64,000 bases of DNA from Alicyclobacillus fastidiosus (GTDB taxonomy: Bacteria > Bacillota > Bacilli > Alicyclobacillales > Alicyclobacillaceae), in the NCBI RefSeq assembly GCF_026651875.1, contig NZ_CP104067.1, positions 5,074,501 to 5,138,500 of the forward strand, written 5' to 3'. This document shows, one piece after another, positions 1-64,000 of the stretch (position 1 is its first letter; each line of letters starts with the position of its first letter). The notes under the pieces are model-generated. The model was not told where the DNA came from. It worked only from the letters and a program-made list of their open reading frames with translations, and did no database searches. The position numbers were made by a program, and so were the translations under genes.

Positions 1-2
1 GA

Positions 3-311
3 GAGTTTCTTGATATTTTCAAATTCATTCCGTCTCCGGGCCATAGTATCGGTCAAATGTCGATCAGCCTTACGTCCGGCGGAGAAGAAGCTTTGTTTGG
101 CGCAGATGTGATGCACCATCCGTTCCAGGTGTATAACCCCGAATGGAATTCCATGTATTGTGAATTCGCGGAACAAGCGCGCATTTCTCGGCGCTGGGCG
201 CTAAATTATGTAGCGGATCGGCCAATCATTTATTTTAGCACGCATTTTCCAGAGAGTGCGGCGGGGTATGTGACTCGCAGCGGTAACGGATTCAAATGGG
301 AATTCATTTAA
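3..311 (+). CDS. MBL-fold metallo-hydrolase, C-terminal part (5' end outside window)
   Basis: The reading frame is open from base 3 and holds the last 102 residues of a metallo-beta-lactamase-fold hydrolase. It shows the PGHSIGQM segment, whose histidine is a metal ligand in this family, then SGG..LFGADVMHHP, where the aspartate is the usual bridging ligand, and the typical end FPESAAGYVTRSGNGFKW. The ATG at 57 is internal and not the start. The arrangement resembles lactonase-like or AidC/YflN-type hydrolases; the substrate cannot be told. It lies 35 bp upstream of an alpha/beta hydrolase on the same strand, probably one operon. Confidence 0.85.
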   Translation, partial: EFLDIFKFIPSPGHSIGQMSISLTSGGEEALFGADVMHHPFQVYNPEWNSMYCEFAEQARISRRWALNYVADRPIIYFSTHFPESAAGYVTRSGNGFKWEFI

Positions 312-346
312 GAAGCTAGCATTTAGCTACGAAAGGTGTTGACAAA

Positions 347-1345
347 ATGACAACAAGCGATTCTCTACTTCATATGCCTATCTTGACCGAAGACCTCCGT
401 ATCGCAAGCGATACGTCCGGCATCGAACTTTTTGTACGCAACAAACGCCCAGCTTCCATGAAAACCTTCACTAACGAGAAAACGATTGTCATGGTTCACG
501 GCGCCACATATCCGATTGGCAGTCTGTATGACGTTGAGTTGGATGGCTTCTCTTTCTTGGACTACCTAGCAAGTCATGGTTACGACGTCTATGCCGTGGA
601 TGTGCGCGGCTACGGCGGTTCGACGAGGCCGCCCGAGATGGAGCAGCCCGCTGACTCTAACCCTCCGCTTGTTCGTACGGAAACGGGAGTTCGGGACTTG
701 AGCTCAGCGGTGGACTTCGTTCTAAAACGGCGGAATTTATCGAAAGTAAACGTTCTTGGAATGTCTTGGGGAGGAACGGTTGCCGGGGCCTATACCAGCC
801 GAAACAACGATAAAGTAAATAAACTTTCGCTTATTGCACCTCAATGGCTAAGCACGAAACCGATTCCCATCGATACCGGAGGTCCGCTTGGCTCCTATCG
901 CCTCGTCCCGGTCGGTAGTACGAAGGAACGTTGGTTAAGCGCCGCTCCCGAAGATAAACGCGTCGATCTGATTCCGGAAGGTTGGTTCGAAAAATGGGTC
1001 GAAGCGACATTAGCTGCCGATCCGGGGAGCCAAAACGCCCATCCGGGGCATATTCGGGCGACCAATGGACCTATCCTGGACATCCGTGAATACTGGACGG
1101 TTAACAGAGCTTTTTATAATCCCAAGGAAATCACTGTGCCTGTCCTTCTTGTTCACGCGGAATGGGACATCGATGTGCCCCTTGATTTGGCTCAGAACTT
1201 CTTCACGTCACTGACTGGCGCCACTTACCGTCGCTGGGTAGAGATTGGAGAAGGAACACATATGGTTCTGCTGGAGAAAAACAGGATGCAAGCTTTCCAA
1301 GCAATCCGCGGCTTCCTGGATGAATCGTACGTACCCGCGAAATAA
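347..1345 (+). CDS. alpha/beta hydrolase
   Basis: A 332-residue alpha/beta-hydrolase-fold protein. The oxyanion region is MVHGATYP (about residue 50), the nucleophile elbow is GMSWGG with Ser140, the acid is probably Asp274 or Asp276 in HAEWDIDVP, and the catalytic His305 lies in GEGTHMVLLE. The ATG at 347 has AAAGGTGTTG upstream. No signal peptide is seen, so it is likely cytosolic. It lies between an MBL-fold hydrolase and a RidA-like fragment, a mix that suggests breakdown or detoxification of a small ester or amide. The substrate is unknown. Confidence 0.88.
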   Translation: MTTSDSLLHMPILTEDLRIASDTSGIELFVRNKRPASMKTFTNEKTIVMVHGATYPIGSLYDVELDGFSFLDYLASHGYDVYAVDVRGYGGSTRPPEMEQPADSNPPLVRTETGVRDLSSAVDFVLKRRNLSKVNVLGMSWGGTVAGAYTSRNNDKVNKLSLIAPQWLSTKPIPIDTGGPLGSYRLVPVGSTKERWLSAAPEDKRVDLIPEGWFEKWVEATLAADPGSQNAHPGHIRATNGPILDIREYWTVNRAFYNPKEITVPVLLVHAEWDIDVPLDLAQNFFTSLTGATYRRWVEIGEGTHMVLLEKNRMQAFQAIRGFLDESYVPAK

Positions 1346-1460
1346 GGTTGTTGCAATGCCAAGGTTTTTAAATATCCGTTACCTAAACGGAGGCCTGCGG
1401 TATGTCGCCGCAGGTCCCTATTTTAAACAAATCTTATGAAGAATATGGGGAATTTTTCCA

Positions 1461-1688
1461 ATGAGTCATACTTCAATATCAACAGCAAAAGCCCCTGCCG
1501 CTATCGGACCTTATTCGCAAGCCATCGCATTCGGAGACGCCATCTACACATCGGGGATGCTTCCGATTGATACCGAAGGCAATTTGGAGGAAGGCATCGT
1601 TGCTCAAACCCATCAGGTATTGACGAACCTCAAGGCGGTATTGGCGAAAGGCGGTTTCACCTTGGAGGATGTCGTGAAAACTAAATAA
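1461..1688 (+). pseudogene. RidA/YjgF-family protein, C-terminally truncated
   Basis: The product is the first 75 residues of a Rid-family enamine/imine deaminase: start MSHTSISTAKAPAAIGPYSQ and the conserved YTSGMLPID strand. Family members have about 125 residues. Here the frame stops right after EDVVKTK, where the family continues VVKTTVF, so about 50 residues including the catalytic arginine region are missing. No convincing remainder is seen downstream in any plus frame. The deletion point coincides with the start of a long gene-poor stretch, so a rearrangement is likely. Confidence 0.75.
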
Positions 1689-2355
1689 AGTTGTGGACTG
1701 AGCAATAGTCGGGATGCTCGGCAAACCAACAAATGCGAATACACCATACATACTTCGCGATCTTTCTGGAAGAGTACATGCCTGTGCAATATGCGTAAAC
1801 CAGAATCTTCAATAACATTGTGCAAGACTCATCCGCAAATTTTGGCCAACAACGCTAGAATTGAGGTGGTTCGAACCTGCCAATACCCAATTATTGAGAG
1901 CAACTGCATAACTCATGGTTGTTTGAGATGACTCCTCGGATAGGTCCACTACATAGAGTACTGCAGTCTTTCGCTCATTCTCAAACGAATGATCACGACT
2001 TCGTTTCAACGATTATTCATCTTCGAAACTTAGCCAAGGGGTTAAGTTGCACTTTCGCTCGTTATGGGTTAGCAGGTTACTGCCCATTTACCCTGTAATG
2101 TATATAACGTCCGTGACCGGACAACAACCTTATCACGATACGGGGCTTGACCGTGTGGTTTATATCAACCGGGGCGATTCTGGAACAGAGGATCCCCCGT
2201 CACACCGCATGGATATACAATGGCAATGCGATCAATGTTCCGTCGCAATCGGGCAGCTGAATAGTGAGTCTGTTAATCAAAGAATGAAACGACGAAGGGA
2301 CTGTCCCGAGAGCGGTGAAAGCCACTACGGAAGCAGTCCCTATGCTCATCAAAAA
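1689..2355. other. gene-poor stretch
   Basis: No supportable gene is seen. The longest open frame (2047-2421, plus) encodes 124 residues, has no ribosome binding site, overlaps the end of the opposite SDR gene and resembles nothing I know. The stretch follows the broken RidA gene and may be rearrangement debris. Confidence 0.5.
2296..2341 (-). terminator. possible terminator of the SDR gene
   Basis: An 8-bp perfect inverted repeat (AGGGACTG / CAGTCCCT) with a 30-nt spacer lies 15 bp beyond the SDR stop codon. There is no T-run on the minus strand, so an intrinsic terminator is only a possibility. Confidence 0.3.
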
Positions 2356-3117
2356 TTACTCAATGGTGCTTTTCATAGCTTGATACATTTTATGTACGTA
2401 TACGTCGATTTCGTCACGTGACATGCGCAGGCGATCCACGGACGAGCCATAGCCAATCTCCTCTTTACCCTCTGCGAACCCTTGGAAAATTCCATCTGCG
2501 AAAGCGTCTAATGGTTCTCCGACCGTATGTAGACCCGATCCACCCAAATCGGTGTTCACTGCCGGTGGAGCCACTTCAATGACTTCTACAGATGTATTAG
2601 CCAGTTGGTGTCTGAGACTCATCGTAAATGAGTGTAGCGCCGCTTTGGTCGCCGAATAAACGGGGGCAATCGCTAGGGGTGTGAAAGCCAACCCAGACGT
2701 CACATTCACAATGGCCGCATCTTCTTTTCTTGCAAAAAATGGGGCGAACATCATGGATAGATGAACAGGAGCTTCAAGATTGACCATGATTTCATTGTTG
2801 TAATAGCTCCAATTATCCTTCGCATTTGCCTTCAACACATGAAAACGCTGTTGAATCCCTGCATTGTTCACTAATACGTTGACGTCTGGATAGTTCGTTG
2901 TCACCCAGTCAAACAACGCTGTACGGTCGGATTCAACTCCAACGTCACTGACGCGAGTAACGAGATTTGGAAACTTCTCCTTGGCATCCTGAAGGACACT
3001 TTCACGTCGCCCACAGACGATGACTGTATTTCCAGCCTTGATAAAGCGTTCTGCAAAAGCAAGTCCAATGCCCGCACTGCCACCCGTAATGAGTATTGTA
3101 TTTCCTGAAAGTTTCAT
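2356..3117 (-). CDS. short-chain dehydrogenase/reductase (DltE-like SDR)
   Basis: A 253-residue classical SDR. It has TGGSAGIG for NAD(P) binding at the N-terminus, the NNAG motif, and the catalytic YSATK motif. The start MKLSGNTILITGG is chosen at 3117 because GGAGG lies 9 nt upstream; a longer frame to 3219 lacks this support. CGRRE after the second strand suggests NADP preference. The gene is divergent from a TetR regulator with twin palindromes between them, so it is probably the regulator's target. The substrate is unknown. Confidence 0.88.
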   Translation of the reverse strand: MKLSGNTILITGGSAGIGLAFAERFIKAGNTVIVCGRRESVLQDAKEKFPNLVTRVSDVGVESDRTALFDWVTTNYPDVNVLVNNAGIQQRFHVLKANAKDNWSYYNNEIMVNLEAPVHLSMMFAPFFARKEDAAIVNVTSGLAFTPLAIAPVYSATKAALHSFTMSLRHQLANTSVEVIEVAPPAVNTDLGGSGLHTVGEPLDAFADGIFQGFAEGKEEIGYGSSVDRLRMSRDEIDVYVHKMYQAMKSTIE

Positions 3118-3244
3118 CGAAGTTCGCCTCCAGCATGAGTCTGCGCTTTGAACACGACGTTGGATTGTGTCACCGTGTATTCTCCATTCTTCATAAGAGT
3201 CACCAGATAGTCTAACCAACGCGGGTCGCTGTAACTCGAATATA

Positions 3245-3287
3245 ACTAACTGGTTGTTTACATCATACTAACAACTAACCAGTTAGT
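3245..3287. promoter_or_regulatory. twin TetR-type operator
   Basis: Bases 3274-3287 read ACTAACCAGTTAGT, a palindrome with 6-bp arms. Bases 3245-3257 read ACTAACTGGTTGT, an imperfect copy. The two together also form an 11-bp inverted repeat (3245-3255 against 3277-3287). Their position between the divergent SDR and tetR genes fits autoregulation plus control of the SDR gene. Confidence 0.75.
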
Positions 3288-3310
3288 CAAGGCGTTGTCC
3301 GTATGATATA

Positions 3311-3925
3311 TTGAAAACACTAAATGAACGCTTGGAAAAGGTGGGGCATCCTTTGAGAAACGCTGAGGCAACAAAAGAACGGATTTTAGAGGCGGCTATG
3401 GAGGAGTTCTCCTACTACGGCATTGCGGGTGCGCGCGTTGACCGCATTGCTAAGAATGCTGGATGCAACAAGAATCTTATCTACATTTACTTTGAGAATA
3501 AAGAAACGCTTTTTAAAACTGTCCTCGAGAAACACTTAACGCGAGTTTATGAGGAAATTTCCTTCACACCTGAGGATCTTCCTGGTTATGCGGCAAAAGT
3601 ATTCGATTGGGCTATGACACATCCACATATAGTACGGTTAATGACATGGTACAGTTTGGAGCAGAAGGTAGACAATATAACCGAGCGTACCTCTGTCCGC
3701 GACAAGAAAATTAAAGCGATAATGGATGCGCAAAAAGATGGTCTGGTAGGAACGACGTTCACTCCTGGCTTTCTTATGACTGCGATCATGGCTTTGGCCA
3801 CCGCCTGGACGCCAACACATCCATTCGGGCCGTCGCACGATCCAGATGCCGTGAAAATTCCGAGCGATACAAGGGATGCAATCGCCAAAGCCGTTCGTCT
3901 GATCGCTAAAGGTGAAGAAAGCTGA
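3311..3925 (+). CDS. TetR/AcrR-family transcriptional regulator
   Basis: A 204-residue TetR-family repressor. The N-terminal helix-turn-helix is TKERILEAAMEEFSYYG..GARVDRIAKNAGCNKNLIYIYF (about residues 20-66), followed by the usual ligand-binding helices with the TetR_C signature THPHIVRLMTWYSLEQ. The frame begins with a TTG at 3311, and no in-frame ATG precedes the HTH. It is divergent from the SDR gene and shares with it a double palindromic operator. The ligand is unknown. Confidence 0.9.
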   Translation: MKTLNERLEKVGHPLRNAEATKERILEAAMEEFSYYGIAGARVDRIAKNAGCNKNLIYIYFENKETLFKTVLEKHLTRVYEEISFTPEDLPGYAAKVFDWAMTHPHIVRLMTWYSLEQKVDNITERTSVRDKKIKAIMDAQKDGLVGTTFTPGFLMTAIMALATAWTPTHPFGPSHDPDAVKIPSDTRDAIAKAVRLIAKGEES

Positions 3926-4111
3926 TATGAATTGCGCGACTGGAGGGGGTGTTGGCACTCACAGGTCGTACGGTGACAGGTATTGGGCGGTAATGACTGG
4001 TGAAAACGTGCTCTACAGTCCCGTGTCAGAACAAGAGCTGTCTAGCCTATTGTAAAAATCTTAAAACCACTGTCTCTTGTTTTCACAACGGAACGGAGCG
4101 TCGCTTCTTCA

Positions 4112-4206
4112 GGTAAAGGGGGCGAATGTCTGAGAAAAACTCGGACTCGCTAATACATAAATATACAATCATGGTTTGGAACTGTTACTGCGTTAGCGGG
4201 CAGCAT
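4112..4206 (-). repeat. dispersed intergenic repeat, copy C
   Basis: Read on the minus strand this stretch has, in order, CTGCCCGCTAACGCAGTAAC, then TGTATATTTATGTATT, then GAGTCCGAG and ATTCGCCCCC. The same blocks in the same order and spacing occur at 34272-34366 and 42841-42930 on the plus strand. No open frame runs through it. Copy C lies between a tetR gene and a decayed IS110 element. Confidence 0.75.
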
Positions 4207-4303
4207 TCCTATTATGAAAGTTCTTGAGGATTGAATAGAAAACAACCCCTTGGTAGTGTTTGGATTGGCCAATCACAACACAGAACCAGGAGGTTGCTCA
4301 GCA

Positions 4304-5610
4304 GTGAGTATAACGCAAAATGCGAAGATTCGTCGTGTCACAGATTCGACCTTGGTCGTCGGAGCAGATATTGCTAAGAAGGTTCATGTCGCGCGTGCCA
4401 GCGATGCGCGCGGTATTGAGTTGGTCAAGCCACTAGCTTCGACAATACGAGAGATGGATTCGAGAGGTTGCTCTCTTGGATTGAGACGCTCAAGGTGGAG
4501 CATGGCTTTGACAACGTCATTCTAGGCGTCGAGCCAACAGGCCACTACTGGATGAATCTCGCACAGTTTCTGCGTCATCACGGCATCGGTGTTGTTCTAG
4601 TGAATCCAATGCACGTGAAGAAGAGCAAGGAGTTGGATGACAACAATCCAACGAAGAACGACCGAAAAGACGCTCGAGTGATCTCGCAGTTGGTTAAAGA
4701 CGGACGCTACTCCGTACCCCACATTCCCGAGGGTATCTACGCGGAATTGCGCGTGGGAATGAATTAAAGAGAGCGTTTGAGCGAGGACCTAAAGCGAGTG
4801 CAAGGGCGGGTTCACAATTGGTTGGATCGGTTCTTCCCGGAGTTCACGAGCGTGTTCAAGGACTGGGAAGGTCAGGCCGCTCTGGTGTGTTTGCACGCCT
4901 TTCCGCTACCAGAAGACGTAGGCAGCGAGACCGAAGCAGAAATTGTTCGTGCCTGGCGTGATGGAGGCATCTCTCGCGGTGTCGGAGTCAGCCGTGCGAG
5001 GCAGTTGTTGAGTGCGGCAAGCACGTCGATAGGGATTACCGAAGGGCTACAAATGGCTCGACGGGAACTGCAGATCCTGTTGGGACAGTACGACTTGCTA
5101 CACGAGCAACTGGAACAATTGCTAGCAGAGATTGAACAATTGGTAAGGCAGATTCCTGGGGCATCACAACTGATGAGTGTACCCGGAATTGGGCTCGTGA
5201 CAGCCGCTGGCTTTATTGCGGAAGTGGGCGACATCTCGTCTTACGAACATCCCAGACAGATTCAAAAGCTGGCGGGATTGAACCTGAAGGAGAATAGTTC
5301 TGGGAGTCACAATGGACGTAAACAGATCACGAAACGCGGAAGGCCGAAATTGCGCGCCTTGTTATTCCGATGTGTGATCCCGTTGATTGCAAAGAACGCG
5401 GAGTTTCAGAGCCTGCACAGATACTACACCCAACGGTCAGAAAACCCGCTCAAGAAAGTGCAGTCGATTGTGGCCTTATGCTGTAAGTTGATTCGCATTA
5501 TGTTTGTACTGTGGAAGCGAAAAGTTCCATACGATCCGATTCAAATGCTGGGGCCAATCCATCAGAACGGTTACAGAATGCCGCTTGAGAGTCTAATTTA
5601 CGCCACGTGA
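4304..5610 (+). pseudogene. IS110-family transposase, decayed
   Basis: This is a DEDD transposase of the IS110 family. It has VVGADIAKKVHV (first Asp), GVEPTGHYW (Glu), NDRKDARV (Asp pair) and the C-terminal transposase_20 part MSVPGIGLVTAAGFIAEVGDI. A GTG start at 4304 follows AGGAGG. Two lesions inactivate it: a 1-bp loss near 4436-4440 (GCTTCGAC, expected GCTTTCGAC) moves the frame, and TAA at 4765-4767 replaces an expected TTA (Leu). Otherwise the frame runs to 5610. Element ends were not resolved. IS110 elements carry a guide (bridge) RNA in a noncoding end, so the flanks may include its relic. Confidence 0.85.
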
Positions 5611-6061
5611 TTTAGCAGTTTTTGTTGAGGCAAGACCGGACAAACGAAGCGCGGAGCAGCCGGTACTAAACATTCCTTGAGGGCAACGACCCTGGCGGGC
5701 AGCAAAGCTGGCCTCCACCCTTCGATAGGCGGAATGATGGAATGTAAGGGCCAGAAATGGACCCCGTGAGGCATGAGAGGGTAGGCCGCGAAGGTAGAAG
5801 TGGAGATCCAAAAGCGCGACCATAAAATTCAAGAAAGGGGCCAACCCTTATTTGAATGTGCCCTTACGGCTGAAAAGCCCATGAAATCACGGCATTCCAA
5901 GCCAAACGTCTAGTTTAGACCAAGAAGGAAACCGCTAAATGACTGGGAAAATCTTAGATCATTGAGAGAGGAAGGTGCAAGAAGAGAACCGTAATTTATT
6001 GCATCAGTTTTTATGGCTTGATGACCACCACTGAATCATATTTCGAGTTTATGGAGGTAGT
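5611..6061. other. non-coding flank of the IS110 copy
   Basis: No gene is supported here. The first 350 bp probably belong to the 3' noncoding end of the IS110 element, but no boundary or target duplication could be fixed. The last 50 bp carry the GGAGGT ribosome binding site of the next gene. Confidence 0.4.
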
Positions 6062-6925
6062 ATGAATACAAAGTTAATCATTGTTGAAGGTATTCCAGGT
6101 TCGGGGAAAAGCTCAACGGCTAGTTTCATTGCAGAATATCTTCAGAGTCAAGTGATTCCATGCGAATTGTTTTATGAGGGGAATCTCGATCACCCTGCTG
6201 ACTGCGAGTCAATCGCTTGCCTTACTCGTGAACAATTTGATGAGCTAGTTATGACATATTTTAAGTACGAAAACATTCTTCGTTCCGCAGTTTTAGAGAA
6301 TGGAGGAAATCTTTTTTTATCCTACGGGAAATTAGCAAAAGAATCTGACCTGCCTGAAGAGATCATAACAGCCATCAGTAAGTTTGATGTTTACGAACTC
6401 CCCTCAGACAAATATTGTAATGTGATTCTGCAGAGATGGGAAGCATTTTCTGCATATCAAGCCGAAAGAAACACTGTTGTAATTTTCGAATGTTGTTATC
6501 TACAAAATGCTTTAACTCAGCTATTCGTTAGAAATGGCGAGGATAAAGAATACGTTTTACGTCACATCCTCAAGTTAAGCCGAGCAATTGAAAAACTTGA
6601 CCCGATTCTGGTTTATCTCAATCCATTAGACGTAAACGAAACGATAAACAAGGTAAGCAAGGAACGGTCAAATGAGTGGTTAGATTTTGTCGTTTGGTAT
6701 CATACCCAACAAGGGTACGGACGTTCACGTGGATTGAAAGGTACAGATGGGTATGTCGAGGTTTTAGCGGCAAGGCGGTCACTTGAACTAGAAATATTGG
6801 AGAATCTCCCGATTAGCGTCCTTCAAATCGATAATCCTCAGAGTGACTGGTCGGAGTCGCATCGGAAAATAGAAGAAGATATACAAGCGCATAACCCCTA
6901 TCGCTTATTGCAACGGGGGCAATAA
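6062..6925 (+). CDS. P-loop NTPase, kinase-like, function unknown
   Basis: A 287-residue soluble protein with a Walker A motif near the N-terminus (IIVEGIPGSGKSSTA, residues 6-20), like small-molecule kinases of the thymidylate/deoxynucleoside kinase type. VVIFECCYLQN (about residue 140) is a candidate Walker B, and RSRGLKGTDG may be part of a lid. A good GGAGGT lies 6 nt before the ATG. The gene stands alone between an IS110 relic and a gene-poor stretch. The low GC content suggests acquisition. The substrate cannot be inferred. Confidence 0.7.
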   Translation: MNTKLIIVEGIPGSGKSSTASFIAEYLQSQVIPCELFYEGNLDHPADCESIACLTREQFDELVMTYFKYENILRSAVLENGGNLFLSYGKLAKESDLPEEIITAISKFDVYELPSDKYCNVILQRWEAFSAYQAERNTVVIFECCYLQNALTQLFVRNGEDKEYVLRHILKLSRAIEKLDPILVYLNPLDVNETINKVSKERSNEWLDFVVWYHTQQGYGRSRGLKGTDGYVEVLAARRSLELEILENLPISVLQIDNPQSDWSESHRKIEEDIQAHNPYRLLQRGQ

Positions 6926-7405
6926 CTGAAGAAGCCAGAGCAACGAAAAATGAATGAATATTCAATATGGGTTCCCGTACCGTTGTGTCACTTAGGGACA
7001 GCTATGTGCAAGAAGACTCTACCAAAACGGATGCCATTCATGAGATAGATCGAACGAGGCGATACCACTGTAAAATTCTTAATCAGCACGCGGGGATCCG
7101 ACGCTGTGAACCGTACAACCGCTAACGACATGTTTGTTTTTCCAGTGAGGAACCCACGGGCAGTGATGGAGTAGAGGAGTCTCATGCAGTTTTTCATCTA
7201 AGTACGCCAACTCACGATTTGCCCAGGATCTAGGGTGGCATCCATCAGAGGGGACCATGGGTTGCCTCTGATAGATGCCGACAAGGCAATGGTTAGTCCT
7301 ACGGTAATCAGGAAACTAGCGACCACGAGTCCGTTGAACTGGCGGTCAAACAGACAGGGTAGCAGTTGCCCAGACGTGGACAGGCGTATGGTGGCGTTAC
7401 AATTG
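6926..7405. other. gene-poor stretch
   Basis: Only short open frames (under 81 codons) without ribosome binding sites are present, and none resembles a known protein. It separates the P-loop gene from the convergent reductase pseudogene. Confidence 0.5.
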
Positions 7406-8118
7406 TTACTTCTCTCCGATAAACTTGGAAGTAGATTGTTTTTTAAGTTTATCCCAATTGGCGGTCAGGAGGGTTGATTTTTGTTTCAACTTATCGAATG
7501 AATCATATAAGGCTACTATCTCACCAAAAGATCCATCTACCAATTTTACGAACGGCGAGTTATGGTAAATTTTAAATACAATGTATCTCCCAAGTCTGTG
7601 TTTACGTATAAAATTGACTAGGCTTGCAGGGGTAACCGAATATCCTAACTGTTCCAATACCGTAAATCCCTCGTCCATTGCTGAGATAATTTGCTTCAAA
7701 AGCTCGTTGTTCTTAGCTACTTCTTTCAAATTACCATTTTGAATAAAGCTAGCAGCGTTCAGAGGAACAATAAGGATGATATGACTTTTTAACCATGCGT
7801 CAATATCGTCATGATAAGCTAATTGATACTTGGTATGCTCAAATGCATTTTCTAGTAGCGGTTTAAATGGTATGTTTCCATTGAGGCTGCCAAGCACCAT
7901 TTTTCCGACTCCACGTACGCAGATGATGCGACCATTTTCTTCTTTGCGTCCTCCGCTAAGCTGAAAACCGAAGACGACGTTTTTTTTAACAAGACTCTTT
8001 TCCTCTAGGAAATTTTGCATGCCATGGGCATCCGCATTATTACCCACAAGAACAATATTACTACTCTGATTATTTGCCAAAATAGGCAGTACTGCTGGGA
8101 AATCGTTATATTTCATAA

Positions 8119-9690
8119 CACTAACGTTGCATAAAACTTCTCTGAGCCTGTCAAGAGAGGGTGAATTGCCGTTCAAAGTTACGGACTGAATACTCGGATT
8201 TTTTGTTTCCGTGGCTTATGGTCTAAAAGGTCAATACCCCTATGTCAGGTAGTTCGAATATCCATAATCAGGAATGTTAGATTAGGTCGTAGATAACGGT
8301 CTCAAGATGCTCCGTTTCACGCTCTATGTACTGCTGCACCGTTTGCTCAAAGATGTCTTCCACCTTGCATCGTCGTCGTCCCTTGGATGTTCGACCTGGT
8401 TTCTTGTACAACGCCTTCACAAACTCAGAAAAGGCTCGGTCCCAATAGAGACGTAGACATTTGTAAACCTCAAGTAGCTTGCCGCTGTGGGACACCTTCG
8501 CTTGCAAGAGAATCAACAGGCAGTACGTAATCAGTGCAATGAGCAGTTGGTTATACACGCCATTTTCACTATGACCGTATAGGCGCTTGAGTACCAGGTG
8601 CTGCTTGACCCATTTAAAGAACAACTCTATTTGCCAACGCTTTCGGTACACGTCACAGATTTGCTCTGCATCCATCGTCATGTCATTCGTCAGTATCACG
8701 ACGCGCTTGCCTTCATTGTCCGTGGTTTCAAGCAACCGCAGGGTGTGCTCCATCACGTAATTTGGATAACTCCCCAAGCGTACCAATGCTTCTCTCGTAA
8801 CCGGTGAATCGGACGGTACCTGTCGCTCTTCAATGACTTCGTGAATGACCGCATTATCTTTGAGCCGAGTGACAAACTTCGTTCCGTTTGCACAGTACGT
8901 ATCGAACTTACGGTAATCCACATAGCCACGGTCAAAGACGTTCAACGCATTCGGTTCTACGACCACTAACGCATCCATCTGTGTCTTGTCCGCAGGTTTG
9001 GCGGGCGTGAGGATCGCCTTATCTGGCGCAACTTGATCGTCTAGAAATACCAGACGCAGGTGCAGTTTCACACCAGCTTTAGTACTGCGAAACTCTGCCC
9101 AAGGATACTGTGAAACACACATTGAAATGGTCGATGAGTCCACCAGATTAATCCGTCGCATTTTCTCGTTCGCTCGTTTTGCACCGACCTGGCGAGTGAT
9201 TTGCTCGACACATTCACGGAACACGAAATCCAGAAAGTATGACGGCGTTTCTCGCAACTTCCTGGACAACTGGGAAGCACTAATAGAGTCTAGCGCCAGT
9301 TCTTTCTGGAGGGATTCATTGGCTTCCAACTCCAAACTGATGTCCTTCAGTGACGGGATTTGATTGACCTGGGCGAAGACGACGAGCCGGATGAATGAGA
9401 TGACACCGAGCTTCTTAACGTACCGCTCCATCTTGAGACGGTTTAATTCCTGCAATATGGTACTGACATTCAGCGGGGTAACATACTCCCGGAACGCCGA
9501 TTTCGTGGTATCCTTGTCCATGGTGGGTCTCCTTAGAGAGAGTTGGACAGGACTACCTGTACTTCTCATTCTAAGGAGATTTTTTCATGTTGGTGTTGTC
9601 TAAATCATGAAACTTCCAAACATTTCATCTATACATTCTGACAACTCGAAGCACTTGACAAACCATAAATTCCTTTATGCAACGCTAGTG
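8119..9690 (-). mobile_element. IS4-family insertion sequence, 1572 bp, complete
   Basis: Terminal inverted repeats are CACTAACGTTGCATAAA at 8119-8135 and CACTAGCGTTGCATAAA read inward from 9690, matching 16 of 17 bases. It is flanked by the perfect 9-bp direct repeat ATTTCATAA (8110-8118 and 9691-9699), a usual duplication size for IS4 elements. It carries one transposase gene and looks intact. It interrupts a ketopantoate-reductase-family gene. Confidence 0.93.
8277..9521 (-). CDS. IS4-family transposase
   Basis: A 414-residue DDE transposase. The motifs are LVDSSTISM (first Asp), NVFDRGYVDY (second Asp) and YRKRWQIELFFKWVKQHL, the YREK-type signature holding the catalytic Glu. MDKDTTKSAF at 9521 is chosen as the start because AAGGAG lies 7 nt upstream. 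No frameshift is visible, so the element may still be active. It moves its own element by cut and paste. Confidence 0.9.
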   Translation of the reverse strand: MDKDTTKSAFREYVTPLNVSTILQELNRLKMERYVKKLGVISFIRLVVFAQVNQIPSLKDISLELEANESLQKELALDSISASQLSRKLRETPSYFLDFVFRECVEQITRQVGAKRANEKMRRINLVDSSTISMCVSQYPWAEFRSTKAGVKLHLRLVFLDDQVAPDKAILTPAKPADKTQMDALVVVEPNALNVFDRGYVDYRKFDTYCANGTKFVTRLKDNAVIHEVIEERQVPSDSPVTREALVRLGSYPNYVMEHTLRLLETTDNEGKRVVILTNDMTMDAEQICDVYRKRWQIELFFKWVKQHLVLKRLYGHSENGVYNQLLIALITYCLLILLQAKVSHSGKLLEVYKCLRLYWDRAFSEFVKALYKKPGRTSKGRRRCKVEDIFEQTVQQYIERETEHLETVIYDLI

Positions 9691-10085
9691 ATTTCATAAC
9701 AACAAAAATGAGATCATAGATATCGTCTGGCTGGAGAAAATTGATCACTTTTACTGCATCGACAGTCGTTTTACGTTGAAAATAATGGCGGATGACCAGT
9801 CCATCTTTGTTCAGTTGTTCTGCTCGCTTTCCTCTGGCAAGTATTGTTACTTCGTTACCTCCGCGCAGTAGCGCATGAACAAGATAACTGCCTAATACTC
9901 CCACGCCGAAAACCAATATTCTCAAGTCATAGCCCCCTCTGATTTCTGACGATTGTTGGTTATTGACCATTTGTACGATATAGTCAAATTATCAGCTTCG
10001 ACAACATGTATCAATCGCCAGATTTATCGGTACTGTTGGTTTTTCAACAAAATACAATCGACTGTCTAAAACGGGGGAAATTTCT

Positions 10086-10652
10086 ATGGACAGAAGAATC
10101 AAAAAGAGCCAAGCAGCCATTATGGACGCATTAATTTGTCTGATGGATGAGAAAGATTTTGAGAAAATATCGATGTATGAAATTGCAGAGCGTGCTGATG
10201 TAAACCGAGGCACTATCTACTCGCATTATGTGGATAAATATGATTTGTTGGATAAATGCATAGAGGCTCAACTAGAACAATTAATCACAAGCTGTTTGCC
10301 AGAGGACGAAGCAGTAACTTATCCCTCTAGGGATTCATTACTCCGTACGCTTGAACAAATGGAGAGGAACGCTCCCTCTTATAGGACTTTACTGACGAAC
10401 AAAGGTATTCCTTCTTTCAGAAATCACTTACAAGAAATGATGAAAAAGGGGATACGGAATCAAATTATTAAAAACAATTTAAAGCAAGATGATATGAGCA
10501 ACGATATTTTAGTACAATTTTTGAGTTCGGCGATTGTTGGAGTGATTGAATGGTGGTTTATGTACGCGATGTCCTGTTCTGCAAAAGAGATTACGGAAAA
10601 GTTATGGCAACTGCTCAAAGTTAATCAGGTAATACCCCAATTTGAATATTGA
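10086..10652 (+). CDS. TetR/AcrR-family transcriptional regulator
   Basis: A 188-residue regulator. The N-terminal HTH is KKSQAAIMDALICLMDEKDFEKISMYEIAERADVNRGTIYSHY (residues 5-49), followed by the C-terminal domain common in Firmicutes relatives, including IVGVIEWWF. It is divergent from the reductase gene disrupted by IS4, so its natural target may now be dead. No clear palindrome was found between the two genes. Confidence 0.88.
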   Translation: MDRRIKKSQAAIMDALICLMDEKDFEKISMYEIAERADVNRGTIYSHYVDKYDLLDKCIEAQLEQLITSCLPEDEAVTYPSRDSLLRTLEQMERNAPSYRTLLTNKGIPSFRNHLQEMMKKGIRNQIIKNNLKQDDMSNDILVQFLSSAIVGVIEWWFMYAMSCSAKEITEKLWQLLKVNQVIPQFEY

Positions 10653-11071
10653 ACTACCCCCAATGGCGATGGTGACACACGGACTAAAAGCATACGGTTG
10701 GGGGTTACCCAAGTGCGGTTGTGACATTCACTACTTCAATCGTGGTCAGTATCGTCGACAGGTTATAGCTAGCATATACAGAACCGTTGATTAAACATGT
10801 TAGCTTCTCTGTGAGAACTTGACCCATGTTGGTCAGGTTCCTGTATCAATATTTCAGCTAGATTTCTCGGAAATGATATTGCGCTATAGGGATTAATCCC
10901 ACAAGAAAGTCCGTTAATGTGTGCATGGATATGCACTTCGTGAATAACTCGTCTTGTGTCGTTATCGGGCAGGAATGCGCAATAAGCGGATTACTCTCAT
11001 GTAAAATGTATTAAGCGGAACATTGAAAAGGATAGGGGGTTATTCCCGTTATAACAATTGATGTCAACGGT
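10653..11071. other. intergenic stretch with one long-arm hairpin
   Basis: ACCCCCAA soon after the tetR stop and TTGGGGGT about 35 bp later form an 8-bp inverted repeat without a T-run, possibly a weak terminator. No gene is supported in the rest. The GATAGGGGG at 11031-11039 is the probable ribosome binding site of the next gene. Confidence 0.4.
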
Positions 11072-11929
11072 GTGTCCTTCCGACTGAAAGAGTATCAAAA
11101 TTTCGACTGGTTGAAAACTCTTGGTAAGGTATTTTGTGTTTTCGATGAACAGGATTCCGGGAATCTGTCATTTGGTATCCAAGAAGGGCGGAACAAGCTG
11201 TTTGTTAAATACGCGGGTGCCAAGACAATGGATTATTCGGGAAATCCGGAGGATGCCGTCGAGCGTTTAAAGCGTGCCATACCTGTGTATCAAGATTTAA
11301 AACATCCCAGTTTGATAAACCTGGTAAATCACTTTGAAGTGGGCAACGGGTATGCCGGAGTCTTCGAATGGTTCGATGGGGAATGTCTTCATCCTCACTG
11401 GTCATTCCCACCACCGCAAAAATATACTCATCCAGATTCTCCATACTTCCGCTTTAGGCAGTTACCTGTTGACCTACGATTGACATCATTGGACGCAATT
11501 TTTCAGTTCCATGTTCATGTTGAAGCAATGGATTGCGTAGCCATTGACTTCTATGACGGGAGTATTCTATATGACTTTTCAACAAACTCCACAAGAATTT
11601 GTGATATCGATCTCTATGCGAAGAAGCCGTTCATCAACAACATGGGAAGACTCTGGGGTTCATCAAGGTTCATGTCACCTGAGGAATTTGAAATGGGTGC
11701 GGTAATTGATGAACAGACGAACGTGTTTAACATGGGGGCTACCGCTTTCGTACTGTTCGGTGGCGAATCCGATAGATCATTATCAAAGTGGGAAGCAAGT
11801 GAGGCTTTGTACGAGGTTGCATTGCGTGCGGTTGATGAGGGGAGGACGAAGAGGTTTTCATCAGTCGCTGAGTTTTACCACGCATGGAGAGAAGCAAGAT
11901 ATCGAAATGTGATTCAAAAATCATTATGA
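11072..11929 (+). CDS. eukaryotic-like protein kinase homologue
   Basis: A 285-residue protein with a recognisable but divergent kinase fold. KLFVKYAGAK fits the ATP-anchoring lysine strand, HPSLINLVNHFEVGNGYAGVFEW fits the hinge region, DFYDGSILYD replaces the usual catalytic loop, and ICDIDLY stands where DFG is expected. WGSSRFMSPEEF resembles the activation/APE segment. The glycine-rich loop is weak. The start is uncertain: GTG at 11072 is listed, but GATAGGGGG lies about 33 nt upstream and the frame is open back to 11036, so a rare start further up is possible. The target is unknown. Confidence 0.7.
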   Translation: MSFRLKEYQNFDWLKTLGKVFCVFDEQDSGNLSFGIQEGRNKLFVKYAGAKTMDYSGNPEDAVERLKRAIPVYQDLKHPSLINLVNHFEVGNGYAGVFEWFDGECLHPHWSFPPPQKYTHPDSPYFRFRQLPVDLRLTSLDAIFQFHVHVEAMDCVAIDFYDGSILYDFSTNSTRICDIDLYAKKPFINNMGRLWGSSRFMSPEEFEMGAVIDEQTNVFNMGATAFVLFGGESDRSLSKWEASEALYEVALRAVDEGRTKRFSSVAEFYHAWREARYRNVIQKSL

Positions 11930-12129
11930 AGATTGGACTGACAGACGCTGGTATGGAACTTATCCCCGTAAGCACAATAACCATCTTCACTGGTATTGCA
12001 TGAATATCCAGCCTGACAGTCACAGGCTTATGGGACAATTGGGCAGTAATGTTCAAGAAGGTTTCGACAATTTAATGCCGAATGGTAGCTTAACATGATC
12101 TGCGGGACCGTTTTTTGGGAGGTATGTGT

Positions 12130-12918
12130 ATGCAACAGCAACTGTCTCGTGCAAACAAGACTGCATGGGAAACGAAGGCGTATCAGGCTTGGGTTCATGA
12201 ATTTGGAACGCCCAATCAGCTTGCCGAAGAACTTAAGCAAAACCATACACATCATCTGCGTTATTGGCTGAAGTACATTGGTGATCCAGCAGGAAAACGA
12301 GTGCTGAATCTCCTAGGTTCCCATGGTCGTAAAGCTATTTCTTTAGCCCTGATGGGAGCTGATCTAACTGTAGTCGATATATCCGAGGAAAATCGAGCAT
12401 ACGCTACACAGGTGGCAAAAGCCGCTGGTGTACAGTTAAATTACATTTGTTCTGATGCCTTAAATATCCCCACCGAGGACACGTTGGGGAATTTCGATAT
12501 CGTGTTAATGGAGTTTGGTATCCTTCACTATTTCACAGACCTCAATGCTATTTTTTCTGTAGTTAATCGAAGATTGGGCATAAACGGGCGTTATCTCCTC
12601 ACCGATTTCCATCCATTTACCAAAGTGGTGATGAGCACCTACAATCTACCGAACCCATCTGGAGTTTACTTTGACGATACCATCAAGGAAGGTGAAGTGG
12701 CGTTTGCCAAGTTGCTTCCAGAAGAAGAACGCTCTGGTTTAGCTAAGGTGTTAACACGTAGTTGGACTGTAGGTGAAATTGTAACTTCTCTGGCGTCTCA
12801 AGGGTTATTTATTCGTGCATTTGAGGAGATAAGGAGTGTTCAAAACCCAAAGCTTCCTGAGTTTTATACTCTTGTTGCTGATAAAATTGATGTACAGTTG
12901 CCCCCATTAAATCCATGA
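12130..12918 (+). CDS. class I SAM-dependent methyltransferase
   Basis: A 262-residue methyltransferase. Motif I is VLNLLGSHGRKAISLALMGA (about residues 60-80), acidic motif II is LTVVDIS, and motif IV is FDIVLMEFGILHYF, an arrangement typical of UbiE/Tam-like enzymes. ATG 12130 is chosen because GGGAGGT ends 7 nt before it; ATG 12124 is too close. A SAM-using cytosolic enzyme is likely. The acceptor is unknown, and the neighbours give no pathway. Confidence 0.85.
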   Translation: MQQQLSRANKTAWETKAYQAWVHEFGTPNQLAEELKQNHTHHLRYWLKYIGDPAGKRVLNLLGSHGRKAISLALMGADLTVVDISEENRAYATQVAKAAGVQLNYICSDALNIPTEDTLGNFDIVLMEFGILHYFTDLNAIFSVVNRRLGINGRYLLTDFHPFTKVVMSTYNLPNPSGVYFDDTIKEGEVAFAKLLPEEERSGLAKVLTRSWTVGEIVTSLASQGLFIRAFEEIRSVQNPKLPEFYTLVADKIDVQLPPLNP

Positions 12919-13142
12919 ACACAACATCAGGTATTAAACAATCATGGCATTAACCGAATAACAGTACCTGGACACTTGCATGATTATACGTTGATCACAG
13001 CAGGTGTCCTCTGTCGTTCTTGGGCAGTTCAAGAGTGGGGCGTGGCTTGTGCATATTACAACTGCAAAATATACCACAAGCTCACCTTACATACCGTTGT
13101 CTAGGGTGTATGGATCTGTCCTTAGGGGTGTGTTTACTCCCA

Positions 13143-14258
13143 TTAGGTTTTCTTTTTTTGATTTGGTACAGGCTCCGTCCGAAGACCACGCAGTACCGCG
13201 GTGATCCATTGCAGAAGAGGTATAACAAATACTTCTACCCACCCTAATGGAACTAAGTATTTATCCAGGAACTGAAAGGCTTGTTGTTCACTGCGGAACG
13301 AAGCAGCGACTACAATAGTGAGAATGATTATTGGACAAATAAACCATTTGTGTTTGTCCTCTGGCATATTGAAGATTCGCGCACCCAGTGATGACAGAGC
13401 CCATGTGACGTTACTGACAAACAACACCGTAAAAGCCGTTGTGAGAATGATGATAACAATTCCCACGCGTTCAATCGGCGAGTTCGTCAAGCGAACTAAT
13501 TGAATGGCAAATGGAAGTGAGAAAGAGATGTCTCTTGTGCCTTCCCATCCCAAATTTAAGATCACTGCAAGAGCTACAATGATAATCGCAACTCCTCCAG
13601 CGGCAGCACTGATGATGGGGTACCAAATCGAGCGCAGTTTTTTATGCTCATAATACGGGCTCAACATGCGGGCGATAGTAAACCCAAAATACAGTGGATA
13701 AAGATAATAAATACCTTCAATGGTATTTGACCAACTGGTTACTGTATGTGGAATCCAAAAGCGATGTGCCTGAAAGAGGAGAGACAGAAATATAACTATT
13801 GTCCCAAGAAAAGTAATTGGAAACACAATGCTGGCGACACGTCCCAAGGACTCAACCCCAAGCCAAGCTCCCCTAGCCGCAACGAGACACATGGTAACCA
13901 TCAACACCAATAATGGTGTATTTGGTAAGAAACTATTTAACACGACGACGAAAAAGTAAATGCACAAAGCACTGAAATATATATAAATTGGGATGTATAA
14001 CACTTCGACTACGGTACCAATCCATTTTCCCCAAACCAACTTTCCTATCTCTGCTCCCGTGAGGTTTGGAAATCGCTCAGTAGTCAAACCTAGCACCCAA
14101 CCAGTCAATACCCCTATAACAGTCACTCCGAGGACCGCCCACAAGGCATCCAAACCTGCATGCTCTACGGCAATGCGAGGGAAGAACCAGAGCATCAATG
14201 CCAAGTAACAGGTGGATGTAAGTGCAATTACCTGAAACCAAGATAAGATTTGTTTCAC
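13143..14258 (-). CDS. GerAB/ArcD/ProY-family permease (spore germination type)
   Basis: A 371-residue membrane protein with about ten hydrophobic helices. It has the family's early IALTSTCYLALMLWFFPR, the GAEIGKLVWGKW loop and YYLYPLYFGFTIARM. GerAB proteins are the inner-membrane B subunits of nutrient germinant receptors. Here no gerA (GerAA) or gerC lipoprotein partner is adjacent, so this is an orphan B subunit or a related transporter. Its presence fits an endospore former. Confidence 0.85.
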   Translation of the reverse strand: MKQILSWFQVIALTSTCYLALMLWFFPRIAVEHAGLDALWAVLGVTVIGVLTGWVLGLTTERFPNLTGAEIGKLVWGKWIGTVVEVLYIPIYIYFSALCIYFFVVVLNSFLPNTPLLVLMVTMCLVAARGAWLGVESLGRVASIVFPITFLGTIVIFLSLLFQAHRFWIPHTVTSWSNTIEGIYYLYPLYFGFTIARMLSPYYEHKKLRSIWYPIISAAAGGVAIIIVALAVILNLGWEGTRDISFSLPFAIQLVRLTNSPIERVGIVIIILTTAFTVLFVSNVTWALSSLGARIFNMPEDKHKWFICPIIILTIVVAASFRSEQQAFQFLDKYLVPLGWVEVFVIPLLQWITAVLRGLRTEPVPNQKKKT

Positions 14259-14708
14259 GGCCGGTACTCCTTCTCACTGAAATCATAGACACTAATGTTT
14301 ATTGAACTAGACATTTTTCCCACATTGCTCCTTTATAAACCTCGCAGATTTCACATGGTACTGGGGACTAATATTGTGAGTACAATGCCACTTTCGACAG
14401 GAGAGGTGTTTAACAGTTAATGCCTTTGAGGACATTGTTCGGTGTTATAACTGTTTACCTTTAGGATTAAGATTCTTCGAACGACGTGGGACATCGTATG
14501 GTGGAGAGCTTTCATGACCTAACCGGTGCTTATACGACAGAAGATTATGGTCACCCTTATTGCCCTAATCCAGCTTAATAGGAGGTCTGGATTTATGTAT
14601 CTTGGTTGAATATTTAGTAGCGTGCTTATTGCGCTAAAGGGTGCGTTAGTTCAAAAAGGAAGCCCCCTCAATTACGCATGAACATACAAAATGGTGTATA
14701 TATGAACA
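14259..14708. other. gene-poor stretch
   Basis: No coding region, RNA gene or clear repeat is supported between the GerAB-type gene and the recombinase. The first 60 bp hold the GerAB gene's upstream region. Confidence 0.5.
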
Positions 14709-15278
14709 TCACTGCGACTTTTCTAGATAGCGATAAATTGTGGTCCGTGAAACGCCCCACTTTTCGGCGACATCCTTAATCGGAGTACCATTACTAATTA
14801 GAGACTTCATCATTTCAATGTCTTTGGTATGGAATTTTTCAGGACGTCCACCTAGGCGACCTCGTGCTCTTGCGGAAGCACGACCAGCTGCGGAACGTTC
14901 CTGAATTAAGTTACGCTCGAATTCTGCGAATGCTGCAAATAAATGAAACATCAACTGCCCCGTTGCGCTTCCTCGATTCATGGTCAAATTCTCTTGAAGA
15001 CTATGAAAACCAATTCCCCGTTCATTCAGCGTGTTCACCAATTGAATTAAATCTTGCATGTTCCGTCCCAATCTATCTAAACGCCAAACAACAACCATGT
15101 CTCCCTTCCGAGCATATTGAAGCACCTGATCCAATCCTGGTCGTTTACTTTGTGCCCCACTGATTTTGTCATGAAAAATTTCTTCGCAACCATATTGCTG
15201 TAAAGCATCTAGCTGTAAATCCAAATTTTGTAGTCCAGTTGAGACACGCGCATATCCAATCAACAATTTGTAGCACAC
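14709..15278 (-). CDS. serine recombinase (resolvase/invertase type)
   Basis: A 189-residue small serine recombinase. The catalytic N-terminus is LIGYARVSTGLQNLDLQLDA with the nucleophile in RVST. VVWRLDRLGRN and the long E helix are present, and the C-terminal Hin-like HTH is IKDVAEKWGVSRTTIYRYLEKS. A TTG just before LIGYARVS may be the true start. It stands alone, without Tn3-type transposase, so it may be a transposon or plasmid relic. GTTCAGAAA-like motifs near 15355-15425 could belong to a recombination site, but this is weak. Confidence 0.9.
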   Translation of the reverse strand: MCYKLLIGYARVSTGLQNLDLQLDALQQYGCEEIFHDKISGAQSKRPGLDQVLQYARKGDMVVVWRLDRLGRNMQDLIQLVNTLNERGIGFHSLQENLTMNRGSATGQLMFHLFAAFAEFERNLIQERSAAGRASARARGRLGGRPEKFHTKDIEMMKSLISNGTPIKDVAEKWGVSRTTIYRYLEKSQ

Positions 15279-15692
15279 CCTTTACAAATTAAGGTATTCC
15301 CACTGTTTCATAAGATGTATTTTATATGGTTAATGAACATAGAAAATAGAACAGACTTTCTGAACGTGAAATCACCCAAATTATAGATTAAAAACTTCGT
15401 GAAGTCAGGTGTTCAGAAAATGAGGACTTTCTGGACAAAATGATCTACCTAGATTTGGTCGTCCGACGTTCTGCGATAACGTGGTCTCGTTGGCCCGATG
15501 ACGGACAAACGCTGCACAATAAAGGACTACTCTTGTGTGGTGAGCCACCTTTCATCTGGAGGGTATTGCCTGGCCGCAACAAAGTGACCGCTGCATTTCT
15601 GCAGCGGCCTAGAAGAAGTAATGGTGCTCAAGAGATTCGAAGCCTACCGGGACTTTAACCCTATGACAAAGTCGTCTTCGTTCGTGATGACA
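15279..15692. other. non-coding stretch upstream of the recombinase
   Basis: No gene is supported. The first 150 bp may hold the recombinase promoter and a crossover site. The remainder lies beyond the 3' end of the P450 gene. Confidence 0.4.
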
Positions 15693-16901
15693 TTACACTA
15701 CAGCCGTCGATTGGATTCGTATTGGGAGTTGTTTTACACCGTAAATAACAGAACTCTCAATAGGCTCAAATACAGTGTCATCTAAACAATTCATGTCCGA
15801 CAATCTCTGCAATAATACGTCGAAGGCAACTTTACCCTCCAGTCGAGCGAGAGGGGCGCCTAAGCAAATGTGGATGCCATGTCCAAACGCAAGATGAGGA
15901 TTCGGGTTCCGTTCGAGATCGAATTGATTGGCATTTGGGAAATTCAATTCATCTCGATTCGCGGATCCAATCCACGCCAAGACTCGTTGACCGGCCCGGA
16001 TCGTTTGACCTCCAATTTTCGTGTCGGTCGCCGTGAATCGGGTAATTCGCTGCACTGGGGACCGGTAACGAAGGACTTCTTCCACGAAACTGGGGATGAG
16101 TTCCGGACGGTTGCGTAAGGACGTAAGTGCTTCCGGATACTCCGCCAAGCAGAGAAACGCGTTCGCAATGAGGTTCGTTGTGGTAATGTGACCCGCGATC
16201 AAGAGCAAACTGCAAAAGCCCAGCAATTGCTCTTCTGATAACCTTTCTCCTTGAATTTCCGAAGCTAATAGATGAGTGATTAAATCGGATTGAGGCTCTT
16301 TTCGTCGTGCCTCCAGGATGGTTTTAAAGTATCGGCTCATTTCATCTTGAACCTGTTGGCGAGCTCGGAGAGTTTCCGGGTCGTCGATCCGTTGACCAAT
16401 AACGCCAACGCCGGTGGCGACTTGAACGTCCGCCCAATGTTTAAATAAATCCCGGTCCTCGTGAGGGACACCCAGTAATTCGGCAATGACGGTGACGGGC
16501 AGGGGATAAGCAAAATCGTCGATGACATCCATTTGTTCTTTCCCGGCTACGCCATTGAGCAGTTCATAAGTGATTTTTTGAATCCTGGGAGTCAACTCCG
16601 CGACCGACTTTGGCCAAAATGGTTGATTGACTAGGTTTCGAAATGTCTTGTGTTGAGGTGGATCCATTTGGATCAGACTTTGCTTGAAAAACGGGAGAAT
16701 GACGTTATCCTCGTTTGGTAGGTTTAAGTATTTTAGGTCCGAAGAGAAATTTTTATGGTCGGACAAAACCTTGTTCACGTCCTCAAAACGAAAGACTTCC
16801 CAGTAATCTTCTTCCGAGTTGTAGTGCACCGGAGCGTGTTCGCGCATCGACTGGTACCAAGGGAACGGTTCATGGTCTTTCATGGCTGATACGAGACTCA
16901 T
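15693..16901 (-). CDS. cytochrome P450 (CYP107/CYP109-like class)
   Basis: A 402-residue soluble bacterial P450. The I-helix is LLIAGHITTTN (Ala236-Gly237 with the acid/alcohol pair shifted to His238-Ile-Thr), the ExxR pair is Glu275-Arg278, and the haem loop is AFGHGIHICLGAPLAR with Cys346 as ligand. AGGAGGT precedes the start. It needs external redox partners, and none is in the window. It lies 72 bp downstream of an asparagine-synthetase-like gene on the same strand, suggesting a shared transcript and a small biosynthetic role. The substrate is unknown. Confidence 0.9.
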   Translation of the reverse strand: MSLVSAMKDHEPFPWYQSMREHAPVHYNSEEDYWEVFRFEDVNKVLSDHKNFSSDLKYLNLPNEDNVILPFFKQSLIQMDPPQHKTFRNLVNQPFWPKSVAELTPRIQKITYELLNGVAGKEQMDVIDDFAYPLPVTVIAELLGVPHEDRDLFKHWADVQVATGVGVIGQRIDDPETLRARQQVQDEMSRYFKTILEARRKEPQSDLITHLLASEIQGERLSEEQLLGFCSLLLIAGHITTTNLIANAFLCLAEYPEALTSLRNRPELIPSFVEEVLRYRSPVQRITRFTATDTKIGGQTIRAGQRVLAWIGSANRDELNFPNANQFDLERNPNPHLAFGHGIHICLGAPLARLEGKVAFDVLLQRLSDMNCLDDTVFEPIESSVIYGVKQLPIRIQSTAVV

Positions 16902-16973
16902 GAGAGCTACCTCCTAAAGGGATTCAATTTTAAATATTCAAATTACACATATAGAAGCGGTAGTCACGTATCA

Positions 16974-18809
16974 TCAACGGATCGAAATGTGGTAATCCGT
17001 CAACCATTTATTGACCTGGACCAAGAACGCCAACTGATGTGTTCTTTCCTGTGCTGAAGTCATCACTGAATGAGCCGATTTTTTCAGATTTAGAAGTTCA
17101 TTCACCCTATCCTTGTCGACGAACGACAGCAAAGGTGAGTTCGAATCGGCCAAAATGTCCAGCACAGCGGAACGCATCGCGTTCTCGTAGGACGGGTTCT
17201 GTGTTCCTGGATAGCCACTCTTTTTTCGATATAGGACCTCATGCGGGAGTAAACCTTTCACAGCCTCGCGCAGAACCCCTTTTTCGCGGTTGCCAACTGT
17301 CTTCATGTCCCAAGGGATATTCCACACATATTGTACAAGTCGGTGATCGCAGAAGGGGACGCGGACTTCCAACCCCACTGCCATGCTCATTCGATCTTTG
17401 CGGTCCAGTAACGTGGGCAAAGACCCCCACACCAGGTGTAGATAGAATATCTCTCGCATACGCTTATCCAATCCAGTTTCCCCATCAAGCCGAGGTACTT
17501 CCGCGATAGCTTGCTGGTAACGTGCTCGTCGATATTCCTCCGGTTTGATCTTCGCTCTAAATTCCGCCGATAAGGCATCGGAGACATTCATTAGGAAAGG
17601 AAAAGTCTCCGCTTTGATGCTCTCTTCCGAATAGAACCAAGGGTAGCCTCCGAACACTTCGTCCGCGGACTCTCCCGATAGCGCGACCGTCGCTTCCTGT
17701 TTCAGCGCCTTGAACATTAAGTACAACGAGGTGTCCATCTCGCCCATACCAGGGAGGTCTCGCGCCCGCAACGGAGCGAATGAATGGTCGACAAGATCAG
17801 GGGTGTCAAGAATGATATCGCGATGATGTGATTTGACATATTCTGCGACTTGATGGACATACGGAGCGTCCCGGTCCGGTCGAATCGTGCTCGGTTTAAA
17901 ATGTTTGTCACTGTCTCTGAAATCGACCGCGAAAGTCCGCAATGTCTCCTTCCCTTTTCGGTTGAGGATGTCCGTCGCGATGGCGGTCATCGCACTGGAA
18001 TCCAAACCACCGGATAAGAGCGTGCAGTAAGGGACGTCGGAAATCAGTTGACGCTCGATAGTATCGTAAAGAAGCTCCCTAATGTGTTTCGCCGTCGTGT
18101 CGACGTCCTCTGTATGAAGTCGACTTTCCAGTTTCCAATACTGCGTGATATGGCGACCGGAACGGTTGAAGCTCAGAGTATATCCCGGCCTAATTTCATG
18201 CACATCTTTGTATATCCCATGGCCCGGCGTACGCAGAGGGAACATCGCAAAGATTTCAGTAAGGCCTTCCATGTCAACCTCCGGTTGCACGAGGGGGTTT
18301 GCAAGCAACGCTTTCGGCTCGGATCCAAAGAGGATGGCACTCCCGCGTTCCGCATAAAACAGTGGTTTTACACCCAGTCGGTCTCTCGCCAAGAACAGTT
18401 CCTGGTTTTCCTCGTCCCAAATACCGAAGGCGAAAATACCGTTTAAGTGTTCGACACATGACGGCCCCCACTCGATGTATGAAGTAAGGAGCACTTCTGT
18501 GTCGGAGCGCGTGGTAAAGATGTGGCCGCGCGCTTGCAGTTCGCGGCGCAACTCGATAAAGTTGTAAATCTCTCCGCTGTATGTGATCACATACGTTTTC
18601 TGATCGGAAACTTTTTTGACCATCGGTTGGCTACCACCTTCGATGTCGATGACAGCCAGACGTCTGTGTCCGAAAGCGACCCGGGAAGATAACCAAGTCC
18701 CTTCCGCGTCCGGCCCTCGACATTCCATGGTGTCTGTCATTGCTTGCAGAACCTCTTTTTGCTGTGTCAAGTCTCTCTGCCAATCAACCCATCCTGTGAT
18801 ACCGCACAT
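16974..18809 (-). CDS. asnB: asparagine synthase (glutamine-hydrolysing) family protein
   Basis: A 611-residue glutamine-dependent amidotransferase. The start at 18809 gives MCGITGW, placing the catalytic cysteine at position 2 as the class II amidotransferase domain needs. ECRGPDAEG, FGHRRLAVID and the ATP-pyrophosphatase loop LLSGGLDSSAM follow, then the synthetase domain with SGESADEVFGGYPW. AsnB makes asparagine from aspartate, glutamine and ATP. The YisO/AsnO-type subgroup sits in accessory loci, and the P450 directly downstream points to a specialised role here. Which role applies cannot be told. Confidence 0.85.
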   Translation of the reverse strand: MCGITGWVDWQRDLTQQKEVLQAMTDTMECRGPDAEGTWLSSRVAFGHRRLAVIDIEGGSQPMVKKVSDQKTYVITYSGEIYNFIELRRELQARGHIFTTRSDTEVLLTSYIEWGPSCVEHLNGIFAFGIWDEENQELFLARDRLGVKPLFYAERGSAILFGSEPKALLANPLVQPEVDMEGLTEIFAMFPLRTPGHGIYKDVHEIRPGYTLSFNRSGRHITQYWKLESRLHTEDVDTTAKHIRELLYDTIERQLISDVPYCTLLSGGLDSSAMTAIATDILNRKGKETLRTFAVDFRDSDKHFKPSTIRPDRDAPYVHQVAEYVKSHHRDIILDTPDLVDHSFAPLRARDLPGMGEMDTSLYLMFKALKQEATVALSGESADEVFGGYPWFYSEESIKAETFPFLMNVSDALSAEFRAKIKPEEYRRARYQQAIAEVPRLDGETGLDKRMREIFYLHLVWGSLPTLLDRKDRMSMAVGLEVRVPFCDHRLVQYVWNIPWDMKTVGNREKGVLREAVKGLLPHEVLYRKKSGYPGTQNPSYENAMRSAVLDILADSNSPLLSFVDKDRVNELLNLKKSAHSVMTSAQERTHQLAFLVQVNKWLTDYHISIR

Positions 18810-18846
18810 CGAAATTGTCACATCCTTTTATGGATTCTGAAAAAAT

Positions 18847-18872
18847 TTTCGTGAGACTATTTCGTGAGACTA
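18847..18872 (-). repeat. 13-bp tandem direct repeat in the asnB leader
   Basis: TTTCGTGAGACTA occurs twice without a gap (18847-18859, 18860-18872), 38 bp upstream of the asnB start. On the minus strand it lies downstream of a plausible promoter (TTGCTA, 16 bp, TATACA). It could be an operator; no regulator gene is next to it. Confidence 0.5.
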
Positions 18873-19100
18873 AATGTATAGTCCTGAAATATATTTTAGC
18901 AAACTATGTAAGGGGATTCACAAACTAAAACATGATTCATAACCAGGACTGTCATGGGTCTTGCCACCCGGACGGTGGTTTATTTGAAAAATAAGCTGAA
19001 CCAAACGCGCTCTCCAAGAAATGGATTATCCCGAAACTCAAGTCATCCAAAAGAAGTCTCCTCCGAACAACCAGAGGAGACTTCTTCTTGCTGGAGCAAC

Positions 19101-19448
19101 TCATTTGATGCCAATAGACAAAGAGCATTTAAAAATTGGTTTTGGGGTAGTCAAATTAACTCGGTTGGTTTGGATTTCGCTTCCTAGTACGTTGTCAGCT
19201 GCTTCACTAAAACTTTTTTCACCATATTGCGAAGCCGCAACCCGCAAATACGGAGCATAGTTCGTCAGATCCTCTTGTTCGATTTCTGGGTATGGCCATT
19301 TTTCCCCATTCAAATACGGAACGACAAATTCATAGGCCTTCTTCAGGCTTCGACCATCTGGTGTTTTGTAATCCCAAAGATTGTACCCCACGCGCTCCCC
19401 AAGTTCAGCCAAAATCGTAAACGCTTGCAAATCATATAAAGTATAATG
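19101..19448 (-). pseudogene. alginate-lyase-family protein, C-terminal fragment
   Basis: The frame carries HYTLYDLQAFTILAELGERV, DYKTPDGRSLKKAYEFVVPY and WPYPEIEQEDL, the C-terminal half of PF05426-type alginate lyases, where the conserved tyrosine of NNHYTxYD is catalytic. It ends at 19101. Upstream the homology stops exactly at the border of the 100-bp MITE at 19449, so the N-terminal half is lost. The upstream half is not found on the far side of the MITE. The locus may once have served uronate-polymer use together with the ABC transporter further along. Confidence 0.7.
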
Positions 19449-19548
19449 GGTTCTGGTGCAAAAATTCACGAAACCACAATATACAGTGGTGTATCGTAAC
19501 TGAATCCACACTACATATGGTGTATTCAAATATTTTTGCACCAGAACC
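19449..19548. mobile_element. 100-bp MITE with IS6-like ends, copy 1
   Basis: A 17-bp perfect terminal inverted repeat, GGTTCTGGTGCAAAAAT, bounds a 100-bp non-coding unit. The end resembles IS6/IS257 family termini (GGTTCTGTTGCAAAG). The copy at 21359-21458 differs at only two bases. No 8-bp target duplication flanks either copy, which fits later recombination. This copy truncates the alginate lyase frame. Confidence 0.85.
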
Positions 19549-19632
19549 GGATACTCAAAAGGTCCCGTAAACGGTGTTTTTGGAGATAACTACTTGACTG
19601 CCGCCATGAGAGTGTTTCAAACAACGTATGAT

Positions 19633-19857
19633 CTATTTAGGCTCGTCCAAATCGTCTATCGCGCTTTTCGGCGCATGATCCTTACAACTCCCCAGCGGAT
19701 AATCCATTTGTTCAATTCGCCTAAATCCTGTCTCAAAAATGTGCGCCATGTCCCTAATGTCCTTTAGACAGTCGCATTTCATGCAATACGCCTGCTCCAC
19801 TCTTAACGCCCTCTTAATGTGACAATTTGTATCTATATAGATTATGTATCTACGCAG
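19633..19857 (-). CDS. small open frame, unrecognised
   Basis: The minus strand is open for about 74 codons and reads ALRVEQAYCMKCDCLKD, then MAHIFETGFRRIEQMDYPLG. It has a protein-like composition and a CxxCxC cluster. There is no ATG before the internal MKC, and no ribosome binding site was found, so it is probably a fragment. It lies inside the segment bounded by the two MITEs. Confidence 0.3.
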   Translation of the reverse strand: MRRYIIYIDTNCHIKRALRVEQAYCMKCDCLKDIRDMAHIFETGFRRIEQMDYPLGSCKDHAPKSAIDDLDEPK

Positions 19858-20047
19858 CTAACTAATCATCGTCCCTACATCTTCGCCGTCATTTTATTCC
19901 GAGTTCCAAAATCATCGCATGAGCGTACACAGGTACTGGGATACTACCTACAGGCTATTTTGTCATAGTGAGCTATACCTCAAACTGACGTCAGGAAGAC
20001 CACTAGAGGCGTCAACGATTTTTTTCGTTTCGTGAGGTCACCACTAG

Positions 20048-21325
<1,278 letters not shown>

Positions 21326-21358
21326 TTCCAGGGCAGTCGTTTAGAAAGCAATTCTGAG

Positions 21359-21458
21359 GGTTCTGGTGCAAAAATTCACGAAACCACAATATACAGTGGT
21401 GTATCGTAACTGAATCCACACTACATGTGGCGTATTCAAATATTTTTGCACCAGAACC
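21359..21458. mobile_element. 100-bp MITE with IS6-like ends, copy 2
   Basis: The same 17-bp terminal repeats and the same orientation as the copy at 19449-19548, with two substitutions in the interior. It begins 33 bp after the CYP152 stop. Flanks are ATTCTGAG and GGATGCTG, so there is no target duplication. The two copies in direct orientation enclose 1.8 kb carrying the P450 gene. Confidence 0.85.
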
Positions 21459-21600
21459 GGATGCTGCAACTAAGGACTATTATTCTTGGGCAGCAAACAA
21501 TACAAAATCAGATGGCACGCCAGCAAAGAGCTTCGATGAATGGTTGACCTACGCATTCGGTGGTAGTTCTTGGGGAGTCAAAATGAATGAAACTCACTTC
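21459..21600 (+). pseudogene. orphan coding fragment after MITE copy 2
   Basis: Directly beyond the MITE a plus frame reads DAATKDYYSWAANNTKSDG and SFDEWLTYAFGGSSWGVKMN. This looks like genuine protein sequence but is not recognised. Further on it runs antisense to the dehydrogenase gene. It is probably the tail or middle of a gene cut by the MITE-associated rearrangement. Confidence 0.35.
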
Positions 21601-21678
21601 TTTATGGATTGTAAACTGGTTAAAAAGAGTATTAGTTGCATTGATTGTCTCTTAACGCTTTGCACTCTGAACGAAGTT

Positions 21679-22668
21679 TTACTCCCAGGGTTTGATGAGA
21701 ATTTTCGCGCATTGTTGGGAAGCGGATGTTTCAAACGCTTGTTGTATCTGCGTCATTGGATATACGTGTGAAATTAGCTCTTTTACAGGTGGAAATGTCC
21801 GAATCATATGCATGAGTTTTGGAAAATCATTCAGATTATAGTGCCATGAGCCGAATAAAGTGAGCCCCTTTCTAATGAAGTCTTTACTAGCTATGATAGG
21901 GGTCTCGTTATAACATTCTCCCACTAATGCAACCTGACCTTTACGACGTACGGCGTCAATACAAGTTCTATGCGCAGCCACTGTTCCCGAGCAATCAATT
22001 GCATAGTCTACGCCAGGCTCTCCCAAACGATTTAAAATTTGTTCAACCAAATCAGATTCACGAGGATCGAATACGACTTCTGCTCCTATTTCTCGTGCGA
22101 CGTTGGCACGGTATTGATTTGAGTCAACAGCTATAACCCTTGCACCTCGAAATTTTGCATTGACAACCGCACCGAGCCCTACTGGACCTAGTCCAGTGAC
22201 AAGAATGGTATCGTAACTGCCAAGAGACATGCGCTGAAATGCACCAAACGAAGGACCTAGCGCACAACACGCTAATGAAGCCATTTCATCAGATATATCA
22301 TCAGGAACTTGCTGTAGAATAAACGCAGGTTTTAAGACATACTGTGCCATAGTCGCATCTTGCATCGTATTACTATGACAGTGAATGTAGTCCCCTGCTA
22401 GACAATACCCACACTTGCCACATCCATTGAGGGGCATTACGACCACACGATCCCCAACTTGAACGTGACTCAAACTCGAAGCCTGAACAACCTCCCCTAC
22501 AGCCTCGTGTCCAAGACAATCTGTTTCTTTACCAGATAGAAAAGTTTTGTACTCACTACACATCGGTGCTACATTTACTTTTACTACTACCATATCTCCA
22601 ATAGACTCTGGCATTGACGCCTCTACCAATCCCACTCTGTTTTTTCCTAAAACCGCGGCTTTTTTCAT
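21679..22668 (-). CDS. zinc-type medium-chain dehydrogenase (MDR family)
   Basis: A 329-residue alcohol/polyol dehydrogenase. The catalytic-zinc region has MCSEY and GHEAVGEV, the structural-zinc cysteines are in GCGKCGYCLAGDYIHC, and the NAD loop is VTGLGPVGLGA followed by VIAVDSN. The start MKKAAVLG at 22668 follows GAGGAG; a longer frame to 22734 lacks a binding site. As the last gene of a sugar ABC-transporter operon it probably oxidises the imported sugar or polyol, or a derivative. The substrate is unknown. Confidence 0.88.
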   Translation of the reverse strand: MKKAAVLGKNRVGLVEASMPESIGDMVVVKVNVAPMCSEYKTFLSGKETDCLGHEAVGEVVQASSLSHVQVGDRVVVMPLNGCGKCGYCLAGDYIHCHSNTMQDATMAQYVLKPAFILQQVPDDISDEMASLACCALGPSFGAFQRMSLGSYDTILVTGLGPVGLGAVVNAKFRGARVIAVDSNQYRANVAREIGAEVVFDPRESDLVEQILNRLGEPGVDYAIDCSGTVAAHRTCIDAVRRKGQVALVGECYNETPIIASKDFIRKGLTLFGSWHYNLNDFPKLMHMIRTFPPVKELISHVYPMTQIQQAFETSASQQCAKILIKPWE

Positions 22669-22743
22669 GGCGTTGCTCCTCATCGTAATATTCCGAATTT
22701 CTATTGGCATCAATACTACAATCGGAATTTCCAAGCGGGTAGT

Positions 22744-22929
22744 TTACAAGACACTTGTACGCTTCTGTTCTCCCAAAAGCCTCACCCTTGCTGAGTTAAT
22801 AGGATGATCATGTAAAAGCTTAATCCTCTCTAGAGGACTTTTTATTTTCTGAACAATAATTTCAATGTCAATTTTCCTCGTATCGACTACACCATATTCG
22901 ACATAAACATTCATCGGTGTCATCGTCAT
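22744..22929 (-). CDS. small protein translationally coupled to the permease gene
   Basis: This 61-codon frame starts with ATG overlapping the TGA stop of the upstream permease (ATGA). It encodes VYVEYGVVDTRKIDIEIIV followed by KIKSPLERIKLLHDHP. The overlap and operon position argue for real translation. It is not recognised; it may be a small accessory protein or the start of a truncated enzyme. Confidence 0.45.
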   Translation of the reverse strand: MTMTPMNVYVEYGVVDTRKIDIEIIVQKIKSPLERIKLLHDHPINSARVRLLGEQKRTSVL

Positions 22930-23771
22930 TTAATAGCACCCGCTCCGAGACCTCGAACAAAATATCTCTGAAGTAAAAGAAAGCCCACTACGACCGGCAA
23001 ACTTACCGTCAGAGAAGCAGCCATAAGCTGGTTCCAGTAGATTACACCAGCCTGGGCATTTTCATAGAGTTGAAGTCCGATTGGCAATGTACGTGTTGCA
23101 CTATTCGTGAGGACCGATGCAAAAAGCACCTCTCCCCATCCTGTCATAAATGAAAAAACTCCAACGGCAGTCACTCCAGGCAAAGCAATTCGTAACGTCG
23201 TGATGATAAATGCCTGAAACCCCCTTGCTCCATCCACAACTGCTGCCTCTTCAACATCACGAGGAATAGATTCCACATACCCGGTCAGCATCCAAATTGA
23301 AAAGGGAAGCGCAAATGTTAGATAGGTCAAAATCACCCCCAGATAACTTCCATCTAAAGTTATCCCTAAAGCGTTTTGAATGATCACATACAGTACAAAA
23401 AGAGGTAGTAAGAAAAAAACTCCAGGGAAGGCTTGAGTCGATAGAACAACCCGAAGAAACGCCTTTCCGCCAAAAAGGCGGTAATGAGTCAATGCATAGG
23501 CTGTGAGAATGGCAATTGGTACCGATGCCAGAGCCGAGACTCCTGAGACTATCAGACTGTTGATAAGATAACGTAGTAATGGTGCTGTCTTCCACATCCC
23601 AACGTACGAATGGAAGTTGATCACTTTTGGAATCAAACGGAATACTGAACCTGCTTCCGAAGGCGTTGAAATCGATATCGTCACCAATGTCCACATTGGA
23701 TAGAGTGTAAAGAGCACCAATATGAGCAAAACTGTAGCTCGAACTACACGATACGATTTACTCTCAGCCAT
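22926..23771 (-). CDS. carbohydrate ABC transporter permease (MalG-type)
   Basis: A 281-residue inner-membrane protein with six helices. It has the EAA loop EEAAVVDGARGFQAFIITTLRIALPG that contacts the ATPase, and the family N-terminus LFTLYPMWTLVTIS. It overlaps the upstream permease gene by 8 bp and forms the channel with it. No ATPase gene is in this operon, so a shared MsmX-type ATPase is likely. Confidence 0.93.
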   Translation of the reverse strand: MAESKSYRVVRATVLLILVLFTLYPMWTLVTISISTPSEAGSVFRLIPKVINFHSYVGMWKTAPLLRYLINSLIVSGVSALASVPIAILTAYALTHYRLFGGKAFLRVVLSTQAFPGVFFLLPLFVLYVIIQNALGITLDGSYLGVILTYLTFALPFSIWMLTGYVESIPRDVEEAAVVDGARGFQAFIITTLRIALPGVTAVGVFSFMTGWGEVLFASVLTNSATRTLPIGLQLYENAQAGVIYWNQLMAASLTVSLPVVVGFLLLQRYFVRGLGAGAIK

Positions 23772-24747
23772 TGTGCATCTCCCCGATTCTCATACGGAAT
23801 ACACGAATATAAACAGTTGCAATAATCAGTAAAAACAGAACCATAATCACAGACATTGCCGCACCCAACCCAAAGTTTAAATTTACAAAGGAATCTACGT
23901 AGATCTGAAGGGACATTAACCGTGCTGCTACAGGGGGAGAAGTACTAAACATAACGAACGGAGTCGTAAAGTCAGTGAATGTCCAAAAACCAGTAATTAG
24001 AACTAAAAGTAAGCTTACGTTACGAACTGACGGAAGAGTGATCCCCCAAAATTCTTTCCATCGGCTTGCACCGTCAACACGCGCTGCTTCATACAACTCT
24101 TGTGGAATATCCTGCATTCCCGCTAAAAGCATCAAAAATGCAAAGGGCCATGTACGCCAAATGGCTGTGATCGCTATTGCGACGAATGCCCGAATACCCG
24201 CCAACCAAAATGTTCCCGGAGAAATTAAGTGTAAATCTTTCCCTAAAAGGCTATTTACTGACCCGTTAGGTTGAAACATAAACGTCCAAACCATTACTCC
24301 AACGTAAGCCGGTAAGGCATAGGGTAATATAAATAGACTTCGGAGCCACCCGCGTCCTCGAAACTGATCCGTCAGAAATACTGCAGCAGCCATCCCTAGT
24401 ATCCAAGATACCCCAACCACGACGACAGTATATGCACAAGTAACACCCAGCGAAACGAATAGTTCGCGACCGATTGGCTGACCCACATTGACTGCTAGCC
24501 AGAAGTTTTGTAACGCTGCGAAAGGTGCTTGGATCCAGTTTCCGATCGTAAATTGTGTTAATTTAAGCATACTTATGATCACGCCAAAGAAAGTTGGAAT
24601 CACTTGCACGAAAGCAATCGCAATGACAGCAGGTAACAGGGCTAAATAGGGTAATATACGCCGATGTGCATGAACAGAATGTTTACTAGTTCGCGCTCGC
24701 TTTTTGGTATTCAATTCAATTTCGTTTGGGCGAAATTGATTTGCCAT
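23764..24747 (-). CDS. carbohydrate ABC transporter permease (MalF-type)
   Basis: A 327-residue permease with about six helices after a basic N-terminal tail (NTKKRARTSKHSVHAHRR). Its EAA loop reads YEAARVDGASRWKEFWGITLPS. The start MANQFRP at 24747 follows AGGGGG. It lies 147 bp downstream of the binding-protein gene and overlaps the second permease gene. It imports a mono- or oligosaccharide. Confidence 0.93.
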   Translation of the reverse strand: MANQFRPNEIELNTKKRARTSKHSVHAHRRILPYLALLPAVIAIAFVQVIPTFFGVIISMLKLTQFTIGNWIQAPFAALQNFWLAVNVGQPIGRELFVSLGVTCAYTVVVVGVSWILGMAAAVFLTDQFRGRGWLRSLFILPYALPAYVGVMVWTFMFQPNGSVNSLLGKDLHLISPGTFWLAGIRAFVAIAITAIWRTWPFAFLMLLAGMQDIPQELYEAARVDGASRWKEFWGITLPSVRNVSLLLVLITGFWTFTDFTTPFVMFSTSPPVAARLMSLQIYVDSFVNLNFGLGAAMSVIMVLFLLIIATVYIRVFRMRIGEMHNG

Positions 24748-24894
24748 AGTGCTATTCCCCCTGTAACCTGTCCATAGCAATCCAACTACTGAATAAGAAA
24801 TTCAGAAACTATCGAGAGTAAAACTGGAGGTCCCTTTCCGTACACGTCTAGGATCTCCCTCTATAACTACGCACTCCGATTATTCTCAAATCAA

Positions 24895-26202
24895 TTAATT
24901 CCCACTTGCAATAACCGTTTGTTGAACAGAAGAAAGCGAAGACTTCACCTGTTGTGAAGTAATTCCTTGTGCACTTATATCATCGCGAAACAAGGAAACC
25001 GTCGCATTACCGATTCCAGTCCCTAGATCATTGCTTGATGGCTCTGTTGGTGCTGGGGCTGCATGGTTGTCAAGTATTTCACCAAAGGTCTTCTCCGCTG
25101 GCGTTTGAAAATATGGAGTGTTTAACCCTGCTGTGGTCACTGGCAATTCAAACATTGCCTTATTAATCGTCTCTTGTTCTTGTGGACTTGTTAGAAATTT
25201 GACGAACTCCAGGTCAGCAGCCATGTGCTTACTGTTTTTAAAGATCGCCAAATTTTCACCAGCTACATGTGACATGATTGAAGTACCACCTGGCGGAATG
25301 GGAGAAGGGAGCGGAATAAGCCCAATCCCATATTTACTAGGGTCTGTAACGGCCTGTTGAGGATCTTGTGTAAACAGCATCGCTGCCTGGCCACGTTCAA
25401 ATTCTGTCGTATCCTGCGTTCCGGTGCTGTCAGAAACTAGCGCCGGATCGATGATTCGATCAGGATAGACCCATTTGATGTACGTAGTCAACGTCTGCAC
25501 GTCTGCTGCTGACGTCAGGTTTGGATTACCTGCAGAGTTGTAATAGTTACCTCCCTCTTGTCGAAATAGTATCCAGTCCCAGGTTCCATCAGCTGTCGGA
25601 GCACCGATTGGTGCTGCTACTCCCCATACACCCTTCGCAGGATTAGTAAGTTTCTTGGCATCAGCATAGAAAGCACTCCATGTTGTAGGTGGCGAACTAA
25701 TGTTTGCCTCACGGAATAACTGTTTATTGTACTCCAGTAGCCATGTTTGCCCTAGGAATGGCACCGAAATTGGTGGCTGACCTGGAACGCCAGTGACCGA
25801 CATGCTCGTTTTCAGGAACTTGTTCTCCCCACCGATATCCTGAAACATGGCTGAGGTCCACGGAACGAGTCCGCCCGATTCAGCAAGCGAGGCAGCCCAC
25901 GTATTTCCAATTTCCATCACATCTGGACCTTGACCACTAGTGATTGCTGTAGTGATCTTCGTCAGGTACGTAGACCACGGCACGCTCTCTACATTAACTA
26001 CAATTCCTGTCTGTTTAGTAAACGCCTTGGCGGCACCAGCAAGTGTGCCGGGAGTCGGGTCCGGACTAGGTACCCACCACGTAATGGGCCCCTTAGTGTT
26101 GGAAGTATTTGAATTACTCCCACTTGTGTTAGTTCCACACCCTGATAAGAATAGTGCTACTACGCCAACTGAGACTCCCAGGGTTTTAAATCTAATTCTC
26201 AT
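24895..26202 (-). CDS. sugar ABC transporter substrate-binding lipoprotein
   Basis: A 435-residue family 1 solute-binding protein. The signal peptide ends in the lipobox LSGC with Cys22 as the lipidated residue, followed by a Ser/Asn/Thr-rich linker. ITWWVPSPDPT, VPWSTYLTKITTAITSGQGPDVMEIGN and LEFVKFLTSPQEQETI are typical of sugar-binding members. GGAGG lies upstream of the ATG. It is the first gene of the transporter operon. The ligand cannot be read from sequence; a uronate oligosaccharide is one idea, given the alginate-lyase remnant nearby. Confidence 0.92.
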   Translation of the reverse strand: MRIRFKTLGVSVGVVALFLSGCGTNTSGSNSNTSNTKGPITWWVPSPDPTPGTLAGAAKAFTKQTGIVVNVESVPWSTYLTKITTAITSGQGPDVMEIGNTWAASLAESGGLVPWTSAMFQDIGGENKFLKTSMSVTGVPGQPPISVPFLGQTWLLEYNKQLFREANISSPPTTWSAFYADAKKLTNPAKGVWGVAAPIGAPTADGTWDWILFRQEGGNYYNSAGNPNLTSAADVQTLTTYIKWVYPDRIIDPALVSDSTGTQDTTEFERGQAAMLFTQDPQQAVTDPSKYGIGLIPLPSPIPPGGTSIMSHVAGENLAIFKNSKHMAADLEFVKFLTSPQEQETINKAMFELPVTTAGLNTPYFQTPAEKTFGEILDNHAAPAPTEPSSNDLGTGIGNATVSLFRDDISAQGITSQQVKSSLSSVQQTVIASGN

Positions 26203-26470
26203 TTTGTTTCCTCCCTTATGTCAGGTAACAAAATTAAAGAAACCAAAAACTTCATTTTTGATGTTCAGGCCATCTGCCCTGCAATTTGCCGGAATATTCA
26301 CATAATTTAATTCGTCCTCTGATACAGAAAGCGAATTCGTATTGTTTTCCTTGCTTCGATTTATGGACATGCGGCGACGCCCTAGTACTGTCAATTGATC
26401 TCGAAAGACTGCCATCACCCCCCAAGAACAGACGTTTCATAGTAGTTCTTCCCTTCTTTCTGATCGATAT

Positions 26471-26484
26471 AGGAAGCGTTTTCA
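26471..26484 (-). promoter_or_regulatory. candidate cre (CcpA) site upstream of the sugar transporter operon
   Basis: On the minus strand TGAAAACGCTTCCT matches the cre consensus TGWNANCGNTNWCA at 12 of 14 positions. It lies just downstream of a plausible promoter (TTATAA near 26500), a usual place for catabolite repression. The 270-bp leader to the binding-protein start holds only two competing short frames without clear identity. Confidence 0.45.
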
Positions 26485-26689
26485 AAAAATATTCGTTATA
26501 ATATCCATTATTATTTGATAAACAAGATTATTTTCTTTGAACATTAGGATTATTGAGCATCAAGAAGTAAATTAATTTTTGAGGTTCTCTATCTTCGGTC
26601 ATAATCCAGTAAATTGTATATTTCACCGCAATATCACCCGGTTGATAACCTGAAAGCCAGTTAGCGAGATTGTTACGATCAAGTCCGAA

Positions 26690-28040
26690 TTTGTGTGTAC
26701 TTTCCCTCTTCGGTTATTTCTTAGGCCGGTTGCCTAGTAATCTGGGTCTGGGTCCTTCTCCAGGCCCAGTAATCGTCCATCGTCAGATAACGGTGACCGG
26801 TCGTCCACTTCTCATCCATCTCCATCAACAAAGCTCCCAGCAGACGCATGGCGGATGTTCGGTTTGGGAAGATGCGTATCACTCGTTCACGTCGACGAAT
26901 CTCCTCGTTTAACCGTTCTACGCCATTGGTTGTGCGTAGCCGTTGCCGGTATCGCTCGGGCAATGAGAGCACCGCTGTTGCGTCGTCAAAGCCATCCTCT
27001 AACACCTGCATCGCTTTTGGCGCTTTGTCTGCATATTCACTGAGTACCTGGTCTAGCAGAAACCGTGCTGTATCTGTATCCAAATCAGGTGCATCCATCC
27101 AGTATCGCTCGGGCTTTCCGGTAAATCTCACCCTGCAATGACTTTGGTGCTGCATCCAGCAGGTTTCGCATAAAGTGTGTTTGGCACCGTTGCCAGGTAC
27201 AGCCTGTAAAATGTGAAAGCAACGCTTTGACCAACCCAGCATGGCTGTCCGATACCACTAGGTCTACGCCGTTTAGGCCTCGTTCCTTGAGCCATGAGAA
27301 AAACTTGCTCCAGCCAGCTTCGGACTCACCGTCTCCAAGCATAAGACCGAGGATCTCACGGTATCCTTCTTCATTCACGCCGGTTGCAATCATGGCGCTG
27401 CGGGAACGAACACGACCGTCTTCCCGAATCTTGATCACGAGCGCATCCACCAGCAGGAAGGGATACTGCTTCTTGCTCAGCGATCGTTGATTCCAACCAT
27501 GCACAGTGGGGTCTAGGCGTTTACACAGCGTTGAAATGGTGGATTTAGAGAAGGAAGTCCCGCATAGTTCTTCCGTAATCCGTGTGACTTTGCGTGTAGA
27601 TACACCGTTCACCACCATCTCCATGAGAGCCAGTACCAACGCCTGTTCACTTCTCTGATAGCGAAGAAAGAGTTCTGTGGAGAACTGGCCGTTACGTACA
27701 CGGGGTACTCGTAATGTGAGACGACCCACACGGGTGGTTAAGGTATGCGGATAAGTCCCATTCCGGTATCCCTGACGCTCTCCTGTACGCTGATAGGGTG
27801 TTGCTTGGAGTTGCTCCGATACCTGAGCCTGTAGGATCTGATTGACCACCTGCTCTAATAAGAGGCCAACCCCCTCATCTCCATGAAACAAGCCGTGCAA
27901 AATCTCCTCATCCACGGTAATCTGGTACTGAGCCACAACGTATCCCTCCTGGTGAATTTTGTCCGCAAACTCATTCTACCGAAGAGGGGGCGGGTGGCTC
28001 ATCTACGTTTGTAGACCATACCCGTTTTTACACAATCATA
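26690..28040 (-). mobile_element. IS256-family insertion sequence (boundaries approximate)
   Basis: The right border lies near CACAATC at 28035-28042, and the left near GTGTGTAC at 26693-26700. Both ends share CCCTCTTCGG further in, in inverted orientation. No target duplication could be fixed. It carries a frameshifted transposase and lies upstream of the sugar transporter operon leader. Confidence 0.65.
26721..27936 (-). pseudogene. IS256-family transposase, frameshifted by a 4-bp duplication
   Basis: The N-terminal part (from 27936) has the family's GYRNGTYPHTLTTRVG, LLVDALVIKI (first Asp) and DLVVSDSHAGLVKALLSHF (second Asp, C-rich helix). The C-terminal part in another frame has RTTNGVERLNEEIRRRERV with the catalytic Glu. 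The break is at 27093-27100, where GGAT is duplicated in tandem on the minus strand; removing one copy restores KARAILDAPDLDT. A recent inactivation, or a sequencing error, would look the same. Confidence 0.9.
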
Positions 28041-28915
28041 TGGACTTAACTATTGTTTTACGCCGGGCACTGCGGATCAGTTGCGCATGTGTCTGCTATT
28101 AAAATTAGTATGCTGAACACCCAGAACAAGTAAATTTATCATATTTAACTTAATTATGACATCAGTTTTCACGCAACAATATCGGATACAATATGATGAT
28201 ATTCAGCCTGAAATAGTTCTATAACCAATTAATAATTGAATATGTAGCCCGATGTATCAAATTTCGATACTCCCAGATAGCTCGTTTGGTTCTTTCTGTT
28301 GAACATTGAGATGGACACCTTACACCCATTCCACGTTGGCCTTCACTTTGCCTCTACAAATGGGTCGTACATCCGACTGGCGAGATGCTGATGATCCGGT
28401 CCTTCATCTGCATCAGAATACGCAAATCTCGTGGTTGCTATCCCAAGGCCTCACGCATCACGTTATGCCATACAAATTTGCGCCGTGACAATTGGCCATG
28501 GAATACCGTGATCCATATCTATAAACAAGAACGTAGTGCCGATTGTCCATGAAAGTGTTACCTTCGCGAATTTAGACAAGCGACTATCGCCCCTCCCTGA
28601 CGGACCCCCTTGGTGAGGAAGACGTTAAATGTCACTTAGAGCGCGGATTCTGAAATGAAAGTCCAGATTTCGGATGATTTGCGTGCACAATATTGTAAGG
28701 ATGTCGTAATTTGCGGGAGTTCACAGGGCTATCTCAGGAAGAAACGCAAGCCGCTGTAGTGCAGCTTGCAGTACACAACTTAGGCATTCCAGACATGGAT
28801 AAAGGACCACGCTTGCACATTGTTTAACGAGACTTTCATACCCTCAGTTTGCCATGCAGTCCAAGAGTGGATGGGAAGCTCCCTAGGCTTCCCTATTCCA
28901 CAAACTTGTTCATCA
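28041..28915. other. gene-poor stretch
   Basis: No gene is firmly supported. A short plus frame around 28700-28825 reads LREFTGLSQEETQAAVVQLA then GIPDMDKGPRLHIV and may be a fragment of a lost gene. AT-rich sequence at 28100-28260 is without recognised function. Confidence 0.4.
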
Positions 28916-28950
28916 AAAGAGCCAGAAAGCGGCTTACCTTCTGGCTCTTT
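28916..28950 (-). terminator. strong intrinsic terminator, probably bidirectional
   Basis: Perfect 12-bp arms AAAGAGCCAGAA and TTCTGGCTCTTT enclose an 11-nt loop. The arms provide a T-run in both directions. It lies 52 bp beyond the stop of the small gene at 29002, the end of the Mrr-gene operon. Confidence 0.85.
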
Positions 28951-29001
28951 AGTCTCGTGATACCTATGTAGTTTGTCCTAACTCCTCGGTATTCGATACA
29001 C

Positions 29002-29307
29002 TTACTGTTCTCTGCCATCTCCAAGTATGTTTACCATTGCCTCAAGCGCTGCATTGGTGAATGTTTTTATATTGTAAGGCGATCTGGCGCAGTACAAGCG
29101 CACTTTCTGCATTATATCCTTTCGTATCTCTATTGTTGTTTTTTCATAATTACCTTCCATCACTTTTACGGCTTCTAGGAGCTGCAGAAATATCCGCGCC
29201 ACAGTCTCGTCATCTTGTCCGTCTAGTGCTTCCCTAAATTCCTCCCATTCGCTCGTGTTTTTTAAGTATTGTATGGTGGATGCGTTGGTCATGTCCTTTA
29301 GATTCAT
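29002..29307 (-). CDS. small hypothetical protein downstream of an Mrr-type nuclease
   Basis: A 101-residue soluble helical protein (MNLKDMTNASTIQYLKNTS; DETVARIFLQLLEAVKVMEG). The start at 29307 follows AGGAG with 7-nt spacing; a start 18 bp upstream is also in frame. It lies 23 bp after the nuclease stop and shares its terminator, so the two are probably co-transcribed. Function unknown. Confidence 0.6.
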   Translation of the reverse strand: MNLKDMTNASTIQYLKNTSEWEEFREALDGQDDETVARIFLQLLEAVKVMEGNYEKTTIEIRKDIMQKVRLYCARSPYNIKTFTNAALEAMVNILGDGREQ

Positions 29308-29330
29308 GTGACTGCTCCTATTCATATAGA

Positions 29331-29780
29331 TTACTCATGAGTTTGGATTTCGTTTGAAAGGCGCTTTCGTGTCCAAGCTTCAATATTGGCTTTTTTAGCA
29401 AGGTCCCAAGCCGAATTCGTAAGGTAATGGTTGGTGATGATTAAAGCTCGCTCTGCCTCATAGTACACTCTTGCAGCAATAACCTGATTGACGGCTTCTA
29501 CCCCCACTTTTTGTTTCCATCGTTTGGCCTGGATCACAACACGTCTGCCTTGCGGGTCGGTACCTATCAAGTCCGCTCCAAAGTCGCCGGATTTTTTGGT
29601 GGTCTCAAGCCTCCACCCTTTTTTACGGAGTGTATATTGCAACGCGTCCTCGAAGTCCTCGCCGGTCATCCTATCAATCTCATTTAACTGTGGTTGTGAG
29701 CGAAACTTCCTTCGTCTCTTGTTAGGCTTGATGAACGAGAGAATCAGGGAAAACAAAGCCATCAAAGGAAGCACAATAAA
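29331..29780 (-). pseudogene. Mrr-type restriction endonuclease, 5' end removed by an IS5-like element
   Basis: The frame has one hydrophobic N-terminal helix (FIVLPLMALFSLILSFI), a basic stretch, then an Mrr_cat domain: MTGEDFEDALQYTLRKKGW, DFGADLIGTD and VVIQAKRWK, the D-QxK nuclease motif. The family usually starts with one or two membrane helices. Here the frame runs without a usable start into the region of the IS5-like transposase, so the first helix or start was lost. Relatives cut modified or foreign DNA. Confidence 0.7.
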
Positions 29781-29834
29781 CGTTGTGTTCGGAATCTGTG
29801 ACGTGCGAAAAACCGTGCACTTGGAGGACGGACA

Positions 29835-31319
29835 ATGTACGCGAATCATCAAGATCAACAGATACTCCCCGGCGACTTCTTTCTACCGTTCGGTGGTCGA
29901 CTCAGAGAAGATAATCGTTGGGTTGAGCTCTCCTATCTCATCCCGTGGCGACGCGTGGAACAAGAATACAGCAAACACTTTAGCAAGGACCTTCGAGCCG
30001 GGCGCGCAATGTCCGTTAGAATGGCGCTTGGTGCGCTCATCATTCAGGAACGTGAAGGCTTTTCAGACCGCCACTTGGTTCAACACATCACGGAAAACCC
30101 GTACCTGCAGTACTTCCTCGGTCTTGAGGCATATCAGGAAGAACCGCCTTTTGATCCTTCTCTGCTGACATACTTTCGTAAGCGGCTTGGCCCTGATGCT
30201 ATTAACCAAGTGAATGAGTGGATTGTGCAGGCAGCACGTGAGGAAGAAGAGGATGGAGACGACAACGGTCCCAAAGACAATCCTCCAACCTCCTCCGGGG
30301 AAGATGCAAACGGTCGTCCACAAGCAGAATCTCAAGAACCACGCGCGCATCAAGGGAAGCTTATTCTGGATGCAACCTGCGCGCCTGCAGATATTGCGTA
30401 TCCGACAGACCTGACACTGTTGAACACAGCGCGTGAGAAGTTGGAGGACATCATCGACACACTCCATGCGTCACATGTCGGCTACATGAAGAAACCTAGA
30501 GACCGGCGGCGCCAAGCGCGTCGTGACTACTTGCGAACGGCAAAGAACCGAAAGCCAAGCCGGTCAGAGATTCGTAAGGCTATTGGGCGACAGTTGCGCT
30601 ATGTGGCAAGGGACTTGAGATTCATTGAACAACTGGCAGAACATACACCGCTTACTACCCTCTCGCGGAAACAATACCGCGATCTCTTGGTTATTGGCGA
30701 GTTGCATCGCCAACAACGAGAGATGTATCGCACGCGAAGCCACCGGGTTGACGACAGAATCGTCAGCATCGCACAGCCAGACGTTCGACCCATTGTACGT
30801 GGAAAAGCAAAAGCGAATGTGGAGTTCGGTTCAAAGGTCGCCATCAGTGTTGTGGACGGATACGCCATGATGGAGAAGACAAGCTGGGATAGCTTCAATG
30901 AGGGAACGACCCTGATTGAATCCGTAGAGCGGTATGTTGAGCGCTTCGGTTGCTATCCGGAAGCCGTTCTGGCGGACAAAATCTATCGAACGCGAGAGAA
31001 CCTCAGGTACTGCAAGGAACACGGAATCCGGTTGAGCGGGCCGAAACTTGGTCGTCCGCCAAAGCATGTGGAGTCAGGAGAAAAGCAACAAGAGCGCGAG
31101 GACGTGGGTGAGCGTAACGCGGTGGAAGGGAAATTTGGCGAAGCCAAGCGAAACTATGGGCTTGGCTTGATTCGAGCACGGCTTCGTCAGACGAGCGAGA
31201 CTGTGATCGCCCTGCAACTGTTGGTCATGAACCTCGAAAAGAGGCTGCGGCTTCTTTTCTGGCTCTTGTTTGGAGAACTCTTTGAGGTTGATTTTTGCAT
31301 CATGGGGCCTGTGTATTAA
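29835..31319 (+). CDS. IS5-like (DDE_Tnp_1/DUF772) transposase
   Basis: A 494-residue transposase. The DUF772-like N-terminus is FLPFGGRLREDNRWVELS, the DDE motifs are LILDATCAPADI, AVLADKIYRT and RNAVEGKFGEAKRNYG, and the middle insertion is acidic (EEEEDGDDN). GGAGG lies 6 nt before the ATG. No frameshift is seen. Element ends were not fixed, but a GTTGTGTTC-like border near 29780 and GGCCTGTGTATTAA at about 31305-31320 are candidates. Confidence 0.85.
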   Translation: MYANHQDQQILPGDFFLPFGGRLREDNRWVELSYLIPWRRVEQEYSKHFSKDLRAGRAMSVRMALGALIIQEREGFSDRHLVQHITENPYLQYFLGLEAYQEEPPFDPSLLTYFRKRLGPDAINQVNEWIVQAAREEEEDGDDNGPKDNPPTSSGEDANGRPQAESQEPRAHQGKLILDATCAPADIAYPTDLTLLNTAREKLEDIIDTLHASHVGYMKKPRDRRRQARRDYLRTAKNRKPSRSEIRKAIGRQLRYVARDLRFIEQLAEHTPLTTLSRKQYRDLLVIGELHRQQREMYRTRSHRVDDRIVSIAQPDVRPIVRGKAKANVEFGSKVAISVVDGYAMMEKTSWDSFNEGTTLIESVERYVERFGCYPEAVLADKIYRTRENLRYCKEHGIRLSGPKLGRPPKHVESGEKQQEREDVGERNAVEGKFGEAKRNYGLGLIRARLRQTSETVIALQLLVMNLEKRLRLLFWLLFGELFEVDFCIMGPVY

Positions 31320-31482
31320 ATCGTTCAGCAGGCCCTAATTACACAGCGTTGAGTATTTTAATGCACTGATCGTTGAAGGGGCTTATGTCGCCCCCTTTGT
31401 CCCATAACAATCATCAAACCACCCCCGTGGTCACCAACCAGTTTTGGGGGCGGATTTGATTTGTAATCCTAGAATATGGAGT

Positions 31483-31689
31483 TTAAGAGATGGGGCGCAG
31501 AGTCTGTGCTACTGTCTGAACCAGTGAAGGTATCGTGTACTTTGCTGGATTAGGTATAATTCCACCCCATATACTTCCTTCATGAAGAACAAAAATATCA
31601 CTTCTTGCACCACTGCTGTATTTCCACGTATACGATTGCCCTTGTTCTGTTCCGCTTAGCGTATAAGTTCCTCCGTTCAATATGGACAC
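31483..31689 (-). pseudogene. C-terminal fragment of an unrecognised protein
   Basis: The frame reads GGTYTLSGTEQGQSYTWKYS and HEGSIWGGIIPNPAKYTIPS, well-formed coding sequence that looks like the end of a secreted or lipoprotein-type beta protein. It begins immediately at a hairpin (31684-31718) without a ribosome binding site, so the upstream part is probably missing. Confidence 0.4.
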
Positions 31690-31718
31690 AAAACCATTTT
31701 TTGGTTTTGCGAGTGTCC
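31684..31718. repeat. inverted repeat at a gene break
   Basis: GGACAC..AAAACCA and TGGTTTT..GTGTCC pair around a short T-rich loop. It lies between a coding fragment and the end of the membrane-protein gene at 31758. It may terminate the XRE/membrane operon on the minus strand or mark a lost insertion. Confidence 0.4.
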
Positions 31719-31757
31719 GAAAAGTTGTGACCTCAATCTGGTGTTTTTGACTTATAC

Positions 31758-32045
31758 TCAGTTCCTCCGACTGACAAATAACACAATATAACTAAAGACG
31801 GTGGTCCATAATAAATATTGCATGATATCCCAAACAGGTATTTGATTGATGTGAATGAACAAAAAAATCATGCACAAAACCAACGATATGCCGAGGTATA
31901 GCTGAAGCAACCATACCGCCCTCTGACGCCATATGGATAGAGTCCGTTCATCCATAAATCGTGCGTTCGGTTTTCTTCCGATGACTACATATCCAGTCAA
32001 TCCTGCCAGTACCGCGACTCCTAAAGTAATTAAAGCATTACTCAT
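31758..32045 (-). CDS. small membrane protein paired with an XRE regulator
   Basis: A 95-residue protein with three hydrophobic helices (LITLGVAVLAGLTGYVVIG; LYLGISLVLCMIFLFI; YLLWTTVFSYIVLFV). Its ATG overlaps the stop of the regulator gene upstream (ATGA), so the two are translationally coupled. Such regulator/membrane pairs are common in Firmicutes and of unknown role. Confidence 0.75.
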   Translation of the reverse strand: MSNALITLGVAVLAGLTGYVVIGRKPNARFMDERTLSIWRQRAVWLLQLYLGISLVLCMIFLFIHINQIPVWDIMQYLLWTTVFSYIVLFVSRRN

Positions 32046-32251
32046 TCTTTAATCCCCTCCACTAATTCAAAAATGTCCTCAATTCTTCGCCCAAAATATC
32101 TACTGATCTTTAAAGATAACTCCAGACTTGGATTGTATTTCCCATTTTCAATAGCGATCACGGTTTGACGAGTGATTTGTAGATCCTTAGCAAATTGAGA
32201 CTGCGTAATTCCAAACTCATTCCGAAGCTCCTTTATGATGTTTTTGACCAT
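32042..32251 (-). CDS. XRE-family transcriptional regulator (YozG-like)
   Basis: A 69-residue single HTH protein: FGITQSQFAKDLQITRQTVIAIENGKYNPS, then LKISRYFGRRIEDIFEL. AAAGGGGGG lies 7 nt before the ATG. A 7-bp palindrome (ATGTAAA/TTTACAT) lies 18 bp upstream of the start, suggesting autoregulation. It is co-transcribed with a membrane protein. Confidence 0.9.
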   Translation of the reverse strand: MVKNIIKELRNEFGITQSQFAKDLQITRQTVIAIENGKYNPSLELSLKISRYFGRRIEDIFELVEGIKE

Positions 32252-32268
32252 GTACTGCCCCCCTTTCG

Positions 32269-32288
32269 ATGTAAAGTTTTATTTACAT
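32269..32288. promoter_or_regulatory. candidate operator of the XRE regulator
   Basis: ATGTAAA (32269-32275) and TTTACAT (32282-32288) are perfect inverted arms around a 6-bp spacer, directly upstream of the regulator gene and its ribosome binding site. Confidence 0.6.
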
Positions 32289-32542
32289 TGATCATACACA
32301 GACAACAATGTGAATGTCAATATATCTTTACGTCTATATTTGGAATTAAGAAAGGAACCACGAGCGGAATAATGTCAAAATCGATGTGAAAACTGTTACA
32401 ACTCCATGGTCTAGAAATGGAGCCACAGTGATCAGGTTTGGGAAGCCAAGAATCACAGGCATACATCGGAGAAGCTTTGGTGTTAAACCGCGTGATCGTC
32501 AAATCACACCTATTTGGGAAAGCAACTCCTAAGGGGGAATAG

Positions 32543-32770
32543 ATGATGGGAAAGCACAAACCCTTTAAGTGGTGCAAAATTGTGGGTCACCCATACGACA
32601 GGCGAAGTATAGAGTTCGGCTACTACATCGAATCCGATTCACCACGCAGCGTGGTTCAAACATCATGGCAAACGTCGGAAGTGCAATACAGAGGATGGAT
32701 CACTCCTTGTTCACTTAGCAGACATATAGTCTTTATATCATATTTAACCAAAGAACCGATATTGAACTAA
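32543..32770 (+). CDS. small hypothetical protein
   Basis: A 75-codon frame with a good binding site (AAGGGGG, 5 nt before ATGATG). It encodes GKHKPFKWCKIVGHPYDRRS and YIESDSPRSVVQTSWQTSEV. It is not recognised, and no homologous neighbour supports it. It lies between an XRE operon and an IS110 element. Confidence 0.35.
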   Translation: MMGKHKPFKWCKIVGHPYDRRSIEFGYYIESDSPRSVVQTSWQTSEVQYRGWITPCSLSRHIVFISYLTKEPILN

Positions 32771-33052
32771 GCTGCCCGTTGATATGAACGACACCTGTCA
32801 AGCCCCGTGTCGCGATGGGGTTAAAAGCTCGGCCCGAAGGCAAGGTTCGTCGACGGTTGGCACACTGATATGCGCGGGTTGGTTACCGCATTTCGTACCT
32901 CCGTCAAAGGGCTGCCTCGGACTAGTCACGTGCGTCAGGTAATAGACCTTGCACAAACGGGCAACGAGGTTTCCCTGTACCGGATTCCTCTGCCTTCAGG
33001 CCTAACCTTTAACCTTTTCATGATTTATGCCATTATCGTGTTCCATAAATAC

Positions 33053-34180
33053 CTAGGCCTTCCTCGATACTTCCATTTCATTCTCTACCTCACATGCAAT
33101 GGCCCAGATAAATCCAAGTAATTCTCTGGATACCGATGTCACTGCCACATTGTGATGCTTTCCTCTAGACACCATTCTCGTATACTTTCGATGTAACCTA
33201 TCCTGTGCCCGCCAAGCGATGTCCTGCACCTTCGGACTTTGTCCCTCCTGGCGCTTCTTAATCGCTCTCTTGACTGCTGGCTTATATCTATAGCACCAGG
33301 AAGCCTCTCCAAGCACTCGGCGCAAGTGTGAATTCCCCGTCTTTGTGATCCCACCCTGCCACCTGGATGATCCACTTGAATACTCTCTTGGTACCAAGCC
33401 TGCATACGCCATTAACTGCTTTGGATTGCGGAATCGCTTAAACTCTCCAACCTCAGCAACCAACGAAGTGGCTACAACTTCAGCCACACCACGCAGAGTT
33501 TGCAGTGCCTGAATAACCGGAGCACGCTCACTTTCAGTTGCTTCCAAATGAATGGCAGCCTCTAAACGACTGATTCGCCCCTCGATTTCCTGTAAGTGAT
33601 GGCGATACTCCTGGAACACGATTTGCTCCCGGCGATCCGTCCAACTCAGTCCATCTAACCATCGCTCATGCATCTTTCCCCAAGCTCGAAGCTTTGTTTG
33701 CGGTCGTCGATCGTGTCTTAGCAGAAACTTTGACAATTGGTGCCTTGCCCTGAGTCTGTCTTCAATCGCATCCTCCCGAGCTCGTACCAAGTCCCGTAAT
33801 GCCTCATTCTCTTCATTCGGTACAAACACAGGCGGTAACTCTCCGGCCCGGAATAGCTTCGCCAACCGTAAGGCGTCACGCTTGTCCGTTTTTACCCTAT
33901 CGCCTTGTTTAGTCGGTATAAGAGAAGGTGCGATAACTGTGCAGGACAACTCCATTGCCCGTAACAAACGGTACAACCCGTACCCCGTTGGACCCGCTTC
34001 ATAGCAGAATTCCAAGTGAGCATCCTCGGTCTGTAATTGACGAACCAGATTCCGGATCGCTTCTACCGTGTTCGGAATCATTCCGACAAATCGTGGCTCC
34101 TGTCTTCCTTCCTCAGCCACTGCAACCGCAATTTTCTCTTTCGATACATCCAAACCTACAAACGTTGTGATAGTCTTCAT
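33053..34180 (-). CDS. IS110-family transposase, intact
   Basis: A 375-residue DEDD recombinase: FVGLDVSKEKIAVAV (Asp), YEAGPTGYGLY (Glu), DKRDALRLAKLF (Asp pair), a coiled-coil middle, and LRGVAEVVATSLVAEVGEF with YSSGSSRWQGG, where the serine of the SG segment is the second catalytic centre. GGGAG precedes the ATG. IS110 elements transpose with a bridge RNA from a noncoding end; candidate regions are 34181-34260 and 32780-33050. It is unrelated in detail to the decayed copy at 4304. Confidence 0.9.
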   Translation of the reverse strand: MKTITTFVGLDVSKEKIAVAVAEEGRQEPRFVGMIPNTVEAIRNLVRQLQTEDAHLEFCYEAGPTGYGLYRLLRAMELSCTVIAPSLIPTKQGDRVKTDKRDALRLAKLFRAGELPPVFVPNEENEALRDLVRAREDAIEDRLRARHQLSKFLLRHDRRPQTKLRAWGKMHERWLDGLSWTDRREQIVFQEYRHHLQEIEGRISRLEAAIHLEATESERAPVIQALQTLRGVAEVVATSLVAEVGEFKRFRNPKQLMAYAGLVPREYSSGSSRWQGGITKTGNSHLRRVLGEASWCYRYKPAVKRAIKKRQEGQSPKVQDIAWRAQDRLHRKYTRMVSRGKHHNVAVTSVSRELLGFIWAIACEVENEMEVSRKA

Positions 34181-34271
34181 AGTAACGGCTCCCTTCGTAT
34201 ATGGCTCTGCACTGGTTTCTCAAGATTCAGTGTAATCCAAGAGTGTACGAAACGGAGCCGGTGTCGTTCAT

Positions 34272-34366
34272 TATGACTAGCGCAGTTAACAGTACCAAAC
34301 CAATAATGTATATTTATGTATCGGTATGTCCGAGTCCTTTTCAGAAATTCGCCACCGTTTATGTCA
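34272..34366 (+). repeat. dispersed intergenic repeat, copy A
   Basis: It contains GACTAGCGCAGTTAACAG, CAATAATGTATATTTATGTA, GTCCGAGTCC and ATTCGCC in the same order as copies at 4112-4206 (minus) and 42841-42930 (plus). It lies between the IS110 element and the 3' end of a marR gene. No frame runs through it. Confidence 0.75.
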
Positions 34367-34409
34367 GTGTTGTAAATACTGGAATTTCGTTGGGAGTCAT
34401 GTCAAACTA

Positions 34410-34850
34410 TCAATCATCCTCATCCAAAGAAGTCGCACACTTAGATAATAGTATCCGCAATGTTTCAATGTCATCTGCGTTTAGATTCGACAATAATTTG
34501 TTTTCGATATTGGAGACAACTTGATGGGACTTCTTTAGAGTCGTGACGCCTGATTCAGTTAAATAAATGCTTAAGGCTGAACTGTTTTCATCATTGATAC
34601 TTCGTGCGATTAGTCCTGCTGTTTCCAGCTTATTTACAATGGAATGCATCGTTTGGGGAGTTACAAAGCACCATTTTGCCATCCTATTCCCCGACAGTCC
34701 AGGTTTCTGTTCAATCGCGCATAAAGCAGCATATTGAGGCGAAGTGATTCCAAACTCGCGAAGTTCATGATCCATGTTTAATCGGAGCGAATGTTGTACA
34801 CGTTTTAATAAGTAGCCGATCCGGTCGTCCAAAATTTCCACTCCAAACAC
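34410..34850 (-). CDS. MarR-family transcriptional regulator
   Basis: A 146-residue winged-helix regulator: LREFGITSPQYAALCAIEQ, NRMAKWCFVTPQTMHSIVNKLE (recognition helix) and the wing SINDENSSALSIYLTESG. A GTG at 34850 is the listed start; the binding site is poor, so a start a few codons inward is possible. A perfect 20-bp palindrome directly upstream marks its likely operator, shared with the divergent VOC/EVE genes. Confidence 0.88.
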   Translation of the reverse strand: MFGVEILDDRIGYLLKRVQHSLRLNMDHELREFGITSPQYAALCAIEQKPGLSGNRMAKWCFVTPQTMHSIVNKLETAGLIARSINDENSSALSIYLTESGVTTLKKSHQVVSNIENKLLSNLNADDIETLRILLSKCATSLDEDD

Positions 34851-34857
34851 TTGAATT

Positions 34858-34893
34858 AGTATCAGTATACTGATACTGTATCATCATACTGAT
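34858..34893. promoter_or_regulatory. MarR operator: perfect 20-bp palindrome plus a repeated half
   Basis: AGTATCAGTATACTGATACT (34858-34877) is perfectly palindromic. CATACTGATACT follows at 34882-34893 as a further half site. Both lie in the 69-bp gap between the divergent marR and VOC genes, and the sites probably cover both promoters. Confidence 0.8.
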
Positions 34894-34919
34894 ACTTTGT
34901 CACGAAGGAGACACGGTAA

Positions 34920-35294
34920 ATGGCACATGTAATAGGTCCTGACTTTGTTGCTTTGCAGGTTAAAGACCTCGAGAAATCAAGAATATTTTACACAGAACTT
35001 TTGGGCTTTGAAGAGGCACCGCAATGTCCTCCGGGGGCAATTCTCTTTAAGTCTGAACCCATTCCATTTGCGATTAGGACACCGTTAATCGATTTAAACG
35101 CAACGACTCACCGAGGATGGGGTACTGTACTCTGGTTCTCCTGTGTCCATGCCGATGAGCTTCACGACACACTTGAGAGGAACGGGATCAAAATAACACA
35201 GCAGCCGTTTGATGGTCCCTTCGGACGAACCTTTTCCTTTGAGGATCCCGATGGTTACGTACTAACCATGCACGAAAATAACAAACAAGCGTAA
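34920..35294 (+). CDS. VOC-family (glyoxalase/bleomycin-resistance fold) protein
   Basis: A 124-residue protein of one VOC module pair: FVALQVKDLEKSRIFYTELL, GWGTVLWFSCVHADELHDTL and FEDPDGYVLTMHE. GAAGGAG precedes the ATG. Members are metal-dependent enzymes or antibiotic-binding proteins. Under a MarR regulator a protective role is plausible, but the substrate is unknown. Confidence 0.85.
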   Translation: MAHVIGPDFVALQVKDLEKSRIFYTELLGFEEAPQCPPGAILFKSEPIPFAIRTPLIDLNATTHRGWGTVLWFSCVHADELHDTLERNGIKITQQPFDGPFGRTFSFEDPDGYVLTMHENNKQA

Positions 35295-35307
35295 AGGGGT
35301 GGTCATC

Positions 35308-35760
35308 GTGAATAAGGATGACGACATCGTTAGGTATTGGGTAGGCGTGGTATCTGAAAATCATGTACGAGCTGCCGAGCAGGCAGGATTTGCACAAGTA
35401 TGCCACGGAAAACGTGTTCCATTATCACGCATGAAGGGTGGGGATTGGCTCGTGTATTATTCCCCTAAAACGATCTATCCCGAAGGTGCGCCCCTTCAAT
35501 CATTTACCGCGATAGCCCGTGTGAAGGACGGCATTGTATACCAAGTTGAAATAAGTCCTGGATTTATACCAAACCGTATAAATGTGGACTATGTCCAAAC
35601 TCGGAATGTGAAACTGTGCCTGCTCAAAGAGAGACTTCATTTTTGCAAGGAGAATCCCCGGCTTGGATTGCTATTCAGAAGAGGGCACTTTGAGATTGAT
35701 AAGGATGATTTTCAACTGATCTCGGATGCTATGGTAGTCGGTGACGCAATACGTTTATAA
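35308..35760 (+). CDS. EVE-domain protein
   Basis: A 150-residue EVE/PUA-like protein: RYWVGVVSENHVRAAEQAGF, PLSRMKGGDWLVYYSPKTIY and FTAIARVKDG. EVE domains bind modified bases or nucleotides. GTG at 35308 is preferred to 35299 because AAAGGGG lies 9 nt upstream. It starts 13 bp after the VOC stop codon, so the pair is one transcript. Confidence 0.88.
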   Translation: MNKDDDIVRYWVGVVSENHVRAAEQAGFAQVCHGKRVPLSRMKGGDWLVYYSPKTIYPEGAPLQSFTAIARVKDGIVYQVEISPGFIPNRINVDYVQTRNVKLCLLKERLHFCKENPRLGLLFRRGHFEIDKDDFQLISDAMVVGDAIRL

Positions 35761-35927
35761 ATAGCCACAAACACGTGGCAACAAGACGTTGTCAGGAACT
35801 CCGAACTCTTACACTTGAACACGTTTCATCTTTCATCTCATAAACCATCACACTACCGTCTTATGCAGAATAGGCCCGGGCCGACCCACCTCCGCGAAGA
35901 GGCAGTTGGACGCCCGAGCCCTTCCCC

Positions 35928-35961
35928 GAACCGGACTTGCATCTTTAAACGCATCCGGCTC
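35928..35961 (-). ncRNA. group II intron domain V
   Basis: A 34-nt hairpin starting GAGCCGGATGCG, with the AGC catalytic triad, and ending AGTCCGGTTC. The stem pairs GAGCCGGA with TCCGGTTC. It is followed 3' by a long domain VI helix (GGGCTCGGGC..GGCCCGGGCC). Confidence 0.85.
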
Positions 35962-35977
35962 TCCATTTGAAGTAGTC

Positions 35978-37789
35978 TTAGGTTGCACATGGTTCGGTCT
36001 GACCCGTGACAATTCTGTTTCGCCGCCGCTGTTGTCGCCTATGGCAGGGCAGACATAAGGCTACGAAGTAGTCTGGTATGGATTCCTTATTACCCCACAC
36101 ATCTCCTGCAATTCCGGGCCAATAATCAACGTATACGTTGCGTGCCGTCAGTTTACAAGCACACACCGCGCATCGCTCATTCTGCCGATTCATCACAGAT
36201 TGCCGGTAATACACCCAATTTTCCGGTAGTCCGTACAATCTCGCTATGTATCTGGCTCGCTGGACTTTCATCGTTGCTCGAAGTTTACGGTTCCCATCAA
36301 GCCATTCTCGGTCTTCAGAAACATATGGATTCCTTTGAGAGCATTTATCCGGATACTCTATCTTGTAGAACCCAAACTTATCGAGCATGTGTACATTTCC
36401 ATCGCTGTCCTTGAACCCAAAGTGTTTCGCTGTGGATTTTCTGTGGTATGGAAGGTTGGCGGCTTCGTTGTAGCGGTGTTGGTTCCGTCTAGCCACAACG
36501 CCCGGCGGCTCTCTTGTTCTTTGTTTGAGTCGTTGGAACACTAACCACCACAGATAAGAGTCGAGGGTCAGAAAGGTATCTTTTGAATTCCCTCGTCGGA
36601 AGTACTCCGCGAAGCCTCGGATTTTTCGGTTCAACGTGGCGACAACTGCCGGACCTGGGGCCATCCAGAATGCCCGCGAATCTTTGGCCATCATTCGCTT
36701 GAATCGCTGAATTGACTTACGGCTCGGTTTAACGAGTACTCGCTCTTGCCCCTGCCGTTTCCATCGTCGGATGTTGAATCCGAGGAAATCAAGACCGGCA
36801 TCTGCATGAGTTATCAGTGTCTTTTCTGCAGACAGCTGAAGCCGAAGTTTTTCATTTAAGAACTGAGCAACTTCTTCTTTCAGTATCTCGGCGTGTTCTT
36901 TGCTCCTGCAGAGAATCACTGCATCGTCTGCGTATCTCACGATGTAGCAGGGAATTTGCGCTTTTCGTCGTTCGCGAGGCGACAGGTATTCGTATTTGTT
37001 TGCAATGAATTCGTCCAGTTCATTCAGATACACATTCCCAAGCAACGGGCTCACAATGCCGCCCTGCGGTGTGCCGAGCTCTGTCTCTTCAAATTCTCCC
37101 TCGTAGACGAGGCCTGCTTTGAGCATGTTGCGGATGACCCGTATCAGACGGCGGTCGTGAACGTTCCGTCGTAAGATACTTAGCAGGATTTCATGGTCTA
37201 CGTTGTCGAAGAATCCTTTAATGTCGAGTTCAATCACCCAGCAGTAGCGGTGCCGACCGATGAGAAAGCGAATGCGTTCAATGGCATGGTGGGTGCAACG
37301 GTATGGTCGGAACCCATAACTGTGTGGGTGCTGTTTGCCTTCGTAAATCGGCTCTAGAATGCTGCGGACAACATCTTGGGCCACGCGATCGACAATGGTT
37401 GGAATGCCAAGCGGCCTCTTTTCATGCGGCTTGTGGCTCTTCGGGATGTACACCCTCCGGACTGGACTCGATGCGTACAGTCGGAGTGCTTGTTTCACAT
37501 CTTCCCGAAGCTTTTGCCAAGCCTCTTGTGTGGCATAATCCCATTTTGTCTTGTGGTCTACGCCGGCTGTTTGTGCACCCGAGTTTCTCAGTACTCTCGC
37601 AATGGAGAGATCAATCCAGACATTCCATCTCAGTAAGTGATGCAGTCTTGAGAATGGTCGTTGTGCCAAAGACCTGCGTGCAAGGCGCGCTTGTGTTTCG
37701 AATCTCTTTCTCTCCTGTGCGGAGGATTGAGTGATGGTAGAAATCGCAATCACTCCCTTATGGGGGAGCCCTACTTTACTCACGCGCAC
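35978..37789 (-). CDS. group II intron reverse transcriptase/maturase with HNH region
   Basis: About 600 residues. The RT palm motifs are present: SYGFRPYRCTHHAIERI, WVIELDIKGFFDNVDHEILL, GTPQGGIVSPLLGNVYLNE and IVRYADDAVILC with the catalytic YADD. A maturase X domain and a C-terminal zinc/HNH endonuclease region (CAVCACKL..CLPCHRR) follow. It splices its intron RNA and copies it into DNA targets. The start is uncertain; translation probably begins at a GTG near 37789 or some 50 nt inside. Confidence 0.92.
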   Translation of the reverse strand: MRVSKVGLPHKGVIAISTITQSSAQERKRFETQARLARRSLAQRPFSRLHHLLRWNVWIDLSIARVLRNSGAQTAGVDHKTKWDYATQEAWQKLREDVKQALRLYASSPVRRVYIPKSHKPHEKRPLGIPTIVDRVAQDVVRSILEPIYEGKQHPHSYGFRPYRCTHHAIERIRFLIGRHRYCWVIELDIKGFFDNVDHEILLSILRRNVHDRRLIRVIRNMLKAGLVYEGEFEETELGTPQGGIVSPLLGNVYLNELDEFIANKYEYLSPRERRKAQIPCYIVRYADDAVILCRSKEHAEILKEEVAQFLNEKLRLQLSAEKTLITHADAGLDFLGFNIRRWKRQGQERVLVKPSRKSIQRFKRMMAKDSRAFWMAPGPAVVATLNRKIRGFAEYFRRGNSKDTFLTLDSYLWWLVFQRLKQRTREPPGVVARRNQHRYNEAANLPYHRKSTAKHFGFKDSDGNVHMLDKFGFYKIEYPDKCSQRNPYVSEDREWLDGNRKLRATMKVQRARYIARLYGLPENWVYYRQSVMNRQNERCAVCACKLTARNVYVDYWPGIAGDVWGNKESIPDYFVALCLPCHRRQQRRRNRIVTGQTEPCAT

Positions 37790-38301
37790 CTACTTCAAAC
37801 TGGAACCCTTCGCCATGTAATGGTCATTATCCATCTCGGACTACTACGATTCCTCCGTCCCGTTGCATTCACTTCAACGTAGCTGTCCATCCTGTTTGGG
37901 ACGAATGTAACGGTTCCCATGTTCGCTATGCGTTGTCTCGCTGCCTTAGGTCGCCACTATACGCGGGGAAGATTCAGGGAGTTGCACCTCTATACTGACC
38001 CTGACCACCGGAGAGTCCGGGTCGGGACACCAAGTTCAAGGGTGCCACGCTCATTCCAACCACTCGTATCATCCGACGATTTCGAGTGTTGCAGTTGACC
38101 ACGCTTCAGACATGGTGTGTATGGTCAAATAAAAATGGAGGTTTCGATCATCAGAAATTCCCTGATCTAATCATTAAGAAATCCTTGCTGATGTCATCAG
38201 GAAATCCCTGATCTGATCTGGAAATTTCCCTGGTGTATCTCTCCTAATTGTGTCATTTGCTTCTTACAATCCTCTTTGTAGAAATGCGAGGAGGAGAAAG
38301 G

Positions 38302-39792
38302 ATGACGATGAGTATGGAGCAGATTCACCGGATCAAGGAACTGCAACTCCAAGAGAAAGGAGCGTATCAGATTGCAAAGGAATTGGGGCTAGATCCCAAG
38401 ACCGTTCGGAAATACATGAAGCAGGAGGACTTCTCCCCAAGGCTGCCTGTGCCAGTGTCTAAGCCATCCAAGTTGGATCCCTACAAACCAACCATTGATG
38501 CATGGCTTCTTCAAGATGCTAAAAATCGGTACAAGCAACGTCATACGGGGAAGCGAGTATATGACCGACTCGTGAAAAAGTTTCCGGAGTTCAACTGTTC
38601 GTACCCGACCGTGAACCGATACGTGACCGCATTTCGTCAACGCCAGCACCTTAGTAAGAAGGGCTATCTTGAACTTCAGTGGCATCCTGGAGAGGCTCAG
38701 GCTGATTTTGGTGAATGTGATGTGATTGTAAACGGCGTGCGACGCGTTACGAAGTATCTGGTGGTATCTTTCCCGCATAGCAATGCAGGATTTGTTCAGT
38801 GCTTTCTCGGTGAAACTGCTGAATGCTTATGCCAAGGATTAATGGACGTCTTTTATCATATTGAGGGTGTTCCGTCACGACTTGTGATTGACAATGCCAC
38901 AGCAGCCGGCAGGCGAATTGGAGAGCTAGTTCGCCTTACACAGTTGTTTAAGCGATTCCAAGCCCATTTCGGATTTGAGATTACATTCTGCAATCCGAAT
39001 AGCGGTCATGAAAAAGGAAATGTGGAGAACAAGGTTGGTTACGCTCGGAGAAATTACATGGTTCCCCTACCATCCAAAGTGTCATTGCATGAGTGGAACA
39101 CTGAATTATTCGAACTATGCGATTTGGATAATAGCCGCGAGCACTACAAGAAAGGAGTACCTATCTGCGAGTTGTTTGAGAAGGACAAGGAAGCCATGCG
39201 AGCACTCCCAAACGCGCCGTTTGAATCTTGCCGATATGGGCATGTAAAGACCAACGGCTATGGCAAGTTCATACTTGATGGCAAGCACACTTATTCTTCC
39301 TCGCCGCTGTATGCAGACCGGGAGATTATTGTCCGGATCGGCGCACATTTCATTGAACCACTTGATGAAGCGGGTGACGTTATCTCTCGCCACGAAAGGG
39401 AGTTCGGTACAGAGCGGACAGACACAGTCGACTGGTTAACGATGCTAGATCAATTGATTGTAAAACCAGGAGCATGGCGAAACAGCCTGATGCGTAGCCA
39501 AATGTCCTACGAGGTTCGTGATTACATGGATGAGCAGGACAAGAGTGGGTTACGGCAAGCGTTACGCCTCATGAAGGATTTGTCTAACCAATATGGCTTG
39601 GACGTTGCGGTGACTTCGATACAGGAAGCAATTGTTCGCAAACGCACACAAGGCATTGAGGTCAATGCAGCAGTTGTTGCGGCTCGGATTGCTCACTACG
39701 GTCTGGATACGCCAGGGGAGCCTGGACCCGACATGAGCCAGTATGATGTTTTACTACCCGCATTCGGAGGTGAAGTGCATGGACCGCAGTGA
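38302..39792 (+). CDS. istA: IS21-family transposase IstA
   Basis: About 496 residues. An N-terminal HTH is present (IKELQLQEKGAYQIAKELGL, KTVRKYMKQ), then an rve-type integrase core with QADFGECDVI (Asp), LVIDNATAA (Asp) and KGNVENKVGYARRN (Glu). ATG 38302 is preferred because GAGGAG lies just upstream. It works with the ATPase IstB encoded next to it. Confidence 0.93.
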   Translation: MTMSMEQIHRIKELQLQEKGAYQIAKELGLDPKTVRKYMKQEDFSPRLPVPVSKPSKLDPYKPTIDAWLLQDAKNRYKQRHTGKRVYDRLVKKFPEFNCSYPTVNRYVTAFRQRQHLSKKGYLELQWHPGEAQADFGECDVIVNGVRRVTKYLVVSFPHSNAGFVQCFLGETAECLCQGLMDVFYHIEGVPSRLVIDNATAAGRRIGELVRLTQLFKRFQAHFGFEITFCNPNSGHEKGNVENKVGYARRNYMVPLPSKVSLHEWNTELFELCDLDNSREHYKKGVPICELFEKDKEAMRALPNAPFESCRYGHVKTNGYGKFILDGKHTYSSSPLYADREIIVRIGAHFIEPLDEAGDVISRHEREFGTERTDTVDWLTMLDQLIVKPGAWRNSLMRSQMSYEVRDYMDEQDKSGLRQALRLMKDLSNQYGLDVAVTSIQEAIVRKRTQGIEVNAAVVAARIAHYGLDTPGEPGPDMSQYDVLLPAFGGEVHGPQ

Positions 39793-40519
39793 GATACGAC
39801 TAGAAATCTCACAATACTGCCGACAATTAATCCTGAGTCAGAATGCGGTACGGTTATGCGATTTAGAAGCTACGCCAAGACAGGAGGAGTTTCTACATAA
39901 GGTGTTCCGGGAGGAATTGGAGCACCGCGAGCGTCAGCGGAGAATTCGTTTATTTCAACGAGCTGCGTTCCCTGTACGAAAAACGCTGGAGGGGTACGAA
40001 TTCAGTTCACTTCGCCTGCCCTCTACCTTGTCCCTGGATGAACTGACTTCGTGTCAGTTTGTCCAGGAGAAAAAGAACCTCGTTCTGTATGGTCCTGTCG
40101 GCACTGGTAAGACACACCTTGCCATTGCCTTAGGAACGAAAGCGTGTGAGATGGGAATTGTTACGAGGTTTTTCACCGCAGCATCCCTGGTGACACGACT
40201 GAGCGAGAGCAAACGCGCTGGATCTTTAGAACGCATAATGAAGGAACTAGAAAAGGCTCAGCTTGTGGTCATTGATGAGTGGGGTTACCTTCCGATGGAC
40301 CGTGAAGAGGCGCAGCTATTATTTCAAGTGGTTGCAGCTAGTTACGAGAGACGAAGTTTGGTGATCACCACGAATCTGGAGTTCTCCAAATGGGGCGGTA
40401 TTTTCACGGATGACCAGATGGCTGCTGCAATGATTGACCGTCTGGCGCACCATGGACAACTTGTTGTGTTTGAGGGAGAAAGCTACCGACTAAAACACGC
40501 ATTGATGCGGCAAAAATGA
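39779..40519 (+). CDS. istB: IS21-family helper ATPase IstB
   Basis: A 246-residue AAA+ ATPase related to DnaC. Walker A is LYGPVGTGKTHLAIALG and Walker B is LVVIDEWGYLPM. The start MDRSEIRLE at 39779 follows GGAGGTG and overlaps the end of istA by 14 bp, typical of the family. It selects the target and activates the transposase. Confidence 0.95.
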   Translation: MDRSEIRLEISQYCRQLILSQNAVRLCDLEATPRQEEFLHKVFREELEHRERQRRIRLFQRAAFPVRKTLEGYEFSSLRLPSTLSLDELTSCQFVQEKKNLVLYGPVGTGKTHLAIALGTKACEMGIVTRFFTAASLVTRLSESKRAGSLERIMKELEKAQLVVIDEWGYLPMDREEAQLLFQVVAASYERRSLVITTNLEFSKWGGIFTDDQMAAAMIDRLAHHGQLVVFEGESYRLKHALMRQK

Positions 40520-40993
40520 CCCAAACAGAACTGGAAATACACCAGGGAATTCTCGTGATAATACCAGGGGATTTTAGTTGATCACACCAGGGAAAAATCG
40601 ATGATTACACCAAGGAAAAAGTGATGATAAAACCAGGGAAATCTTCTTGACAAAACACAACATGGCTTCGCTTTCGCTGACCATAGCAGTTCTTCGAGGC
40701 TAGCCCCGCATCTTGGGAGGTCGATTCTCCCTCACGGGTACATTGTTAGATGGGCTTCACACCCTGGGCTTGCTCAAACCCAACGCATGCCATCCTAGCC
40801 TTGGCGGGATGAGGTACCCGCCAACCGCACTGTTGCGGCTTCAATACATAGCGCCTCATGGCGCACTGAACTAATCTGCCCAATAGTACAACAACGCCCG
40901 ATCCTCAATCGCTGCATGTTCATGCAACTTCAAGCAACAGAACTTATGGGATTTATACCCCCGATAACGACAGTATGAAACTTCGCAATTGGT

Positions 40994-41533
40994 TCACAAC
41001 TGTTCTCGAAGCGACATGAGGTTACGCCATCCATAAGCAGACTCCTGTAGCTGTTGTTCTCCAATTTGAATACTTTGCTCGCGTACTAACCGCCCGCCCA
41101 TAGATTCATAAAAATAACGCGATGGGTTATCGTTTAATACCCATATCAGCATTGTATGAAAGTGGCTAGAGGCAAGATGCGACACAACGTGACGGAAAAG
41201 TAGTTTGCCAACTCCCTTCCGTTGATGCTCCTTTAGCAAATAAATTGCATACAATTCCCCGTCGTATGTAGAGTCTCCAGAACGTTCTCTGCCTCCATCT
41301 GCAAAACCAATAATCTGTCCTTCCTCATCTTCGGCAACGAACATGGCGTATTCATTAGAATTTTTTGCAATACGGTTTCGCAATCGTTCTTCACATTTTT
41401 CATAGGATAGACTCGCTAAAAACTCGTCGTTTACGATTCCGCTGTACGTGGTTCTCCAACTGTCAACGTGAACTTTCGCAACACCCATGGCGTCTTCTAG
41501 AACCGCCTTTCGAATCGTCCAACTACTGCCCAA
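40994..41533 (-). CDS. GNAT-family N-acetyltransferase
   Basis: About 179 residues. The acetyl-CoA loop is HQRKGVGKLLF, with MFVAEDEEGQIIGFADGG before it and YESMGGRLV after it. TTG at 41533 is chosen because GGAGGTG lies 6 nt upstream; a TTG at 41548 is also in frame. The substrate is unknown. Confidence 0.88.
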   Translation of the reverse strand: MGSSWTIRKAVLEDAMGVAKVHVDSWRTTYSGIVNDEFLASLSYEKCEERLRNRIAKNSNEYAMFVAEDEEGQIIGFADGGRERSGDSTYDGELYAIYLLKEHQRKGVGKLLFRHVVSHLASSHFHTMLIWVLNDNPSRYFYESMGGRLVREQSIQIGEQQLQESAYGWRNLMSLREQL

Positions 41534-41617
41534 TGACAACACCTCCAATGTTTTGTCGTTAAACTGCCCATTTCAATGCAATAAGGACTCATGCATGATC
41601 TGTCGCATAAGCCCACG

Positions 41618-42115
41618 TTAGTCCAAGAGTCTTATTCGTTTAAGCAACATTCCGAACCATATGAGGAGCGAAGGGATAAACGAAGCAACAGAAAACAAAA
41701 TTATCTGACCCTTTACCGTCCAATTATTTAAACTCCGCATCTCCCACGTAATACCCATAACATCAGAGAAATTCCAGCCTAACGTCCACAATAGATGTTC
41801 AATTTTTTTCAAAAGGGACACGGTGAAACTCAATGAGTATTGCTGTTGCTATTGCTAATCCAAATATACCAGGACTAATGACTGATACAAATCCCGCAGT
41901 AATGAGCGTTGAATATGAAGTTGACCATATCCAATTAGGATGTACATCAGAAGACCGACAATCGTGGTTAAGACAATTAAATCCGTCACGAAATTGTTGC
42001 GGATTAACTGTTGGAAATTCTCTAAATATACAACAAAACTCAAAGTGGCCGCTATACAAAGATGAGCGAATAAAGCGATAAAGTTACTTTTTATACTCTT
42101 CACAAATACTATCAC
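41618..42115 (-). pseudogene. membrane protein broken by two frameshifts
   Basis: Three hydrophobic pieces in successive frames join into one protein with four or five helices: FIALFAHLCIAATLSFVVYL and VLTTIVGLLMYILIGYG (from 42115), then TLITAGFVSVISPGIFGLA, then IILFSVASFIPSLLIWFG to 41618. One shift lies near 41950. The other lies at a run of seven A (minus strand) near 41810, where six A would restore FEKIEHLLW. The family is not recognised. Confidence 0.55.
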
Positions 42116-42150
42116 TCCTTTAAATTAAAATTCTCGGAACTCGCTCACGC

Positions 42151-42762
42151 CTAACTTGATGCCTGAAGCCGCATTTCATATGTCTTGAGCATCTGGTAAA
42201 CCGTTCCCGATTGATTGCTTACCTTTTTTAGCCCGTTCTGAATCGCTGATATTGCATCCGACACATTACCAACCTGTTTTTGAGCAATAACCAAATTTAG
42301 CCATCCATACCCGTAACCTGGTTGTACCTTGGTTGCTTTTTCGTAATAGGGAATGGAAATTTGAGGTTCATGCTTATCACGAAAATAAATGTTTCCGATA
42401 TTGTTATACGCCTCGCCTGATTCTGGGTTAATTTGTATAGCCTTTTTATAATAAGCAATGGCTTGTTCATCGTTTCCTTGCTCATGGTAGCTGATTGCCG
42501 CCTTAATCTGAGCTTGATAGTTATTGGGCTCTTTGACCGCCTTTTTCTGATATTCCTGTAATACCGCTTTTGGAATGTGCATTATGCTAAAGATTTCATC
42601 TGACGCAGTTGATGTGGAAGGAGGTTCCAGTGTATTTGAAGCGTTATGGGTTACCACATTCAAATCTTGTGGGGATTTTGCACACCCACTTAAAGTCACA
42701 ATAGCTAATAAAGACAACGGAACGATTGTGAATTTGGGTAGTGAAAACTGAGAAATCTTCAT
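42151..42762 (-). CDS. TPR-repeat lipoprotein
   Basis: About 203 residues. The signal peptide has the lipobox LSGC, followed by a Ser/Thr-rich linker and three TPR-like units: AAISYHEQGNDEQAIAYYKK, AYNNIGNIYFRD and LNLVIAQKQVGNVSDAISA. The protein is anchored outside the membrane and probably scaffolds protein contacts. The start is 42762 or 42771; neither has ideal spacing to a binding site. Confidence 0.8.
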   Translation of the reverse strand: MKISQFSLPKFTIVPLSLLAIVTLSGCAKSPQDLNVVTHNASNTLEPPSTSTASDEIFSIMHIPKAVLQEYQKKAVKEPNNYQAQIKAAISYHEQGNDEQAIAYYKKAIQINPESGEAYNNIGNIYFRDKHEPQISIPYYEKATKVQPGYGYGWLNLVIAQKQVGNVSDAISAIQNGLKKVSNQSGTVYQMLKTYEMRLQASS

Positions 42763-42840
42763 CGCCTCCATTCCGAAATTCCCGACGGACAATTCCAATA
42801 ATCTGTAAATCATTATAGTACAAGCGCTATTTCACACTTC

Positions 42841-42930
42841 TGCCCGCTAACTCAGTAACAGTTCACAACCAATACTGTATATTTATGTATTGGACAGTCC
42901 AAGCCCTTCTTCGAATTCGCCCCCGATGGT
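42841..42930 (+). repeat. dispersed intergenic repeat, copy B
   Basis: TGCCCGCTAACTCAGTAACA, AACCAATACTGTATATTTAT, AGTCCAAGCCC and ATTCGCCCCC follow the same order as the other two copies. It lies between the TPR lipoprotein and a four-helix membrane protein gene, both reading minus, so it may be transcribed. Confidence 0.75.
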
Positions 42931-42975
42931 TCAATAAGACAGTGTCGTATGTATGCATCAGGCTGACGACATATC

Positions 42976-43353
42976 TCACGCTTTGAGTTTCAAAGTGGCT
43001 TTGCCCAAAACGAATCCCAACGCACCTGCGGCAAGGATGGAAATACACACTTCGGGTAAAAATCTATCCCAACTAACAAGACGAAACGTCATTCCCACTC
43101 TAAACCTGTATAAAGGCACCACGACTTGATAGCCAATACAACTCATAACTGAAAACAATATGCTTGCGTTCACTGCTCTTCCAGTAGTCTTCGTTAATAA
43201 AGCAGTCCAACATGTCACAAGAGCCACACAAATAGCCAAAACAATCAGTCTTTCGGATTGTGAAAATGGCAGCAGCCTTAGTTGAGGGGGCATATAAAAC
43301 AAGGTGATGCCGACGAGTAACCCGAACAATGCAATGATAAGTTTGCGCTTCAT
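42976..43353 (-). CDS. small integral membrane protein, unrecognised
   Basis: 125 residues, four hydrophobic helices (LIIALFGLLVGITLFYM; LIVLAICVALVTCWTALL; SILFSVMSCIGYQVVVPLY; VCISILAAGALGFVLG). No family is recognised. It reads with the TPR lipoprotein gene but is separated from it by repeat copy B. Confidence 0.6.
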   Translation of the reverse strand: MKRKLIIALFGLLVGITLFYMPPQLRLLPFSQSERLIVLAICVALVTCWTALLTKTTGRAVNASILFSVMSCIGYQVVVPLYRFRVGMTFRLVSWDRFLPEVCISILAAGALGFVLGKATLKLKA

Positions 43354-43505
43354 TCACAACACCGCCCATTGACTTGTCTTACTTCTAATTAATAACAATA
43401 ATAAACACTTGAACAAATCATGACCAAAAATCCTCAACTTTTCGCTACTATTGATGTGGGACTAGCCTGCCCATTAGGTGAATTTTGGTTGATCATATTC
43501 TATCC

Positions 43506-44173
43506 TTAGTGATGTGCCCTAGCCAGCAACCCGTGTAATATGGCCCTTGAGCGAAGGAATAGATTGTCATATTTCAGATTTGTCTGCTTGGTATCTGCGA
43601 CCACTCGTCCATTGTTGTCGACACCTTGTACATACATGTATTGGTAATCAATCATGTCCTTGAATGCATAGGGCATGTCAATCAGATAAAAACGGCTGTC
43701 TACAGGCTGCTGATAAAGAGTAACCCACCCTAGCTTGACTCGTATTTGGACAATGGATTGACCGTTGACAACGCCAAGTAACCGTGTTTTGTGTTCATCC
43801 CACCCCATGATACAAGTAAGTTTTTGGTCGTGAACAAGCGGAACTGTTACTTCCACATGTACAGATTTTGCGTCGTTGGCTGGTTCAGAAATACTTGCGA
43901 GACCGTAACTGGGCTTTTGGTCAAGGGTATAAGTGAAAATTACATGGTCACTGTCGCACCAACGCACAACTTGGACATCATCCACTTGTTTATGTCTGCG
44001 GCTATAAACTGCTGCAAGGTATCGGTATATCCCAGCATGCACATATGTAGTTGCTTGCGATGGGGCTGGAGATGGGACTGTGGCAGCTAATCCTTTCCAC
44101 GGTTAATTGCCGTAGCTGACAATACCAGCACCCCAGCGAGTGATATCTTCAAAAAGACCCGATTGAATCGCAT
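43506..44173 (-). pseudogene. secreted protein with a frameshift after the signal peptide
   Basis: ATG 44173 follows GAGGTG with ideal spacing and encodes a signal peptide (MRFNRVFLKISLAGVLVLSA), but this frame stops at TAG near 44090. From about 44100 another frame continues with TVPSPAPSQATTYVHAGIYR and runs to 43506, giving 178 or more well-formed residues without known motifs. A 1-2 bp indel near 44098-44105 explains both. The family is not recognised. Confidence 0.6.
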
Positions 44174-44354
44174 TCTCGAACACCTCACTTATACAAGTAA
44201 GGTGTCCCAAGATTTCCAATCGATGACTGCATTGCTGTGTTATTTATGTCTGCTTCAGAGTGGCAGAAGTGTTACCGCATTGGGGCGTGGGTATCTGCCC
44301 GATAGCTGAAGAAGGGAGCCGATGCCATCTATCGTATAAGCCCCCGTTTGATCA

Positions 44355-46250
44355 ATAGCCTCTCGGCATTCGGTTTTCGCTGACTCCTCAATGGTTCTGT
44401 CCTTCAGGAAGTGTGCATTTGCCCCCATGTTCGTCTAGTCCACTTGACAAATTAAAATTGGAAATGCGGCGCCGTTGTGCGAAGAAAACATGGTGTTTAC
44501 ACCAAAAATACTTGACTTTTCAAAATCACCCCAACAATCCCCGAGAAGAGCTTTTCCGCTCTATCTCATCGGAATTGGGGTTGCGTTATGTTACCAATGA
44601 TCAGGTCTCATGAGCAGTATCAATCGTTCGTTCAGCAACAACTTCGTATTCACTACACCAATGGGTCACTTCTGTTTGTCGCCAAAGACTGGTCCCTTGT
44701 GAAGAAGTTCTGGATTACTGACCTCTCTGACACGTTTAACTTACTGCGAGACACTTTCTCGTGTCGTGGTCCAAAATCCATTGACCCTGCCGACTTACTC
44801 CGTTCATACCTGCTCATGGTCCAGGTCGGAGAACCATCTATCACAGAATGGGTAAATCAATTACGGCGCTGCCCGCTGTATGCCATCCTCAGCGGCTTTG
44901 AGTACGGTCAAACGCCAGGTGTCGGTACATTCTACGGCTTTTTCCACCGACTGTGGTCTCACGGTTCTGTAAACCTTTCACCCAAGCGCAGACTCAACCG
45001 AAAGAAGATCAAAGGTGGTAAGAAAGGACAAAAGGCACCAACCAAAGCGTACAGCAAAATCGCGAACCTAATGGCTCAGCTGCAGAAGCGTTCCAGCGCC
45101 AAAGCCCAACCTTTCGACGTTCTGCTCAGATTGTTTCAGCACCAATTTCTTGCTATCTCTGCAAAGTCGGGCTTGTTAGGTAACACCCATGCGCTGTCTA
45201 TTGCCAGCGATGGAATGCCACTTCAAACAGCAGCCCAAGTTCGCAGTAAACGACTTTGCAACTGTCGAGAGCTCGGTATTGAGCCATGCAGGTGCTATCG
45301 TATCTACTCCCAACCCGACTGTGACATGGGCTGGGATAGTTATCGAAACAAATACTTCTTTGGCTATCATCTCTATACGTTTGTTGCTGCGGATAGTCCC
45401 TACGACCTGCCACTGTACCCTCGGCTTCAACGAGCGTCACGCCATGATGCGACCTCCTGGGTGGTCAGTACCCGCGAGTTCCTTGAACGCTTTCGTGAGT
45501 ACACCTGGGACAAAGCCATTTTAGACGCGGCTCATGATGCATTGCCGATCTACGAATATCTTCATGCACGACAGATTAAGCCGTTCATTGATTTAAATCT
45601 ACGGAGTACGGGAAGCAAGGGTGTTCGAAAGGATGACATCACGTTTTCCCCAGCTGGGGTTCCGTTCTGCAAGAAGGGGCTGGAGATGAAAGATCGTGGC
45701 TACGACTATACACGCGGACGCCGTAAATACTACTGCCCACTTGTTGTCAAAGGCGTGGTGACTTGTGATACGCCCTGTTCCGATTCACCTTACGGAAGAT
45801 GCGTACACACCTATACCAAGCACAATCCTCGCTTGTTTCCACCCGTCGCCCGCAACAGCGACGAGTGGAACAATGTCTACAAACGCAGAACCACCTGCGA
45901 ACGCAGCAACAAGCGAGTCAAAGAGGATTTTCTCCTCGAAGCTGCCAAGCACCGCAGTACCATGATGTGGACCGTCCGCATCTATGGCATCGCCATGTGC
46001 CAACACATGGACGCCTGGTACCAAGAGAGTAATCTCGACCCGAGATCGATGCTCTTGTCAGCTTAAGAATATCCCAATCATACCATCTTCAGTGATGACT
46101 TTTTTAAAACCGAATCGTCATCGCTCTGTTTGCTATACCCTTCTTCAAGAAACATGCATGATGCCGCATGGATTCTGCCGTTTTCCAGTTGATTACTGGG
46201 AGAATTCCTGGTTCATCCCACTTTTCTGTACTGCAATACCGAGAGTCTAT
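44355..46250 (+). mobile_element. 1896-bp insertion sequence, copy 1
   Basis: Its ends are ATAGCCTCTCGGCATT and, inverted, ATAGACTCTCGGTATT. ATCA is duplicated on both sides (44351-44354, 46251-46254). It carries one transposase gene. The copy at 48177-50072 has the same length and an identical protein, in opposite orientation. Confidence 0.92.
44588..46066 (+). CDS. DDE transposase (IS5/IS1182-like superfamily, family not assigned)
   Basis: 492 residues. The N-terminal part resembles DUF772 (SIDPADLLRSYLLMVQVG), followed by a basic linker (RRLNRKKIKGGKKGQK), IASDGMPLQT and AILDAAHDALPIYEYL as Asp motifs, and RRTTCERSNKRVKEDF for the catalytic Glu. Cysteine-rich loops (CNCRELGIEPCRC) are unusual. 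The copy at 48361-49839 encodes the same protein without a change, so both look functional and recent. Confidence 0.85.
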   Translation: MLPMIRSHEQYQSFVQQQLRIHYTNGSLLFVAKDWSLVKKFWITDLSDTFNLLRDTFSCRGPKSIDPADLLRSYLLMVQVGEPSITEWVNQLRRCPLYAILSGFEYGQTPGVGTFYGFFHRLWSHGSVNLSPKRRLNRKKIKGGKKGQKAPTKAYSKIANLMAQLQKRSSAKAQPFDVLLRLFQHQFLAISAKSGLLGNTHALSIASDGMPLQTAAQVRSKRLCNCRELGIEPCRCYRIYSQPDCDMGWDSYRNKYFFGYHLYTFVAADSPYDLPLYPRLQRASRHDATSWVVSTREFLERFREYTWDKAILDAAHDALPIYEYLHARQIKPFIDLNLRSTGSKGVRKDDITFSPAGVPFCKKGLEMKDRGYDYTRGRRKYYCPLVVKGVVTCDTPCSDSPYGRCVHTYTKHNPRLFPPVARNSDEWNNVYKRRTTCERSNKRVKEDFLLEAAKHRSTMMWTVRIYGIAMCQHMDAWYQESNLDPRSMLLSA

Positions 46251-46382
46251 ATCAATATCACAATCGGTGAAACTCCATGGCGAGTATTCCATAAATTTGA
46301 ATTTTTTATTTAAAATTGGGGACTGTAATGGTGCTTGTTCATTTTGTGAGGGTGTGAAAAGTATGCGACTGTGGTATAACCC

Positions 46383-46883
46383 ATGATTTATATTCTGGCG
46401 ATGGCTGGTTGGATTTTCGCAGCGTGGCGTTGGGGAGATTGGAGAAATTGGCGGCGATATCATACAACCATTTTCTATTTATGCTTTTGTGATGTGCTGT
46501 ACTTTTACTTAACCTGTCATTACCCTCTTTGGAGGCTTGAGCCAAAAGGGATTGTTTCAACTCGAACCGTAGCACTCCTAATTGAGCTTGTCATTTTCAT
46601 TTGCACGACACTAATCTATCTTGGTCGTTATCCCAAAGAACCATTGAAATCCGTTCTCTGGATTGGGTTTTGGGTACTTTTGTACTCTATTCTTGAATGG
46701 GTAATGTTAAGGTTTGGTGTCTTTACGTACTTTCATGGCTGGACGCTGCTGAAGTCTACTTTGTTCGACATACTCGCTTTTCCCATGGTTAGGCTTCATT
46801 TAGCTAGACCGATGCTCACATACATACTTTCCATTCCCATTACGATTTTGTTGTTATATCTAAATCACGTGCCTGTGCAGTGA
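46383..46883 (+). CDS. CBO0543-family membrane protein
   Basis: A 166-residue membrane protein with about five helices. It begins IYILAMAGWIFAAWRWGDWRNW, with the WxWGDWRNW start typical of CBO0543-type proteins of spore formers, and has YPLWRLEP and WVMLRFGVFTYFHGW. No good binding site precedes the ATG, so the start may differ. Function unknown. It lies between the two identical insertion sequences. Confidence 0.7.
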   Translation: MIYILAMAGWIFAAWRWGDWRNWRRYHTTIFYLCFCDVLYFYLTCHYPLWRLEPKGIVSTRTVALLIELVIFICTTLIYLGRYPKEPLKSVLWIGFWVLLYSILEWVMLRFGVFTYFHGWTLLKSTLFDILAFPMVRLHLARPMLTYILSIPITILLLYLNHVPVQ

Positions 46884-47049
46884 TTCGTGGGAAGGCACCA
46901 ACAGAATGGCCAACTGCTGGTAGTAAGATGAACATGGATTGGATCAGCACACCCCGCATCCAAATTGTTGTTTTGTTCTGAGAATTCGAATTTAAACCCA
47001 CGACCAAAATTATACATGTATTCTTGATTTAGTTGCTATGGGACCAAAC

Positions 47050-47810
47050 TGACCGGGTAGCTTGGGCACCTTGCGGTGCCCTCGCCCCCTCAGAACCGTG
47101 CATGACCCTTTCGAGTCACACGGCTCAAGCCACCTTGCTGGTACGCTTGGTAACCCGTGACGCGGTGTGCGACTCCTCGCATTCTCTTTCGAGCGTGACC
47201 TGTTGACTCGTCTCTTGGACGGATAAAGGGGTTCATAACAGGTCACTTCATACGCCTCGTGCTACAAGATTCCCAGTTTGGTCACCTCGGGCAAGTCTGC
47301 ACGCTTTCACGTCAGGACATGGTATTTCTACGGTCCCTATCCGCCTCATTACAAGACAGCATTCGCTTTTTGCCCGCTCTTTTACCTCCTGGGGAATTCG
47401 GCTGCGCTTACGCTTTGCTTACTATCCACATTTAGATAGACCCCATGGGGCTTACCTTGTTTTGCCGACAACCCCTTAATCAGATGTTTAGGTGCCCCGA
47501 CTCCCGCGGTAGTGCTCGGAACTGCGAATCAGTAAAACGGGAGTACTGATCCCGACTACTTGCCTTTTGGCTCAAGCGTATCAGGGGATTTCGCTTGTCT
47601 TGAATAACGCGGTTTATAAGGGGTTCACTTACGTTCACCATGCATCTGCAACCTAGCTCCGGACCGAATATCCCTATCAACCTCGGCTACATTGTCCCGT
47701 GAGCTTCGAAAGACGGCGTTACCACCATCCCACGTCACGGTAGGTTCGCGGTCGCAGTTCAGACCGGATGGGTTCTCGCCATATGATTATCGACAACTTG
47801 CAAGTCGCAA
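47050..47810 (-). mobile_element. ORF-less group II intron
   Basis: The minus strand from about 47810 (TTGCGACTTGCAAG, close to the GTGCGAC start) to about 47050 reads as group II ribozyme RNA. It has domain I segments (CCTACCGTGACGTGGGATGG; GGTGAACGTAAGTGAACCCC), AACAAGGTAAGCCC, then domain V at 47093-47126, exactly 34 nt, starting GAGCCGTGTGAC with a GAAA loop, and a domain VI helix (GGGCACC gcaa GGTGCCC). No reverse transcriptase frame is present. It would depend on a maturase in trans. Confidence 0.8.
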
Positions 47811-47889
47811 CCCGTTTGTTCAATAAGCCCAACTCCTAAGTTCTGCATATCTATTCAACAACCCTTCCCTTATTCTTCCTAACTTCGCC

Positions 47890-47935
47890 GTAACAAGAAA
47901 GGCATCCGTGTCTCGACGGATGCCTTTCTTGTTAC
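47890..47935. repeat. perfect 19-bp inverted repeat
   Basis: GTAACAAGAAAGGCATCCG (47890-47908) pairs perfectly with CGGATGCCTTTCTTGTTAC (47917-47935) around an 8-nt loop. The right arm merges into the first of four 20-bp direct repeats. On the plus strand CTTTCTTGTT follows the stem core, so it could also terminate transcription. Confidence 0.85.
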
Positions 47936-48010
47936 CGACTTTATTTACCGGTTACCAACTTTATTCACGGGTTACCGACTTTATTCTCCAGATACCAACT
48001 ATATTCACGT
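47931..48010 (+). repeat. four tandem 20-bp repeats
   Basis: The units start at 47931, 47951, 47971 and 47991, exactly 20 bp apart: GTTACCGACTTTATTTACCG, GTTACCAACTTTATTCACGG, GTTACCGACTTTATTCTCCA, GATACCAACTATATTCACGT. The spacing and number resemble transposase-binding ladders at IS21-type ends, so a lost element's end is likely. They lie directly before the arsR fragment. Confidence 0.85.
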
Positions 48011-48030
48011 TCTACACCCAGGGCGATCTT

Positions 48031-48093
48031 ATGGATTTTGACCGACTGGCAGATATGTTAAAGGCACTTGCCGACCCAATACGACTAAAAATC
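48031..48093 (+). pseudogene. ArsR-family regulator, N-terminal fragment
   Basis: DFDRLADMLKALADPIRLKI is the standard beginning of an ArsR/SmtB regulator, but after RLKI the sequence turns into unrelated codons and stops near 48135. AGGG lies 8 nt before the ATG. The rest of the gene is absent, so a mobile element or deletion has removed it. Confidence 0.7.
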
Positions 48094-48176
48094 AAAAAAA
48101 CAATACAGCCTGTCAGTATCACAACTGTAAAATGAAGTTATTTGCGCCAAGGGGTCCGTTTGGACTCCTTGTTGTA

Positions 48177-50072
48177 ATAGACTCTCGGTATTGCAGTACA
48201 GAAAAGTGGGATGAACCAGGAATTCTCCCAGTAATCAACTGGAAAACGGCAGAATCCATGCGGCATCATGCATGTTTCTTGAAGAAGGGTATAGCAAACA
48301 GAGCGATGACGATTCGGTTTTAAAAAAGTCATCACTGAAGATGGTATGATTGGGATATTCTTAAGCTGACAAGAGCATCGATCTCGGGTCGAGATTACTC
48401 TCTTGGTACCAGGCGTCCATGTGTTGGCACATGGCGATGCCATAGATGCGGACGGTCCACATCATGGTACTGCGGTGCTTGGCAGCTTCGAGGAGAAAAT
48501 CCTCTTTGACTCGCTTGTTGCTGCGTTCGCAGGTGGTTCTGCGTTTGTAGACATTGTTCCACTCGTCGCTGTTGCGGGCGACGGGTGGAAACAAGCGAGG
48601 ATTGTGCTTGGTATAGGTGTGTACGCATCTTCCGTAAGGTGAATCGGAACAGGGCGTATCACAAGTCACCACGCCTTTGACAACAAGTGGGCAGTAGTAT
48701 TTACGGCGTCCGCGTGTATAGTCGTAGCCACGATCTTTCATCTCCAGCCCCTTCTTGCAGAACGGAACCCCAGCTGGGGAAAACGTGATGTCATCCTTTC
48801 GAACACCCTTGCTTCCCGTACTCCGTAGATTTAAATCAATGAACGGCTTAATCTGTCGTGCATGAAGATATTCGTAGATCGGCAATGCATCATGAGCCGC
48901 GTCTAAAATGGCTTTGTCCCAGGTGTACTCACGAAAGCGTTCAAGGAACTCGCGGGTACTGACCACCCAGGAGGTCGCATCATGGCGTGACGCTCGTTGA
49001 AGCCGAGGGTACAGTGGCAGGTCGTAGGGACTATCCGCAGCAACAAACGTATAGAGATGATAGCCAAAGAAGTATTTGTTTCGATAACTATCCCAGCCCA
49101 TGTCACAGTCGGGTTGGGAGTAGATACGATAGCACCTGCATGGCTCAATACCGAGCTCTCGACAGTTGCAAAGTCGTTTACTGCGAACTTGGGCTGCTGT
49201 TTGAAGTGGCATTCCATCGCTGGCAATAGACAGCGCATGGGTGTTACCTAACAAGCCCGACTTTGCAGAGATAGCAAGAAATTGGTGCTGAAACAATCTG
49301 AGCAGAACGTCGAAAGGTTGGGCTTTGGCGCTGGAACGCTTCTGCAGCTGAGCCATTAGGTTCGCGATTTTGCTGTACGCTTTGGTTGGTGCCTTTTGTC
49401 CTTTCTTACCACCTTTGATCTTCTTTCGGTTGAGTCTGCGCTTGGGTGAAAGGTTTACAGAACCGTGAGACCACAGTCGGTGGAAAAAGCCGTAGAATGT
49501 ACCGACACCTGGCGTTTGACCGTACTCAAAGCCGCTGAGGATGGCATACAGCGGGCAGCGCCGCAATTGATTTACCCATTCTGTGATAGATGGTTCTCCG
49601 ACCTGGACCATGAGCAGGTATGAACGGAGTAAGTCGGCAGGGTCAATGGATTTTGGACCACGACACGAGAAAGTGTCTCGCAGTAAGTTAAACGTGTCAG
49701 AGAGGTCAGTAATCCAGAACTTCTTCACAAGGGACCAGTCTTTGGCGACAAACAGAAGTGACCCATTGGTGTAGTGAATACGAAGTTGTTGCTGAACGAA
49801 CGATTGATACTGCTCATGAGACCTGATCATTGGTAACATAACGCAACCCCAATTCCGATGAGATAGAGCGGAAAAGCTCTTCTCGGGGATTGTTGGGGTG
49901 ATTTTGAAAAGTCAAGTATTTTTGGTGTAAACACCATGTTTTCTTCGCACAACGGCGCCGCATTTCCAATTTTAATTTGTCAAGTGGACTAGACGAACAT
50001 GGGGGCAAATGCACACTTCCTGAAGGACAGAACCATTGAGGAGTCAGCGAAAACCGAATGCCGAGAGGCTAT
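48177..50072 (-). mobile_element. 1896-bp insertion sequence, copy 2 (inverted)
   Basis: The same length and the same ends as copy 1, in opposite orientation. The target duplication is TGTA (48173-48176 and 50073-50076), different from that of copy 1, so the two inserted independently. It splits a minus-strand frame: rejoining the flanks keeps that frame open for another 28 codons. Confidence 0.92.
48361..49839 (-). CDS. DDE transposase, second copy
   Basis: 492 residues, identical to the product of 44588-46066, with the same D, D, E motifs. Short frames on both strands also match between the copies, so the nucleotide sequence appears unchanged. This implies very recent duplication by transposition or gene conversion. 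Confidence 0.85.
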   Translation of the reverse strand: MLPMIRSHEQYQSFVQQQLRIHYTNGSLLFVAKDWSLVKKFWITDLSDTFNLLRDTFSCRGPKSIDPADLLRSYLLMVQVGEPSITEWVNQLRRCPLYAILSGFEYGQTPGVGTFYGFFHRLWSHGSVNLSPKRRLNRKKIKGGKKGQKAPTKAYSKIANLMAQLQKRSSAKAQPFDVLLRLFQHQFLAISAKSGLLGNTHALSIASDGMPLQTAAQVRSKRLCNCRELGIEPCRCYRIYSQPDCDMGWDSYRNKYFFGYHLYTFVAADSPYDLPLYPRLQRASRHDATSWVVSTREFLERFREYTWDKAILDAAHDALPIYEYLHARQIKPFIDLNLRSTGSKGVRKDDITFSPAGVPFCKKGLEMKDRGYDYTRGRRKYYCPLVVKGVVTCDTPCSDSPYGRCVHTYTKHNPRLFPPVARNSDEWNNVYKRRTTCERSNKRVKEDFLLEAAKHRSTMMWTVRIYGIAMCQHMDAWYQESNLDPRSMLLSA

Positions 50073-50076
50073 TGTA

Positions 50077-50284
50077 TTGAAAGGGGCAAAATCTGAACAA
50101 TCGGTTGATTAACCAACCGTATGAATATGTACTTGAATCCAATGATTCTTGTTGAACTCTCGGGCAGGTTAATCGAATAGCGATTCTGTTTGAGTTTTCG
50201 GTAGGCATTGAGTCGAGGTAGTTTGAGCGCAATCTTAGGACGCGTCGAAATCACTCCACAAGGCATTGCAACAATGTGAGTCAT
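50077..50284 (-). pseudogene. unrecognised gene interrupted by IS copy 2
   Basis: Reads THIVAMPCGVISTRPKIALK and SSTRIIGFKYIFIRLVNQPI, protein-like sequence cut by the IS at its 3' part. Across the TGTA duplication the frame continues QGVQTDPLAQITSFYSCD to a stop at 48085. Not recognised; possibly part of another mobile element that destroyed the arsR gene. Confidence 0.35.
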
Positions 50285-51096
50285 ATCTTTACCGATCTCT
50301 CACCAATCGTCGGATTGGACTTGGTGAACCGTATCATAAATCAAGACTAGATAGAGGACCACATTTTGATGATTGATGCAAGGAGTTCACCATTCGACAG
50401 ATCAACGAAATCGCCTCTGGCGGTCAATAATTGAAATTCCACTGGGTAATACGTTCTTCGGTTAACGGGATTAACTGAAGACATTTTTAAAGGCATTACC
50501 AAATTGACCCTCGCAGTTCGAACACTTGGTTCATTGAACTCCCCACTTGTCTAAGGCGCCTACCTCAGCGAGGTTGTGCTGTCCTTCTTCACCAATACAT
50601 GGACCCTCTGACTCCCTCACCGCCACTTACCACTTTACTCTTCGGGTTTAACGCAAAATGTCCATAGTTACGAGGTAAGGTCTCTCCAATTCAGAACAAC
50701 ACTTTCACTGCTCCCCAGACACCCGCAAGCTTCTAACCCACTGTTTATCCAAATCTTTCATACATATTTTTATCCCACTGCCAACTTCCAAATATCGTGT
50801 CGATTGCTTTCCCATTAAAAGTTGGTATTCACGCATGTATCTTCGCAGTAGAACCTGATGGAAACGCACCGCCATTGCAGATTCCAGAACACCGAAGCCC
50901 CATCCTAACTAGTCGCCGTTGAAAATTTCATGTGGCGCCCGCAGTGGCTCAGCACAACGTTTTTCACCTACGTCGACGTTTATCGACAAATATACACGGC
51001 ATATTACAAAAGTTCTTACTGCTTGCTGTCTGATTATGCGAGAAGATGTGATGTATACCAAGTGGTAATTCAATGGTTATCGGGGAGGTATCAAGA
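50285..51096. other. non-coding stretch with a possible group II intron relic
   Basis: No gene is supported. Within it, 50520-50745 on the minus strand resembles group II intron RNA (listed separately). The last 40 bp hold the binding site of the TnsD-like gene. Confidence 0.4.
50520..50745 (-). ncRNA. possible group II intron fragment
   Basis: The minus strand reads GGAGAGACCTTACCTCG, then GGTGAGGGAGTCAGAGGG with TCCATGTATTGGTGAAG, phrases like those in the domain I to IV part of group II introns just before the reverse transcriptase. No domain V or reverse transcriptase is found nearby. Identification is by eye only. Confidence 0.35.
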
Positions 51097-53170
51097 GTGA
51101 CCAACGAGATTTCTGAGCATATAACAATAAAGCGGTCAAACCTATACCATTTTGAGCCCAGCGCGTTAGGTACAGGATACGTGGAGAGCCTGACCAGTTA
51201 TCTTGGCCGACTCGCCAACGCACATCTCGTTAGCATTAGAAGGCTTGGAATTAAGTACCTGAATCTTGAGTTAAAGAGCTGCCAATGTACTTTAAATGGT
51301 AACAGGAGTATTACTCCTGATTTGGTTACTCGGACTGAAACAGAGACGATGGTTAGTGGTCTCAGTAGGCTCACTATGCTCCCTATGATGCATATTCTAG
51401 CTCAGCAAGATTTATTTAAGAAAATTCGGGTATGGTGCCCATTATGTTATCAAGAATGGGCGAACACGAAGCGACCAATTTATGATCCATTATTATGGTC
51501 GCTGAATGTCGTTTCCCATTGCCCTGTACACAAGCAACCATTAAATTACATGTGCCCAAACCCAGACTGTCACAAACAGATTCGTAAATACGGGTTACCT
51601 GGCATATGTCCGTATTGTGAACAATGGCTTGGTGTCGCCAGTAGTGTTTACTCTAACGACATTAATGATAATAGGAATGACGAGTGGGTTTCTTGGGTAA
51701 ATGAAAATTGTATGGGGCTACTGGAAGGTAGTAGTCAAATTGATAAGGATTGGGCCTTTGATAATAAACTACGGGTATGCCTTAACGATGTACTCCCGGA
51801 CGAACTGGAAATGTTTGCGTTCGCCCGAAAACTGGGAATTCACCCGACTCGTATGTCCCAATTCTGTAACGGACATGACCGACCATCATTAGAAATACTG
51901 CTTAAAATATCGTTCAATCTCCGTATATCCTTAGAACAAATGTTCTTGTCTAAGAAGAAAGGAGACTCTAATCGAAGACGGAGAAGCGGTACAGCGTACG
52001 GACCCGTAGAGATTCAACAAAAACTCCTTGATATTCTGAAAGCAGATAAAGACATACCGTCAACTATCGAACAACTTGCGAAACGTGTAGGCTGTGCCCG
52101 GTCCACCTTGCGAAAGTATGTACCAAACGCAAACCAACTTCTGGATGAGGCCCGAAAGAAAACAGACTCAGAATATCTAAAGAAAACCGCTAACCGACCT
52201 GTAAATTTAAGTAAGAGTGAAATCCATAAAACTTTGCTTTTAGAACTTGAATCCAAAGAACCAAAATGTTTGGCTGAAATAGCACGCAACCTAGGAAGAC
52301 ATCCAACGACACTAAAAGGCCATTTCCCAGAGCTTTGCAAACAAATTGTTAATCGCTATCGTGAACAGCACTTAGAAAAGAAAGAACAATTAATTAAAGG
52401 TCATCCACTTGAGAAGCATCAGTCACTACAGAAAAAATTCGGGACTGCCAGTAGAAAATTAAAAATTTCAAAGGAAACTATGGAGTATGAGTTATTGTCC
52501 ACTTTAAAGAAACCCTCCCCCATACCACTTGAGCATATAGCACAATCGCTCGAAATATCCAGCAACAATCTACGAAATCATTTTCCGGATATAAGTAAAC
52601 AGATTGTGACTCGGTATAAAACGTATATTGTCCAACAGAGACAATTAAACCTTGAAAAACTTCGCTCACAACTTGAACATCATTTGGAATCGAATGAGGC
52701 TCCACTGCCTCTTGAAAAAATTGCGTCGATATATAACGTTAACCCGAGACACTATTATAAGCATTTTCCCGAAAAAGCACATCGGATTTCCCATTTATAC
52801 CTAGAATATAGAAAGGAGTCATCATCACAAGATCATTTATTGTTAAAGACTATAAAACATTAAATATACAGATATCCAAAAAATACGGAACAATCTTTAA
52901 CTTCTGAGATACCAGTCTCCCTCACTCAAATAAGCAAGGACATCGGTTATTTAATCAAAATGTTAGAGAAATTTCCGGAACACTATGTTGAAATCAGGAA
53001 ACATTATTCAGATTATAGGACAAAAAAGTTGAACGAGACTGCGCACTGATGTGAAGTAGTAAATCAACTTTATAAAGAGGGTATACCGACAAATAGGAGA
53101 GTCATAAAGCGGACTCGTCCCGGGATTCTAGCCAACTTGGAGTGCCGCGTGGTTCTAAAAGACGCGCGCT
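51097..53170 (+). pseudogene. TnsD/TniQ-family transposon targeting protein, decayed
   Basis: GTG 51097 follows GGGGAGG. The N-terminal TniQ part has YVESLTSYLGRLANAHLVS and four zinc-type pairs (WCPLC, CPVH, MCPNPDC, ICPYC; about residues 113-174). An XRE-like HTH follows near residue 245, then four repeats of about 70 residues with HTH character (LAEIARNLGRHPTTLKGHFP; LEHIAQSLEISSNNLRNHFP). TAA at 52861 ends the main frame at 588 residues. The same frame then continues with a fifth unit (ISKDIGYLIKMLEKFPEH) and the family's C-terminus (VVNQLYKEGIPTNRRVIKR), after a second stop, TGA, at 53047. No tnsA, tnsB or tnsC is in the window. Confidence 0.8.
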
Positions 53171-53213
53171 CAAGTACCACCGCTGAATTCAACAACGAGC
53201 AGTTAATTTAAGA

Positions 53214-53281
53214 TTGAAGCATAAGTTTGCCGCAAAAGTTTTGAAGCATAACCTTGCCGAAACGGCAAAGTTATGCTTCAA
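53214..53281. repeat. 19-bp repeat array between the TnsD-like gene and tmRNA
   Basis: TTGAAGCATAAGTTTGCCG (53214-53232) and TTGAAGCATAACCTTGCCG (53241-53259) are direct copies 27 bp apart. CGGCAAAGTTATGCTTCAA (53263-53281) is the inverted copy of the second. The pattern resembles TnsB-binding repeats at a Tn7-like end. No matching end is seen elsewhere in the window. Confidence 0.7.
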
Positions 53282-53291
53282 ATGACATCCT

Positions 53292-53315
53292 CCACGACGG
53301 GTTGGTCGTGGTTTT
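53292..53315 (+). terminator. hairpin and T-run between convergent transcripts
   Basis: CCACGAC and GTCGTGG (53292-53298, 53305-53311) form a 7-bp stem followed by TTTT on the plus strand, just before the tmRNA 3' end. It probably stops plus-strand readthrough into ssrA. Confidence 0.5.
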
Positions 53316-53318
53316 ACT

Positions 53319-53690
53319 TGGTGGAGGCGACGGGAATCGAACCCGCGTCCGAAGATCTCGCTACATGTACATCTACGGGCGTAGACCGTCTACGAAAGTC
53401 CCTGCCATCCGCGGACGATCACGCTGATGTACAGGCAAGTTCGTTTAAGTTTCGCCGGTGGTCCACGAACATGACCATCGACTAGCCTGCTAAGTTGACG
53501 TTACAGGGTGTGCACAGGCGACACACGATGTAACGGTCTCGTACCTAATTAGGCAGCGAGAGCGAGATTGCTGTTTGAGGTAAAGCGATTAGCTTTGCCA
53601 GTTAAAGAAGTTCCGCGTGATTAACGTGTGCGCAGCCCCACGGCCCGCCGTACATGCTCGAACAACCCCCGTCGAATCCAAAACGCCCCC
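53319..53690 (-). ncRNA. ssrA: transfer-messenger RNA (tmRNA)
   Basis: A 372-nt RNA, 5' GGGGGCGTTTTGGATTCGAC and 3' GGTTCGATTCCCGTCGCC followed by TCCACCA, which pair into the alanine-type acceptor stem. The CCA is encoded. The tag frame resumes at GGC (53597-53599) and reads GKANRFTSNSNLALAA before TAA at 53549-53551, so the tag added after the tRNA alanine ends in ALAA as required for proteolysis. It rescues stalled ribosomes with SmpB, encoded just upstream. Confidence 0.97.
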
Positions 53691-53987
53691 GCGTTTTGGG
53701 TCCAGCGCTAGCTTTCGCATGGACGGTCATACTCTACAGCACTATTGCCAGCAATCCCTCATGTATGTGATGTTTCAAGGTTCCTTACATCCAAGTCGGT
53801 TCGGCAAGTGATACCACCGCCCGACATCCATAACTTTATCACGGCGCACTGTGGACATCAACCAGATGTTCATACCACAACTGGACAACAATTTACAGTG
53901 CTACCAATTGAGACATAGTCCGAGACAAGAAGAGACGAATCCGCGCTGGTCTCATTGGTGACACGATAGTGTCTCCGACCATCACAA
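53691..53987. other. intergenic region between smpB and ssrA
   Basis: No gene is supported. It should contain the ssrA promoter on the minus strand, but no unambiguous -35/-10 pair stands out. GGAGACACTATCGTGTCACC (minus, about 53958-53977) is a short hairpin just after smpB, without a T-run. Confidence 0.4.
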
Positions 53988-54461
53988 TCAGCCTTTTTGT
54001 CGCTCTCGGAGTGCGCGCTGAATCTCGCGACTGGCGTCTCGCTTCTTCATGGACTCGCGCTTGTCGTGCAGCTTTTTCCCTTTGGCGAGGCCGAGCTCCA
54101 CTTTTGCAAAGCCGTTTTTCAGATACACTTTGGTGGGAACCAACGTAAAGCCCTGTTCGCGGACGGCTCCGTACAGGTAGTTGATTTCCTTCTTGTGTAG
54201 AAGGCATTTGCGGGTCCGCAGTGGATCATGATTGAAGCGATTCCCCTGCTCGTAGGGTGCCACGTGCATGTTGTGCAGATACACTTCACCGTGTTCTACG
54301 CGCGCGTATGCGTCACGCATGCTCACGGAGCCTTTGCGCATGGACTTGATCTCCGTACCCGTGAGGACCAGGCCTGCCTCAAACGTCTCCTCGATGAAAT
54401 AATCGTGAAACGCTTTTCGGTTTTGGGCGAGGACTTTGCCGTTCCCGTTCCCCTTCGCCAT
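53988..54461 (-). CDS. smpB: SsrA-binding protein SmpB
   Basis: 157 residues, full length. It has [33 protein letters not shown], and the basic C-terminal tail [20 protein letters not shown] that enters the ribosome's mRNA channel. It binds tmRNA and brings it to stalled ribosomes. It follows rnr by 174 bp, a gap that holds a GC hairpin at 54585-54606 (GGGCGCGG/CCGCGCCC). Confidence 0.97.
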
Positions 54462-54635
54462 GGTGCCTTCACTCCAACATCCAATCGTATTTGCCCGGAG
54501 GCGTAGCCTAGATCATAGCACAGTCTGAAAGATGCGACAAGAGTTCAGTCGTTCAACTCTGACTCCCCATTGCTGGCAAGGGTGGGGCGCGGTGTCACCC
54601 GCGCCCTGCTTCCCGACGTTCGAGCGCCGGCGGAG

Positions 54636-57560
54636 TCAGCGGCCTTTGCGCCGCTTGCTGGTGGAGCGGCCGCCGGATGTCACACCGCGACCGCCTGCCT
54701 TGCGGGCTGCGACCTTGGCGCCAACTTTGGCGCTCCCTCGGTGCTTCTTGCGGGGCTTGCCGCCGTCCCCATAGTTCACGGCACCGCGGTCCGCGTTGCC
54801 TGCCCGGCGCTTTTCGCGCGACCAAGATCCGCCATCGCGGCCTCCACTCGACTCGCCGCGAGCTGCCCAGGTTCGATAGCCGCCTGTGCGGCCGTCTGGC
54901 GAGCGGCCATTTTCCGCGTGATCATCCGCTGTACCATGGCGTTCGTCTTGGCGATCCCGGTCTCCGTAGCGCGGGCGGTCCGCGCGAGATACGTTGCCGC
55001 GCCGGCCGCGTTCATTCTCCCGGCGATCCGTTCGCCCTCCTCGACGTGATCCATCGCGAGCGTCCGCGCGACCGTGCTCGAAGTCGCGCCGGCCACTGCC
55101 ACCCTCGCGCCCGGTCCGTGCTAACTGCGCCTGCTCACGCGCCTCACGTGGATCCGGGTAGGCGTCATCCCACTCGTCGTACGGCATATCGACGGGCAGT
55201 TCTGCGTCCCTCGTGCGGCCATTTCGCGCGTAGCCGCCTTCGATGGTGCGGCCGCCGAGGCGGTCTCGGCGGGATCGACCTTTGTGGCCGCCGCCTGTGC
55301 GGTCCCCACCGCGAACGGGAGGGGCACTGGACAGGCCTTCGCGGCGTTCGATGCTGCGCCGACGCTCTTTTGGTGAGAGGTCCTCGTCGTACACAATCGC
55401 TCCCCCGCCGTGCCCACTGACAAACGTCGCCTCCCGGCGGTGTTCGACCAACGCAAAGTTGATCTGCAGCTCTTCCTTGTTGGCACTCACCACCTCGATG
55501 CGAACCGGGTCTCCGAGGCGGAACACGCGGCGGTTGCGCTCTCCGATGAGCGCCATCTGCCGTTCGTTAAAGACGTAGTAATCGTCGGCGAGGGAGCTGA
55601 TATGAATCAAGCCCTCGACGCCGTTGTCGAGTTGGACGAAGAGGCCGAACTGGGTGACACTCGAGATGATACCGTCGAACTCTTCGCCGAGGTGTGCGTG
55701 CATGTACTCGACCATCTTCAATTGGTCTACTTCGCGCTCTGCGTCCTGGGCCAGTCGCTCGCGCTCGCTGGACTGACGGCTGGCGTCTTCCACGAACTGC
55801 CGCAAGGTCGCCTCGCGCTCTGGCGATAGCGGCCCGGCTATAACCTCGCGCATGATGCGGTGGATGGTCAAATCCGGGTAACGGCGAATCGGCGACGTGA
55901 AGTGCGTATAATAGTCGGCCGCGAGTCCAAAGTGCCCCGTGCATTCCGGTTTGTATTTCGCCTGTTGCATCGAGCGCAACATCACGGTCGAAATCATCCG
56001 CGCTTCCCGGGTCCCTTCGACCGCCGTCAGAACCTCCTGTAACGCCCGCGGGTGAACCTTGCTGCCCCCGACGCCTTTCAGATGGTGCCCGAAATTGTGC
56101 AGGAACGCCTTGAGATCGATCATCTTGTCGGCGTCCGGTTCGTCGTGAACGCGGTAGACGAACGGCACGCCGAGCCAATGAAAGTGTTCCGCCACCGTCT
56201 CGTTGGCCGCGAGCATGAATTCTTCGATGAGTCGCTCCGCGATAGATCGCTGGCGTGGAACAATTTCCACCGGCTCGCCGAGATCGTTCACCTTCACGTA
56301 GATTTCGTCGAAGTCAAAGTCCACGGCGCCGCGGCGCATCCGCTTCTGCCGCAAAATCAGAGCGAGTTGCTCCATATGGCGAAACATTGGCACGAGTTCC
56401 TTGTACTCCTCAATCAAGGCCTCGTCGTCGTCCTCAAGGATCTTGCGCACGTTGTTGTAAGTCATCCGAGCGGCCGTCTTAATCACGCTCGGGAAGACGT
56501 CGTGCCGCACCGTGCGACCCTCTGGGTCGATTTCCATTTCGCAGGAGAACGCCAGCCTGTCGACTTGTGGGTTCAGCGAACAGATATTGTTCGACAGCCG
56601 CGGCGGAAGCATTGGGATGACCCTGTCGACGAGGTACACACTCGTTCCTCGACGGAACGCTTCCTGGTCTATCGCGCTGCCCTCTTTCACGTAATACCCG
56701 ACGTCCGCGATGTGCACGCCGAGTACGTAGTTCCCGTTGTCGAGGAACTTCACGTGCACGGCGTCGTCCAAGTCCTTCGCCGACTCGCTGTCGATGGTGA
56801 CCATCGGTTCGTCGCGGATGTCGCGGCGATTCTTGATCTCATCTGGATGGATGTCGAGGGGAATCGCCTCCGTCGCCTGGAGCACCTTGTCTGGGAATTG
56901 CTCCGGCAACCCGTATTTGCGAATCACCGCCAAAATGTCGATACCAGGTTCATCCGGGTGGCCCAGCACTTCGACAATTTTGCCGACCGGCCCGTGTGTC
57001 GCCGACGGGAAGGACGTCAATTCGACGACGACAATGTACCCATCGTGAGCGTCGTGAATCTCCTCTTTCGGGATGAAGATGTCCTGGGTGAAGCGCTTGT
57101 CGATGGGATCGACAAAAGCATGGTGTGCGTAAATGGTGATTTTGCCGACAATGCGCTCATTTGCCCGCTCCACTACGCGGACGATGACGCCCTCCCGATG
57201 CGGTCCACCCTTGCCGTCGTTGAGGACGCGCGCCATCACCTTGTCACCGCTCATAGCGCCATTCATCTCAGTCGCAGGGATATATACGTCCGCATCGCCT
57301 TCGCGCTCGGGGATGACAAACCCGAAGCCGCGCGCCTTCATCTGCAACTTTCCAACAACGAAGCCCGCTGTATCTGGCAAGCCGTAGCGATTGTTCTTCG
57401 TTCGGACGATGTCCCCTTCGTCCTCGAGCTGGTTGAGCAGCCGCACGAGGTCCCGAAACTCAGACGCGGACGTCTGGTGGAACACCTCACTCAGTTCCTG
57501 TGCCGTCAATGGCTTGTAAATGTCACTCTGCATGTACTCCAATACATCTTCCCGCTGCAT
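54636..57560 (-). CDS. rnr: ribonuclease R with a long basic C-terminal extension
   Basis: 974 residues. It has an N-terminal winged-helix and cold-shock regions (GFVVGKLQMKARGFGFVIPE), an RNB catalytic domain from about residue 255 with IDSESAKDLDDAVHV (magnesium-binding aspartates) and YTHFTSPIRRYPDLTIHR, and an S1 domain at about 623-705. The last 260 or so residues are a low-complexity tail rich in Arg, Gly and Asp, far longer than in usual members (total about 720-820). RNase R degrades structured RNA 3' to 5' and removes mRNAs freed by tmRNA. GAGGTG precedes the ATG. Confidence 0.96.
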   Translation of the reverse strand: MQREDVLEYMQSDIYKPLTAQELSEVFHQTSASEFRDLVRLLNQLEDEGDIVRTKNNRYGLPDTAGFVVGKLQMKARGFGFVIPEREGDADVYIPATEMNGAMSGDKVMARVLNDGKGGPHREGVIVRVVERANERIVGKITIYAHHAFVDPIDKRFTQDIFIPKEEIHDAHDGYIVVVELTSFPSATHGPVGKIVEVLGHPDEPGIDILAVIRKYGLPEQFPDKVLQATEAIPLDIHPDEIKNRRDIRDEPMVTIDSESAKDLDDAVHVKFLDNGNYVLGVHIADVGYYVKEGSAIDQEAFRRGTSVYLVDRVIPMLPPRLSNNICSLNPQVDRLAFSCEMEIDPEGRTVRHDVFPSVIKTAARMTYNNVRKILEDDDEALIEEYKELVPMFRHMEQLALILRQKRMRRGAVDFDFDEIYVKVNDLGEPVEIVPRQRSIAERLIEEFMLAANETVAEHFHWLGVPFVYRVHDEPDADKMIDLKAFLHNFGHHLKGVGGSKVHPRALQEVLTAVEGTREARMISTVMLRSMQQAKYKPECTGHFGLAADYYTHFTSPIRRYPDLTIHRIMREVIAGPLSPEREATLRQFVEDASRQSSERERLAQDAEREVDQLKMVEYMHAHLGEEFDGIISSVTQFGLFVQLDNGVEGLIHISSLADDYYVFNERQMALIGERNRRVFRLGDPVRIEVVSANKEELQINFALVEHRREATFVSGHGGGAIVYDEDLSPKERRRSIERREGLSSAPPVRGGDRTGGGHKGRSRRDRLGGRTIEGGYARNGRTRDAELPVDMPYDEWDDAYPDPREAREQAQLARTGREGGSGRRDFEHGRADARDGSRRGGRTDRRENERGRRGNVSRADRPRYGDRDRQDERHGTADDHAENGRSPDGRTGGYRTWAARGESSGGRDGGSWSREKRRAGNADRGAVNYGDGGKPRKKHRGSAKVGAKVAARKAGGRGVTSGGRSTSKRRKGR

Positions 57561-57693
57561 ATCTGGATCACCTCATTCAGTTTAAGCGGTTGATCCTGTT
57601 CGGAAACGCACTTTTGTCTGTTATGTAGTATGGACACAAAAACCCACTCGCGGCACATAGGCAGGAGGAACATTTTGCATCTGGTCGAAGTAC

Positions 57694-57722
57694 AAAAAAG
57701 GTGCCGCCGAGCTGGCGACACC
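57694..57722 (-). terminator. intrinsic terminator after secG
   Basis: On the minus strand GGTGTCGCC, AGCTC loop, GGCGGCACC is followed by TTTTTT, 21 bp after the secG stop. It probably ends the pgk-to-secG transcript before rnr. Confidence 0.85.
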
Positions 57723-57742
57723 TTCTTCGCAAAAAATCATCG

Positions 57743-57982
57743 TCACTGTAAGTGGTGGAATAAAAATGCGATAGTCAACGTCAGCAAGAACAAGAGTATC
57801 GCGAGCACCACCGTGACCTTGCCGAGGAAAGGGTCCAGCCCCTTCGCACGGCGATTGGTTACCTGGTTTGAACCGCCGGCAATGACGCCGGACAATCCTG
57901 CACTTCGACCCGATTGGAGCAGGATGACCAGGATGAGCACTGCGCACAAGATGACGAGAACAATCTCGGTTGCAAAAATCAT
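57743..57982 (-). CDS. secG: preprotein translocase subunit SecG
   Basis: 79 residues with two membrane helices (IVLVILCAVLILVILLQSG; VTVVLAILLFLLTLTIAFLF) and the conserved LQSGRSAGLSG loop and GLDPFLGK. The start MIFATE at 57982 follows GGAGGTG. It is a SecYEG subunit. It lies between eno and rnr, the usual Bacilli order. Confidence 0.95.
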   Translation of the reverse strand: MIFATEIVLVILCAVLILVILLQSGRSAGLSGVIAGGSNQVTNRRAKGLDPFLGKVTVVLAILLFLLTLTIAFLFHHLQ

Positions 57983-58036
57983 CCGCTTGTCACCTCCACT
58001 CCACATCCATTCTTGTGCCCTAGTCTATCACGAAAC

Positions 58037-59329
<1,293 letters not shown>

Positions 59330-59457
59330 TTAGTTAATTTCGTCGTCGAGTATTTATGAAATGGTCAAACCGCGAGTCGCTCGTGGCGCTGGTTTGAGAG
59401 CCCGAATGTCAGGCCTAGCCTTCGCGCACACGAGTGCCCGTGGTATTCGACATAGGG

Positions 59458-61032
59458 TCAACCGTTTGTAATCAAACTCTTGCCTGTCATTTCAGCAGGC
59501 TGTTTGACACCGAGGAGTTGAAGCATAGTCGGCGCCAAGTCGGCGAGGACGCCGTCTTCGCGAAGCTCCACACCTGGCTTTGTAATCACAAACGGAACTG
59601 GATTGGTCGTATGCGTCGTGCACACTTCCTGCGTGTCTGGAAAAACCATGATGTCGGCGTTGCCGTGATCGGCTGTCACCAGTGCGACTCCGTCCACCTC
59701 AGAGAGCGCCTGCAGCACCGTATGGAGACACGTGTCGACCGCTTCACACGCCTTGATGGCCGCGTCTAGCACGCCAGTGTGACCGACCATATCCGGGTTT
59801 GCGAAATTGAGGATCATCGTGTCTATTTCACCGCTTCGCAACCGTTTGGCCGCTGCATCCGCCACTTCGTAGGCGCTCATCTCCGGCTTCAAGTCGTACG
59901 TGGCGACCTTTGGCGAGTTGATGAGAACCCGCTCTTCGCCCGGGAACTCTTGCTCGCGTCCACCGGAGAAGAAGAACGTCACGTGCGGGAACTTCTCCGT
60001 TTCCGCAATGCGCAACTGCCTGAGTCCCACATTCGACACGACTTCGCCGTATGTATTGCGCGGGCTGTTCGGCGGGTACGCAATTTGCCCCCCCACCGTA
60101 TCGCTGAACTTCACCATCGACACAAAGTCGACGTGAGGGTGGTTACTGCCTCGGTCAAACCCGTCGAAGTTGTCGTTGGTAAACGCCTGCGACAACTGAA
60201 TCGCGCGGTCTGGGCGGAAGTTGAAGAAGACGAGTGAGTCTCCCTCCTGAATGTTGCCGACCGGAGCCCCGCTGTCGTCGACTTGGATGATCGGCAGCAC
60301 GAATTCGTCAGTCACGTCTTTGTCGTAGCTGGCGCGAATCGCCGCGACGACGTCGCGCACCCGTTCACCCTCGCCGTAGACCATCGCGTTGTACGCCTTG
60401 CTGACGCGCTCCCAACGCTTGTCGCGGTCCATGGCGTAGTAACGGCCAACGACGGTGCCAATGGTGCCCGTGCCGAGATCGGCCATCGTCGCCTGGACGC
60501 GCTCAATAAACTCGGCCCCTGTTTTCGGTGAGGTATCGCGGCCGTCGAGAAACGCGTGCAGGACGACTTTTTTTACGTCGAGGCCAGCTGCCATCCGAAG
60601 CAGAGCCAGCGCGTGCTCGATGTGACTGTGCACCCCGCCGTCCGACACCAAGCCGCACAAGTGCAACGTCTTGTCATTGCGTATCGCCGCATTCATCACA
60701 CGCTTGAGCACCTCGTTCTGAAAGAAGTCCCCTTCGCGTATCGCTTTGTTAATCTTTGTCAACTCTTGGTACAAGATACGGCCGGCTCCGATATTGGAGT
60801 GCCCAACCTCAGAGTTTCCGAACTGTCCTTCTGGCAAACCTACTGCCTCTCCACTCGCCAACAGCGTGGTGTGCGGGTACGTTTCCCACAGCTTGTCGAG
60901 GGTGGGGGTGTTCGCCTGTGCGACTGCGTTGCCCTCTCGCTCCGGATTCAACCCAAAGCCGTCGAGGATAATCAGGGCCACCGGACCAATTTTACTGGGA
61001 CGCGACTTGCGTTCAAACGACTGTTCGCTCAT
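59458..61032 (-). CDS. gpmI: 2,3-bisphosphoglycerate-independent phosphoglycerate mutase
   Basis: 524 residues. The two-manganese alkaline-phosphatase-like enzyme shows LIILDGFGLNPEREGNAV, FGNSEVGHSNIGAGR with the catalytic serine, HAFLDGRDTSPKTG, and VALVTADHGNADIM. It interconverts 3- and 2-phosphoglycerate. Its ATG overlaps the tpiA stop codon by one base, so they are translationally coupled. Confidence 0.98.
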   Translation of the reverse strand: MSEQSFERKSRPSKIGPVALIILDGFGLNPEREGNAVAQANTPTLDKLWETYPHTTLLASGEAVGLPEGQFGNSEVGHSNIGAGRILYQELTKINKAIREGDFFQNEVLKRVMNAAIRNDKTLHLCGLVSDGGVHSHIEHALALLRMAAGLDVKKVVLHAFLDGRDTSPKTGAEFIERVQATMADLGTGTIGTVVGRYYAMDRDKRWERVSKAYNAMVYGEGERVRDVVAAIRASYDKDVTDEFVLPIIQVDDSGAPVGNIQEGDSLVFFNFRPDRAIQLSQAFTNDNFDGFDRGSNHPHVDFVSMVKFSDTVGGQIAYPPNSPRNTYGEVVSNVGLRQLRIAETEKFPHVTFFFSGGREQEFPGEERVLINSPKVATYDLKPEMSAYEVADAAAKRLRSGEIDTMILNFANPDMVGHTGVLDAAIKACEAVDTCLHTVLQALSEVDGVALVTADHGNADIMVFPDTQEVCTTHTTNPVPFVITKPGVELREDGVLADLAPTMLQLLGVKQPAEMTGKSLITNG

Positions 61033-61799
61033 CAGAGCGCACCTCCGATTGCCGACGCCATGTCCGCAAACGACGAAGCGTCCAAGCTTGCGCCGCCCAC
61101 CAATGCGCCGTCGATGTTCGGTTGCTGAAGGAAAGATGCGATGTTGTTTGGCTTGACGCTGCCGCCGTACAAAATGCGGACGCTCGAAGCGGCGGATGCG
61201 TCAATCTGTTCCGCCACGAGGTTGCGGATCTCCTTAGCCACGACTTCCGCGTCCTGTGCGGTCGCCGTCTTACCGGATCCGATAGCCCAGACTGGCTCGT
61301 AGGCGATAACGACTTGAGCCACGTCAGACGCAGAAAGTCCCGCTAAGCCCTGGACGACTTGACCTGACACGATGGCCTGTGTTTGACCGCTCTCCTTTTG
61401 CGATAGGTTTTCCCCAACGCAGAGAACGGGAACCATGTTGTTCTCGATAATGGCACGAACCTTGTGGTTGACCATCTGATCCGATTCACCGAAAAGTGTG
61501 CGGCGCTCAGAATGTCCAACCAGGACATATTGCGTCCCGAATTCTGCAAGCATGACCGGCGCGATCTCGCCCGTGTACGCCCCTTCTTTCTCGGGGTATA
61601 CGTTTTGCGCGCCGATTTTTACTTGCGCGGGCAGCATTACGCGTAGTACGTGGAGCGTGGTGAAAGGAGCGCAGATGGCGTATTCCACGCCATCGCGAAG
61701 TGCAGACGACTGTTGACCGAGCGCCTCAGCGAACGCCCTCGCTTCGGCGACCGTCTTATACATTTTCCAGTTTCCCATCAATAAAGGTGTTCTCGCCAC
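61032..61799 (-). CDS. tpiA: triosephosphate isomerase
   Basis: 255 residues of a TIM barrel. It has LLMGNWKMYK (catalytic Lys), YVLVGHSERR (His), the catalytic-Glu segment VIAYEPVWAIGSGKTA with loop 6, and ILYGGSVKPNN. It starts with GTG at 61799, 43 bp after pgk, and overlaps gpmI. Confidence 0.98.
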   Translation of the reverse strand: MARTPLLMGNWKMYKTVAEARAFAEALGQQSSALRDGVEYAICAPFTTLHVLRVMLPAQVKIGAQNVYPEKEGAYTGEIAPVMLAEFGTQYVLVGHSERRTLFGESDQMVNHKVRAIIENNMVPVLCVGENLSQKESGQTQAIVSGQVVQGLAGLSASDVAQVVIAYEPVWAIGSGKTATAQDAEVVAKEIRNLVAEQIDASAASSVRILYGGSVKPNNIASFLQQPNIDGALVGGASLDASSFADMASAIGGAL

Positions 61800-61842
61800 A
61801 GCAGTTCCCGCCTTTCATCTCACAAGTCACGATTCGGCGCGC

Positions 61843-63030
61843 TTACTTGTCCTCGAGTACCGCAACGCCAGGTAACGTCTTTCCTTCGAGAAATTCGAGG
61901 GAGGCTCCACCACCAGTGGACACATGCGTCATCTTGTCGGCCACGCCAGCTTGTTCCACCGCCGCGACCGAGTCGCCGCCGCCGACAATCGTGGTGGCAT
62001 CCGCCTCGACCATCGCCTCAGCAATAGCGAATGTCCCTTTGGCAAACGCCGGCATTTCAAACACACCCATCGGTCCGTTCCAAATCACCGTCTTTGCAGC
62101 TTTGATTTCAGCCTGGAACACGGCGATGCTGTCGGGACCGATATCGAGCGCCATCTCGTCCGCCTTCAGCTCGTTCACCTTGCGTGCGGTGTACTCTGCG
62201 TCCGCCGCAAACGCCTTGGCCGCGATAACGTCGGTCGGCAACAAAAGTCGACTATTGTGCTCTTTCGCGACGGCGAGCAACCGCTTGGCCGTCTCAAGCG
62301 CATCCGACTCGACGAGGGACTTGGCCATGTCGTTCCCCTGCACGGCGAGGAACGTGTTCGCCATGCCGCCGCCGATGAGCAGGGCGTCGACCTTCGGCAA
62401 CAAGTTCTCGATGACGTTGATCTTGTCCGACACCTTTGCGCCGCCGATAATTGCGACGAACGGGCGCTTCGGACTAGCGAGCGCTTCCCCCATGATGCCG
62501 ACTTCCTTCTCCATGAGGAAACCAGCCACACTCGGCAGATACGCCGCAACGCCAGCCGTGGAGGCATGGGCCCGGTGGGCCGTACCAAAAGCATCGCCGA
62601 CAAACACGTCGCCGAGCTCTGCAAACGCCTTGGCGAGCTCTTGGTCATTCTTTTCTTCCCCTGCGTAGAACCGCACGTTCTCGAGTACGAGCACTTCGCC
62701 GTCCTTCAGCGCCCCGACCGCCTCTTTCGCGGTGTCACCGATACAGTCGTCGGCAAACGAGACGTGGATGCCTTTGAGCAGCTCTTGCAGGTGGTTTGCC
62801 ACAGGGCGCAGGGAGTACTTTTCGTTGCGCTCCCCCTTCGGGCGTCCGAGGTGACTCATCAGGATGACCCGTGCGCCATGCTGCGATAGGTATGTAATCG
62901 TCGGGATAGCGGCGCGGACGCGAGTATCGTCTGTAATCTCACCAGCATCGTTCATCGGAACGTTAAAATCCACCCGAACGAGTGCGCGCTTTCCTTGCCA
63001 CTGTACGTCTTCAATGGTCTTCTTAGCCAC
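61843..63030 (-). CDS. pgk: phosphoglycerate kinase
   Basis: 395 residues. It has [60 protein letters not shown] and the C-terminal [13 protein letters not shown]. It makes ATP from 1,3-bisphosphoglycerate. GTG start at 63030 follows GGAGG. The usual upstream cggR-gapA pair is absent; instead the divergent comER gene follows, so gapA must be elsewhere and this transcript has its own promoter in 63031-63255. Confidence 0.98.
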
Positions 63031-63255
63031 TCCGAGCGCCTCCAGTCTCTCACCTGATAGTTCCTAGGGTGTTCTGTTCTCTAATGGTCTTTCATCAAAC
63101 GACCAAATACTTCTCCGATTGGACCACCTACATTATTGTACCAGACCAATACAAGGCGAAAAAAGTCAAAGCTGAAGTCGTGTCCTACGTGTCTACAGAC
63201 GAGTCCCTTTTGAATAGACATGACAAAAGCGGATACTTTGCGGAGGTGACGACCC

Positions 63256-64000
63256 TTGCAGATTGGAATAGTGGGAACGGGACAAATGGGCGGCATGCTC
63301 GCACGCGCGTTCGCCGAAACAGCGCCGGAGAACGTGTACGTCTTCAACCGCTCTCGCGCGAAAGCGGAGTCCGTCGCAGCCGATTTGACAAACGTGATCG
63401 TCTGTGACGATTGGGAGACCCTCATTGAACGGGTAGATGCGGTGTTTTTGTGTACGAAAGGGAAAGACGGGTTGAGCCTCATCAAGAAGCTCGGCCCTCT
63501 GCTCAAATCTGACCAACTGCTCGTCACGACCATCAGCAATATCGATCTCGACCGCTGGCAAGAACTCACCCCCGCCACACCAGTAAAACTCATCCCGAGC
63601 CTGACTCAGACCATCCATCGGGGGGTCATGTTGCTCTCCTACCCTCGCGATGTCCCGGGTCCGCAGAAGACCGAACTCGAGAACCGGCTCTGCCAAATCG
63701 GCAAACCACTCATCGTCGACGAGGGCCAGGTGCGCGTCTGTTCTGACTTAGCCAGTTGCGGCCCAGCGTTCCTCGTGGCCATTTGCCAGTCGTGGGCGCA
63801 AGCCGCGGCGCAGACCGGCTCTTTGGAGCGTAGCACGGCCGAGATGATTCTCAAGGAAATGCTGATTGGACTCGCTGCTCTGCTCGACTCTGGCATGCAG
63901 TTCGACGACGTCGTGGAGAAGATTCGCGTTCCAAATGGCGTAACAGATAGAGGAATTGTCTCCATGGAGGACGTTCCTTTACGTCTATTTACTAGACTGC
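63256..64000 (+). CDS. comER: ComER-like pyrroline-5-carboxylate-reductase-family protein (3' end outside window)
   Basis: TTG 63256 lies 7 nt after GGAGGTG and opens a frame that runs off the window end: QIGIVGTGQMGGMLARAFAE (Rossmann GxGxMG), VYVFNRSRAKAES, DAVFLCTKGKDG, VTTISNIDLDRW, KLIPSLTQTIHRGVMLL and SDLASCGPAFLVAICQSWA. This matches the ProC/ComER group, where ComER is a Bacilli member without a proven enzymatic role, linked to sporulation and biofilm control. 248 residues are visible. It is divergent from pgk. Confidence 0.85.
   Translation, partial: MQIGIVGTGQMGGMLARAFAETAPENVYVFNRSRAKAESVAADLTNVIVCDDWETLIERVDAVFLCTKGKDGLSLIKKLGPLLKSDQLLVTTISNIDLDRWQELTPATPVKLIPSLTQTIHRGVMLLSYPRDVPGPQKTELENRLCQIGKPLIVDEGQVRVCSDLASCGPAFLVAICQSWAQAAAQTGSLERSTAEMILKEMLIGLAALLDSGMQFDDVVEKIRVPNGVTDRGIVSMEDVPLRLFTRL

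Follow-up and report, generated by a model that had tools for sequence, protein, structure and literature searches.

The systems closest to the locus described here are found among the Tn7-like transposons. In the type I-B2 CAST branch, TnsA and TnsB are fused into a single protein (TnsAB) and TnsD homes to a tRNA gene (PMC11406308), while in the type I-D system CyCAST, protein-guided homing leads to insertion approximately 30-33 nt downstream of tRNA-Leu (PMC10293859). The tmRNA gene, ssrA, is known as a classic target of integrases (Islander, PMC4383910), and the Dehalococcoides serine recombinase DsiB also targets it (PMC3146451).

We analysed a window of 64,000 nt from the genome of Alicyclobacillus fastidiosus (NZ_CP104067.1, positions 5,074,501 to 5,138,500; positions given below are those of the window, and genome positions are preceded by C1). 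Our main reading, to which we assign a probability of about 0.92, is that a Tn7-like transposon of the fused TnsA-TnsB branch has decayed here, leaving its ssrA-proximal end in the segment from 51.1 to 53.29 kb, and that its TnsD belongs to a lineage that homes to ssrA.

The ssrA elements resemble PmcCAST (Tn7744; transpososome structures PDB 8v32 and 9bw1) in having a fused TnsAB, a related TnsC, and TnsD together with a second TniQ protein; they differ in that the attachment (att) site is tmRNA, the hosts are Bacilli and the window copy is broken. On reading the ORF lists around the tns genes we noticed no cas gene. The offset from the target gene is similar to that of CyCAST (Tn7745), namely 30-33 nt past tRNA-Leu versus 27-32 nt past ssrA; however, the target gene is another one, and the RNA-guided second pathway known for CyCAST was not seen here. 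Tn7 itself shares the TniQ-family TnsD, the TGT...ACA ends, the 5-bp duplication and insertion just past a conserved gene, whereas it targets glmS, has separate TnsA and TnsB, and shows only remote sequence similarity. With the integrase islands at tmRNA (Williams; Islander) the elements share the address, and displaced ssrA 3' fragments are present at some related loci. Those islands, however, recombine inside ssrA and leave a displaced 3' copy, whereas the Tn7-like elements lie outside the gene and are associated with a 5-bp duplication. A literature search, mostly without subscription papers and without supplements, retrieved no paper on a Tn7-like element, TniQ or TnsD with tmRNA (ssrA) as attachment site. 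The kind of element is a known one, and tmRNA as its attachment site looks new.

The tnsD-like gene and its decay

The sequence-only reading had described a TniQ-domain protein with four zinc pairs and a chain of helix-turn-helix (HTH) repeats, encoded by a gene with two in-frame stops that ends 109 bp from ssrA. Each of these points was borne out. The gene consists of two parts:

51073 to 52863, plus strand: tnsD-like ORF of the TniQ family (start ATG 51073 or GTG 51097; Pfam, phmmer, Foldseek), cut short by TAA 52861-52863
52864 to 53211, plus strand: former C-terminal part of the tnsD-like gene, by read-through translation, with TGA 53047 inside and the stop of the frame at TAA 53209-53211

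The first ORF contains the Pfam TniQ domain (PF06527, E = 9.3e-14), followed by HTH domains. The ligands of its zinc pairs (CPLC, CPVH, CPNPDC and CPYC) are kept in all aligned relatives, and the AlphaFold model, which is of moderate confidence, predicts a series of helical HTH-like modules beyond residue ~300. Both stops (TAA 52861 and TGA 53047) are real, and similarity to the C-terminus of a related TniQ protein persists behind the first of them (tblastn match to 52876-53163, in the frame of tnsD, E = 1.3e-6). From the ancestral stop at 53209, approximately 109 bp remain to the 3' end of ssrA (53319).

The transposon end and its border

The following features lie between this gene and smpB:

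53214 to 53232, plus strand: transposon-end repeat 3, innermost, putative TnsB site (repeat scans)
53241 to 53259, plus strand: transposon-end repeat 2, putative TnsB site (repeat scans)
53263 to 53281, minus strand: transposon-end repeat 1, outermost and inverted, putative TnsB site (repeat scans)
53271 to 53287, minus strand: terminal motif TGTCATTTGAAGCATAA, which recurs at the borders of other elements; 53287 is the final base of the element on the ssrA side
53288 to 53292, plus strand: TCCTC, expected target-site duplication by analogy with GATGG of A. mengziensis; partner copy not found
53288 to 53318, no strand: 31-bp spacer between element end and ssrA, of which 26 bp are identical to G038, a related genome without the element
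53319 to 53690, minus strand: ssrA (tmRNA), intact, with tag GKANRFTSNSNLALAA; its 3' end is the attachment site
53319 to 53335, minus strand: last 17 nt of ssrA, TCCCGTCGCCTCCACCA, candidate TnsD recognition sequence, judged from the sequence common to intact ssrA sites
53988 to 54461, minus strand: ORF upstream of ssrA (ORF list), given as context and presumably smpB, named by recognition of its product

The array of 19-bp repeats described in the sequence-only reading, two direct and one inverted, was recovered at 53214, 53241 and 53263, and its inverted arms are 95% complementary. The array is not a product of chance, since GAAGCATAANNTTGCCG is matched exactly only three times in the 6.0-Mb genome, each time within the same 64 bp at this place. 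Read from ssrA, which is single-copy in the host genome, the border is GAGGA followed directly by TGTCATTTGAAGCATAACTTTGCCG; the outer repeat faces the inverted one, and a further copy lies inwards. Because the terminal TGT is located there, we take 53287 (53.29 kb, in place of the 53.2 kb first proposed) as the border, which leaves 31 bp to ssrA. The identity with G038 ends close to this point, and site comparison with relatives upholds a border at the repeats. The window copy thus possesses a right-end TGT terminus with its repeat array.

This genome has two further Tn7-like elements with the same end layout: element a, by tRNA-Arg at C1:22.2 kb, and element b, which ends at C1:4233.4 kb and possesses both ends and the target-site duplication CAAAA. 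Cyanobacterial loci with a related TnsD show the same end motif behind tRNA-Ala and tRNA-Val. The occurrence of one array at ssrA- and tRNA-linked elements indicates that it is the end signature of this transposon branch. Element a begins 29 bp after an ssrA 3'-end fragment (C1:22135-22195), located approximately 100 bp behind tRNA-Arg(CCT).

The repeats might instead be nothing more than a local palindrome or the terminator of ssrA transcription, with tniQ as a coincidental neighbour: two repeat copies make a strong hairpin right behind ssrA, where a terminator is expected. Against this, the arrays also accompany elements next to tRNA genes, both in this genome and in cyanobacteria; A. mengziensis has the end motif at either terminus of an element flanked by a 5-bp duplication (see below); and other sequences follow ssrA in related genomes without the element. 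We regard such an origin of the repeats as extremely improbable.

Intact relatives and an exact insertion

A search for TniQ genes beside ssrA in relatives, proposed together with the sequence-only reading, yielded them at the same place, with transposition machinery and the same end arrays. In A. acidiphilus (G001), the end array, TnsD, TnsC, the fused TnsAB (TnsA-like N-terminal, rve and Mu-transpos_C domains) and a second TniQ follow ssrA in one run. The spacer in this strain agrees with that of G004 and then diverges near the border, as is the case for the window and G038. In A. mengziensis (G019, NZ_CP071182.1) the element measures 110.9 kb, has TGT...ACA ends and is located 29 bp downstream of ssrA, with the genes tnsD, tnsC, fused tnsAB and tniQ in the same order as in A. 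acidiphilus; the TnsAB frame is ~891 aa long and is followed by a duplicated TnsA-like fragment. The ssrA-side borders of both strains have the repeat layout of the window. In Peribacillus acanthi, ssrA is followed by a nearly identical end array and then by TniQ, TnsAB, TnsC and TnsD.

For A. mengziensis the insertion could be defined to the base. The ssrA-side junction is ACCGGAGATGG joined to TGTAACTT, and the far junction, near position 1476425 and 110.9 kb from the ssrA side, is AAGTCACA joined to GATGGGTTTTTGCC. The uninterrupted target, ACCGGAGATGGGTTTTTGCC, is present behind ssrA in G029. Since the element splits this sequence and is flanked by the 5-bp duplication GATGG, it represents one insertion, 29 bp behind ssrA. 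The G029 site is not empty in every sense, as a large serine recombinase-like gene comes next, though the junction itself is uninterrupted. The 5-bp duplication that was to be sought at an unoccupied site is thus exact in A. mengziensis, whereas for the window the partner copy was not found. The A. mengziensis insertion cuts a terminator-like hairpin behind ssrA, which may be replaced by a putative hairpin of the transposon end. The element also contains several tyrosine recombinase-like genes (L043:11505-18897, L044) and a further TniQ gene near 1449438.

These junctions bear on the view that a tyrosine or large serine integrase brought an ordinary island to ssrA, tniQ and the repeats being passengers. 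The record of ssrA as an integrase target (PMC4383910; PMC3146451) speaks for such an origin, as do the large serine recombinase-like genes beside ssrA in several relatives. In the window, however, no integrase lies between tniQ and ssrA, and the border, a Tn7-type TGT end, is 31 bp outside the gene; in A. mengziensis an integrase origin is refuted by the 5-bp duplication outside the gene and the lack of a duplicated ssrA 3' end. We consider integrase-mediated placement very unlikely and retain the Tn7-like transposon as the source of the window end. Large serine recombinase-like genes are found directly behind ssrA in several Alicyclobacillaceae (L049, L051, L055, L063, L069, L071), and the locus is therefore common to several kinds of mobile element.

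Recurrence at ssrA in Bacilli

We surveyed 399 Bacilli genomes with a pattern in which the ssrA 3' sequence is followed, after 22-42 free bases, by the terminal motif. It occurred at 11 sites in 10 genomes, and the reversed-pattern control gave no match. Eight sites are at an intact ssrA (the window, G027, G158, G188, G217, G218, to judge by its identical sequence the P. acanthi assembly, G394 and G130) and the remaining three at an ssrA 3' fragment (element a of this genome, G242 and G274). Together with A. acidiphilus and A. mengziensis, the intact sites amount to ten genomes, in all of which the spacing between ssrA and the element end is 27-32 bp. The probability of so narrow a spread is ~6e-5 if uniform spacing is assumed for these ten genomes. 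A second pattern, allowing any tRNA or tmRNA gene, gave eight sites in the same 399 genomes, seven at ssrA or its 3' fragment and one at tRNA-Ser; it misses some ssrA sites because of introns. Both patterns require one strict end motif.

It could be argued that a Tn7-like element reached ssrA in the window by chance or rearrangement and that ssrA is not its att site. This would agree with the missing partner of the window duplication and with the stray ssrA fragment adjoining element a, and it is contradicted by the recurrence of the same end at 27-32 bp from an intact ssrA in ten genomes and by the empty control. Accidental arrival thus has very little probability, and homing to ssrA is the reading that we follow below.

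Several of the surveyed sites are also relics, because the genomes G158, G217, G242 and G274 have an ssrA-adjacent end and no TniQ gene. Both borders were sought within 25-160 kb for the elements of G188, G217, G158, G027 and G242, and no convincing left end was recognised; A. mengziensis is the one ssrA insertion with both borders resolved. In G242 the ssrA 3' fragment with its Tn7-like end (G242:C1:201079-201454, L151) is separated from the intact ssrA by 39 kb on the downstream side, which would fit an integrase island that arrived subsequently and moved the first 3' end away.

In G130 and G394 the T-loop of ssrA is interrupted, with ~280 nt between the T-loop and the ssrA 3' end, and the Tn7-like end is located 28-32 bp past the 3' exon of the split gene. 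The insert (G394, L148:480-860; G130, L149) is group I intron-like, and had no Rfam intron match at E 0.01.

Protein kinship

The TnsAB proteins of the relatives, which combine a Tn7_TnsA-like_N and an rve domain in one protein, are closest to PDB chain 9bw1_M (E = 1.3e-217), and their TnsC is closest to the 8fcu/8v32/9bw1 protein and to 9g0f. The window TnsD matches the TnsD chain 8v32_J (phmmer, E = 5.2e-36), which is also the top Foldseek match of its predicted structure (E = 6.8e-16). We take the 8fcu, 8v32 and 9bw1 proteins to represent the I-B2 CAST branch, in which TnsAB is a fusion and TnsD homes to tRNA.

In the tree, the window TnsD joins the three Alicyclobacillaceae TnsDs of ssrA-linked elements (support 93/80), although it is merely 26-28% identical to other ssrA-linked TnsDs and forms a long branch. 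This group does not include the TnsDs of P. acanthi, G130 and G394. On this account, homing to ssrA may have arisen more than once, a suggestion that the long branches make uncertain. Among plasmid records, relatives of the window TnsD occur almost only in cyanobacteria.

Probable losses of the window copy

The absence of TnsA, TnsB and TnsC, noted in the sequence-only reading, was confirmed by tblastn, which detected no remnants in the window, in 100 kb to the left or in 20 kb to the right; it matched nothing except two stretches of 14 residues, located a long way to the left. The expectation that tnsABC and a matching repeat end would be located within 100 kb to the left failed on both counts. 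The left end was not found by a repeat-matrix scan, an end-motif scan or a search for TCCTC followed directly by TGT, covering 100-120 kb leftward. Since neither tnsABC nor a left end was found within 100 kb, the window copy is a relic. The one strong array encountered, at C1:4977495-4977738 and 150 kb away, was rejected as the left end, as it has another repeat variant and the flank CCATA instead of TCCTC. This solitary left-end-like array is preceded by a palindrome that also occurs behind ssrA in G006 and G022.

One further feature adjoins the relic:

48361 to 49839, minus strand: IS transposase, identical to the inverted copy at 44588-46066, with a possible role in decay

The two IS copies, 1.2 and 5 kb left of the relic, are possible agents of the loss of tnsABC and of the left end. 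Their transposases (492 aa, identical and in inverted orientation) flank group II intron pieces (47052-47768).

The island to the left may be former cargo of the element, as first proposed. This is unproven, because the left end and the duplication of the window insertion itself were not found. A large-scale comparison with G007, G004 and G006, aimed at the far edge of the island, yielded no more than scattered matches, the majority of them to mobile elements, and the far flank of the G038/G004-type site, sought in this genome and in A. acidiphilus, revealed no left junction.

Proposed mechanism and implications

In intact members, TnsB would bind the ~19-bp end repeats, and the fused TnsAB would cut and join the TGT...ACA ends, with TnsC as a bridge and TnsD as the selector of the target. 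TnsD, bound to DNA at the 3' end of ssrA, would recruit TnsC and TnsAB; insertion 27-32 bp downstream would leave the tmRNA intact and duplicate 5 bp. The window copy would subsequently have lost its transposase genes and left end, probably to IS elements, and its tnsD would have gained two stops.

The proposal of a Tn7-like relic at ssrA is thus supported by the machinery, the arrays and the exact 5-bp duplication in relatives. The findings named in advance as contrary to it did not arise: site comparison places the border at the repeats, and relatives recur at ssrA. From location and kinship we infer that TnsD itself most likely recognises ssrA. The ssrA sites agree in the final ~17 bp of the gene (TCCC..CG.CTCCACCA) and not in the spacer, which suggests that these base pairs carry the targeting signal; the candidate was derived from intact ssrA sites, including two with an insert-split T-loop. 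Provided that the insert is older than the transposon insertion, the T-loop, split off by ~280 nt in G130 and G394, cannot be required for the signal. We lean towards a wider interpretation, in which tmRNA would be the principal RNA-gene att site of a Bacilli-wide fused-TnsAB branch, TnsD would recognise the final ~17 bp of ssrA in the form of double-stranded DNA, even where an intron splits the T-loop, and ssrA specificity would perhaps have more than one origin from tRNA-homing ancestors.

The tmRNA gene, known as an address of integrase islands, would accordingly also be a Tn7-type address, where other chemistry operates and insertion occurs outside the gene at a constant distance. This adds one more att site for a transposon family of interest in targeted DNA insertion, and ssrA homing would explain some of the large islands behind ssrA in Bacilli. 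Moreover, the intact TnsDs of A. mengziensis and A. acidiphilus may show how a tRNA-homing selector changes its target, and can be compared with the solved I-B2 TnsD-TnsC-DNA structure.

Two further arrangements were observed. Element b, which adjoins a tRNA-Ser 3' fragment, encodes a 1299-aa TnsC-TnsD fusion (C1:4229272-4233171), with a TnsC-like AAA domain, a TniQ/TnsD domain and many HTH repeats. At L144:828-880, a 53-bp near-palindrome (TGTGACTTGAACC...GTTCAAGTCACA) lies behind an ssrA fragment, as if both transposon ends had collapsed together.
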